DNA of 49,627 nt from Patescibacteria group bacterium (GTDB lineage: Bacteria; Patescibacteriota; Microgenomatia; UBA10105; UBA927). Position numbers and translations under genes: made by a program. The notes below the pieces were generated by a model. It did not search any database, was not told the DNA's origin, and saw only the letters and a list, made by a program, of their open reading frames with translations. This document shows, one piece after another, positions 1 to 49,627 of this stretch; position 1 is the first letter of the stretch; every line of letters begins with the position of its first letter. The stretch spans positions 73,231-122,857 of the forward strand of contig JAHJMO010000002.1 in NCBI GenBank assembly GCA_018821245.1, written 5' to 3'.

Positions 1-3000
1 CCCGTGTAATTCCTAAAACAATAATCTGGGCGGTCGCCGGTTCACCACCTTGGGCCAACACACGCGCGTTTTCTTTATGGAATCGCGACCGATCCGTCAA
101 CTCGCCCGGCAATAATTCTGTATCCCCGGAGGAATCTGCCCGCACTTTATCGCTCATCTTACGAACAATCGTCTCAAAATGTTTATCGTGTATAATAATT
201 CCTTGTGATTCATAGACCCGCTGAATTTCAGTAATAAGATGTTTTTGAGCACCCTGAAGGCCGCGAATTTGTAATACTTCCTTGATATCTAAATACCCGC
301 TTGCCAATTGCTCACCTGCACCGACCATGTCTCCGTCTTTGACCTTCAGTTCACGCGTCAACGGAATGATATATTCTCTCTCCTCCGGCGGTTTGAGGGA
401 AGTATTTCGGATCCTTACTTTATGCCCTTGTTCCGTCTCTGTAATTTCGACTTTACCGGCAATCTCAGCAATGGGAGAAAGCGTGCGAGGAGTGCGTACT
501 TCAAATAATTCTTCAACGCGCGGCAATCCTTGCGTCACATCAAGACCGACGATTCCTCCGGCGTGGCGAACACGCATAGTCAATTGCGTACCGGGTTCAC
601 CAATAGATTGCGCGGCAATAACACCAACGGGCGTCCCGATCTCAACATTCTGCATTGTGGCGTAATCACGCCCATAACACGCGGCACAAATTCCAATTTT
701 GGCTTCGCAGGACAAAAGAGAACGAACAACTGCAGACTCAACACCGTGTTCATCCAGAAGTTTAACGTTTTCTTCAATAAGCATTTCTCCGGCTTTGATA
801 AGCACCTTTTTACTGTTGGGCGCAACTATATCGTTGGCAGCTAACCGCCCGATAACCCGCATCGTAAATGGTGTCTGGCGATCCTCACGCCGAAAAATTT
901 CCCACCCTTGTTTGGTACCGCAATCCGCAATCCTCACAATGACGTCGTGGGCGACATCCACAAGTCTCCTCGTCAAATATCCTGCGTCTGCAGTCTTGAG
1001 AGCTGAATCTGTCAGTCCTTTTCTTGACCCTCTGGTACTTGTAACGTATTCAAATATCGAAAGTCCTTCCCGATAATTACTCTTCGTCGGAAGCTCCACT
1101 ATCTTGCCCAGAGGATCAACAACTAGTCCTTTGATAGCTGACAGTTGCTTCAGTTGATCTTTTGATGCTCTGGCTCCTCCGGAATCAATGATCATCTTCA
1201 CAGGGTTATTCGCAGGAAGCCTTTCCCATGTAAGGTTGGCGATTCGTTCGGTAATTTCAATCCAAATTTCGTTGGAAAGACGCTTTTTTTCTTCCAGAGT
1301 GATAAGTCCCTGCTGATAATTGGAGTCCACTTCTTTAACATTATTTTCCGCTTCTTTGATAAGCTCGTCTTTTTCGGGAACAGACTGATTGTCGAAAACC
1401 GATACCGAAAGGCCTCCTGAAACGGTTGCCCCAAAGAAACCGATATCTTTTATCGCATCGATAATTCGGACTACTTCTTCTTTCGTAAAAAGTCGCAGAG
1501 CTTTTGTCACAATAGTTTTGACCGTAGACGCTTTTACCGGTTCATTCATATACCCTAGTCCTTTTGGAAGAATTTCGTTAAACATAATCCGACCAACCGT
1601 GGTGACAATAAATGCTTTATTGATATACACTTTTATCGGGTCTCTCAACGCAACTTTTTTCACCTGGTATGCATAGATAACTTCTTGAGTGCTTCCGTAT
1701 GTGGCAAGCGTCTTTTCGTCAATAGGCTCCCTACTGGAATCAATAGTAGTAAGGTAGTAACATCCTAAGACCATTTCTTTGTTTGGAACAGTAATGGGAG
1801 AACCGTCGGCTGGCTTAAGTAAATTATGAGTCGGCAACATAAGTTCAACCGCCTCGTGCTGACTCTCGGCGGACAAGGGAATATGCACTGCCATCTGATC
1901 GCCATCAAAATCCGCGTTGTACCCGGCGCACACACACGGGTGGATGCGTATAGCAGATCCTTCTATGAGAACCGGGAAAAATGCTTGAATGCCGAGTTTG
2001 TGAAGTGTAGGAGCGCGGTTCAGAAGAACCGGATGATTCTTTGTAATTTCTTCCAAAATATCAAATACTTCCGGCGTCCGTCTCTCTAAAACATTTTTTG
2101 CGTTCTTTACGTTAGGCGCAATGCCACGCACAATAAGCTCGCGCAACACGAACGGCTTAAACATCTCCAGCGCCATCTCTTTGGGGAGTCCGCATTGTGT
2201 TAATTTCAACTCCGGTCCGACTACGATAACTGAGCGTCCGGAATAATCCACGCGCTTTCCTAACAGATTTTGCCGGAATCGTCCCTGTTTGCCCCGCAAC
2301 ATATCAGAAAGAGACCGAAGCGGCGCAATCACTGCCCGCGATGAGGGCCTCTGGGTCGCATCTATCAAACTATCTACCGATTCCTGAAGCATCCGTTTTT
2401 CATTTCGAAGAATAATCTCGGGCGCACCCAAGTCCATAAGATGCTTTAATCTGTTGTTCCTGTTGATAACACGCCGATAGAGATCGTTAAGGTCACTGGT
2501 GGCAAACCTACCGCCGGTAAGCTGCACCATCGGACGCAAATCCGGAGGTATCACAGGAAGCATAGATACTATAGTCCAAGAAGGAGAAATTTTTGCCTTA
2601 CGCATGCCATCAACTACCCGCAAGCGCTTGGTTGCTTTGATATGACGTTGTCCCGTTGTTTCATGAATTTCTTCCCGAAGTGTAGCTGCTAATTTAGCTA
2701 AATCAACATTCTTAATAACCTCCAAAACCGCCTCTGCGCCCATGCCAACGCTAAAACTGGACACTGCATCGTATTCTGAAAGTCGCAGATATTCATCTTC
2801 AGTAATAGTAGCCAGCAGCTTAACACTACGAACAATGGAAATAAGCGAATCACTGATTTCTTTTATTTTCGATTTTTCGATCGAAAACTGCTCATCTAAC
2901 ATCGCTACTTCCTGACGCTCGCGAAGCTGTAATTCTGCTATCGCCAAATCCCGTGCTTCCGGACTGCCAACCTTTTTTTTGACAGATTCCCTTTCTTTCA

Positions 3001-3550
3001 GCAATTCTTCTTTTTTCTTACTTTTTTCATGTTCATACCGCTTCTCCAGCTCTTCCATGCGCTTGCTCACTGTTTCTTCTATATGGTTGATCGTTTCTTT
3101 TTTCTTTTGTTCATCTAGTTTGGTCACCAGATATTGCGCAAAGTAAATTACCGCCTCAAGGGCGCGCGGGCTCACATCTAAAAGAAGCGATAATTTGGAA
3201 GGTGCACCTTTGAAAAACCATACATGCGCTACAGGTGCTGCTAAAGAAATATGACCCATGCGTTCACGACGAACTTTGCTTTGCGTTACTTCTACGCCGC
3301 ATTTATCACAGATGATGCCCCTGTATCTAATCCTTTTATATTTCCCGCAGTAACACTCCCAATCTTTGGTAGGACCAAATATGCGTTCATCAAAAAGTCC
3401 ATCCTTCTCAGGCTTCAACGTCCGATAATTGATAGTTTCCGGCTTGGTAACTTCGCCATGAGACCATGATTTTATCTCCTCAGGTGACGCTAGCGTCACC
3501 TTGAGACCGGAAAAATCTAAAATATTGGCAAATGTTCCCTTTTTATCCAT
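1..3550 (-). CDS. rpoC: DNA-directed RNA polymerase subunit beta' (3' end runs off window)
   Basis: Manual reverse translation from ATG at 3550: MDKKGTFANILDFSGLKVTLASPEEI...; contains NADFDGDQMAVHIPLS, zinc-binding CYCGKYKRIRYRGIICDKCGVEVT, and LLNRAPTLHKLGIQAF. Confidence 0.97.
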   Translation of the reverse strand, partial: MDKKGTFANILDFSGLKVTLASPEEIKSWSHGEVTKPETINYRTLKPEKDGLFDERIFGPTKDWECYCGKYKRIRYRGIICDKCGVEVTQSKVRRERMGHISLAAPVAHVWFFKGAPSKLSLLLDVSPRALEAVIYFAQYLVTKLDEQKKKETINHIEETVSKRMEELEKRYEHEKSKKKEELLKERESVKKKVGSPEARDLAIAELQLRERQEVAMLDEQFSIEKSKIKEISDSLISIVRSVKLLATITEDEYLRLSEYDAVSSFSVGMGAEAVLEVIKNVDLAKLAATLREEIHETTGQRHIKATKRLRVVDGMRKAKISPSWTIVSMLPVIPPDLRPMVQLTGGRFATSDLNDLYRRVINRNNRLKHLMDLGAPEIILRNEKRMLQESVDSLIDATQRPSSRAVIAPLRSLSDMLRGKQGRFRQNLLGKRVDYSGRSVIVVGPELKLTQCGLPKEMALEMFKPFVLRELIVRGIAPNVKNAKNVLERRTPEVFDILEEITKNHPVLLNRAPTLHKLGIQAFFPVLIEGSAIRIHPCVCAGYNADFDGDQMAVHIPLSAESQHEAVELMLPTHNLLKPADGSPITVPNKEMVLGCYYLTTIDSSREPIDEKTLATYGSTQEVIYAYQVKKVALRDPIKVYINKAFIVTTVGRIMFNEILPKGLGYMNEPVKASTVKTIVTKALRLFTKEEVVRIIDAIKDIGFFGATVSGGLSVSVFDNQSVPEKDELIKEAENNVKEVDSNYQQGLITLEEKKRLSNEIWIEITERIANLTWERLPANNPVKMIIDSGGARASKDQLKQLSAIKGLVVDPLGKIVELPTKSNYREGLSIFEYVTSTRGSRKGLTDSALKTADAGYLTRRLVDVAHDVIVRIADCGTKQGWEIFRREDRQTPFTMRVIGRLAANDIVAPNSKKVLIKAGEMLIEENVKLLDEHGVESAVVRSLLSCEAKIGICAACYGRDYATMQNVEIGTPVGVIAAQSIGEPGTQLTMRVRHAGGIVGLDVTQGLPRVEELFEVRTPRTLSPIAEIAGKVEITETEQGHKVRIRNTSLKPPEEREYIIPLTRELKVKDGDMVGAGEQLASGYLDIKEVLQIRGLQGAQKHLITEIQRVYESQGIIIHDKHFETIVRKMSDKVRADSSGDTELLPGELTDRSRFHKENARVLAQGGEPATAQIIVLGITR

Positions 3551-3570
3551 ATACTTGTTAACTATACCTA

Positions 3571-6500
3571 TTACGACGAAACAGCTGGGGGTTCCCCCTG
3601 CGCTGACACCTTTTTCTCTTGAGTCTGATCCGATGTGCCGATTGTTTTTTGCTTTGTATCTGCGTTTTCGGCTCCTTTATTCTCTTTATCGGTCGGGGCT
3701 ACTTCATCCGTACGCATCACTGGTTTAGCTACAACCGCACCTGTAGGCACAACGCTCAAACCCAATGCCTGTAATTCCTTCACCAATACTTTAAAAGACT
3801 CCGGAACTGTGGATTCGGGAATACTCGTGCCTTTTACAATTGCCTCGAATGCCTTTGCTCTTCCTACTACGTCATCTGATTTTATAGTCAACATCTCCTG
3901 AAGGATATGTGCTGCACGATGAGCCTCAAGCGCCCATACCTCCATTTCTCCTAACCGCTGTCCCCCCATTTGCGCCTTGCCGCCAAGAGGCTGTTGCGTC
4001 ACCAGAGAATATGGACCGGTTGAACGGGCATGCGTTTTGTCCTCAACCATATGGATAAGCTTCATGATGTACCCAATACCTACAACAATCTGTTCATTAA
4101 ATGGTTCTCCGGTACGCCCGTCAATAAGCGAACTTTTGCCCGATACCGGAATATTGGCTTCTTTTAATTTTTCCAGAATTTTATATTCTTTTACCTTCTC
4201 AAACACCGGTAGCGCCACTTTTACATTGAGTTTTTTCACGGCTATTCCCAAATGCGCCTCAAGAAGCTGACCCAGATTCATGCGGGATAAAACAGACAAT
4301 GGAGAAATAATGATATCTGCCGTTGTGCCATCGGCCATATACGGCATATCGCAAGCAGGGATTATTTTGGAAATGACACCTTTGTTCCCGTGTCGCCCGG
4401 CTAGCTTATCGCCCGCAACTACTTTTCGCATCTGTGCAACTTTCACAATAATTTTGCGGTTGGTGCCCGGCTCAAGTTCATCGCCCTTTTCTTTATCCAA
4501 AATAGACACGTCAATAACAGTACCCCGTTCACCATGGGGCATACGCAATGATGTGTCACGCACTTCACGAGCCTTCTCGCCAAATATTGCGCGCAATAAC
4601 CGCTCTTCAGCCGTTAACTCTGTCTCTCCTTTCGGAGCAATTTTCCCGACTAAAATATCATTCGGGCTAACTTCGGCACCCACAACTACAATACCCTTTT
4701 CGTCTAGATTGCGAAGCGCTTCCTCACCAACATTGGGGATATCTCGTGTCGTCTCTTCCGGCCCGAGTTTCGTGTCTACCACACTACAATCATGTTCTTC
4801 TATATGCACTGAAGTTAAAATATCTTCTTTCACCAAGCGATCGGATATCACTATCGCATCTTCGTATCCCAAGCCATCAAAGCTCATATATGCGATTACC
4901 AAGTTTGCTCCTAAAGCCAACTCTCCATTATCGCTTGCCGGGGCCTCAATAAGCACGGTGCCCTTTTTTACCTTATCACTCGTCGATACCATGACGCGTT
5001 GGTTATAGCAGGTAGATTGCGCTGATCGTTTGAATTTTTCTACATCGTATGTAGTTTTGACACCATTCTTTGTTTCAAACACAACGCTCGCAGCGTCCGC
5101 ATAACGCACGACCCCATCTTCTTGTGCTTGAATGACCCGTCCCATTGCTTCAGAAATTGCAGATTCCATCCCAGTGCCCACAAGCGGTGCGCTCGGAATA
5201 ACGAGAGGGACTGCTTGACACTGCATGTGTGTGCCCATAAGCGCGCGATTTGCTTCGTCATGGGCTAAAAATGGAATAAGTGATGCCGGAGCACCAACAA
5301 CCTGACGCGGTACTACGTCTATATATTCCACCAACTGCGCATCAGCCTCCAAAAATTCTCCTTTATAACGCACTGGTACGCGCTCTTCTGTAAGGTATCC
5401 GTCTTTATCAATAGTAATCCCCGCATGTGTCACATAATGATACATCTCGTCTGACGCATCTAAATACTCAACGTGGTCTGTTACTCGCATGACCGTTCTA
5501 TTCCCGCGGATTACTTTTTCAATACGTCTATACGGCGCTTCCAAAAATCCATACCCGTTGACACGTGCGTATAGCGACATATATGTTACAAGTCCGATAT
5601 TCGGGCCTTCTGGACTGCGGACCGGATCTATTCGGCTATATTGCGAAGCGTTAATGTCGCGGATAGAAAACGATGCCCGCTCGCGTGAAATACCACCAAC
5701 ACCCATGACTGTAAGCCTTCGCAAATTGTCAATTTCCGAAAGGGGATTGGTTTGGTCTAATATTGTAGAAAGCTGACTTGTGCGAAAAAAATCATTGATA
5801 GCGGCAATAATCGGGCGGGCGTTCACCAGCTGCGCGGGCGTCAAATCCTCGGCAGAGGGACCTGCAAGGCTCATTTTTTCACGGATGGAACGCTCAAGCC
5901 GGAGTATGCCTATGCGAAATGCGCTTGTCGCCACCAACTCTCCTACTCTCCTAACTCGTCGGTTTCCCAAATGATCTATATCATCAACGTCGCCCTTGCC
6001 GGCTGCAAGCCCCAAAAGATATCGCATGGCGCCGACAATATCTTCCTTTGTTAAAACCCATTTCTCCTTTGTGTTAGGAACGTTTAAACCCAGTTTCTTG
6101 TTCATCTTATACCGGCCAACCTGCTCAAGCGAATATCTCCGAAAGTCAAAAAACATAGAACGAAGAAGTTCTTGAGCGTTATCCAAAACTATCGGCTCTC
6201 CGGGTCTTAATTTCCGATATAACTCCAACACTGACTCTTCTTGATTGGTTGTAGGATCTTTTGCAAAAGTGGATTCAAGATACCGGTGATCGGGGTCGGT
6301 ATTAGCATTTCCTAACGCTTCCGTAATTTCCTGATTTGTCGCTAAACCGATAGCACGAAGAAACGTGGATGCAACAAACTTACGTCTCCGGTCTATACGC
6401 ACCATCAAAACATCATTTCTTGTAATAAAAAACTCTAACCAGCTACCATGCATCGGACGAATTTCTGCGCTATAAAGAGTTCTTCCGGTTGAAGGATCCA

Positions 6501-6939
6501 CCTCACCGGTGAAGTAAATCCCCGGGCTCCTTACAAGTTGATTGACGACACACCGTTCTATGCCGTTTATGATAAATGTCCCATGCCCGGTCATTGCAGG
6601 AATATCCCCCAAAAATACTTCCTGCGTCATTTGATGACCCGTCTGTTTATTGACGAGCGTTGCCTTTGCCTTCAAAGACATATCATATGTAAGGCCTTTG
6701 GCCATCGCCTCGGCCGCTGTCAATCTGGGTCTTCCGAAGTAATAATCACCAAAAGAAAGTTCCCAGTTTTTACCGGTAAAATCGTTCATCGGGGATACTT
6801 CTCCAAGAAGTTCTTTAATTCCGTGCTCCAAAAACCACTGGTACGATTCGCGTTGTACCAAGATAAGATCTAGCTTCTGTAGATCATGCTGCTGTTTGCC
6901 CCAATGTAATCGCTGGTTGGAGTGTGCGTCTTTGGCCAT
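3571..6939 (-). CDS. rpoB: DNA-directed RNA polymerase subunit beta
   Basis: 1122-aa ORF with RpoB hallmarks (SPEGPNIGLV, GDKLAGRHGNKGVISKI, GGQRLGEMEVWALEA). Confidence 0.98.
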   Translation of the reverse strand: MAKDAHSNQRLHWGKQQHDLQKLDLILVQRESYQWFLEHGIKELLGEVSPMNDFTGKNWELSFGDYYFGRPRLTAAEAMAKGLTYDMSLKAKATLVNKQTGHQMTQEVFLGDIPAMTGHGTFIINGIERCVVNQLVRSPGIYFTGEVDPSTGRTLYSAEIRPMHGSWLEFFITRNDVLMVRIDRRRKFVASTFLRAIGLATNQEITEALGNANTDPDHRYLESTFAKDPTTNQEESVLELYRKLRPGEPIVLDNAQELLRSMFFDFRRYSLEQVGRYKMNKKLGLNVPNTKEKWVLTKEDIVGAMRYLLGLAAGKGDVDDIDHLGNRRVRRVGELVATSAFRIGILRLERSIREKMSLAGPSAEDLTPAQLVNARPIIAAINDFFRTSQLSTILDQTNPLSEIDNLRRLTVMGVGGISRERASFSIRDINASQYSRIDPVRSPEGPNIGLVTYMSLYARVNGYGFLEAPYRRIEKVIRGNRTVMRVTDHVEYLDASDEMYHYVTHAGITIDKDGYLTEERVPVRYKGEFLEADAQLVEYIDVVPRQVVGAPASLIPFLAHDEANRALMGTHMQCQAVPLVIPSAPLVGTGMESAISEAMGRVIQAQEDGVVRYADAASVVFETKNGVKTTYDVEKFKRSAQSTCYNQRVMVSTSDKVKKGTVLIEAPASDNGELALGANLVIAYMSFDGLGYEDAIVISDRLVKEDILTSVHIEEHDCSVVDTKLGPEETTRDIPNVGEEALRNLDEKGIVVVGAEVSPNDILVGKIAPKGETELTAEERLLRAIFGEKAREVRDTSLRMPHGERGTVIDVSILDKEKGDELEPGTNRKIIVKVAQMRKVVAGDKLAGRHGNKGVISKIIPACDMPYMADGTTADIIISPLSVLSRMNLGQLLEAHLGIAVKKLNVKVALPVFEKVKEYKILEKLKEANIPVSGKSSLIDGRTGEPFNEQIVVGIGYIMKLIHMVEDKTHARSTGPYSLVTQQPLGGKAQMGGQRLGEMEVWALEAHRAAHILQEMLTIKSDDVVGRAKAFEAIVKGTSIPESTVPESFKVLVKELQALGLSVVPTGAVVAKPVMRTDEVAPTDKENKGAENADTKQKTIGTSDQTQEKKVSAQGEPPAVSS

Positions 6940-6994
6940 TCAATAATTCCTAAAAAATGGAAAACACTATTTATATGTCTGTGTTTAGTGAACG

Positions 6995-7028
6995 ACAAAA
7001 AGAAGCGAACAATGAACGTTCGCCTCTT
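6995..7028 (-). terminator. attenuator-like hairpin in rpoB 5' leader
   Basis: Minus strand AAGAGGCGAAC-gttcatt-GTTCGCTTCTT followed by TTTG; 11-bp stem with one G-U pair, between the promoter and the rpoB start. Confidence 0.55.
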
Positions 7029-7049
7029 CAGGCTATCAAACTAAACACC

Positions 7050-7077
7050 ATTATATCGTCATTTTCGCTTTTGTCAA
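7050..7077 (-). promoter_or_regulatory. predicted sigma70-type promoter of rpoBC
   Basis: Minus strand TTGACA (7077-7072), 16-nt spacer, TATAAT (7055-7050). Confidence 0.75.
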
Positions 7078-7082
7078 TACCC

Positions 7083-8348
7083 GCATTGCCTCATTGAAAA
7101 AGTAACGGAAACTGTACATCTTCCTGCTCAAAAGAAAGGGGTACAGCATATGTTAACTATGAGGCAAAAACAGGCAGTGACCCGAACCGTCAAAGACCGA
7201 TATCGTCGGTGTAGTAAGCTGGCCAAGTCTCGAATGCTGGATGAGTTTTGTCAGACATCGGGATACAACCGGAGTTATGCCAGACGGATATTGGGAACAA
7301 AAAAGTCCATCGGGAGAAACAAACGTCGTCCAGGGAAACAACGCACCTATACGGCAGAATCTACCCGCTTCGTACCTTGTGGATTGCCGCGGATGGCATC
7401 TGTGGCAAACGTTTGAAGCCATATCTTCCCGAACTCATGCGGGTAATGGAAGAAAAGAAAGAAATTCGACTCAACCGGTTCCTTCGACGAAAACTCACTC
7501 GCATTTCAGCGGCAACCATTGACCGAATATTGACGGCAACCAAAAAACAATATCAGTTCAAAGGAAAATCTACGACCAAACCCGGAACACTTTTGAGAAG
7601 TACCGTGGCGGTCCGAACGTTTGATGACTGGAACGATGTGGTTCCTGGTTTCTTTGAAACCGATCTTGTGGCATTTTGTGGAGAAAGTGTCCATGGAGAG
7701 TATATCAACGGCTTCAATCTCACAGACGTTGCTACGGGTTGGGTCTGTCTGGAAGCAGTCATGGGCAAAGGCCAATACCGGGTGCACCAGGCGATTGACC
7801 GGATCCGAAACAGACTCTTTTTCTCCATGAAAGGACTGGATCCGGACAACGGAACGGAGTTCATCAACTGGCTCATGAAACGATATTGTGAAACGTACCA
7901 TATTACATTTACCAGAATTAGACCGAACCGGAAAAACGACAACTGCTATGTAGAGCAGAAAAACTACACGGTGCTCCGGAGATTTCTGGGGTATGCCCGG
8001 TATGAAACTAATGAGCAACTGGTCATCATCAAGGATATCGTATCCCTGGTAGAGCTGTACGTAAATTTTTTCCAACCGGTCATGAAACTGAAAACCAAAG
8101 AGCGCATTGGCAGTCGGGTGAAAAAGACGTATGATATCGCCAAGACGCCGTATCAGAGAGTGTTGGATTCAGGAGTACTCACAGAGGAAAACAAAACCAG
8201 GATACAAACCCTGTACAAAACGCTCAATCCGATGGATCTCAAGCGGAGAATCAACAAACTGATGGAAAAACTGAACAAAACGTTGCGTTACATTTCTATT
8301 GAGGCAACGAATACCTAGTTCCGTTACATTCTACTGTGAGGCAATACG
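7083..8348 (+). mobile_element. insertion sequence with DDE integrase-like transposase
   Basis: Imperfect terminal inverted repeats (7085-7110 attgcctcattgaaaaagtaacggaa; 8319-8345 ttccgttacattctactgtgaggcaat) enclose the transposase frames; candidate TSD TACCC(G) at 7078-7083 and 8349-8354. Confidence 0.8.
7150..8318 (+). pseudogene. DDE (rve-like) transposase split across two frames
   Basis: N-terminal HTH in frame of 7150 (MLTMRQKQAVTRTVKDRYRRCSKLAKSRMLDEFCQTSGYNRSYARRIL) continues in the -1 frame (YPLRTLWIAADGICGKRLKPYLPEL...FETDLVAFCGE...LDPDNGTEFINW...NCYVEQKN). May be a pseudogene or a programmed frameshift. Confidence 0.75.
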
Positions 8349-8363
8349 TACCCGAATTGCCTT

Positions 8364-9150
8364 TTATATCTTTCTCTGTTCAATATATCCAAGTATCTTA
8401 TTTCTTCGTTCTTCAAGAGTAAGCATGCTTTCAATTCCCGGTCCGTTGATACATCCCCCATCACAAAACAAAATATCAAGAAGCCGGACGGATGTATTTT
8501 TCTCAAAATTATCTAGTGCCTCCGCACATTTTTTCCACCCAGATATTACCTGTATTTCATCTCTGGATAATAAATGTGACGAACAGCTTGTTGTTGCCAA
8601 TCCTCCGGATATTGGGTACAAACGAGTACTGGAATTCTCCAAATCAAACAATTGTTCAACAGGAATTGCTTCATCTGGATGGACAATATTCAATACCTCA
8701 TTAAGCTCTTTATATGTTAATACGAGGATATCTAAATCCGGATGATCTTCTGAAGCTTCAAGTCTTTTCACTATACACGGTCCGATAAACACGACTTTTG
8801 CATCCGGCCATTTGTGATGAACAACTTTAGCGGTTGCTACCATCGGCGAATCAACTTTATACGCAAGATATTTTTCTAAATGAGGATATTTTTTTCGAAT
8901 AAGCCGTACCGCACTTGCGCAAGGACTAGTAATATACCTCCTTTTTTTTATCTTTATTAAGTTCCATAAGCATCTGCACGTTTGTTATCTCTGCGCCAAC
9001 TGCTACTTCCAATACTTCCTGAAACCCTATTTGTTTAAGGCGTTTCACAATATCCGGATAGTCATACATAATAGGAAACGACGGAGCAAGCATTGCAACT
9101 AAATGCTTTTTGTCTTTCAACAGCTGTACTAGTTGTTCTACTTCATTCAT
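8364..9150 (-). CDS. Fe-hydrogenase large-subunit C-terminal-like protein, frame-disrupted at an A8 tract
   Basis: ORF 8926-9150 (MLAPSFPIMYDYPDIVKRLKQIGFQEVLEVAVGAEITN) and ORF 8364-8843 (FIGPCIVKRLEA...LFCDGGCINGPG) join through ITSPCASAVRLIRKKYPHLEKYLAYKVDSPMVATAK after a shift at 8942-8949. Confidence 0.75.
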
Positions 9151-9658
9151 TGGTAGGTTTTAAAATATATTTTGATATCCCGATAGCAGCTATTCCTCCA
9201 ACGAGCGCTGTAACAAGTTGCAAAACTCCCATCGCTGTTAAAAATATTTTTGGCACAACATGAAATGAAACGAACATATACGCAATGCAATATAAAAATA
9301 TACTTTTTGCAAACGCTGCAGTAATAAAAGACAGTATTGTCTTTTGTTTTAATCCAGAAATATACATAAGAATCAAATTTCCTAACCAAATAAATGGAAG
9401 AAAATACACTAAATAGATAGTAAATGGACCAAAAAGAACTCCATGTGATACTGCACCAAGACTTGGGATAACTGCAAGAAACGGCAATATCCGTTTTGAA
9501 AGTTTAACTGCTGAAATAAACAGAAGAGTATTTATTATACTTCCTGTAATTATCTGCGAGCCATTAAACAGAAGTGGTATTAAAAACGCTAATGCAAAAA
9601 CAGTTGTTTCTAACGTAATGATTTTTTTTATTGAAATCGATAATGCTTTTGACTCCAT
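9143..9658 (-). CDS. multi-pass membrane protein, ECF-transporter S-component-like, coupled to the hydrogenase-like gene
   Basis: 171 aa, several hydrophobic helices; overlaps the start of the downstream gene by 8 nt. Confidence 0.6.
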   Translation of the reverse strand: MESKALSISIKKIITLETTVFALAFLIPLLFNGSQIITGSIINTLLFISAVKLSKRILPFLAVIPSLGAVSHGVLFGPFTIYLVYFLPFIWLGNLILMYISGLKQKTILSFITAAFAKSIFLYCIAYMFVSFHVVPKIFLTAMGVLQLVTALVGGIAAIGISKYILKPTNE

Positions 9659-9671
9659 ACTATTCTTCCCT

Positions 9672-10502
9672 CTATTTTAAAATGTATATATCTTGATTAT
9701 ATCCTCCTACGCCAATAAATTCTCCCTTTCCAGCTAATACCATTTCATATTGGATACATGCCGGGCATCCGTCTTTTTGTGTACAAACAAATCGTTCAAG
9801 TTTCCTTGCAAGCGCGACACGCTTTGCCACCTCGCTCACACGATTGTACGCTTCAACTTCGTCCGGAAGCGATACTTCGGTAGGTTCATTGTCTCTGTCT
9901 ACATACCAATACGCCGCGCCGCTTATGCGCTTATGTTGACAATTTTTTGCAAGCAGAAAATAGAGAGGAAGTTGCAACGAGTCCGGATCTTCATCAAACT
10001 TGCCTGTCTTAAAGTCTATGATACGCACACTGTCATCGATCTCAATATACTCCAGCCAGTCGATCTTACCGCAGACGATTATATTATCCTCATCCGAAAG
10101 CCAGAAGTATGGCAGATCTTGACGGATTTTGACCGCTTTCCGTTTAAGAAGCCCTGGGTTGTCTTGGAGCCTTCGAATCATTTCCTTACCCCGTTTTTTA
10201 TACAGAGCCTCTTCTTGCGCGTCACCAAACCCGCCTTTCTCACCTGCTATTTTCCCCCAAGATTTCTCAAAAAGAACATCCAGGGGATTTTCAAACCTTT
10301 GTTCAACAGGCAAAAAAGAAAGAGATTCTACGACTTCATGCACCGCTATCCCTAACGCAAGGGCAGGTTGCATGAGTGTTATTTTCCTGTGCGTGTTCGG
10401 GTCCCGGTAGATGTTACGCAGATAGTATGCTCTCGGACATTTGAGGTAATCACGGATTGAAGAATGCGACACCCATACAGCTGAAAATTTATCCCTTATC
10501 AT
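9672..10502 (-). CDS. PD-(D/E)XK nuclease superfamily protein (RecB/Cas4-like)
   Basis: HSSIRDYLKCPRAYYLRNIY...GIAVHEVVE...GKIDWLEYIEIDDSVRIIDFKTGK...; C-terminal cysteines (VCTQKDGCPAC). Confidence 0.85.
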   Translation of the reverse strand: MIRDKFSAVWVSHSSIRDYLKCPRAYYLRNIYRDPNTHRKITLMQPALALGIAVHEVVESLSFLPVEQRFENPLDVLFEKSWGKIAGEKGGFGDAQEEALYKKRGKEMIRRLQDNPGLLKRKAVKIRQDLPYFWLSDEDNIIVCGKIDWLEYIEIDDSVRIIDFKTGKFDEDPDSLQLPLYFLLAKNCQHKRISGAAYWYVDRDNEPTEVSLPDEVEAYNRVSEVAKRVALARKLERFVCTQKDGCPACIQYEMVLAGKGEFIGVGGYNQDIYILK

Positions 10503-10503
10503 G

Positions 10504-11124
10504 CTAGCGGAAATACATTGGTGTATTATCTTTTTTCCATTTTATATTACAGCCGCTTGAAGGCTTCTGATCGGGAGGTATCGGTGTACCCGCAAGAACC
10601 GCCTCAAGTGCCGCGCGCAGGTCCGCACCGGTTATCGGCTCGTTATTGCCGGGGCGACTGTCATCCATTTGCCCACGATATGCCAAACGCCTTTTCCCGT
10701 CAAATAGAAAAAAATCAGGCGTACATGCCGCGCTATATGCTGTCGCTATCGCCTGCGATTCATCGTAACACACGGGAAATGTGAATCCGGCCTCCTCTAC
10801 CATTTGAGCCAACGACTCAGGCGCATCATCCGGATATTCTTTTGCATCGTTAGCGCTTATAGCTACGATACCCACACCCTTCTCCTCATGCTCCGCCCCT
10901 ATGATAGCCAGCTCGTTTTGAACATGCTTCACGTATGGGCAATGCCGGCAAAGAAATATGACAAGAAGAGCTTTTTTTAGTTTGAACGTGTCCGGAGACA
11001 CTGTTTCTCCTGTTACAACATCAGTCAAATGAAAATCAGGGGCCTTTGTCCCCAAGGGTAACATCATCGAGGTTGTCAACACCATGGTAAAGCCTACACT
11101 AACAAAGAACGGGTTAAAAGGCAA
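10504..11124 (-). CDS. thioredoxin-like / AhpC-TSA family protein
   Basis: LPLGTKAPDFHLTDVVTGETV...VIFLCRHCPYVKHVQNEL...CTPDFFLFD. Confidence 0.85.
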   Translation of the reverse strand: MPFNPFFVSVGFTMVLTTSMMLPLGTKAPDFHLTDVVTGETVSPDTFKLKKALLVIFLCRHCPYVKHVQNELAIIGAEHEEKGVGIVAISANDAKEYPDDAPESLAQMVEEAGFTFPVCYDESQAIATAYSAACTPDFFLFDGKRRLAYRGQMDDSRPGNNEPITGADLRAALEAVLAGTPIPPDQKPSSGCNIKWKKDNTPMYFR

Positions 11125-11201
11125 CTCCTTTTATCCTTGCGGTGCATGTGAGATATGCGATATGGTATAAAAGAAGAAGATAACAAAAGGAGGTGATAAC
11201 C

Positions 11202-11414
11202 ATGCAAGATGATACACAACAGGGTGTTGTTGGAACTCCGGGAGCTGATACTCCGACTCCCAGCGCTCCAACAGGAGATGTCGGAGGCGTACAGACACCG
11301 GTTCAGACGCCGATTCAAACGCCGGAGCCGATATCAACACCTCCGATTGTTGAGCCCACACCTCCCACCGGAGGAGAAACACCGGCAGACAGTCAACAGC
11401 CGACGCAAACGTAA
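11202..11414 (+). CDS. short Pro/Thr-rich low-complexity protein
   Basis: Near-perfect SD (AAAGGAGGTGAT) upstream of ATG 11202; MQDDTQQGVVGTPGADTPTPSAPTGDVGGVQTPVQTPIQTPEPISTPPIVEPTPPTGGETPADSQQPTQT. Confidence 0.65.
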   Translation: MQDDTQQGVVGTPGADTPTPSAPTGDVGGVQTPVQTPIQTPEPISTPPIVEPTPPTGGETPADSQQPTQT

Positions 11415-11450
11415 AGCTTTACGATAGTGTTGCTATGGGCATTGCCAGCT

Positions 11451-11484
11451 AATCATCTTTTTGCAACCATGCAAAAAGATGATT
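11451..11484. repeat. perfect 15-bp inverted repeat with 4-nt loop
   Basis: aatcatctttttgca-acca-tgcaaaaagatgatt, read directly. Confidence 0.85.
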
Positions 11485-11554
11485 TGGTATATGTTACTGC
11501 TCTATGGATTGTTCAACAGTAAGATAGAAAGGTTAAGTACCGCGGGGTACTCTA

Positions 11555-11773
11555 TTAGCAGCCCAAAAGCAACGTTGATTGATTTGCGACGAGATCGGCC
11601 AACTCCGCAAGTTCTCCCGGAGTCATCAAAGCTACATCTTCTCTCTCTAAACCGGTAAGCAACATATCTCCATCCTCAAATGTCGTCAACGGCCGAGTAC
11701 CGATTACAACGTCTTCTAAGCATTCTGCTGATATCTCATAAAAAGGGTGTTCCGGCGAAGTGGATATAGTCAT
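11555..11773 (-). CDS. hypothetical small acidic protein
   Basis: 72-aa ORF MTISTSPEHPFYEISAECLEDVVIGTRPLTTFEDGDMLL...; no recognised family. Confidence 0.4.
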   Translation of the reverse strand: MTISTSPEHPFYEISAECLEDVVIGTRPLTTFEDGDMLLTGLEREDVALMTPGELAELADLVANQSTLLLGC

Positions 11774-11789
11774 AACAATACTATCTCTT

Positions 11790-12632
11790 TCACTCTATTT
11801 TTTGCGTAAAGCCGCACGCGCCCAGTACTCCCGGCCCGCCATGAATAGAAAGCGCCGGACCGAGATGGGTAACGCCGATGGCGTGAGGGACCAAATCTTT
11901 AAGCCGCTCAGCCAAGTTCTGCGCTTCTTCAAGGGCTCTGGCATGGACGACTCCGAGCCACTCAAACGGTCCGCTTTCGGCTACAAGACTCAAGAGCCGC
12001 TCAATCGACTTCTTCCGTGTTCGCATCATCTCAATTTGAAAAAATTCTCCATTGGCCAATCCTAATATCGGTTTAATATCCAATATGCTTCCCATCACCG
12101 CTCTCACGTTACTGATCCTTCCGCTGCGGCGTGCGTTTTCCAGCGTATCAAAGGTTACCCAAATTTTTACCCGCTCTCTAAGGCTCTCCAGATGGCGCAT
12201 GATTTCATCCGTCGGTCTTCCCTCGTCCCGCAATCTGACTGCCTCCGTGACCATGTGCCCCAAAGCAACCGATGTCACTCCTGAATCAAAAAATGCGATT
12301 TTTTCTCCTAAATTCAGTTGAGAAGCAGCTGTTTTTACGGAAGACAAAAATCCGCTGAGCTTCTCCGCCACATGAATGGCTACAATCTTCCCCTGGAGTT
12401 CACGAAGAATTGTCTTTATATATTCAGGGCCGGGAGCACCGGTTGTGGGAACCACCTTCTCCTCTTCCATGACCCGCAGGATCTCGGGTGGAGTAATATC
12501 CAAGCCATCAAAATAATCTTTTCCTTCGATTGTGACGATGGCGGGAATTTTTGTGTATCCTTCCGCATCAGGCAAGTCACACGTAGAATCGGTCACGATA
12601 TGCAGTTCTGATTCAACTGTCATGTGGCCCAT
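11790..12632 (-). CDS. DegV family protein
   Basis: VTDSTCDLP...IPAIVTIEGKDYFDGLDI...TTGAPGPEYI...KPILGLANGEF. Confidence 0.93.
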   Translation of the reverse strand: MGHMTVESELHIVTDSTCDLPDAEGYTKIPAIVTIEGKDYFDGLDITPPEILRVMEEEKVVPTTGAPGPEYIKTILRELQGKIVAIHVAEKLSGFLSSVKTAASQLNLGEKIAFFDSGVTSVALGHMVTEAVRLRDEGRPTDEIMRHLESLRERVKIWVTFDTLENARRSGRISNVRAVMGSILDIKPILGLANGEFFQIEMMRTRKKSIERLLSLVAESGPFEWLGVVHARALEEAQNLAERLKDLVPHAIGVTHLGPALSIHGGPGVLGACGFTQKIE

Positions 12633-12668
12633 ATCTTAATACTATACACAGAATAATTCAATAGCAGG

Positions 12669-13649
12669 CTACATGAGATACGTCCTGATATTTACCTTGT
12701 GTTCCTCGTAGGTACGGCCGCAGTGTATCTGGCGATTTCTATCATGGAGGTAATACAGGCAGTCCGTTTCCTGTGGGGTCAGTGCCGCCCTTATCGCCTC
12801 AATACCGGGACTGCAGATGGGTGTTGGCGGCAAACCTTTATATATATACGTATTGTAGGGGGAACTGCTGCGCTTCTCTGAAAGATCTATACCCCCCCAC
12901 CATCCGCCGGCGGCATGTTTACCGAGCGTATACTGCATCGTTGCGTCAATCTCCAGCTTCATGCCCTGATTCAGCCGGTTCCAGATGATTCCGGAGATGA
13001 GAGCCATATCCTGGGGGCCTGCCGCCTCACGGGCAATGAGGGAAGCGATTTTGAGTCCCGTAGTCCATTTGATATTTGCTTTGGCAAAGTCATCGGAAAG
13101 AGGAGAAAATTTCTCATTGAAGTGGTCGATAAACCGCTCTGCTATCTGTGCACCTGACTCATCGGTAGGCAAAAGATACGTATCGGGGTAGTACACGCCT
13201 TCTTTATACTCGTCTCCGAGTTTTGTATAGGCCTCGTTCCACTGGCGGATTTTCTCTTGGCTCCAGCCCAAAACCTGATCAATCATCTCGGCTATCTCCT
13301 CGCGCCTTCGGCAGCCGGAAATTGTGACCCACAAAAGGTCCGGCGTTTCGCCAATCTTCTGCAATACCTGCCGGGCGTTCATGCGCCTGTCCAGCCGGTA
13401 TCCGCCGGGGGCCACAGCCTTATCTTTACCGGAAACAGCCATAAGCAACCGGAATGCCGGCGCGGAACGGATGAGCTGTTGCTCTTTGAGTGCTTGAACC
13501 GCGTCAAACCCACGGGGATCTTCCGGTACCGTCCATATCTGCGGCTGGCTTTTACCGGCAACCGGACCCAATAACCACCACAAGACAGCAGTCAAAAGGA
13601 TAATCTCAACCACGACAACAGTAAGGATTTTCCTAAGAAGCTTCATCAC
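12669..13649 (-). CDS. mltG: endolytic transglycosylase MltG (paralog 1)
   Basis: YLLPTDESGAQIAERFIDHF...KIASLIAREA...ISGIIWNRLNQGMKLEIDATMQYTLG...SPYNTYIYKGLPPTPICSPG. Confidence 0.92.
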   Translation of the reverse strand: MMKLLRKILTVVVVEIILLTAVLWWLLGPVAGKSQPQIWTVPEDPRGFDAVQALKEQQLIRSAPAFRLLMAVSGKDKAVAPGGYRLDRRMNARQVLQKIGETPDLLWVTISGCRRREEIAEMIDQVLGWSQEKIRQWNEAYTKLGDEYKEGVYYPDTYLLPTDESGAQIAERFIDHFNEKFSPLSDDFAKANIKWTTGLKIASLIAREAAGPQDMALISGIIWNRLNQGMKLEIDATMQYTLGKHAAGGWWGGIDLSEKRSSSPYNTYIYKGLPPTPICSPGIEAIRAALTPQETDCLYYLHDRNRQIHCGRTYEEHKVNIRTYLM

Positions 13650-13652
13650 CGG

Positions 13653-13778
13653 TTATTTTTTCTTACACGTACACTCCGCGCATTTCTTACCGCACCCTAC
13701 ACATTTTTTGTCTTTCACCTCACCGCAACACACTTCTCAACATTCATCACACGAACAACACCCACAGGTTTTACACAT
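13653..13778 (-). CDS. Cys-rich metallothionein-like mini-protein with in-frame UGA
   Basis: Manual reverse translation: MCKTCGCCSCDEC[UGA]EVCCGEVKDKKCVGCGKKCAECTCKKK*; SD-like AGAGGTGAG just upstream of the ATG; UGA at 13739-13737. Confidence 0.6.
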
Positions 13779-13895
13779 ATCTCTCACCTCTTGTTTCCTA
13801 TTATACCGTATCTGCCTATGTTTCCTACTGCTACCGCATCGAAGTTGCGCGAAAGCACTCTCACAGAATCCGTTTAAAAAGAAGGCAGGTAGGTA

Positions 13896-14738
13896 TTATT
13901 TCCTCTTAAACAATACGTTAAGCGGCTTCGTCGCAAAAAACTCTTGAGGACTGAAAGGCCCCTCCGGACAACGATCAACGACCACAATGTGTTCAAGTTC
14001 CGGCGAGTGACGTAAAACCGATGCACTAATGGCTTGTAACTGCAACCGATAATATTCGTCATGATTGACTTTGGCAACTAAATTTTGATTCGCGCCTATC
14101 CCCCAGCAACTCGGTACCACCAGAGTCCTTGCTTTCGGATGGATAAAGCGAGGGTGAGCGCCAATTAAATTATCCCGACCTCCCAATTGAAGGACTCTCT
14201 CGTTTACCAATTCGTTCCTTAAATACAGAGTGGCCGTAGCCAAATCCGCACAGATTAACACTCCAATATCGCTGCCCGGGACTAAAGAGGGCGGCTCCTC
14301 CGCCATAAACGTAAAATGTGCTTTTTCCCACTCCGTAACTCCTGATCTTTTGTTCGCCTGACCAATAATTCCTCCTGCCTTAAGGTACAGTACGCTGTTG
14401 GTTGGGTTTTCTCTGTCTCCGAACACCGGTGTACCTAATAGAAAAATTGTCGCCGGCATATGTGCAGAAACCGTTTTGACGTAATCGATCCTCTCTTCAA
14501 TCAAGGCTCTCGCGGGGACCACTTCATCTGTCCCGATTTCGGTCGTAGTAATTAATTCAGGGCTTACAACGAATGTGTCTGCGGGGGAAAGAATTTGGAG
14601 ATGCTCAACAAAGCTTGCCCATCCCGGCGAAGACACGGCAGCCAGTGCCGTTTGTCCTAATTTCCACCGGTGCACGCCATAGAATTTTTTGTATGTCTCG
14701 TCAAACAAGGAAGAAAAAAATTTTTCAAAATCGTTCAT
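13896..14738 (-). CDS. carbon-nitrogen hydrolase (nitrilase superfamily)-like protein
   Basis: FVVSPELI...IFLLGTPVFG...NKRSGVTEWEKAHF...GSDIGVLICADL; candidate E-K-C triad. Confidence 0.55.
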   Translation of the reverse strand: MNDFEKFFSSLFDETYKKFYGVHRWKLGQTALAAVSSPGWASFVEHLQILSPADTFVVSPELITTTEIGTDEVVPARALIEERIDYVKTVSAHMPATIFLLGTPVFGDRENPTNSVLYLKAGGIIGQANKRSGVTEWEKAHFTFMAEEPPSLVPGSDIGVLICADLATATLYLRNELVNERVLQLGGRDNLIGAHPRFIHPKARTLVVPSCWGIGANQNLVAKVNHDEYYRLQLQAISASVLRHSPELEHIVVVDRCPEGPFSPQEFFATKPLNVLFKRK

Positions 14739-14875
14739 AGCAGCATTATCCTATCTTTCTTATCTTGAAGTTATATACACGCTACACACGCCCGGTGAGT
14801 GTAACATCATTTTCCTACTCGCACCCTGTGTGCGTAATCTTTTTATCAAAATCTAAAAGGTATATTGAATGTGCG

Positions 14876-14891
14876 CGCAAAATCTGATGTT
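14876..14891 (+). repeat. 16-bp direct repeat, copy 1
   Basis: cgcaaaatctgatgtt; identical copy at 16003-16018. Confidence 0.8.
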
Positions 14892-14950
14892 TATAATCCT
14901 GCCTGCCCGTCCGTATCCCGCTCTGACGGGAGAAGGAGGGAGTGCACTTG

Positions 14951-14992
14951 TGGTGAACGAGCTTGTCCTGAGCAATGCCGAAGGAGTCGAAC
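14951..14992. repeat. REP-like intergenic repeat
   Basis: tggtgaacgagcttgtcctgagcaatgccgaaggagtcgaac, resembling dispersed REP-type elements. Confidence 0.45.
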
Positions 14993-15071
14993 CAATCGAA
15001 GGAGAGAAAGTTTATACATGACGCTATTATATATCGTCTCCAATACCCATTTACACCTCATCAATATACCC

Positions 15072-15107
15072 TACAACAAATCAGTGCCATAGCGTAAATT
15101 TGTTGTA
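15072..15107 (+). repeat. 36-bp palindromic repeat, copy 1
   Basis: tacaacaaat-cagtgccatagcgtaa-atttgttgta, perfect 10-bp arms. Confidence 0.85.
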
Positions 15108-15121
15108 TGATGGACGTTTGA

Positions 15122-15808
15122 TTAAACCAACCCAAAATATTCCCGGTAGGGCGTGTCGTCCTCGAGCGTTATCGCAACTACATACAACACTTCATTACCG
15201 ACGCCATAGTATTCGCGTAAAAACGAAATCTGTTGCTCGCACGGGTACGGGTACAACCACACACTTTTCTGCAGCTGGAAAAATCCCAATGACTTGAGTG
15301 CCCCGCGAAACACATCGCGCAAGCGCTTCTTCCTGCTGTCCACATCATATATCACCATTCTCCATCGACCGTCCCATCGGCTAGGCGTGGCGATCACTAG
15401 TTCATCCAGCGCATATTTGAGGATCCGCCGCTTCCCATCTTCGGTCAATATCACCACGTCTTTACCATCACGCTGGGTTATATCGACAAACTTTTGCTGG
15501 TGTAAACGGCGAATTGATCGTTTCAAAAATGAAGGGTTATACCGTTTCCACAGATCGCGCTCTTTACGCCGTCTCTCATCCAAAAACGGTTTGGCAACCA
15601 TGACGGCGGATGGGGCAACCAACGACAATCCTACCAGGCCCGCTACCCCGATCCACGTCAGCACGTGTCCCACCGGTGCATACCGCCGATGTATATCTTC
15701 CTGCCGCATGTTTGCGGCCAAAAGCTGTGCCACTTCTGCTATCCGGTCATCAGACGGAACCGGCAATACCAATTTCGTCGATGTAGCCGTACCTGTTATC
15801 TTTTTCAC
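15122..15808 (-). CDS. membrane-anchored wHTH plus PaaX/Cas2-like protein
   Basis: TM helix (VLTWIGVAGLVGLSLVAPSAVMVA), winged-helix-like middle (LKRSIRRLHQQKFVDITQRDGKDVVILTEDGKRRILKY), Cas2-like C-terminus (WRMVIYDVDSRKKRLRDVFRGALKSLGFFQLQKSVWLYPYPCEQQISFL). GTG start with AGGAGGAG SD. Confidence 0.75.
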   Translation of the reverse strand: MKKITGTATSTKLVLPVPSDDRIAEVAQLLAANMRQEDIHRRYAPVGHVLTWIGVAGLVGLSLVAPSAVMVAKPFLDERRRKERDLWKRYNPSFLKRSIRRLHQQKFVDITQRDGKDVVILTEDGKRRILKYALDELVIATPSRWDGRWRMVIYDVDSRKKRLRDVFRGALKSLGFFQLQKSVWLYPYPCEQQISFLREYYGVGNEVLYVVAITLEDDTPYREYFGLV

Positions 15809-15831
15809 GTATATTCTCCTCCACTCTATAC

Positions 15832-15867
15832 TACAACAATATCACGCCATAGCGTATCTTTGTTGTA
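15832..15867 (+). repeat. 36-bp palindromic repeat, copy 2
   Basis: tacaacaata-tcacgccatagcgtat-ctttgttgta, 28/36 identical to copy 1 with the same core ccatagcgta. Confidence 0.85.
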
Positions 15868-16002
15868 AGGATGTGGGAGGTGGAGGATTAGGGAACAACA
15901 AAGCGGGAAAGGTTATGGCTGGGCAGGCATCGGCATCATCGGCCGCGCAATCCCCTTTCGGACTTTCAGATAATAACAATGCTTGCGCTCTTCATAGAGG
16001 TA

Positions 16003-16018
16003 CGCAAAATCTGATGTT
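16003..16018 (+). repeat. 16-bp direct repeat, copy 2
   Basis: cgcaaaatctgatgtt, identical to 14876-14891. Confidence 0.8.
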
Positions 16019-16020
16019 AA

Positions 16021-16047
16021 TGTAAACCTAAAACACCCTCCGGGTGG
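16021..16047 (+). repeat. 27-bp hairpin repeat, copy 1
   Basis: tgtaaacctaaaacaccctccgggtgg. Confidence 0.9.
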
Positions 16048-16150
16048 AAACTCATATGAAAATTCAATATTCACAGAAGACTAAAACTATAAAACTGAAA
16101 AATCTTAAATCCCCTGTTAGAATTTTCATAAAGAGTTATACTGTTATTGT

Positions 16151-17018
16151 ATGGCTAGAAGATATCGAAAAATGGATTATTCCCTCGAAGGTGGACTGCG
16201 CATTCTTGCAGTACTTATTGTTTTATCTCTAGGATCACTTTGGTATTCGAATAGGGCATTGTTCACTGCATGGATATCACTTGGTGTAACGGCAGTTTTC
16301 GTAATTGTGGTTGGTGCGATTGCATGGTCTCAATTAAGGTCACTATTGAAAAAAAAATCGGCGAGATTCTGTGTTATTTGCCTTTAAACAAGCCAATCTT
16401 GAAGACTACGTCGAAAACTTTATTAACCGTTTCGGATTTGAAAAGAAAAAACACAATGTCTGGTCATTTCGAAATTATAGTTTTGACTGGGACAGGTTAA
16501 ACGACTTCAGAAAATTTCTTCATGATAAAGGTTTAGACATCTCAACCAACAGCTGGAACGATACGATTTTCTTGCTACAGTACTATATCCAAAAAAAAGA
16601 AGAAAACCTAACTACAGAGAGTATAGCGGGGAGTATAAGCGTGGTCCCGAGGAAGTTTGCCGACCTTTCAGGCGCTGATTTTGAAAGCCTTCTATTTCGT
16701 TTATTCACTGCAATGGGCTATGCAGTTCAAAAAACTGGAAAAACTGGCGATCAGGGTGGAGACTTAGTTATTAATAAAGATCAACAAAGAACATTGATTC
16801 AGGCTAAATGCTATAAGGATATGCCAGTCGGAAACTCCGCAATACAGGAAGCTGTTGCTGCGCAAAAATTTTATGATTGCACTGCATCAACAGTGGTTAC
16901 AAATTCAGGCTTCACCAAAGAAGCGATCGAGTTAGCAAGAGTAAATAAAGTTGAGCTCATCGGCGCAACACGTTTACGCGAGGTACTCCTGCAATACCTC
17001 AAAGATAACTGGAATTAG
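16151..17018 (+). CDS. membrane-anchored Mrr-like restriction endonuclease, frame-disrupted at an A9 tract
   Basis: Two-TM N-terminus (16151-16387) and Mrr-cat-like C-terminus (FESLLFRLFTAMGYAVQKTGKTGDQGGDLVINKDQQRTLIQAKCY) join at A9 16349-16357. Confidence 0.75.
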
Positions 17019-17103
17019 CATTTGTGGAATAAAATACCCAAGTAGTGAAAAACTCCGTCTATCCGTACGTCTGGATAATTTTACAGCTAAGCTTAGAACT
17101 TCA

Positions 17104-17538
17104 CTACCGCTTCGTGTAGTACCCGCCGACGTGTATGGGTGGAATCACTCTATTCCGGATCTGCTGCGCTATAGACAACCCATGATCGTTTTTAACCAAC
17201 TCGTGGTACACATCGGGTTTAGCCTTCTCTAGTTCATCAAATTTACTTGAGAGTAATTGATTCCGTTGCTCCTGCGTGATCAAGCCGCACTTCAGCTGCA
17301 ACCAAATCTGTTCAATTTCCAATTCCGCCCGGGTTTGCTCCCGATCGTAAGCGTTCATACGTGACAACGTCCCGTTGTCAGGCGATAATAGTTTCCCGAG
17401 TTCCGCCAAACGATCTTTCGCTTCGATCCTCTCGATAATCCGTCGGCTTATATCATGGATACCTCTTCGATGTTCAGCCAGTATCCGTCGCCGGTTCACT
17501 GCTTTCCCGTAGGATAATCGTTCCTTGTCCACACGCAT
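17104..17538 (-). CDS. hypothetical protein
   Basis: 144-aa ORF, charged and helix-rich; no family recognised. Confidence 0.5.
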   Translation of the reverse strand: MRVDKERLSYGKAVNRRRILAEHRRGIHDISRRIIERIEAKDRLAELGKLLSPDNGTLSRMNAYDREQTRAELEIEQIWLQLKCGLITQEQRNQLLSSKFDELEKAKPDVYHELVKNDHGLSIAQQIRNRVIPPIHVGGYYTKR

Positions 17539-17629
17539 CTAACCTTTCCGGACAGGTGGCTTTCTGTAGCGTCATTATACACCATAAGTGCTGTTAAGGA
17601 ATGCAATAGATACCAACCTGAACGCATTG

Positions 17630-17762
17630 TTACGCGTCTTTTAAAGAGTAATACGTCGATCTGCCTTTCCCTTTTCGTTCAATCAACCCCAAGTCAAGAA
17701 GTTTTTGGAAATCCAGAGCACGTGTTGACCGAGACCGGTCGATTTCCGATGTGTCTAGCCCT
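17630..17762 (-). pseudogene. winged-helix gene remnant (C-terminal fragment)
   Basis: Reverse frame with no start: GLDTSEIDRSRSTRALDFQKLLDLGLIERKGKGRSTYYSLKDA*; resembles the C-terminal wHTH of Fic or related regulators. Confidence 0.45.
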
Positions 17763-17772
17763 CACACACTAG

Positions 17773-19458
17773 GTGTATGCAATATATTCGGGTGATTTAT
17801 ACCCGGCTAGTGATACAATACAGAAAATAACGTTGCTTTCAGCTATGTTAAGAAAAATAAAAAATATTCTTCGTTTTTGGCCTCTAAGATATTGTTTCGC
17901 AATTCTTCGCTTCTTCTTTCGCACACCAGTCGTTATTGTATTGTCTTCCATTTTTTTTATACTTGCCTTTTATATAACTACCGCATGGTCGGGCGGGAGT
18001 ATCGGTATATCATTCGACACGGTTACGACAATTGTGCCTACTTTAGATGTCTTTTTCATCTTTATTGCCCCGTGGATCTATACCGTAATCGGCTACGGCC
18101 TCATATGGTACCGGCTGGTGCTCCCCATTCCGTCTCTTCCCAGCGTACTCATTCTTGCCGCCGTTGGCATCGCCGCGTATGCATCGGAAGGACGGATAGG
18201 TCATTTCACCCTTTTTTATGCCCCGGAGCTATGGTGGATATATCTCCGGTGGACATTCATAAGCTCACTCGTTGTTGCAGCCGTCGTGCGGTCTTTCCAT
18301 TATATGCTTCTGCCAAATCCTCCGCCTATGCTGCCGTCCCGTCGCGATATTAAACGAACATTGCATAATGTCAAATCCTACCGGTCATGGCAGACAAATG
18401 CCGCAATCGTATTTCTTGTTCTGTTTATTCTTCAAACCATTGCCGTTGTTTCGCTTTGGCTTCGATTTGAACGCATAGAGGATCGCTTAGGCGGTGCCAA
18501 ATCCTTCGCCTGTAATGAAAAAGAAACTATCGCCCGCGTCAAAGAATCCACGGTACGCATCGAAACGAGTATGGGCGAAGGCAGCGGAATATTAGTAAGG
18601 GAAGATGGCGTAGTCCTCACTAACGCCCATGTAATTGACGGGGAACCTTCGCCAAAAGTCATTCTTCCTGATTACAAACTTATGGCTGCAGAAGTCGTCC
18701 TTGTAGATAACGACGCTGACATTGCCATCCTCAAAATCGACGGAGTGGACTACCCCACGCTTGGATTAGGCGATGTAGAGGAGCTTGAACCGATGGAACC
18801 ACTTTTTGTCGTCGGTTATCCTCTGGGTATGGATATAAAAGGTGACTCCACCGTAGCAAGCGCCCGATTCGTAAGCCGCAGAAGAATGCCCAAGTCTCCC
18901 GTATCCTACATCCAGCTGGATGGGGCGATTAACGAAGGCGCTAGCGGCGGACCGGTAGTCACTACCTGCGGAGACGTCGTCGGTATGGCCACGATGGGCA
19001 CGCCCAGTCTGGGTCTGGCTATAGACGCAGAATCACTACACGACAAAACACTTATTCTGTATGAAAAAGAATTACCCCGCATTGAAGTCGTCAAGCTTGA
19101 GCCGGACAAAGGGCCTGTTGAAGCAGTAACCGCCTTCTACAGCTACATCAAAATGCGCAAGTTTGACAAAGCCTATGATCTCGTCAGTAAAGTTCGGCTC
19201 GGCGGGACACCGCTGGAAACATGGGCAAAAGGCTACGAGCAGACACTGGATGTGACGCTTGTCACCGTCCGTCCTGTCGAGGAGAAAGAAAACTATGTTT
19301 TTGTAAAGCTTCGCTCTATAGATCTCGTATATGATGAAATAGCTTTCCGTTACTTTGAAGGTGAATGGGAAGTAATCGATGAAAACGGTCACAAACGGCT
19401 CAATGAGTCAAATATCAAAGAAGTGAAAGAACCACCGTGGTACTGGTTTTGGGAATGA
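17773..19458 (+). CDS. multi-TM trypsin-like serine protease with C-terminal NTF2-like domain
   Basis: N-terminal TM helices; GEGSGILVREDGVVLTNAHVID (His), DADIAILKID (Asp), INEGASGGPVV (Ser). Start may be ATG 17846. Confidence 0.85.
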   Translation: MYAIYSGDLYPASDTIQKITLLSAMLRKIKNILRFWPLRYCFAILRFFFRTPVVIVLSSIFFILAFYITTAWSGGSIGISFDTVTTIVPTLDVFFIFIAPWIYTVIGYGLIWYRLVLPIPSLPSVLILAAVGIAAYASEGRIGHFTLFYAPELWWIYLRWTFISSLVVAAVVRSFHYMLLPNPPPMLPSRRDIKRTLHNVKSYRSWQTNAAIVFLVLFILQTIAVVSLWLRFERIEDRLGGAKSFACNEKETIARVKESTVRIETSMGEGSGILVREDGVVLTNAHVIDGEPSPKVILPDYKLMAAEVVLVDNDADIAILKIDGVDYPTLGLGDVEELEPMEPLFVVGYPLGMDIKGDSTVASARFVSRRRMPKSPVSYIQLDGAINEGASGGPVVTTCGDVVGMATMGTPSLGLAIDAESLHDKTLILYEKELPRIEVVKLEPDKGPVEAVTAFYSYIKMRKFDKAYDLVSKVRLGGTPLETWAKGYEQTLDVTLVTVRPVEEKENYVFVKLRSIDLVYDEIAFRYFEGEWEVIDENGHKRLNESNIKEVKEPPWYWFWE

Positions 19459-19461
19459 CGA

Positions 19462-19488
19462 TGTAAACCTAAAACACCCTCCGGGTGG
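19462..19488 (+). repeat. 27-bp hairpin repeat, copy 2
   Basis: tgtaaacctaaaacaccctccgggtgg, identical to copy 1. Confidence 0.9.
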
Positions 19489-19510
19489 TAATTCCTCCTA
19501 TTTCTGCATA

Positions 19511-19539
19511 TTGACATCTTTCGTCACGTTTAGTACAAT
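19511..19539 (+). promoter_or_regulatory. promoter of HTH-PIN operon
   Basis: TTGACA (19511-19516), 17-nt spacer, TACAAT (19534-19539); ATG at 19546. Confidence 0.75.
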
Positions 19540-19545
19540 TGAGCC

Positions 19546-19812
19546 ATGAATAGCACTATGACATCGGCAAAAGTCTATACCCCGGAGCAGGTAGCGTCTA
19601 TCCTTCAGCTTTCAAAAAACACGGTCTACGCGCTTATCAACCGGGGGGAAATTATTGCCAAAAAGATCGGCAGGGTCTATCGTGTCCCTGTCAGTTCTCT
19701 TTCGTTTGTCTTTACGGGCTTGGACTATGATTTGTATAAAGCTGAAAAAGCAGATCTTGAAGAACTGTCCGCCGTTCAAAAAGAGATAACCAAGGTGCGC
19801 TCAATGATATAA
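19546..19812 (+). CDS. excisionase/MerR-type HTH protein (probable antitoxin)
   Basis: YTPEQVASILQLSKNTVYALINRGEIIAKKIGRVYRVP; directly upstream of a PIN gene. Confidence 0.85.
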   Translation: MNSTMTSAKVYTPEQVASILQLSKNTVYALINRGEIIAKKIGRVYRVPVSSLSFVFTGLDYDLYKAEKADLEELSAVQKEITKVRSMI

Positions 19813-19814
19813 CT

Positions 19815-20240
19815 ATGGCGCTCAAAATCTTTGTCGATACGGACGTGGTGATCTCTTCCCTCATTTCCCCAAGCGGCGCAGCGTTTCTTTTGCTCAACCA
19901 AACAGACGGACTCGAACTTTTTATTTCCAATATTTCAGCCCGGGAAATCAAAGACGTAGCCAAACGACTCCGTCTTGACACGGAAAAAGCAAAACAACTC
20001 ATAGAGAAGCGATGTTCTGTGGTACAACTACCGGAAGCTATCGGGAAAATAAAAACGTCCTTTGAAGACTATGTGTTGGACCGCAATGATGCACATATTG
20101 TCGCAGGAGCCGAGCGCGCACGCGCGCAATTTCTAATTTCGTACAATACCAGGCACTTCAAGGCGGATACATTAAAGGGTGATCTTCATATTATCCTCAC
20201 TACTCCGGCAAACTTTCTCCAATACCTGAGAAGCCGATAG
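19815..20240 (+). CDS. PIN-domain protein (probable toxin)
   Basis: MALKIFVDTDVVISSLIS...LDRNDAHIVAGAERARAQFLISYNTRHF. Confidence 0.85.
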   Translation: MALKIFVDTDVVISSLISPSGAAFLLLNQTDGLELFISNISAREIKDVAKRLRLDTEKAKQLIEKRCSVVQLPEAIGKIKTSFEDYVLDRNDAHIVAGAERARAQFLISYNTRHFKADTLKGDLHIILTTPANFLQYLRSR

Positions 20241-20254
20241 GCCCGCACGCCATG

Positions 20255-20281
20255 TATAAACCCAAAACACCCTCCGGGTGG
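20255..20281 (+). repeat. 27-bp hairpin repeat, copy 3
   Basis: tataaacccaaaacaccctccgggtgg. Confidence 0.88.
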
Positions 20282-20306
20282 TAATTGTGTGTATTCACGG
20301 ATGTTT

Positions 20307-20828
20307 TTATTCCTCAACATCCGGATACTGTTCCGGCGCTTTGCCAACCCTTTTTACGACACGCGGATATTTCGCTTTTGGATCTTTGACTCCGAATCCA
20401 ATCAATTCAACGACGAACGGCCAGTTATCGCCGTAGTCAAACAAAAAGAGCATTTTCTCGCCAACATTTTTCCAGACGTCGGAAACCTTTGTTTTTTTCA
20501 CGCTTCCGGCGCCGGTTGGCTCGATATCATCACCTTCTTCTATCAAATCCGTAAACAGTTCATATTTTCTGTCAGAGTCAAAGTAACGGGTTTCCGCAAT
20601 GGTGCTAAAGAAGCCGAAACAATGGTCAAAATAAAAACCGTATGCCGCAATAATTGCCTCGGCGAATTTGTAAAGATTCGTACTTGCCGGAACTTCAATA
20701 TTCCGAACGACGCTCTTTGTGCGAAATACATACGATTTGAAAATATAGGTTTGCATAGCCTCGATTATCAATTTTTTCTTGACATTAACGGTTCCGTTTA
20801 GTATCATACATAGTGATCGAAAGATCAC
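20307..20828 (-). CDS. plasmid pRiA4b ORF-3 family-like protein
   Basis: NLYKFAEAIIAAYGFYFDHCFGFF...KMLFLFDYGDNWPFVVELIG. Confidence 0.75.
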   Translation of the reverse strand: MIFRSLCMILNGTVNVKKKLIIEAMQTYIFKSYVFRTKSVVRNIEVPASTNLYKFAEAIIAAYGFYFDHCFGFFSTIAETRYFDSDRKYELFTDLIEEGDDIEPTGAGSVKKTKVSDVWKNVGEKMLFLFDYGDNWPFVVELIGFGVKDPKAKYPRVVKRVGKAPEQYPDVEE

Positions 20829-20884
20829 TAACTCTAGAGCTGGAGGGCCCCAACAATGGGGTCCTTCGTGCTTTTATGCACGAA
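20811..20884. repeat. three consecutive hairpins
   Basis: TAGTGATC-GAAA-GATCACTA (20811-20830); ggccccaacaatggggtcc; TTCGTGC-ttttat-GCACGAA (20865-20884). Confidence 0.7.
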
Positions 20885-21127
20885 TTTCTCTCAACCAGCA
20901 AATAAACTCTTTAATGTCTCGGATATCAAATATCTCCAAACCGGTATGGCGAAGATCGCTTAACTCACGGGAAATACGTCCGGCCGTTGCAAACAGAATA
21001 GCCCGTTTTCCTTCCCGAAGTATTCTTTGTAGTGGATCGGCGAAATCGCTATCTCCGCTCCAAAGCACAAACGTTCCGACTTTTCTCTTGGTCCCTCAAT
21101 CTTTGGGAGATCTTTTATTGTTGCCAT
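20874..21127 (-). pseudogene. NYN/LabA-like (DUF88) domain remnant
   Basis: LWSGDSDFADPLQRILREGKRAILFATAGRISRELSDLRHTGLEIFDIRDIKEFICW; a short MATIKDLPKIEGPREK start upstream is out of frame and the NYN N-terminal half is missing. Confidence 0.6.
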
Positions 21128-21264
21128 TCTGCCATATTTTACTACTCAACGGGGTAAATAACCATGCTTTGAAGCTGATGCAATTACTCACCTCGGAGGT
21201 GCGCGGAAATACGCGAAAGATGACACAGTCCGGCTGAGCAATCAACCCTTCGGGTTTGGAAGCT

Positions 21265-21831
21265 TTAAACCACAAACACTTCCTGAAACTCCTGATATGC
21301 GCTCGTAAGCTGTGGCAAAAGAGGATTCAGCGGCCATGCGTCCACTATGGCCGAAACCAGCAACTGTTTATGCTCTACCTGTGCTACTTTTCCTGCATGA
21401 AACACCTCAAACATCGCTTCCCCTTTTTCCCGATAATCCTCCGTCATGTTCTCGGTATTCGCTATCACATCCGCAGTTTTGATGAGGAGCGAGTCGTGTA
21501 CCATAGTCTTCACGTGCCCGACAGTTTGACTTTTGCGCACAATCCACGAAAGGCTTTTATCCACCTCTGAAACATCCTCTACCATCCGCGCCACACGAAT
21601 GCCAAAAAGCTCACGAATCGTTCCGATCTGTACGCCTTGGTCTTCTGCCACATCATGGAGCCACGCCGCGGCAATAGTTTCTTCATCTGCCCCAACATCC
21701 ATAAGCAGTGCTACGACTTTCTCAACGTGCACGATATAGGGCACATCTTTGCCCTTCTGCTTCTGCTCCGCGTGTGCCTGATGCGCAAACATCTGTGCCT
21801 CCACTACTAACACTCCTGCTTCTTTTCTCAT
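21265..21831 (-). CDS. HD-domain (RelA/SpoT-like) hydrolase
   Basis: PYIVHVEKVVALL...AAAWLHDVAEDQG...LIKTADVIAN. Confidence 0.85.
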   Translation of the reverse strand: MRKEAGVLVVEAQMFAHQAHAEQKQKGKDVPYIVHVEKVVALLMDVGADEETIAAAWLHDVAEDQGVQIGTIRELFGIRVARMVEDVSEVDKSLSWIVRKSQTVGHVKTMVHDSLLIKTADVIANTENMTEDYREKGEAMFEVFHAGKVAQVEHKQLLVSAIVDAWPLNPLLPQLTSAYQEFQEVFVV

Positions 21832-21979
21832 ATGTGTTTGAGAAGATTCTGATGCCGTATTCTATCATTTCTTTCAATAAAATCCACATCGCTTCGCCAC
21901 TACACCACTTTCACAAAAGTCAAAACTATGGGTTTTCATCAGCCCATCCTTCCTAAAGTGTGATATACTACCCCCTGCA

Positions 21980-22234
21980 GTGAATGACATTCTGACAGTC
22001 AAAGAAGCTGCCCAATTTTTAAAAAAGTACCCCGGTACGATCCGCCGCTGGATTATAAAGAAAAAACTTAGGGCAAGGAAAATCGAGGCCGGGGGGAGCG
22101 GTGTTTTTGTGATTCTCAAAAATGATCTTCTGGAGTTTGCGCTCTTCGAAGCAGTCAGAAAAGAATCCGGCCGGAAACCGTCTCCCAAACACCCCGAAAC
22201 TCCACCCTCTGCTCAAGTACAACTGCCAATCTAA
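21980..22234 (+). CDS. excisionase-type HTH protein
   Basis: LTVKEAAQFLKKYPGTIRRWIIKKKLRARKIEAGGSGVFVILKNDLLEF; TATACT -10 at 21964-21969. Confidence 0.8.
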   Translation: MNDILTVKEAAQFLKKYPGTIRRWIIKKKLRARKIEAGGSGVFVILKNDLLEFALFEAVRKESGRKPSPKHPETPPSAQVQLPI

Positions 22235-22273
22235 AAATTCCACCAAAAGAACGTCTGAACCCTATTTTCTTTT

Positions 22274-23254
22274 TCATACCGCCTCGTACACCACTCCCCG
22301 CGTGGCGCCGAGTTTTTTCACATACCCCTGCTTTACGAGCTGCCGGAGATCATAATGGAGCGTGCTTGCGGGTACGGCGCGAAAGCGTCGGATGATGAAG
22401 TCAAACGATACCATGCGGTGATCGCGGATAACCCCAAGTATTTCAGCGCGCCTCGGCAGAAGATCCGGACGCGTGTCCGCATGACGATCTTCAAGCGCAG
22501 AGAGCGAAGCGTCAGCTGCAGCCGCAAGTGTAGTGACAAAAAACTCCACAAATTCCGTGACATCCTGTTGATTGCCCTGAAGCGCTGTCAGATATGCGGG
22601 TCGGTTGGCGGCTAACTGCTCTTCCCACGGTGCAATGCTATAAAATCCTGCATCTCCCTGGGCCAAGATATGAGAAATAAGCAATCTTCCAACCCTGCCG
22701 TTTCCATCGGCAAATGGGTGTATTTTTTCAAACCATACGTGCGCAATTGCCGCCGCCGCCGGCGCAGGATCACTTGCAAGGTTGCACCACTGACATAGTT
22801 CTATAACCATAGGAAGTACGTCCTCCGCTTTCGGCGCCAGATAGACCGTCACGCCCTCGTCGTTGACGAGCACCTTATCCTCTGTCCTGAACCGGCCGGA
22901 ACTTGCGGCCAGTCCTTCAAGGACCATTGTGTGCAATCCCAAAAGAAAATGCGTTGTGATTTTTTCGGCACTATGGCTTTTGAGATACTGCAAGCCTCCC
23001 ACTACATTGATAACTTCCTGCATATGGGGTTTTGCCGGTGAAGTTATGGCGTGGCGAACAACTTCTTCTATGGAGAGCGGATTCCCTCCGATTTTTGCGG
23101 AATATAGAGCGCTTTTGACCATCGACTGCCTGCGCAGCTCATCAACCTTATCTGAAATCATCGAAAGGAGGATATACGCTTTCCTTCGGCTTTCAAGCTT
23201 GCCGAGAGCGGACTCAATGCGCTCATTTGTTCTATACAAAGGAGGAAATACCAT
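22274..23254 (-). CDS. Fic family protein
   Basis: Fic motif HPFADGNGRVGR; C-terminal wHTH. Confidence 0.93.
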   Translation of the reverse strand: MVFPPLYRTNERIESALGKLESRRKAYILLSMISDKVDELRRQSMVKSALYSAKIGGNPLSIEEVVRHAITSPAKPHMQEVINVVGGLQYLKSHSAEKITTHFLLGLHTMVLEGLAASSGRFRTEDKVLVNDEGVTVYLAPKAEDVLPMVIELCQWCNLASDPAPAAAAIAHVWFEKIHPFADGNGRVGRLLISHILAQGDAGFYSIAPWEEQLAANRPAYLTALQGNQQDVTEFVEFFVTTLAAAADASLSALEDRHADTRPDLLPRRAEILGVIRDHRMVSFDFIIRRFRAVPASTLHYDLRQLVKQGYVKKLGATRGVVYEAV

Positions 23255-23307
23255 TCTTAGAATATATTAATAGATATAGAAATATATTGCAATATATGAC
23301 GCGGGTG

Positions 23308-24324
23308 TCACCGAAGATACGTGGAAATATTCTGTTCGTGCTCATCCAGGGTGCGCGCATAATGCGCTACCCCTTTTGGATCGTGTAAATAATACCAATA
23401 ATCCGTCTCTTGAGGGTAAATAACAGCCATGATAGACGCTAGTCCCGGATTGGCAATAGCCGCAGGAGGCAACTCAGGATGCGCATACGTATTGTACGGC
23501 GACTTGATCTTCTTGTCCTCGTCAGTAAGCTCTTTCTTCCACCATGTTTTATCGCTCTCCTGATATCCGAGCGCGTACTGCACGGTGGCATCTGCCTGAA
23601 GCGGCCAGCCTTCCTTCAAGCGCTTCAGGAGTATCCCGGCTATTACCGGGCGGTCCGCATCGGTCCTCCCCTCGCGCTCCACGATAGAAGCCATCGTAAT
23701 CACCTCGTCCAATGTCAACTCCAGGCGCGCCGCGTCCTGCCGCATCTTCTCGGTGACTTTGCGCTCAAACGTATCCCGCAAAATGCCTGCCACCGCAGAC
23801 GGAGAGGCGTCACGGGGAATAAGGTATGTATCCGGAAACATATACCCTTCACGTGCGTATTTCAAAAATTCTTTCTCCGGTATCGCAAGCTCACTGGCTA
23901 TTTTGGTCGCTACTTCTTCTACCCGCCACCCCTCAAGAGTTGTCAGCCACGCGTCCGCCAAACCATGGGTTAGCTCCAAAGCGATAGACTTGGCATCCAT
24001 TGCGCGCGTCAGGCGATAATCCCCTGCCTGAATGCTTTTTTCTATACCCAAAAGTTTGACGAGAATATAAAAACTCGTCGGACTCCCTATCAACCGTTGA
24101 CCGGCAAGGCGTGAAGCAATGCTTTTCACTCCTTCTCCGCGATTGATGGTAAATGATACAGGATCCGTATCGCGGGAATCGACAGAAGATATGCCATTGA
24201 CCCACCACATCCATCCTCCTGCGATGACCACTAATATCACCATCAGGAATATCCATAACCGTTTGCCTATGGTAGTTTTATTTGATCTCATCAATCGTTG
24301 CCCGACGATACCTTTTCGCCTCAC
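23308..24324 (-). CDS. mltG: endolytic transglycosylase MltG (paralog 2)
   Basis: YMFPDTYLIPRDAS...ITMASIVEREGR...VIAGILLKRLKEGWPLQADATVQYALG...SPYNTYAHPELPPAAIANPG; likely start ATG near 24291. Confidence 0.93.
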   Translation of the reverse strand: MRRKGIVGQRLMRSNKTTIGKRLWIFLMVILVVIAGGWMWWVNGISSVDSRDTDPVSFTINRGEGVKSIASRLAGQRLIGSPTSFYILVKLLGIEKSIQAGDYRLTRAMDAKSIALELTHGLADAWLTTLEGWRVEEVATKIASELAIPEKEFLKYAREGYMFPDTYLIPRDASPSAVAGILRDTFERKVTEKMRQDAARLELTLDEVITMASIVEREGRTDADRPVIAGILLKRLKEGWPLQADATVQYALGYQESDKTWWKKELTDEDKKIKSPYNTYAHPELPPAAIANPGLASIMAVIYPQETDYWYYLHDPKGVAHYARTLDEHEQNISTYLR

Positions 24325-24469
24325 AGTCGTACATATATATGCGGCCGCAACTGCATGAGATGCGTATCATTCCTTTCCCGCTTTTTTGGGGAAGTTTCTT
24401 GCCGCATCCGACACATTTTCCCTGCAACAGAAGCCATGCCTGAACCGGAGCAATAATATTTTTAAACAT
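24278..24469 (-). CDS. small zinc-ribbon protein
   Basis: GKCVGCGKKLPQKSGKGMIRISCSCGRIYMYD. Confidence 0.6.
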   Translation of the reverse strand: MFKNIIAPVQAWLLLQGKCVGCGKKLPQKSGKGMIRISCSCGRIYMYDCEAKRYRRATIDEIK

Positions 24470-24476
24470 ATTTGTA

Positions 24477-25736
24477 TTATTCTACGGTATACACCGGTAT
24501 ATTCTTTATCGTATCTTCCGCTTCCCTGAGTCTCCAACGGTCAGAACTGTAGACAGTACATAGTATATCATTTTTGTCCACTTTATCCTCAAGTTTGCGG
24601 TTGAGATACATCCCGGCGCGCTTATCCGTAGGGCACCCAAGGATTCTGCATACCACTGTAATCTGCTGGTTGTCGATGCGGCAGACCCGCCCGGATTTCA
24701 AAGCTTTTACCTCGCTTTTGTAGCGTGCGGGCTCAAGGTCTTTTGCCCTAACATGGGGATTGCCGCCTTGAGCTTTGATTATCTCGCGCATTTTCTCTAG
24801 CGCCCGTCCGGAAACAATGGCCTCCCGCGCCATCTCCTCTCCGTCAGCTTGTTTGGAGGCGTTGCTGTCGGCAAGACACAAAGAAAGAAGCCTGCCGGAA
24901 AGCCGTAGAGCCTTTGCTTCCAGCGCCAAAGGCCGATCAGGCGCCTGCTCCAAAACTTCAAAAACGTCGCGCGCTTCCAAGACTGGTCCGATGCCACGGC
25001 CTGCATTTTGCCTCGTTTCGTTTATGTCTACTGCTACCTTTATATGGAATCTTCCGGCTAGATATGTAAATTTTCCGGCAATCACGTCCGCGTCCTTGAA
25101 ATGCTGAATCTTCATCGTCGGCCCAACCGGTATATCCAAAACCACGTGTGTTGCGGCGGAAGCGACTTTCTTGGCCATGATGGAAACGATAATTTTGTCA
25201 AACGATTCAAAAGCCAACGGCTGCTCTATCTGAATAATCACGTCGTCAGCGGGAGCAAGACCCAAGTGCCCTCCCCAAACTACACATCCGCCGACTTTGT
25301 GCACAATCTGTTCTATCTGTCTGGGGGTAAATGTCACCGGCGCTACCACCTCCATGGTGTCAGCAGTACCGGCAGGCGATGTGATAGCCCGGGAAGAATT
25401 TTTGGGTATCCGAAAGCCGCAGGCGGCGATGATAGGAACCAAAATCATCGTCGTGCGTGTCCCGGCTACTCCGCCTGTAGAGTGTTTATCCGCTACAATC
25501 CCGTCAAAATGTAAACGGGGGCCGGTAGCTACCATCGCTTTCGTTAGAAAATAGAGCTCTTCATCATTAAATCCTTCTTTGAATCCTGCTGCTGCAAAGT
25601 ATGTTGTCAGTACTGGACCAAGCCGCTTATTGGAGATTTCGTCCATGATTGCAAAAATTTCGTTGTAGGAAAGGGATTTACCTACAAGTTTCTTTTTGAT
25701 GGCGTCGATAGCGGTCTGTCTTTCGTCTTTTCTCAT
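24477..25736 (-). CDS. AMP/thymidine phosphorylase family protein
   Basis: DKHSTGGVAGTRTTMILVPIIAACGFRIPKNSSRAITSPAGTADTMEVVAPV. Confidence 0.9.
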   Translation of the reverse strand: MRKDERQTAIDAIKKKLVGKSLSYNEIFAIMDEISNKRLGPVLTTYFAAAGFKEGFNDEELYFLTKAMVATGPRLHFDGIVADKHSTGGVAGTRTTMILVPIIAACGFRIPKNSSRAITSPAGTADTMEVVAPVTFTPRQIEQIVHKVGGCVVWGGHLGLAPADDVIIQIEQPLAFESFDKIIVSIMAKKVASAATHVVLDIPVGPTMKIQHFKDADVIAGKFTYLAGRFHIKVAVDINETRQNAGRGIGPVLEARDVFEVLEQAPDRPLALEAKALRLSGRLLSLCLADSNASKQADGEEMAREAIVSGRALEKMREIIKAQGGNPHVRAKDLEPARYKSEVKALKSGRVCRIDNQQITVVCRILGCPTDKRAGMYLNRKLEDKVDKNDILCTVYSSDRWRLREAEDTIKNIPVYTVE

Positions 25737-25745
25737 ACAGTGGGA

Positions 25746-26465
25746 TTATATCTTCGCCAGCCTCGCCCGGACATTCAGCCTCTCCCAATATGTCCCGGGA
25801 GGAACACACGTTATAAGCGTCAGGTACGAATCGTCATACCGTTGCTCCAACGGCGAGAGGTCTGTAGGTTTTGTAACAATCATTTCTTCCACCACATACC
25901 GGTATTGCATGCCGTCGTAGGTCACGAAGATTTCATCACCGATAGTTAAAGTAGGAAGCGTGGAAAAAATAGATTTATAATTTTTGGGGTTATAAAATTG
26001 AGGCAAAGCGGAATGACCAAATATGACGGCGCTCCCGTAATCCCCTGGTAATCCGGTACCACCGTAATGCACGAGGCCTTTAGCTAAATCATCACCGGAA
26101 ATGACTACAGTAGCATCGTTAATCTTGAGCTTGGGTATAGAAAGCATATAGCTGTTGACGGGCGTTACTACTTTCTTCTGCGGACTTGCCGGAAACCACA
26201 CGTTGGCGTTACTGTAATCTACGGCTTCTGCGCCGGGGGCGGCCAAAGCCACGGGAGAAAAAATCGCGGCGTGATTGGGGGCTTTTGCATCCTCTACCGG
26301 ACTTAGTATTCCCGCATAAAACGCGTCTCTTGCTATGGTGAAAGAAAAAATCGGCCACGCTGTCCAGACCAAAACCACAACACCCAAACCCATAGAAACA
26401 TATGAAATAATGGCAGGAACCACAAATGTGCGCTTGGGATACGCTTTGACATAACGATACTGCAT
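25746..26465 (-). CDS. sortase
   Basis: LSIPKLKINDATV...VIFGHSAL...LTLITCVPPGTYWERLNVRARL (H, C, R). Confidence 0.9.
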   Translation of the reverse strand: MQYRYVKAYPKRTFVVPAIISYVSMGLGVVVLVWTAWPIFSFTIARDAFYAGILSPVEDAKAPNHAAIFSPVALAAPGAEAVDYSNANVWFPASPQKKVVTPVNSYMLSIPKLKINDATVVISGDDLAKGLVHYGGTGLPGDYGSAVIFGHSALPQFYNPKNYKSIFSTLPTLTIGDEIFVTYDGMQYRYVVEEMIVTKPTDLSPLEQRYDDSYLTLITCVPPGTYWERLNVRARLAKI

Positions 26466-26477
26466 AGATAGTTTTCC

Positions 26478-28697
26478 TTATTGTTCGCTCACTGATATGG
26501 ATATGTTGCCTGAACGCATAGGCAGCCGGCTTTTCCACCAGGACCACCGGAACAAATACTCCACTCCGACGATACCATTTTTATCTTTTAGCTCTGTTGT
26601 TACTTGACTAAGAGTCTTGCCGGCAATCTTATGTTGAAGCGCCGCCGTATCCACAATAGGCACGGCAACACTTCGTAGTGTCACATCAAGCATGATCGCT
26701 GAGTCTTTTTTCTTTGTCTGTTTAGCAATCACAACGTCAACAACGGTCCGTCCTGTGGAAAATTCGTACCCTTCCGGTATTTGATCTTGAAAAAGCGCAG
26801 TTAATAGGCTTTTACTGTCTTCTTCCTTATACGTTATGCCGGACACAATAAGTGTCATTTTTCCGGTTATAGCCTGTGCCTCCTGGTCAATCTCTTTGTC
26901 TATTGTCTTTTCTGATGCACTTGTTTCTATGGTGCTATCAATAAGCTTTTGCCCGCCTCCCAGACTCCCTGCCAGTTCTTCTTTGGCTTTTTTCACCAGG
27001 TCATCCGTCAACGCTTTAAAAACGGCGTCTGAATCCGCCCGTGATACGACCGTAACTTCACGGCTGGTGCCGCCGGTCAGAGCTTCTGCGTTACGCGCAA
27101 TAGCCACGTCGCTAGAAACATCTTTCAGTGTAAATTCCGTGTTTGCAGGTATGTTGCTCTGGCTTCCAACGGCTGCGGCAGTGATGCCAGCGTCCGCTTT
27201 GCCAAACGTCTTCGTTTCGCTTAATACTGACCCTGTCACGCTGGCCGAGGCTACTTGCACGTCTGCGTCCAATGTAAACTGGAGAGATCCGGCAGACAGT
27301 ACTGTCCCTTTTTTCCATAGCCGGGTTGTTGTTGACTTGTTATACATCGCTACTGTTCCTTTGGCCGGATCTCCCACGTTTTTTTTGCCGCTCACCGCAA
27401 GAGTTTTTTCGCCACTTACGGATTGTTCTACTCTGGAACCCGGTATTATCCGGCTTTCTGCGTCCACGGAGGACGCTTTTGGGTCTACGGTCAAAACCGC
27501 TTTCTGTTCGATTTGTTTCGGAGAAACCAATACAGTAACATATGCTTTCGGTAAAGCCCAATAGAGAATTCCGGCGATGACTATGATACCCAGCGCAGCA
27601 ATAAAAGCTATGCTCTTGCCGCCGGAAAACATCGTTTTCAGCCGCGTGACAGCACTTGACAAAATTGCCATCAATTGGACTTTCGGCACATGTAGCGCTA
27701 ACATGCTTGTGGATATCTCTTTAGGTTTTTCAGGTTGCTTTTCTAATATATCGTCTTTCTCAAATCCCAAAGCTTCAGGCTCAACCATCACGACGTTAGG
27801 CTCTTCTTCAATAGGATGCTCCTCCTCTTGCTCCTCCTTCTGTATCTCTTTTTCCTCCCTGCCGGACGCGGGCTCAACCATGGTGGGTTTTTCTGCCTGC
27901 TTGTCCGCCGGCTTATCCGCCTCCTCTTCCTTCATTTCGGATGCCAACTCGCCGCAAGCTGCGTAACAAACGGCTCCGGCGGGGAAATCGTCCGGAAGTA
28001 TTTCGATTTTCGGAAAATGCAGAAAATTTGCTCTTGTCGTCCATGGATGATTAAGGAGAAGCGACTTTACTTCTTCTACCGTTTTTTCACCAGTACCGTA
28101 CAAAAGAATTCGGGAAGGGAGTACGTCGTGATCCTGAAATGCCAGCAGGATTTTTTCAACCTTCTCCACTAACTCCTCATCTCGGGGAATAACCTTCTGT
28201 CCGGTCAATACTCCAACGCGGTACAGGCTAATCGTTAGCGTGGTGCCTGACACGCTCATCAAAATAACGCTTGCCGGCACTCCGTCTTCACGTTTCAACA
28301 TATACGCAATAGCTTGGTGAACCGGCACGAATCCCACCGGCTTGAGTTCCAACTTTCTCGTCAGTTCTCTTATATGAGGGGCAACTGATGTTTGGATATC
28401 ACATTCTTCCGTCAAGTACGCTGCCGGTAGCCCAAGGACAACTTTGCTGATCGGAGCGGAGGCGGAAGATTTATCTTCAACGTCTGCCAGTGCGCGGTCC
28501 GTCATCTTGGTTCTTTCGTCCCAAGAATCTTCAGACACTGCTTTTGAGGTATAGGCCACAAGATGGGGTTTGCCGGATGTCTTCGGATACCAGGAGGCCA
28601 ATGACACAGATTCCTCATCCAAAAGAAGAGACAGGAAAAACTCCTGTTTCTCAGGCTTCGGCCAAATGAGCTTTGCGATGATATCGGGCAGCTTCAT
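26478..28697 (-). CDS. PilM/FtsA-like N-terminus, acidic linker, TM, baseplate-J-like C-terminus
   Basis: 739 aa; actin-fold-like N-terminus (FFLSLLLDEESVSLASWYP...KVVLGLPAAYLTEE), Glu/Lys linker, TM (IAFIAALGIIVIAGILYWALP), Ser/Thr/Val-rich C-terminus. Confidence 0.65.
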   Translation of the reverse strand: MKLPDIIAKLIWPKPEKQEFFLSLLLDEESVSLASWYPKTSGKPHLVAYTSKAVSEDSWDERTKMTDRALADVEDKSSASAPISKVVLGLPAAYLTEECDIQTSVAPHIRELTRKLELKPVGFVPVHQAIAYMLKREDGVPASVILMSVSGTTLTISLYRVGVLTGQKVIPRDEELVEKVEKILLAFQDHDVLPSRILLYGTGEKTVEEVKSLLLNHPWTTRANFLHFPKIEILPDDFPAGAVCYAACGELASEMKEEEADKPADKQAEKPTMVEPASGREEKEIQKEEQEEEHPIEEEPNVVMVEPEALGFEKDDILEKQPEKPKEISTSMLALHVPKVQLMAILSSAVTRLKTMFSGGKSIAFIAALGIIVIAGILYWALPKAYVTVLVSPKQIEQKAVLTVDPKASSVDAESRIIPGSRVEQSVSGEKTLAVSGKKNVGDPAKGTVAMYNKSTTTRLWKKGTVLSAGSLQFTLDADVQVASASVTGSVLSETKTFGKADAGITAAAVGSQSNIPANTEFTLKDVSSDVAIARNAEALTGGTSREVTVVSRADSDAVFKALTDDLVKKAKEELAGSLGGGQKLIDSTIETSASEKTIDKEIDQEAQAITGKMTLIVSGITYKEEDSKSLLTALFQDQIPEGYEFSTGRTVVDVVIAKQTKKKDSAIMLDVTLRSVAVPIVDTAALQHKIAGKTLSQVTTELKDKNGIVGVEYLFRWSWWKSRLPMRSGNISISVSEQ

Positions 28698-28698
28698 A

Positions 28699-30618
28699 TT
28701 ACTCTAATGTGGCGTATATTCTTCGGATCCCGGCCCCGGCTGACTCCTCTTTTTTTATTGTAAAGTGCCCTAAGACTCCTGTAAAGCGAACATGTGGGCC
28801 GCCACAAAATTCTGCGGAAACATAATCGGAGGGCTTGGCTTTCTCCGACTCAACATCACCGGACAACCCAATGATGTGAACACTCACCCGATCCGGATAC
28901 TTTTGTCCGAATTCCATCTGTGCGCCGATTTTTTCCGCGACTCCCTTATCCATCCCGACTATGGTAACCGGCACATTCGCTTTGATTTTTTCGTTTACGA
29001 ATAACTCGATATTGGATAATTCATCACCAGTGAGCTTCCTTGAATAATTGAAGTCCATCCGCAGCCTTTCGCCTGTTATGTTGCTGCCGCGCTGACGGAT
29101 AGAGGGATCAATCATCTTTTGAAGAGCGGCAAGCATGAGGTGGTGCGCTGTGTGCAGTTTCGTCGTTTGCTCACTGTGATCAGCGAGCCCGCCTTTAAAT
29201 AATTTCGCCGCGGTTGCTCTTGAAAGGCGTTGGTGATTCTCGTAAACTTCTTCGAATTTTTTTTTGTCGAGAATTTTTCCTCGCTCACGAAACAATTCCT
29301 CCGTTATCTCGTAAGGAAATCCGAATGATTGAAACAGATTGAAAGCATTCAATTCATTCAATTGATCTTCACCTAGCTTCTCAAACTCTCTCAATCCACG
29401 TTCCAATGACTTCCCAAACCGCACGGCTTCCTCTTTTATAATGATCTTTATCTCGGCTGCCTTTTTGGAAACTTCCGGATAGGCGTCTTTGTAAATTTCT
29501 GCTACCGGCAAAACGAGATCGCCAAGCTTGGAAACATCCGTGCCCAACCCCAGGGGTTGAGCGTAGAGAATCGCGCGCCGAATCAGCCGACGAAGGACAT
29601 AGCCTTGCGTCTTATTGGAGGGAAGGACGCCATCCGTCATCATCATGACGGATCCTCGTAAGTGATCGGCGATAATCCGCATTGCCCGATCAATTTCCGA
29701 GTCTTCTTCATATTTTTTCTTCATCAAATTTTCAAGAATATTAATAATACCTCTAAAACTATCAGTTTTAAAAATATCTGGTGTACCATTCACCACAGCA
29801 TTCAGCCGTTCTAACCCTCCACCAAAATCTACATTCTTTTGCGGTAATTCTATTAAGCTTCCGTCATCTTGCTTCTGGTATTGCATGAAAACAGAATTGC
29901 CTATCTCCATAAATCGGCCGCACTGGCAATTTGGGTGGCACGGTTTGTTTTTATACGCCGACCGATCGTGCAGGTTCAACTCCTCGCCGAAGTCATGAAA
30001 TACCTCGCTGTCCGGCCCACCCGGCTCGCCCGGCGGCATCTTCTCCGGCTCTCCGCTCCTGCTCCACCAATTTTTGCTTGCTGGATAACTAAAAATTCTT
30101 ATGCCTTCGGGTGACGTAGGATACCCATCTCTCGCGTCAATTCCGACTTCGGAAAAAATTTGTTTCCATATGGCTATTGTTTCAACATCCGGAGTTAATG
30201 GTTGAGCTAAATTATTTCGCCATGCTTTCATCCGTTTATCACCATCGAAAACAGAAACATAAAGTCTCTTTGGGTTAAGTTCTAACTCTTTCGTCAAAAA
30301 TTCAAAAAACCACGGGAGTTGTTCTTTCTTGAAGTAGTCGCCGAGCGACCAATTGCCCAGCATCTCGAAAAATGTAGTATGAGAGGTATCTCCCACCTCA
30401 TCGATATCAGCGGCTCGGAACGATTTTTGGCTGTTGACCAAGCGTTTGCCGGAAGGATGCGGCTGACCCAACAAATACGGGATCAAGGGCTGCATGCCGC
30501 ATGAAGTAAACAGAGTTGTAGGGTCGTTGACCGGCACAATCGGAGAGGAAGGAATCACCGCATGTCCGCGCGCCTGAAAAAATGCAAGGTATTTTTTGCG
30601 GATTTCATTTGAGGTCAT
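28699..30618 (-). CDS. alaS: alanine--tRNA ligase, short form
   Basis: Catalytic domain and SAD editing motifs (HTAHHLML, CGGPHVRFTGVLG); ends at RRIYATLE, so DHHA1/C-Ala is absent. Confidence 0.95.
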   Translation of the reverse strand: MTSNEIRKKYLAFFQARGHAVIPSSPIVPVNDPTTLFTSCGMQPLIPYLLGQPHPSGKRLVNSQKSFRAADIDEVGDTSHTTFFEMLGNWSLGDYFKKEQLPWFFEFLTKELELNPKRLYVSVFDGDKRMKAWRNNLAQPLTPDVETIAIWKQIFSEVGIDARDGYPTSPEGIRIFSYPASKNWWSRSGEPEKMPPGEPGGPDSEVFHDFGEELNLHDRSAYKNKPCHPNCQCGRFMEIGNSVFMQYQKQDDGSLIELPQKNVDFGGGLERLNAVVNGTPDIFKTDSFRGIINILENLMKKKYEEDSEIDRAMRIIADHLRGSVMMMTDGVLPSNKTQGYVLRRLIRRAILYAQPLGLGTDVSKLGDLVLPVAEIYKDAYPEVSKKAAEIKIIIKEEAVRFGKSLERGLREFEKLGEDQLNELNAFNLFQSFGFPYEITEELFRERGKILDKKKFEEVYENHQRLSRATAAKLFKGGLADHSEQTTKLHTAHHLMLAALQKMIDPSIRQRGSNITGERLRMDFNYSRKLTGDELSNIELFVNEKIKANVPVTIVGMDKGVAEKIGAQMEFGQKYPDRVSVHIIGLSGDVESEKAKPSDYVSAEFCGGPHVRFTGVLGHFTIKKEESAGAGIRRIYATLE

Positions 30619-30701
30619 ATAGACGAATTATATCACCTTGCGGGAGCACGAATGTAAATACTACGACTGGCTTATCAAAGAACTCCAACCATAATAGTCC
30701 T

Positions 30702-30739
30702 GATAATATATTATCGTGTTAATATATTAACATGTTAAC
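30702..30739. repeat. clustered AT-rich palindromes between truB and alaS
   Basis: gataatatattatc (30702-30715), gttaatatattaac (30718-30731), gttaac (30734-30739). Confidence 0.8.
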
Positions 30740-31445
30740 ACGCTAATATGTCCGGTTTAATAGCGTCGTGTATGGTAAAATCTCCTACTCGTGTCCGCTC
30801 AAGGCTTGCTAAATATCCGCCAACACCAAGCGCCCCTCCAATGTCACGTGCAAGTGCCCGAATATAGACACCGGGGCCTGTGACGACACGCAGCCGCAAT
30901 AGAGGCCACGAATATTCGATAATTTCTATTTCCTTTATCAACACTTTGCGGGGTTTAAGTTCTACTTCTTTCCCTTTTCGTGCGTATTTATACGCTTCCT
31001 TTCCATCTACTTTCACCGCACTGTAAACCGGCGGCACCTGTGAAATAACGCCGCTGAATTGTTTTATTTTTCTTTGTATTGTTTCGACGTTCGACATTCG
31101 ACATTCGACATTTCTTTTCTCTCCTTCCTCATCGTCAGTCGTGCTCGTTGCCCCAAGCTTGATTGTTGCGATGTATTCCTTCTCTTTCCCAACAATCAAA
31201 GAAAGCTTTTTGGTCGCCTCACGACCAATACCCACGACCAATACCCCGCTTGCCAACGGATCCAGCGTCCCTGCATGCCCTACGCGCTTTTCACCGGTTA
31301 TCCGGCGTACAACATTGACGATGTCATGCGATGTAGGGCCCTTGGGTTTATAGACGGCAACGATTCCCTGCAACATACTCCAAGCATTATACAAGACATG
31401 ATAAGCGAAAATCCTCGAAGCTGCCAAAAAAACCGGAGAGGTCAA
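30735..31445 (-). CDS. truB: tRNA pseudouridine synthase B
   Basis: GIVAVYKPKGPTSHDIVNVVRRITGEKRVGHAGTLDPLASGVLVVGIGREATK; likely start MLQG near 31377. Confidence 0.95.
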   Translation of the reverse strand: MTSPVFLAASRIFAYHVLYNAWSMLQGIVAVYKPKGPTSHDIVNVVRRITGEKRVGHAGTLDPLASGVLVVGIGREATKKLSLIVGKEKEYIATIKLGATSTTDDEEGEKRNVECRMSNVETIQRKIKQFSGVISQVPPVYSAVKVDGKEAYKYARKGKEVELKPRKVLIKEIEIIEYSWPLLRLRVVTGPGVYIRALARDIGGALGVGGYLASLERTRVGDFTIHDAIKPDILAC

Positions 31446-31463
31446 CTAAAGCTCTGATCGAGC

Positions 31464-31492
31464 TTGACTGTTTGTACAGAATATTGTACAAT
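31464..31492 (+). promoter_or_regulatory. promoter/operator of Phd-RelE operon
   Basis: TTGACT (31464-31469), 17 nt, TACAAT (31487-31492); inverted TGTACA sites at 31473-31478 and 31485-31490. Confidence 0.75.
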
Positions 31493-31501
31493 ATTTTTCA
31501 T

Positions 31502-31765
31502 ATGAATACACTCGCTATTTCTGATGTCAGAGCAAATTTACCTTCCTTAGTCGACAAGGTAGATAAATATATGGATCGCATCCTTATCACAGTAAACGGT
31601 AAACCAAAAGCCGCAATGCTCAGCATGAAAGAACTTGAGGCGCTTGAGGAAACTGCTGAAATTCTTACTATCCCCGGGGCTTTAGAATCAATCAAGAAGG
31701 GCGTCGATGATGTGAAAAGAGGCCGTCTCATTTCTTTCTCCGAATTAAAAAAGAAATACAAATAA
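31502..31765 (+). CDS. Phd/YefM-type antitoxin
   Basis: MNTLAISDVRANLPSLVDKVDKYMDRILITVNGKPKAAMLSMKELEALEET. Confidence 0.88.
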   Translation: MNTLAISDVRANLPSLVDKVDKYMDRILITVNGKPKAAMLSMKELEALEETAEILTIPGALESIKKGVDDVKRGRLISFSELKKKYK

Positions 31766-31771
31766 CCCCTT

Positions 31772-32017
31772 ATGATCACTTCATTTTCGAAGACAGCAGA
31801 AAAACAATATGCCAAACTTCCAAAATCCGAACAAAATAAAATTGATCGAAAAGCGGAGCTTCTTCAGCACAAACCGCTCTCTGGAAAAAAGTTAGAGGGC
31901 GTCTTACGGGAAAAACGTTCACTCAAAGGCTGGCCGTATCGAATTATCTATATCATTGACACAAAGAAAAAAGTACTTTACATTCTTTCTATACTCAATC
32001 GCCAAGGAGCGTATTAG
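31772..32017 (+). CDS. RelE/ParE-type toxin
   Basis: MITSFSKTAEKQYAKLPKSEQNKI...LKGWPYRIIYIIDTKKKVLYILSILNRQGAY. Confidence 0.88.
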   Translation: MITSFSKTAEKQYAKLPKSEQNKIDRKAELLQHKPLSGKKLEGVLREKRSLKGWPYRIIYIIDTKKKVLYILSILNRQGAY

Positions 32018-32059
32018 TCGAGAGACATCGTTATGAGTAAACGTTTAGAAGGAAAATTC

Positions 32060-32139
32060 ATTTTATAATCCGCGGTGCCGGCCACTTCACTACCAAAGAT
32101 GGCATCAGACAAATTCCTGAGTTATTACCTTATCTTTAG
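32060..32139 (+). pseudogene. serine hydrolase (RBBP9/alpha-beta hydrolase) C-terminal fragment
   Basis: Frame KIHFIIRGAGHFTTKDGIRQIPELLPYL*; resembles the catalytic-His end GHF; no upstream body. Confidence 0.45.
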
Positions 32140-32321
32140 CCGACGACCTTATTAAGTTCGTTGTAAAGATTATCCTCGATTTCGATCTCTCCGCTTTCTA
32201 ATCTTTGTCTGGTTAAACGGTTCCCCCGCTCGCTGGGCAACATAATTTCCGTAACGCCGGGTAATTTTTTGGTGGATTTACAGCGAAAGAAGTGCAGAAA
32301 TTCCCACACTTTTCTACCCAA
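32136..32321 (-). CDS. hypothetical small protein
   Basis: 61-aa ORF with a weak (TTG) start overlapping the upstream CDS. Confidence 0.25.
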   Translation of the reverse strand: MGRKVWEFLHFFRCKSTKKLPGVTEIMLPSERGNRLTRQRLESGEIEIEDNLYNELNKVVG

Positions 32322-33489
32322 ACATTAACCATTCAGGCTTGAACAGGAGCAGCAAGCCAATAACAAACATCAAAACACCTCCAACCAGATGAGATAAACG
32401 AGAGTATTTACTCTGAATCCCCACTACTTGTAAGGTAATCATGGCAGTAAAGAAAATAAACAGATCATCAAGCATAAAAATTAAAATATAAAAAACGAGG
32501 TACAGATAGTATTGCCACCCCGGCAGTTCTGAGAAACTTAAAATCCGGGTATAAATAGCAGGAAGGCCGGCTGAACAGATAAGCTCTACTAAATTAACGG
32601 CAAAGGCCAATAAAATAATTCCGCCTAAAGCCAAAAGAAATTTCTTGTTTTGAGTAACGATTTTCAGTTTCTCAAATATCTTTTGTCGTTTTTCGTCCCC
32701 CATGATACTACAGCTGCCTTTTTTATTAACCCAGTAGTCTCTTAGATAATACCCGCCTGCAACTAAAGCAACCAAACCAATCAGAATCCTGACCCAGACT
32801 ACAAAACCCAAGAAAAGAAACAAGTTAAGCCAGGCAGAAAGAAAGAGAAAATAAACAAAGGCAGACGCAGCAATAAAGGCTATACCCAAAACCCACATTC
32901 GTTTTCTGTCTTTTAATCCCAAAAGCAGACTGATCAGGAAAAGGAGAGTCCACATAGCACAAGGATTAAATCCGTCTAAAAGAGCCACAATAAAGGTTAA
33001 AAGCGGCAACGAAAGACTTTTAACTTGTAGTTCACCAAAAATAGGCACTTTTAGGGTTTCAGGAATACTATTAGGTTGCAAACCACCTACTAAATCTTCA
33101 CGACCATTCTCAACCGCACGCTTGACTGCCTCTTCAATTTCCTTGCCCGTAGTTTCATCATTTAAGTAACCTGCAAAGTGTTCTTTGCCAATTACCGTAA
33201 AGGGGACGCCAGACACATCAACTTGCAATTCAACACCAACTTTTTGCAGTAATTCCAAGTTCTTGCGGCCATAAGTTATTTCATAGTCCCTAATTGTCAA
33301 CTGAGGATATTTTTCTCTCAATGTGTTCAGGAATACTTTTTCTTTAGCGCAATGGGGACACCCCGAAGCCCAGAAGAAATGAAGTGTTGCTTCAGCTGCC
33401 AAAGCCGGCCTCGCTTCGCCAAAGGCGAGTTTAACAAGAAGTAAAAACATCCCCAGTAACAGCAGGGATTTAATGATTCTGTTTATCAT
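32314..33489 (-). CDS. thioredoxin/glutaredoxin-CcdA-like membrane fusion
   Basis: Signal/TM, LHFFWASGCPHCAKEK, then TM domain with LLDGFNPCAMWTLLFLISLLLG and VELICSAGLPAIYT. Confidence 0.85.
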   Translation of the reverse strand: MINRIIKSLLLLGMFLLLVKLAFGEARPALAAEATLHFFWASGCPHCAKEKVFLNTLREKYPQLTIRDYEITYGRKNLELLQKVGVELQVDVSGVPFTVIGKEHFAGYLNDETTGKEIEEAVKRAVENGREDLVGGLQPNSIPETLKVPIFGELQVKSLSLPLLTFIVALLDGFNPCAMWTLLFLISLLLGLKDRKRMWVLGIAFIAASAFVYFLFLSAWLNLFLFLGFVVWVRILIGLVALVAGGYYLRDYWVNKKGSCSIMGDEKRQKIFEKLKIVTQNKKFLLALGGIILLAFAVNLVELICSAGLPAIYTRILSFSELPGWQYYLYLVFYILIFMLDDLFIFFTAMITLQVVGIQSKYSRLSHLVGGVLMFVIGLLLLFKPEWLMFG

Positions 33490-33619
33490 AAACGGCCTTA
33501 AGCATCCGCAAAGGGATACTTATTTAGTATATTACACTCCTTTTTAGTTGAAAACCCATGTTAAATCTGTTTTACTAATATCAGGATGAAAAATAAAAAG
33601 CTGCTTATCGATATTATTG

Positions 33620-33658
33620 TCAATCTTAACCCTCAATCTTAACCCTCCACGTTAACCA
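33620..33658. repeat. 13-bp tandem repeat (2 perfect copies plus 1 degenerate)
   Basis: tcaatcttaaccc x2 then tccacgttaacca. Confidence 0.7.
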
Positions 33659-33756
33659 CGTTCAATCATCCCCTTGATTTAAAAAGTGATTAAATAGTGA
33701 TAGTCAAAATAGCTCATCAGAACAGGATAAAAGTGTTTACTCCCCCGACAGGACAA

Positions 33757-34206
33757 CTATTTCTTCGGAAGATTTTTGAAGATTCGTTTGCGCAGTGACG
33801 CCGTGGCTTTGGCGCCCTGCTCCTGCATCTTCTCTATATCGACAAGCGCTGATTCAAGTTTACCCGAGGCCCCTTCCACTACCTGTTCCTTCACCTCTCG
33901 TGCTTTCTCAACTGCCTCCTCCTTGAGTGTTTCTCCCCGATCGAGAAGTTCCTTGCCTTTTTGCTCCAATACCCTTTTCTTCTCACCTAGCTCATCCAGC
34001 AAATCTTCTTTCTTCTCTTCGAAATCTTCCAGCAGATCTTTCCCCTGTTCTTCTAATTGCTTCTTCACCTTCTTGCCCTCTTTCGTTCCCAAAAGGAAAA
34101 TGATGACGGCGCCGATAAACCCGCCGACAAAAAATCCTATCCAAAATTTTCCGCCCTGATGCCTCTCGTCAGTCATGATCAGCCTCCTTATGCCGAAATT
34201 TACCAA
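33757..34206 (-). CDS. YtxH-domain-like protein
   Basis: GGKFWIGFFVGGFIGAVIIFLLGTKEGKKVKKQLEEQGKDLLEDF; start probably near 34176. Confidence 0.8.
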   Translation of the reverse strand: MVNFGIRRLIMTDERHQGGKFWIGFFVGGFIGAVIIFLLGTKEGKKVKKQLEEQGKDLLEDFEEKKEDLLDELGEKKRVLEQKGKELLDRGETLKEEAVEKAREVKEQVVEGASGKLESALVDIEKMQEQGAKATASLRKRIFKNLPKK

Positions 34207-34450
34207 AAAGTGAAAGTCCGGCTTTGAGTCCGCTCACCAATCCGGCTACGCCTGCCATAGAGTCGGAAACCGTTCCGGTCATCTTACCCATATCATCAAG
34301 CATCTTATTGATTTTCTGAAGAGAAAATTTCATCTCTTTGAGGATATACCACACCTGAATTCCCAACACTACAAGGAGTATTGTGAGGCCAAAACTGATG
34401 ATAACGATAGTTATTTGGACAGGATCCATGGGCAGATTATTTATGAACAA
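34169..34450 (-). CDS. small single-TM membrane protein
   Basis: ITIVIISFGLTILLVVLGIQVWYILKEMKFSLQKINKMLDDMG; adjacent to the YtxH-like gene. Confidence 0.7.
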   Translation of the reverse strand: MFINNLPMDPVQITIVIISFGLTILLVVLGIQVWYILKEMKFSLQKINKMLDDMGKMTGTVSDSMAGVAGLVSGLKAGLSLFGKFRHKEADHD

Positions 34451-34507
34451 CTCTCTTTTCTGAACGCTCCTTAGTATCTCGAAAAATCCTCACAATGTCA
34501 ATATCAA

Positions 34508-35149
34508 TCATTGAGGCTGATAGATCGCTTTTCGTTCGACAGTAGTGTTTTTCCCGTGCCGTGAGGTCGCCACAATAACAATGGTATTTTCTCCCGGTGA
34601 GAGCGGGATTTGATCAAAAAATTTTCCGTCGCTTCGCACGAGTACTCCAACCCCATTGACAGTCACTGTAGCGTCTGAATCAGTTCGGCCGACAACATCA
34701 ACACGCTGCTCTACCGATATTATTTTGTCATAAGGCGAATCGACAACCAACGCTGGAGGACGTTGAAGATCACGGTACTGAATGCCCAAGTACACTAAAA
34801 ATGACCCCACCAAACATACGGCAACAATTGTGAGAAACTTCCCTGGCGTAAGCTGGAATAGTGAGGCATTCATAGGATTTGCCATGCCAACAGGCAGAAT
34901 GCTGGATTTTGAAACATCCTGAGTCTGCCTACGAAAAAAAGCCAATACATTCTCTGCTGATAATCCTAAATATTCGCCATAATTTTTCACAAACCCTTTT
35001 GCATACGCAAGCGAAGGGAGAGATTGAAGATCATCTGCTTCAATCGACCTGAGAAACTTTTGACGGATCTTTGTGGCTTCTTCCACCTGCTGGAGCGTTA
35101 TACCCTTGGCACAACGTGCGTCTTTGAGGATGGTTCCAACGGTTTTCAT
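34508..35149 (-). CDS. RodZ-like HTH membrane protein
   Basis: VGTILKDARCAKGITLQQVEEATKIRQKFLRSIEADD..., TM, Ig-like C-terminus. Confidence 0.8.
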   Translation of the reverse strand: MKTVGTILKDARCAKGITLQQVEEATKIRQKFLRSIEADDLQSLPSLAYAKGFVKNYGEYLGLSAENVLAFFRRQTQDVSKSSILPVGMANPMNASLFQLTPGKFLTIVAVCLVGSFLVYLGIQYRDLQRPPALVVDSPYDKIISVEQRVDVVGRTDSDATVTVNGVGVLVRSDGKFFDQIPLSPGENTIVIVATSRHGKNTTVERKAIYQPQ

Positions 35150-35195
35150 ATGTTAACGACGAGAGGGTTTGATCTCAAATTATTTCAGGTGATTC

Positions 35196-37313
35196 CTATT
35201 GATTTTGTGACGCCAAATACTCATCAGGATTTTTTATAAGAACATCACGTGGTTTGGATCCTTCTGCCGGCCCGATTATACCTTCTGCTTCCAGCTGATC
35301 CAGTATTCGCGCGGCCCTGGCGTATCCTACGGACAAACGGCGCTGGATAAGCGACGCGGATGCTTTGTCATATTGGCACACAAGTCGAAAAGCGTCTTCA
35401 AATAAATCATCCTTTCCGTCTCCACCCAAACCAGATCCGCGGGCGCTACCTTTATTCCATCCGGCAAGCGGTTGATTGATAACTTCTTCTGTATACTGAA
35501 CCGGCAGGTTTTTGGATTTTAGAAATTCAGTAATTTTATCCAAATCAAAATCCGATACGAACGTCCCCTGAATTCTACTCGGTTTTGATTGATCCGGTGG
35601 TATATACAGCATGTCACCGCGGCCCAACAGTTTTTCTGCTCCCGGCATATCGATAATGACACGGGAGTCGACCATAGACGATACGTTAAACGCTATACGC
35701 GCAGGAATATTGGCTTTTATCAAACCGGTAATAACATCTACGCTCGGCCTCTGTGTGGAAAGTACCAAATGGATCCCTGTAGCCCGCGCCATCTGTGCAA
35801 GCCTGCAAATCGTATCTTCCACTTCTACCGGCGCGTACGCCATAAGATCTGCAAGCTCGTCAATGAAAATGACAATGTATGGCATTGCCTGAAACCCGGA
35901 CAGTTCATTAAACCCGTCGATATTGCGTACCCCAACCTCCGCAAACTGTTTAAACCGACCCTCCATCTCCGTCATAGCCCACCGTAGCGACGAAAGTATG
36001 CGGTCCGGCTCAACTATCACAGGCGCCAAAAGATGCGGAAGCCCGTTGTATCGGATTAGTTCCACACGTTTTGGATCCACCAGAATAAGCTTCACCTCGC
36101 TTGGCGTAGTCCGGCACAAAAGGGAACATATCCAGGAATTGATAAGAACAGACTTACCTGACCCGGTTGTCCCGGCAACGAGTACATGCGGCATTTTTCC
36201 GATATTAGCAACGACCGGACTTCCGGAAACGTCAAGCCCCAACGCGACTGTGAGTTTGTGTTTGGATTTGCGCATTACGTCGGACGAGAGCATGTGCTTA
36301 AGCGTCACAAACTCAAGCCCTCTGTTCGGAATTTCTATCCCGACGAGATTTTTCCCCGGGATGGGGGCCTCTATGCGCACTTGCCCTGTAGGAGCAGCCA
36401 GAGCAAGCGCCAAATCGCTGGAAAGAGACGTAACCTTGGACACTTTTGTACCAGACGCAATCTCTATGCAGTATTGAGTCACAGCCGGCCCCCGATTGAG
36501 CTCGGCAACTTTTGCAGTAATGCCGAAGCTGTCTAATGTCTTTTCTATTGTAGAAGCATTCCGTTTGATATCTCCGCGATCTGCCCGCTCGATCGGTGCA
36601 TCGGAAAGAAGCGTAAGCGGTGGGTATTCCCATAACGACATGTCGTCACGCGTCGCGGTTGTAGAAGTAATTTTCAATTCGTCTTTACCACTTGTTCTGC
36701 CAAGGGGCATGCCCTTTGCATTGGTAACCGGCGGGGCAGCCACAGGCGCCTTGAAAAGAGGCCCGTCGATCTTTTGGTCTTTGGCTTTTGTCGCCGACGC
36801 ATTCTCTACTATCCGCCCTATTGCTTCACCTATCCCCTGTATGCCAAGCAGTAAAAAGTTTATAAACCTCTCAAGCGACGTATTAAGCAGTATGATGAAG
36901 CCTATCAACAAAAGACAGAGGTATAAAAGTACGGTAATCTCTATAACCACTCGTTGAGAAATCATGCTCCATAACGCCTCACCAATGCTGCCCGCGTGCG
37001 TCAACCCCATAAGAGCAATAAGGAGTATTCCCATTCCCAACGGAACATTTGGCTTGCCGATAGAAGACTTAACTTTAAAAAACAAAAAACTTAAAGCGAC
37101 AAGAAATGGGGGAAGAAGGAACATAATCCACCCGAAATGCCAAAAAAGCTCATCGCGCAAACGCGTCAATAATTCGCCCTCAAGAAAAAATGAAAACGAG
37201 ATGATCGCCGCAAACAGCCACAGCCAAATGGCACCGACCGTATATACCGTCTGTTTCTTGAGTTTGAAAGATAATGGTCCGCGCTTGTGATACCTGCGTC
37301 TCTTTTTGGCCAT
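35196..37313 (-). CDS. ftsK: DNA translocase FtsK/SpoIIIE
   Basis: N-terminal TMs; HVLVAGTTGSGKSVLINSWI; FIDELADLM; C-terminal gamma-like domain. Confidence 0.95.
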   Translation of the reverse strand: MAKKRRRYHKRGPLSFKLKKQTVYTVGAIWLWLFAAIISFSFFLEGELLTRLRDELFWHFGWIMFLLPPFLVALSFLFFKVKSSIGKPNVPLGMGILLIALMGLTHAGSIGEALWSMISQRVVIEITVLLYLCLLLIGFIILLNTSLERFINFLLLGIQGIGEAIGRIVENASATKAKDQKIDGPLFKAPVAAPPVTNAKGMPLGRTSGKDELKITSTTATRDDMSLWEYPPLTLLSDAPIERADRGDIKRNASTIEKTLDSFGITAKVAELNRGPAVTQYCIEIASGTKVSKVTSLSSDLALALAAPTGQVRIEAPIPGKNLVGIEIPNRGLEFVTLKHMLSSDVMRKSKHKLTVALGLDVSGSPVVANIGKMPHVLVAGTTGSGKSVLINSWICSLLCRTTPSEVKLILVDPKRVELIRYNGLPHLLAPVIVEPDRILSSLRWAMTEMEGRFKQFAEVGVRNIDGFNELSGFQAMPYIVIFIDELADLMAYAPVEVEDTICRLAQMARATGIHLVLSTQRPSVDVITGLIKANIPARIAFNVSSMVDSRVIIDMPGAEKLLGRGDMLYIPPDQSKPSRIQGTFVSDFDLDKITEFLKSKNLPVQYTEEVINQPLAGWNKGSARGSGLGGDGKDDLFEDAFRLVCQYDKASASLIQRRLSVGYARAARILDQLEAEGIIGPAEGSKPRDVLIKNPDEYLASQNQ

Positions 37314-37358
37314 AAAGATAGTATAAAGCCACTTACGGGCAAGTTCAACAAGCTAGTC

Positions 37359-39122
37359 TTATGTCTCTACGATGACAGGCACGACCAGGGGGAAACGCCC
37401 GGTTTCTTTTGAGAGAAATTTGCCGAGGCTTTCTTCTATGTTCCTTCGTATAAACTGCCAGTCCACAATCCTGCCTTTTTTCAGACGCAGTGATTGCCGG
37501 ACGACTTGCTTGGCTCTCGCCACTAAATCTTTCGATTGCCTCATATAGACAAATCCTCTGGAGATAATTTCCACGTCCGTCGTAACCTGTCGGTTTCTTT
37601 TGTTTATAGGCACTACGACAACAACTATTCCTTCCGTTGCTATCGTTTGCCGATCCCTGAGGACCGCCTCTCCCACGTCACCCACTCCCAAACCATCGAC
37701 AAAAACATTCTCCAGTTCTACATGATCGACCACTCTGGGCGGGTTAAATCGGGTAAATTCTAACACTTCCCCCTCTTCGGGAATTAAAATTTGTTTTTTA
37801 TCGTAACCAATGTCTTGCGCAAGCCTTCTATATTGCATCATGTGTTTATATGTACCGCCAATAGGCATGACGTATTTTGGTCCCAGGGCAGATAAAAGCA
37901 GTATTAAATCTCCCTGGCTGCCGTGGCCGGAAACATGCAGGTCTTCCATAATATCGGAGTAGGAAACCCGCACTCCGTGATGGTAAATCTGGTCGATTAC
38001 ATTATTAACGTCATTTTCGTGGCCGGGGATTGGATCAGCGCTAAATACTACGCTGTCGCCTTCTTTGAGTTTAATGTCGCTGTGATCGTCATGAGCAATT
38101 CTGTATAAAGCAGATCCCAGTTGCCCCTGAGCTCCGGCAACCACCAAAAACTGTTTTTCAGAAGGAATCTTGCGTAAATCACGGTCGCGTATCACCGCCT
38201 CGCGGGGAAAACGCATATAATCGAGCTTGAGAGCGGCTTCCACATTTTGGTCAATGCTCCTGCCAAGGAAGGCAATTTTACGGTGATACTTAAGGGCCAG
38301 CTCAATCGCCAGCTGGACGCGCGCGATATTGCTTGATTGCGTGGTGAACAACAGTTTCCCCGGACATGTCTGCAGCTCTTTTTCTAAGGTTTCTCCTACC
38401 ACCTGTTCCGAAGGGGTAAAACCGCGGCGCTCACTGCCCAAAGAATCGGTTAATAAGCATAAAACACCTCGTCTTCCGACAGCAGTAATTTTACTTAGTT
38501 CCGAAACTTTTCCGTCAAGCGGAGTCATGTCAAACTTAAAATCGCTGCCGTGGTAAAACACGCCAATCGGCGTTTCAATCACCAGATGTGCGGTATCCGG
38601 CACTGAATGAGTGAGGCGAATAAAAGAAACACGAAATTTACCAAGCTCTAAGGTTTGGTTAAACTCAACCGGAGCGACGAACGTCTTACTATGCACCTCT
38701 TTAAGTTTAATATTGGCAAAGGCTGCCGTAAGGCGAGTCCCCCACATCGGAATCTTTCCCAACTTCTGATAAACATGCGGGATCCCGCCAATATGATCGT
38801 CATGCCCGTGAGTACATATCAAACCGCGGATTTTATCGCGTTTAGACTCCAGATAGCGGACATCCGGAATCACCAGGTCTACTCCATACATCTCCGGCTC
38901 CGGGAAACCGATCCCGCAATCGACAATTAAAATATCCTGCAGTTTGCCGTCGTAGCGGTATTCATAAACATACATGTTTTTGGTTACGTTACCCACGCCT
39001 CCGAGGGGAATGATTCGAATAGAATCCCTGCCCGTCCGGCAGGCGGGTTTACCGCTTGGCTTCTGTGAGGATCCCTGAAATATTGCGTTTGGTTTCTTTT
39101 GATTATGATTATAAAATTTCAT
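37359..39122 (-). CDS. ribonuclease J
   Basis: RIIPLGGVGNVTKNMYVYEY...CTHGHDDHIGGIPHV...VSGHGSQGDL. Confidence 0.95.
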   Translation of the reverse strand: MKFYNHNQKKPNAIFQGSSQKPSGKPACRTGRDSIRIIPLGGVGNVTKNMYVYEYRYDGKLQDILIVDCGIGFPEPEMYGVDLVIPDVRYLESKRDKIRGLICTHGHDDHIGGIPHVYQKLGKIPMWGTRLTAAFANIKLKEVHSKTFVAPVEFNQTLELGKFRVSFIRLTHSVPDTAHLVIETPIGVFYHGSDFKFDMTPLDGKVSELSKITAVGRRGVLCLLTDSLGSERRGFTPSEQVVGETLEKELQTCPGKLLFTTQSSNIARVQLAIELALKYHRKIAFLGRSIDQNVEAALKLDYMRFPREAVIRDRDLRKIPSEKQFLVVAGAQGQLGSALYRIAHDDHSDIKLKEGDSVVFSADPIPGHENDVNNVIDQIYHHGVRVSYSDIMEDLHVSGHGSQGDLILLLSALGPKYVMPIGGTYKHMMQYRRLAQDIGYDKKQILIPEEGEVLEFTRFNPPRVVDHVELENVFVDGLGVGDVGEAVLRDRQTIATEGIVVVVVPINKRNRQVTTDVEIISRGFVYMRQSKDLVARAKQVVRQSLRLKKGRIVDWQFIRRNIEESLGKFLSKETGRFPLVVPVIVET

Positions 39123-39145
39123 GTTATTTGGAGTTTAACGAATTA

Positions 39146-40339
39146 CTAATACGTTTCAACAAAATCTTTAATATTTTGCTCTGTGATTTGGAAACTTTTT
39201 CCTTTTCCTTCTACAATTGCCAGTGCTGTTTTGCGACAGATATTATTAAGCGTACGCTCCAGGCTCCTGATTCCCGCATCAAATCCAAGGGGCCGCACAA
39301 GTTTGGGCCAAACTTCGTCGGCAACTGTCAAATTCTGACTTGTTAATCCTGACTCCCTCATAAGCTCCGGCAACACATAGTCCCTACCGATCGTGATCTT
39401 TTCTTTATCTGTATACGAAGGCATTTGTATCGGATCCAGCCGATCCAATACCGCTGTTGATATATTTGTCGTGTTATTCGCCGTTGTGATAAACAAAACT
39501 TCTGATAGATCAAACGGGTAGTCCAAGTAGTGGTCCCTAAAAGCCATGTTTTGTTCGGGATCCAAAAGTTCAATCAAAACCCCCATTATGTCTCCCCGCG
39601 TTTCTTCTGCCACACGATCGATTTCATCAAGCAATATGACAGGGTTTTTACTACCAGCATACCGCATGCCCTTGAGTATCATCCCTATCTCAGCATCAGG
39701 CCGCACCCGTGATTGCCCGCGAAGTTCCAAAGCGTCACTCATACCTCCGAATGGAATTCGAACGAAGCGCCTGTTCATGGATTGAGCTATGGACTTGGCA
39801 AGCGTTGATTTACCGGTACCCACTAAACCTACCAAGCAGAGGATTGGCGCACGTCTTCCCAGTATTGCCGTGGCAATGCCCGCTTCGTGTGATTTTTGCT
39901 CATCGCGCCACCGATCACTATTGAGCTTGAGCACTGCTAAGTATTCCAAAATCCGTTCTTTCACCGGTTCCAGTCCATAATGATTCCGGTTCAGAATTTC
40001 CCTCACAGCCTTTAAATCCAGAGTGTCTTTTGTTCGTTGGTTCCAGGGTAGATCTATAACCCACTCGATCCAATTCAGCATCTGCTCTACATGCACGCGT
40101 GCAGATAATTCCGCCTCCAACCGTGATATTTCTTCAAGATTGCCTATGACGCGGGTTTCCAAATCAGGAGGTAAAGCTATTTCGCCTGCTTTTTTTCTCA
40201 AAACATTCACACGGTCGGACAGTTTGGACATAATTTCATGAGAGGAATCTCTAATATCTCTTTCTGCGGCGATCAAATCCGTGTCGGTCGTCATCGCGCC
40301 TGGTAAATCTGGGTCTTGCTGTCGGAGTTTTTTTGGCAT
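39146..40339 (-). CDS. Lon-like AAA+ ATPase lacking the protease domain
   Basis: Walker A GLVGTGKST, Walker B ILLDEID; Lon-like coiled-coil and AAA; ends without a Ser-Lys dyad domain. Likely start MTTDTDL near 40294. Confidence 0.88.
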   Translation of the reverse strand: MPKKLRQQDPDLPGAMTTDTDLIAAERDIRDSSHEIMSKLSDRVNVLRKKAGEIALPPDLETRVIGNLEEISRLEAELSARVHVEQMLNWIEWVIDLPWNQRTKDTLDLKAVREILNRNHYGLEPVKERILEYLAVLKLNSDRWRDEQKSHEAGIATAILGRRAPILCLVGLVGTGKSTLAKSIAQSMNRRFVRIPFGGMSDALELRGQSRVRPDAEIGMILKGMRYAGSKNPVILLDEIDRVAEETRGDIMGVLIELLDPEQNMAFRDHYLDYPFDLSEVLFITTANNTTNISTAVLDRLDPIQMPSYTDKEKITIGRDYVLPELMRESGLTSQNLTVADEVWPKLVRPLGFDAGIRSLERTLNNICRKTALAIVEGKGKSFQITEQNIKDFVETY

Positions 40340-42422
40340 CTTCTCCGAAAAGCATCGAAAGATTCACCCTGTGTTGATCATCAATCTCCAATACCCGCAC
40401 TTTAACCTTTTGACCGATCGACACAACATCGTTCGGATTACTTACATAATCAGAAGACATTTGTGATACATGTACCATGCCCTCTTTTCCCGGCAATATT
40501 TCTACAAACGCACCAAAAGGGAGAATGCGCTTCACTTCGCCTTCGTATTCTTCTTCCGGTTGTACGTCGTGTGTCAGCCCCCGAACCCACTCTACCGCTT
40601 TGGCGACAGATGATTCGTCGGTTCCTGATATCATTACCGATCCGTCATCCTCCACATCTACCGCCGCTCCGGTAACTGCAATAATCTGACGGATCACCCG
40701 GCCGCCCGGGCCTATCACCTCACCTATCTTCTCAACCGGTATTTTTACTACCTGTACTTTCGGTGCATATCTGGAAAGAGATTTGCGGGGTGCAGTAATG
40801 ATGGCTAATATCTTTGTCAAAATGAGAAACCTCGCTTTCTTGGCAGCAGCAAGTGTGTCTCTTACGATATCATCGCTTAATCCGTCAATCTTCATATCCA
40901 GCTGGATAGCTGTAATTCCGTTTTTCGTTCCTGCCACCTTAAAGTCCATGTCTCCGGCGAAATCTTCAATGCCTAAAATATCTGTCAAAAGAATATGTTT
41001 TTTCTTGTCACACATCAAACCAATCGAGATCCCGGCGACCGGTTCTTTAATAGGTACGCCTGCGTCCATGAGAGCAAGCGTAGAACAGCAGGTTGATGCC
41101 ATTGAAGTTGATCCATTACTGGACATCACTTCGGAAACAAGGCGGACAGTATACGGAAACTCATCCTCCGAAGGAATGACGGACAGAAGTGCCCGTTCGG
41201 CGAGAGCTCCGTGCCCGATTTCTCTTCTTGAGGGAGTACCGATCCTTCCGGTCTCACCCAATGAATACGGGGGCATACTATAGTGATGAATATAGCGCTT
41301 GGACTCCTCACCGGTTGGGCTTTCTATCAACTGCTCCAGGGACGGCGTTCCAAGTGTAGCAACCGTCAACACCTGCGTTTGTCCGCGTTGAAACAACGCG
41401 CTCCCGTGCGTTCGCGGGAGAATCCCCACTTCCATATTCAACGAGCGGACTTCATCGAGCTTTCGGTCGTCAAACCGCTTTGCGCGAATAAGCACGTCAT
41501 CACGGATCCTTTTTTTGAACAGGTAATCAAGCGCTTCTTCAATGCTTTTAATGCTGTTTTGAGCTTCATAATCCTCTGAAATAACCTTAGCAAGATCAGT
41601 TGTCTCCGTACCACCGAATTCTTTTTTTGATTTCTTCGCAAATAATTCTGCCAACTCTTTTTTGTAATCCTTAGATATCTTATCCTGAAGATCCTGCGCG
41701 TCGCTAACCTGGGCAACCGGCACTTTGCTCTTGCCCACCTCTTTTACCAATTCTTCTATGAGCTTGATAATTTGTGCGTTAACTTCTTTTGCTTTCTGAA
41801 TAGAATCGTAAACGATATCTTCCGGTGTCTCACAAAAACCGCCTTCAAGCATAATGACTTTGTCCTTTAGGCTCGCGACAACAAAATCAAACTCGCTATA
41901 TCCTTGCTCCGTGATGGTTGGGTTGACCAAAAGCGTTCCGCCGCCGTTCTCCTTCACGTGACCCATGCGGACTGCCCCAACCGGACCTCCCCATGGAATC
42001 GGCGATATCGCAATGGCAGCCGACGTTGCCACTAACCCAAGAACATCGGGATCGTTTTCTCCATCGACAGATAACACCGTTATCACAACCTGAACGTCGT
42101 GCTTGTAATTTTTGGGGAAAAGCGGTCGGATCGACCTGTCTATGACGCGCCCTGCCAATACGGCATCATCCGATGGTCTGCCTTCTCGCTTTACCCATCG
42201 GGAACCCTTGATACGGCCTCCGGCATAGAGCCGTTCTACGTATTCTACGCTTAAAGGAAAATAGTCAAGTGTTGTTTCGCGGCCTGATGCAGTCACTGTC
42301 GCCAACACAAGCGTCTCCCCGTAACGGCCTAAAACCGCGGCAGAGGCTTGTTCGGCAAACCGACCTACCTCAAGAGTTAATGTACGTCCGTGTATTTCTG
42401 TGGACTTCTTAATGATCTTCAT
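40251..42422 (-). CDS. pnp: polyribonucleotide nucleotidyltransferase
   Basis: Two RNase PH domains, KH (IGEVIGPGGRVIRQI), S1. Confidence 0.97.
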   Translation of the reverse strand: MKIIKKSTEIHGRTLTLEVGRFAEQASAAVLGRYGETLVLATVTASGRETTLDYFPLSVEYVERLYAGGRIKGSRWVKREGRPSDDAVLAGRVIDRSIRPLFPKNYKHDVQVVITVLSVDGENDPDVLGLVATSAAIAISPIPWGGPVGAVRMGHVKENGGGTLLVNPTITEQGYSEFDFVVASLKDKVIMLEGGFCETPEDIVYDSIQKAKEVNAQIIKLIEELVKEVGKSKVPVAQVSDAQDLQDKISKDYKKELAELFAKKSKKEFGGTETTDLAKVISEDYEAQNSIKSIEEALDYLFKKRIRDDVLIRAKRFDDRKLDEVRSLNMEVGILPRTHGSALFQRGQTQVLTVATLGTPSLEQLIESPTGEESKRYIHHYSMPPYSLGETGRIGTPSRREIGHGALAERALLSVIPSEDEFPYTVRLVSEVMSSNGSTSMASTCCSTLALMDAGVPIKEPVAGISIGLMCDKKKHILLTDILGIEDFAGDMDFKVAGTKNGITAIQLDMKIDGLSDDIVRDTLAAAKKARFLILTKILAIITAPRKSLSRYAPKVQVVKIPVEKIGEVIGPGGRVIRQIIAVTGAAVDVEDDGSVMISGTDESSVAKAVEWVRGLTHDVQPEEEYEGEVKRILPFGAFVEILPGKEGMVHVSQMSSDYVSNPNDVVSIGQKVKVRVLEIDDQHRVNLSMLFGEDAKKTPTARPRFTRRDDDRHGFDRRRKRY

Positions 42423-42438
42423 AAATATTTTGCAGGCG

Positions 42439-42825
42439 TTATTTCGCTAAACCGAGTTTTTGGGAAATTTCCTGATATCGTTTTCTGTCTTTCTTTCCTA
42501 AATAATTGAGAAGCCTCCGGCGCTTACTCACTATCCCCAATAGCCCCCTCCTGGAATGGTTATCAGAAGGATTTACTTTCAGATGTTGTACGAGCTTGTG
42601 TATCCTGCCCGTCAGAAGCGCCGCTTGTACCTCGGGACTTCCCGTATCTCCCTGTTTTACCTGGAATTTCGCGATGATTTCCTGTTTTTCAATGCTTGGT
42701 GCTATAGTTCCCGTCGCAAGAGGGGTGGCTTTGGTCTTTCGGACAGCCTTTTTCGGAGTTACATCTGTCTTGACCGTTTTGGAAACCGACTTTTTCTTTT
42801 GAGCTTTCGTAGTGGCCTTTGGCAT
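42439..42825 (-). CDS. rpsO: 30S ribosomal protein S15
   Basis: [51 protein letters not shown], with a basic N-terminal extension. Confidence 0.96.
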
Positions 42826-42917
42826 AGAAAGGGATTGAAAAAGGAGCTATTTCGCGCTCCGCATGCAATTATTATACACTATTTTCATCATGTTTACAAT
42901 GACCGATAACCTACGCA

Positions 42918-43811
42918 TCAGGAGAGATTTGAACTACGAAAGATTTTTGGCTTGAGCCAATCAGAGGGCGCCTCCTGAACTTTTGGCATCTTCCCTTTTG
43001 GAGAAAACCTGTCTTTGCCATCTTCCTGTGGTGCAATATTTTCTTTCGGCGGCGACTCCTCGACGGCTGGCGGTCGTGTCCCAAAACGTTTTCCCCCAAC
43101 CTTCAGGCATACTGCCGCTACTTCAAACGCCGCAGCCGTCACATTGGGAACCCGAAAGTTATCCGTTGCACCAAAAATGGCGTTAAGAAGATTGGTCGCA
43201 ATATCGTCAGTAAGTTGCACGCCTAACGATGAAAGCACCTGCGCGACGATTTCTGAAGTCGAGGACGCGGATGAGTCAACAATATTTATCTGGCCGTATT
43301 GTGCGTTATTGGCGTGCCGGTCTATATTAATTACGGGTTTACCTGCAAATAGCCCTTTGTTGTCTTCATAAAGCTTTTTCAACCCCCCAAGGTGAATCGT
43401 ATCTACAGCGAATATAAGATCTGCTGTCGCCCCGGCATGAGTATAACTGACGTTTTCTTCGGAAAAGGGCTTAAATCCGGGCCTGTTTTCTATGACGAGA
43501 TTAAATTTGTCTCCTTCGATATTATAACTGACCTTTTCTATGGAGCCATCCACGTAGTCCAAAGATATGATGAAATTACTGTTGCCTAACTCGCGTGTGA
43601 TTTTATCAACGCCGATAAAGTTGGAAAGGCCGACTATAACTTGATCGGGGCACACTATACTTACTCTTTTCCCCAAGCTGGCCAACCCTAAGTACATTGC
43701 CAATGCGCTTCCGATACTGTCTTCTGTAGGGCTTTCATGTGTGGCAATCACCAATGATTGAGCCCCGTTGACAAGCTCCTTTAATTTGACAATATCTTTA
43801 ATTCCATCCAT
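42918..43811 (-). CDS. DHH-family phosphoesterase-like protein (degenerate motifs)
   Basis: VIATHESPTEDSIGSALAMYLGL...NIDRHANNAQYGQINIVD; NrnA-like fold signature. Confidence 0.75.
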   Translation of the reverse strand: MDGIKDIVKLKELVNGAQSLVIATHESPTEDSIGSALAMYLGLASLGKRVSIVCPDQVIVGLSNFIGVDKITRELGNSNFIISLDYVDGSIEKVSYNIEGDKFNLVIENRPGFKPFSEENVSYTHAGATADLIFAVDTIHLGGLKKLYEDNKGLFAGKPVINIDRHANNAQYGQINIVDSSASSTSEIVAQVLSSLGVQLTDDIATNLLNAIFGATDNFRVPNVTAAAFEVAAVCLKVGGKRFGTRPPAVEESPPKENIAPQEDGKDRFSPKGKMPKVQEAPSDWLKPKIFRSSNLS

Positions 43812-43826
43812 ATTATATCCTATGGC

Positions 43827-45302
43827 TTATACGTTTGTGACGGCAATTATACCATCTTGAAGCGTAAAATCAACTTTCTTGTCAAAAATAACACCGCATT
43901 CGTTGCCTTCTTCCGCTTTCGTCACGTCTTCCTTGCCACGGCGCATAGATTTTATTCTTGCGCGAGCTATCTCTTCTTCCCCCCGCATGATCTTGACTGT
44001 GTCTCCACGTGCCAACCTTCCGGAACTTATCTTTGTGCCTGCGACACGATGGGAATCATAGGGAAACTCCGCAATAATCTGGCCCCTGCCTAATTCCCTC
44101 TCCACCGTAAACAACTCCGCCATTCCGGAAAGGACCTCCTCCAGATCTTCGAGCAGTTGATAAATCACGGTATACGTGCGGTAGACAACCTTCTCGACTC
44201 TCGCCAAGCGATCCACGCCTGAAGCTGCTTTCACCTGAAACCCTATGGCAATTGCACCACTTGCTTTGGCCTGGAGAATATCAGCCTCTGTTATGTCCCC
44301 AATGCCGCTTGAGACAACATGTATTCCCTCGCCTATTGCATGAATAATTGCCTCAATCGATCCGGCGGTATCCGCCTTCAGAAGCACGTAGAGCGTTTTC
44401 TTCTCCGTTTCTTCCAGGGGTTTGAGAAAATCAGGAAGCGCACCGACCGCTATTACCGATGGAGGCGGGATGGCAGTAGCTGCCGGAGTAATGGGAACGG
44501 AACGCAAGACCGAACCGACCTGGGGAAGAGTAGAAAATCCAAGGACCTCGACAGGTTTCCCGGGCAGAGCTTCCTCTACTGAATTCCCGTTCTCGTCAAA
44601 CATAGCCCGTACTTTCGCCAATTGCTGCGCGTCTTCAAAAAGCGGGAGAGACTTGCGAAGCGCCCCCTTCTTCACCAAAACACTAGCTACCATTCCCTTC
44701 CCTTTATCAACGCGGGTTTCGATCACAACCGCCTCAAGAGGCGCTTGAGGCTCCGAGGTAATCCCCTGCATTTGGGCTACCAAAATAATCATATCCAACA
44801 GCTCTTGAATGCCTGTGCCGTTTTTGCCGGAAACAGACACAAACGGAACAGTGCCCCCAAAGCCTTCTACTTGTACTCCTTCTTTGGCCAAATCAGCCTG
44901 AACCTTCTTTACGTTGGAGGATGGCAAATCTATCTTATTAATGGCAACAATTAGGGATACTCCTGCTTCCTTTATCTGCTGTAAAGACTCGACTGTTTGC
45001 GGTTTCACACTGTCGTCTGCCGCAACCACCAACACAACAATATCCGCGACACGAGCGCCTCTGGAGCGCATTTTGGCAAAAGCCTCATGCCCGGGAGTGT
45101 CTATAAAGGTGATGAGTTGGCTTTTTACTTTTACCTGGTAAGCTCCGATGTGCTGGGTTATACCCCCGTGTTCTTTGGCTGCTACACTTGTGTGTCTTAT
45201 TGCGTCAAGAAGAGTAGTTTTCCCGTGGTCAACGTGCCCAAGAACCGCGACAATTGGCGGTCGCGGAAGATTTGGACTCTGTATGGCACGATTTTTTGTC
45301 AT
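43827..45302 (-). CDS. infB: translation initiation factor IF-2 (short)
   Basis: [34 protein letters not shown]. Confidence 0.97.
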
Positions 45303-45338
45303 AATAATTTATCCCTGACCCTAGACGCAGATCCATAC

Positions 45339-46490
45339 TTATTCCTTTTTATCGGCGCTTGCTACGGTTTCGGCAATGGTAATCGTTTCCGGCTGCTTTT
45401 CTTTCTGAAGTTTTGCTTTTTTTGGAGACGCCTTTTTTGATTTCTTCCCCTTTTTCCCGGCAGATACGCTTCCCTGATTACCCGAAGACGGTGCAACCGT
45501 AGTTTTTTGCGCTGATTCTGCCTCTTTTCCCTCCTTAGCACGGATATCTATTTTCCACCCTGTTACCTTTGCCGCCAGCCGAACATTTTGTCCTTCTCTA
45601 CCGATAGCAAGCGACAGCTGATCCTCGGCAATCGATACAACCGCAGATTTTTTGACAGTATCCAAAGAAACGTCCATGTCTTTGGCAGGGGCAAGAGCCG
45701 CGGTAATAAACTGCTTTATATCGTCGCTCCATTGGATAATATCGACTTTCTCATTTCCCCCAAGCTCATTAATGACAGCCTGTACCCGAACGCCTTTCTG
45801 CCCTACGCATGATCCCACAGGATCCACACCTGATTGGTTAGAATAGACAGCTACCTTTGTGCGCCCTCCGGCTTCCCTGGCCACAATCCGAAGCTCCACG
45901 GAGGCTTGAGCAACTTCCGGTACTTCACGACGAAACAATCCTTCAACAAGGCCTTTATGTGCTCTGGATACTACGATCTCGTTGCCCCGAGCTGTTTCAC
46001 GAATTCCTTCAATATAAAACGTCAGACGCTGATTCAGGTGATACCGTTCGCCTTGGCTCTGCTCCTGCGACGGCATGACCGCTTGAGTTCGCCCTATGTC
46101 GACGATAATGTTCGGACCATCAAACCGCAAAACCATGCCCGGTATGATGCTTCCGATTTTATTTTGATAATCCGCAAGCACTGCCTGTTTTTCTGCTTCA
46201 CGAATTCTCTGCAGGATAACTTGTTTAGCAGTTTGAGCGGCAATGCGTCCAAACCCGGGGGGCGTGACGTCTTTGCCGTCTTTGAATATCTTCGCTTCTC
46301 CGCTATCTGAATCCACTTCGACTATCAACATGGGGAGCTCATCGGCACCGTAATCTTTGCGATATGCAGCCAAAATAGCAGCTTTTATGGTCTCAAGAAT
46401 CACAGAGGGATCCAACCCCCGTTCGGTGGCTACCTGGTTTAACGCTAGTGCAAATTCGCTTCGTACTATTGCAGGCATGTTAGTATCCAC
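45339..46490 (-). CDS. nusA: transcription termination/antitermination factor NusA
   Basis: S1 and KH domains (DPVGSCVGQKGVRVQAVINELGGNEKVDIIQW; LAIGREGQNVRLAAKVTGWKIDI). Confidence 0.96.
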   Translation of the reverse strand: MDTNMPAIVRSEFALALNQVATERGLDPSVILETIKAAILAAYRKDYGADELPMLIVEVDSDSGEAKIFKDGKDVTPPGFGRIAAQTAKQVILQRIREAEKQAVLADYQNKIGSIIPGMVLRFDGPNIIVDIGRTQAVMPSQEQSQGERYHLNQRLTFYIEGIRETARGNEIVVSRAHKGLVEGLFRREVPEVAQASVELRIVAREAGGRTKVAVYSNQSGVDPVGSCVGQKGVRVQAVINELGGNEKVDIIQWSDDIKQFITAALAPAKDMDVSLDTVKKSAVVSIAEDQLSLAIGREGQNVRLAAKVTGWKIDIRAKEGKEAESAQKTTVAPSSGNQGSVSAGKKGKKSKKASPKKAKLQKEKQPETITIAETVASADKKE

Positions 46491-46495
46491 ATGCT

Positions 46496-46516
46496 GATTT
46501 GCTTCTTAAGCAAATC
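46496..46516. repeat. hairpin immediately upstream of nusA
   Basis: gatttgctt-ctt-aagcaaatc, perfect 9-bp stem. Confidence 0.8.
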
Positions 46517-46532
46517 GCATAGTGGTCTCTAC

Positions 46533-46581
46533 ACCCGCCGCTAACGCGCTTCCGCCAGCTGGCGGATAAGTCGCGGCGGGT
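46533..46581. repeat. nested REP-like palindrome
   Basis: Outer arms acccgccgc/gcggcgggt (46533-46541, 46573-46581) enclose tccgccagctggcgga (46551-46566). Confidence 0.8.
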
Positions 46582-46593
46582 ATTAACTTTTTA

Positions 46594-46617
46594 TAAAAAA
46601 AGGCGGGTCTCCCCACC
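46594..46617 (-). terminator. intrinsic terminator downstream of dnaJ
   Basis: Minus strand GGTGGG-GAGA-CCCGCC followed by TTTTTTT. Confidence 0.75.
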
Positions 46618-46658
46618 TCGTCAAACAAACCGTATGTATTATATATCTCCAGCTGCTT

Positions 46659-47621
46659 TTAGTCAATGCGGCTAAGTTCCTCCAGTAATTCTTTTTGGCG
46701 CCGGTTTAATCTCGTTGGCACGCGAAGAGTAATTCTGACATACTCATCTCCCCGGCTTGCCTCGCTGCGAAACAGACCGCCTCCGCGCACATGGGGCGCC
46801 CCTTTTCCGCGCAAGCGGATAGATGTACCCGATTGAGTACCGGGCTGAATACGTATCTTGATCGGCCCGTCAATTGTGGGCACTTCGATAACGGTTCCCA
46901 AGGCAGCCTGGGTGAAGGTAATTTCTTTCTCAAGAAAAATATCGTCGTCCTCCCGCTGAAACTCACGGCTTGGCCGGACGGAAATGACGATATCAAAATC
47001 ATCAAACCGGATCCGTGACCCGCTTTCCACGCCTGCCGGGATTTTAATGGTTTTTCTCGCCGTTCCTTCTCCTGCCCTTCCCCTCGGCAGATGGACTTCT
47101 TTTGTCGTGCCTTTCACCGCCTCCATAAAGTCGATCGTAATTTCGTATGCTTCCCGCCTCCTCGCCCCACGGGGAGAAAATCCGCCGCCGAAGAATTGTT
47201 CAAAAATTTCAAAAGGATCAAATACGTCTCCGAAGCCACCAAAAGGTGAAGCCCCGCCCGAAGCACCGGTTGAGTAAGAATAGGTAAACGGCCCCTGGCG
47301 ATATGTTCCTCCGAAAGGCCCTTCAGCGCCGCGCGCGCCGAAGCCCCCGCCGGGGGCGAAGGCGGCGTAACCGAACTGATCGTACGCACTGCGTTTATCG
47401 GTGTTAGAAAGCACCGCATACGCCTCATTAATTTCCTTAAACTTTTCATTGGCGTTCGGCGCCTTATTGCGGTCAGGATGCCACTCGAGAGCAAGCTTCC
47501 GGTATGCTTTTTTGATATCGGCAAGCAGTGCAGTTTTCGTAACTCCCAATACCTCGTAATAATCACGTTTTGTAGCCATAAATGAAGGCGCGGGGAGGCG
47601 TTCCTTTTCGAGCACCGTCAC
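46659..47621 (-). CDS. DnaJ/CbpA-type J-domain co-chaperone without zinc-finger region
   Basis: [35 protein letters not shown] region; CTD; no CxxCxGxG repeats. Likely start ATG 47579. Confidence 0.93.
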
Positions 47622-47716
47622 GCAGGGTATGAATCAATTGAACACACTATACCTATGTTGCTTGACGGATGCGCAGCAAAAGGAATGCCGACCTCAGCGC
47701 CTCGCGCATATATTGA

Positions 47717-49591
47717 TTAGCTTACCACTTCTCCCTCTTCTACCTTCTTCTCATCTTTTTTCTCTTCTGCTTTTGGCTCTTCAGCCGGCGGCGTTTGTCC
47801 CTGCGAATACATCGACGCTCCCACCTTCTGCACCGCGTCGGATAGCTCGCTGGTTTTGGCCTCAAGATCCTCCTTGGTGCCGCTCTCGAGAATGTCTTTA
47901 AGCGCTTTGATTTTCTCTTCTACAGCTTTTTTGTCCTCGTCGTTTGCTTTGCTGCCTGCATCTTTGAGCGTCTTTTCGGCCACGTAGATTATGTTGTCCG
48001 CTTTATTTCTTACCTCGATCTTCTCTTTCCTGTCCAAGTCTTCCGCTGCATGTGCTTCTGCCTCTTTCTGCATCTTCTCGACTTCATCTTTCGAAAGACC
48101 TGTTGAACCGGTTATGGTTATCTTGGACTCTTTGCCGCTTGCTTTGTCTTTGGCAGAAACATTGAGAATGCCCGAGGCATCTATGTCAAACGAAACCTCA
48201 ACCTGCGGCACGCCGCGGGGGGCTGCCGGAATTCCGGAAAGCACAAAACGCCCAAGCGACTTATTGTCGCCAGCCATCGGCCGTTCCCCTTGCAAAACAT
48301 TGATCTCAACGGATGTCTGATTGTCCGCGGCTGTCGAGAAAATCTCGCTTTTTGTCGTAGGGATCGTCGTGTTTCTGGCAATCAAGGGTGTTGACACTCC
48401 TCCAAGTGTTTCTACTCCCAATGTCAATGGCGTCACGTCCAAAAGCACAACGTCCTTTACGTCCCCGGCAAGAACGCCTGCCTGTACCGCAGCACCAACA
48501 GCTACCACTTCATCTGGATTTACCGACCGGTTGAGGTCTTTCCCGAAAAAGCTCTTCATTGTTTCGATAACCTTGGGCATCCGCGTCATACCACCGACCA
48601 TGATGATTTCGTTCACGTCCGACGTTTTTATCTTCGCGTCTGCCAGGCATTTTTTGACAGGCTCGATCGTCCGTTTGATCAAATCGTCAACAATCGACTC
48701 AAGTTTTGCCCGAGACAATTTCATCACCAGGTGAAGCGGCCCATCCTTCCCCTGTGTGATGAACGGAAGGTTCAACTCGGCCTGAACCGATGAAGAAAGC
48801 TCTATCTTGGCTTTTTCTGCTGCATCGCGGAGCCTCTGGAGCGCTTGAGCATCTTTGCGAAGGTCTATTGCATGCTCCTTTTTGAATTCGTCGGCAATAT
48901 AATCCACGATGACCTTATCAAAATCATCACCGCCTAAGTGTGTGTCACCATTGGTGGCCTTCACCTCATATACTCCCTCGCCCAATTCCAAGATGGATAT
49001 GTCAAACGTGCCGCCGCCCAAATCGTACACCGCTATCGTATGCGCATTTTTCTTCTCCAGCCCATACGCAAGCGCCGCGGCTGTGGGCTCGTTTATGATA
49101 CGCATAACCTCCAGTCCTGCAATTTCGCCTGCCTGTTTGGTCGCCTGGCGCTGACTGTCGTCAAAATACGCAGGGACAGTAATCACCGCTTGCTTCACTG
49201 TCCCGCCCAGATAATGCTCAGCATCTGCTTTTATCTTCGACAGGATCTTTGCTGAAATTTCCTGAGGCGTAAACTGCCGGCCTTCCACCTCAATGACAGC
49301 CATGTCACTCTTCCCGGCTTTTATAGCGTAAGGAAGCCATTTTATGTCGCCTTGAACACTCTTGTCGCTGTATTTTCTCCCCATGAGACGCTTGACAGAA
49401 AAGACGGTTGATTTAGGATTGAGAACCATCTGGTGTTTTGCAACATCTCCAACGATGTTTTTCACCGGATCTACGACAGAAGGTATGACGTTTCTCCCCT
49501 CTGCGGAGTAAATGACTTTTGGCGCCCCTCCTTCCATGACAGATACGCAGGAGTTGGTTGTACCCAGATCAATGCCGATTATTTTGCTCAT
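47717..49591 (-). CDS. dnaK: molecular chaperone DnaK
   Basis: [22 protein letters not shown]...[15 protein letters not shown]. Confidence 0.98.
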
Positions 49592-49627
49592 AATGTCCTC
49601 CTATATTTAATAATAATTTGTATAAAT

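Follow-up and report, generated by a model that had tools for sequence, protein, structure and literature searches.

In the window (the whole 49,627-nucleotide stretch analysed here, from contig JAHJMO010000002.1 of a Patescibacteria group bacterium), a gene for a PaaX/Cas2-like protein is enclosed by two copies of a 36-bp palindrome and, further out, by two copies of a 16-mer. The first-pass annotation read this arrangement as a possible self-contained cassette, a gene with its cognate sites that would be either autoregulatory or mobile. Re-examination confirmed the coordinates of the gene, of the palindromes in the same orientation and of the paired 16-mers (Table 1). The open reading frame starts with GTG and encodes a product of 228 residues. 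The two palindromes are identical at 28 of 36 positions, including the arms (TACAACAA and TTGTTGTA) and the core (CCATAGCGTA), and a repeat search lengthens the match between them to 46 nt (74% identity).

Table 1. Coordinates of the bracketed gene, its palindromes and related features (positions refer to the window unless a locus is named)
Feature	Position	Strand	Basis or remark
Gene for winged-helix and Cas2-like protein	15122-15808	(-)	PaaX_M (8.5e-20), AF2 model, Foldseek, residue conservation
Downstream 36-bp palindrome	15072-15107	.	14 nt 3' of stop codon
Core GCCATAGC in downstream palindrome	15086-15093		Sequence and family anatomy
Upstream 36-bp palindrome	15832-15867	.	23 nt 5' of start codon; probable operator
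Core GCCATAGC in upstream palindrome	15846-15853		Sequence and family anatomy
-10-like box TATAGA adjoining upstream palindrome	15825-15830	(-)	Candidate, from sequence only; -10 enrichment in family
GGAGGAG, ribosome-binding-site-like, 5' of GTG start	15816-15822	(-)	Candidate, read from the sequence
Left outer 16-mer CGCAAAATCTGATGTT	14876-14891	(+)	Judged not part of the element
Right outer 16-mer CGCAAAATCTGATGTT	16003-16018	(+)	Judged not part of the element
Solitary palindrome, no gene	L142:7607-7652		G020; matches resident element type
Solitary palindromes, no gene	L145:11044, L146:5113		G021; match resident element type

The best direct repeat between the upstream and downstream flanks was scored as matches minus mismatches, with flanks swapped between loci as a random control. 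The flanks of the window gene score 22, far outside the range of randomly paired flanks (10.4 +/- 1.5, n = 280, maximum 19), so the repeat pair is beyond chance. Far from being scattered genome-wide, the 36-mer occurs at two places only in the whole genome (1.08 Mb) when up to three mismatches are allowed. The outer 16-mer is likewise unique to its two places in the genome. Its proposed role as the boundary of the block did not hold, as outer direct repeats are not enriched around 93 bracketed genes (those lying between two palindromes): a score of at least 16 is reached in 2.2% of them versus 0.6% of controls. The 16-mer was therefore excluded from the common architecture. Chance or a local accident would account for it no worse than any other explanation, and we rejected it as a boundary or target-site duplication because such repeats are not general in the family.

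A single locus cannot reveal that each gene has repeats private to it. The genome from which the window is taken carries ten homologues, and most of the other nine each lie between a palindrome pair of their own, all different in sequence. Using the same flank score in three sets of genes, we found that 30 of 35 genes from relatives reach at least 16 (99% quantile of the controls, 16.2), as do 69 of the 78 scoreable genes in 80 named loci, nearly all from Patescibacteria (controls, 1.9% for mismatched pairs and 2.7% for 184 other ORFs taken from these loci), and 45 of 70 genes drawn with the Pfam model, a set that includes some loci fetched twice (controls, 1.4%). Overall, 1-3% of controls reach this score. 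A few of the scoring repeats (L024, L098, L106) are not palindromes, and palindromes are visible at these loci too. Long PaaX-like forms are among the genes that lack the layout, and at least two loci counted as negative (L124, L169) do carry a pair of palindromes, whose cores are the same or similar and whose arms differ. Repeats and gene thus co-occur in related genomes, most relatives have the repeats, and the cassette view of the first-pass annotation gains support from private paired palindromes across the family.

PaaX_M genes are present in 90 of 287 sampled Patescibacteria genomes, with 1-11 genes per genome of about 1 Mb. The phylum-wide architecture is real and, with PaaX_M in about a third of the sampled Patescibacteria and most of the examined genes bracketed, the layout appears to be very common, and undescribed, in one of the largest radiations of bacteria. 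No published description of a palindrome-gene-palindrome layout was found in the open-access literature. Among phages and plasmids, no viral contig and no phage record carried the element, and three plasmids carried ordinary PaaX regulators only. Two bracketed genes lie in contigs binned as Thermodesulfobacteriota and as a proteobacterium (L066, L069), reflecting either transfer beyond Patescibacteria or mis-binning. At another locus (L224, G202 C5:34404-35019), two PaaX_M genes stand end to end, with bracketing palindromes around one only.

The assignment of the protein to a PaaX/Cas2-like family was borne out. It matches the PaaX_M model (PF20803) with 71.1 bits (cut-off 24; 8.5e-20), as do all 73 members of alignment set A3, and it misses the cut-off of the TIGR02277 PaaX equivalog (33.8 vs 264.55 bits) and, narrowly, the curated Cas2 cut-offs (18.7 vs 23.8 bits for Pfam and 22.4 vs 24.5 for TIGR01573). 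The AlphaFold2 model, built on 73 relatives, has a mean pLDDT of 84.8 and displays a winged helix (residues ~66-135) followed by a Cas2-like ferredoxin domain (149-224), with less certain helices N-terminal to both. In Foldseek searches, the best solved match is E. coli PaaX (PDB 8a39), followed by Rv0674 from Mycobacterium and by numerous Cas2 structures. Residues 53-71 are hydrophobic (Kyte-Doolittle 2.09) and modelled as helices with a pLDDT of about 66. Only 51% of the family reaches 1.6 in this stretch, which is thus not general, leaving the membrane location initially assigned to the protein unproven.

Residue conservation in the Cas2-like domain centres on Asp155, the counterpart of position 8 in the Cas2 models. 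This residue is found in all 144 bracketed proteins, together with Ser182 (143/144) and Gln180 (139/144), and its equivalent is kept in 28 of 32 unbracketed relatives; the position is occupied by Glu in E. coli PaaX and by Ser in Rv0674. Asp155, Gln180 and Ser182 correspond to the Cas2 signature of an Asp ending beta-1 and a Ser-containing turn. Cas2-family nucleases require the Asp155-equivalent Asp, and the Ser-containing turn is QYS in Sso Cas2 and SST in BPSL1038 (PMC10491678). It is Q-x-S in the window family. The conservation of Asp155 suggests catalysis. No invariant or near-invariant His or Tyr of an HUH/Y1 motif was found among 73 sequences, and Cas1 is absent from the genome of the window and present in 5 of 59 relatives.

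Across the family, the palindromes are 36-40 bp long and each gene has its own sequence. Of 93 elements, 83 have the dyad centre in register, and in 82 of these it falls between two bases. In the position statistics of the 164 sites of these 82 elements, whose cells and genes are not phylogenetically independent, a core GCnATnGC is shared (C-3/G+3 in about 90%), the linker at positions +/-5-9 is paired in only 0.6-0.66 of sites, and the arms at +/-11-18 are paired in about 0.7-0.9 with little or no consensus. These private outer arms recur in all four half-sites of an element, and beyond about +/-20 self-complementarity and between-copy identity both drop to background. Since the profile varies position by position, it points to constraint at particular bases rather than to uniform gene conversion, and the sites would fit duplex recognition by a protein dimer that contacts each half in two zones. 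Arm identity tracks protein identity: it is 0.85 between the arms of one element, 0.62-0.66 when the proteins compared are more than 60% identical, and 0.32-0.37 in all other comparisons. Sites and proteins thus change together. Proteins that are 74-78% identical with very different arms also occur (L073 and L100 in one genome; L088 and L126), and in these pairs the address formed by the arms evolves faster than the protein.

The two copies differ in their relation to promoters. A -10-like box is present after the upstream copy in 62% of elements, versus 35% for the downstream copy and 40% in shuffled sequence, so the upstream site is probably an operator. The downstream copy, which hugs the stop codon, is equally conserved, and an operator role does not explain this conservation. 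It was rejected as the promoter of the next gene, as -10-like boxes are not enriched there.

Presence and absence of the unit can be compared at two loci of one genus. At the first, G020 and G021 have the element between two divergent genes, and the same two genes are adjacent in G023 and G019, where the element gene and the palindromes are both absent. At the second, the element stands beside tRNA-Trp in G021 alone, and in five congeners its neighbours recur at a distance of 59-404 nt, where no element palindrome is present. Empty sites therefore exist at two loci, and the idea that a single 16-mer marks them is not supported; the palindrome is found in 0 of these 7 empty alleles. The whole unit is likely gained and lost together, and about 30% of the empty-site polarity could be loss instead of gain. 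For the window gene itself, a nitrilase-like neighbour tried as an anchor for empty sites is present in two relatives only and was discarded for this purpose. Palindromes that match a resident element also stand alone in G020, G021 and the genome of the window (C5:49549 and, weaker, C5:71223). The one in G020 lies between convergent genes that are about 20 nt apart in G007. The solitary sites of G020 and G021 share a contig with the element, at a distance of no more than about 40 kb.

The neighbours of the elements are unrelated and diverse housekeeping genes in mixed orientation, with no conserved operon partner. One element lies between secY and adk (L071), which are directly adjacent in L100; another is near secY/adk (L106), and others are beside rpoC, rpoB, ileS and pgk. 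At three of about 100 loci (L024, L098, L106), the 3' end of a neighbour gene is duplicated over 44-62 nt on the other side of the element, with differences that are mostly synonymous or conservative. These duplicates seem to have diverged as coding sequence before joining, as after integration at a gene 3' end. The genes concerned are ftsI, an unnamed gene ending ISKWNY and a cytidylate-kinase-like gene. Larger outer duplications at the DNA or protein level were rejected as a common feature, being confined to these three loci.

No near-identical copies were found at different places in the draft assemblies, which can hide recent identical copies. The closest non-syntenic paralogues in one genome (L073 and L100, 78% identical) share the ORF and not the palindromes, and in multi-copy genomes the nearest neighbour of a copy is sometimes another copy in that genome and sometimes one from a different genome. 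Neither a target-site duplication nor an inverted or terminal repeat outside the palindromes was found, and no circular form or excision product was observed. With no near-identical copies and no target-site duplications, active transposition is proposed rather than observed.

Several known systems share parts of this architecture. PaaX repressors (E. coli PaaX, 8a39; PF20803) have the same succession of winged helix and Cas2-like ferredoxin domain and would be expected to bind palindromes. However, most bracketed copies lack the PaaX C-terminal domain, the bracketed family keeps Asp155 in place of the Glu of PaaX, and its genes have a private palindrome at each end and no catabolic operon. 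Cas2/VapD-type nucleases, including BPSL1038, share the ferredoxin fold, the Asp ending beta-1 and the Ser-containing turn (PMC10491678), whereas the protein here, a putative nuclease, carries a winged helix, goes with private palindromes and has no Cas1 in its genome. A RAYT gene is stand-alone and invariably has on either side a palindrome characteristic of it, whose palindromic features are preserved by complementary changes (PMC2817692). The bracketed genes are likewise stand-alone single genes between two gene-specific palindromes, but RAYTs are IS200/IS605-type tyrosine transposases and the bracketed family has no invariant His or Tyr. In addition, REPs are inverted and high-copy, whereas the palindromes here are in direct orientation, with two places for the window 36-mer and few solitary sites for other elements. 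IS200/IS605 elements have a single small ferredoxin-type gene, a palindrome near each end and no target-site duplication. These traits recur here, but the HUH/Y1 motif does not, and the palindromes look like duplex dimer sites rather than strand-specific hairpins. RAYT/REP and IS200 are resembled in layout, and their defining features are absent. Of the hallmarks of insertion sequences generally, syntenic presence and absence is found (two loci, one genus), and near-identical multi-site copies or target-site duplications are not, in draft assemblies that can hide copies.

Taken together, we propose, with a probability of roughly 0.5, that the palindrome-gene-palindrome unit is a minimal single-gene element of Patescibacteria, gained and lost as such, whose protein binds its borders, may nick them and represses its promoter. 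In evolution, the unit behaves as an element. This reading is supported by the private pairs in three sets, the position-specific constraint in core and arms, the arms that track the protein, the -10-like boxes after the upstream copy and the invariant Asp155, as well as by the full and empty syntenic alleles, the solitary sites, the varied insertion neighbours and the three 3'-end duplications. It is weakened by the lack of near-identical copies, target-site duplications and circular or excision forms, by the share of empty-site polarity that could be loss, and by the promoter link of the upstream site, which also fits a plain autoregulator.

According to this proposal, the sole product, the winged-helix and Cas2-like protein, would act as a homodimer. 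It very probably recognises its border palindromes of 36-40 bp, and would do so by contacting, at the dyad, the core GCnATnGC common to the family and, at about +/-11-18, a private half-site that the winged helix would read. A dimer sitting on the upstream site, where site and promoter overlap, would repress the gene, and we consider such repression rather probable. Binding at both borders could allow the Cas2-type active site (Asp155, Q-x-S) to nick or cut there, and the unit would then enter or leave a locus whole, now and then leaving one palindrome. Mobilisation of the unit by its own Cas2-type nuclease is a tentative suggestion. More speculative still is a new class of mobile element, in which a winged-helix-fused Cas2-type nuclease would serve, without Cas1, as a recombinase that excises and inserts its own gene at its private pair of directly repeated 36-40 bp duplex palindromes. 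As the upstream site is promoter-linked and the unit is gained and lost whole, autoregulation and mobility may both hold.

The main rival is a plain autoregulator with two operators, namely a PaaX-like repressor binding at the promoter and past the stop codon, which would act by DNA looping or by blocking read-through or antisense transcription and would have no mobility of its own. Presence and absence would then reflect ordinary loss and horizontal transfer. The duplex, dimer-type sites, the promoter link of the upstream copy, the known repressors within the family and the absence of target-site duplications and recent copies are all consistent with such a regulator. Yet it would have no target genes among its unrelated neighbours of mixed orientation, and it does not account for an equally conserved downstream copy that hugs the stop codon without an adjoining promoter. 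The putatively catalytic Asp is moreover kept in all bracketed proteins though lost in real PaaX, and gain or loss takes both sites along. On balance, we regard this rival as less probable than the proposed element.

Domestication is less probable again. A REP/RAYT-like system, once mobile, could now serve a host role such as DNA processing at solitary palindromes and be inherited vertically, in agreement with the vertical, syntenic copies in some relatives (L095/L111, L114/L117, L054/L055), the slow divergence, the few copies and the existence of solitary sites. These sites are, however, very few, with none for the palindrome of the window itself, and they share no common position or neighbour; the strongly patchy distribution also argues against a maintained host function. 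A CRISPR-like event, in which insertion into a pre-existing palindromic target duplicates the palindrome as a spacer does its repeat, would suit the Cas2-like fold, the direct palindromic repeats of ~36 bp on either side and the solitary palindromes elsewhere. It is very improbable, as the empty alleles carry no palindrome, leading us to reject a pre-existing palindrome as the target, Cas1 is missing from the genome of the window and from all but 5 of 59 relatives, and core and arms track the protein, as expected of a site borne by the element. Just as improbable are transcript hairpins (terminators or processing sites) in place of DNA-binding sites. Some palindromes are perfect with paired changes between copies (L070, L073, L165, L172), which favours hairpins, but G.T mismatches are not in excess over A.C on the coding strand (111 versus 95), mid-arm pairing is weak, private matching pairs are left unexplained and no Rfam match exceeds the threshold.

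Patescibacteria are a large group of tiny, mostly uncultured bacteria, and the unit looks like an undescribed small genetic element. The family offers a natural library of over 100 proteins with individual recognition sites, from which the DNA-reading code of the winged helix could be derived. Should the protein move its own gene, this would amount to a new transposition chemistry on the Cas2 fold and bear on the origin of Cas2. If the new-class reading is true, it would describe a free-living relative of the Cas2 fold with a DNA-mobilising role of its own.

Three further features of the window were noted. Adjoining the element, a gene at 16371-17018 (+) encodes a stand-alone Mrr-type nuclease similar to Zorya ZorD and to type IV restriction nuclease domains. 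Further on, at 19546-20240 (+), an excisionase-type helix-turn-helix protein is followed by what looks, by its sequence, like a small PIN-domain-toxin-like protein, and this gene couple is possibly a toxin-antitoxin pair. A stretch at 14952-14993 containing GAGCTTGTCCTGAGC is present as a single copy in the window and resembles an intergenic repeat common in metagenome-derived bacterial genomes.
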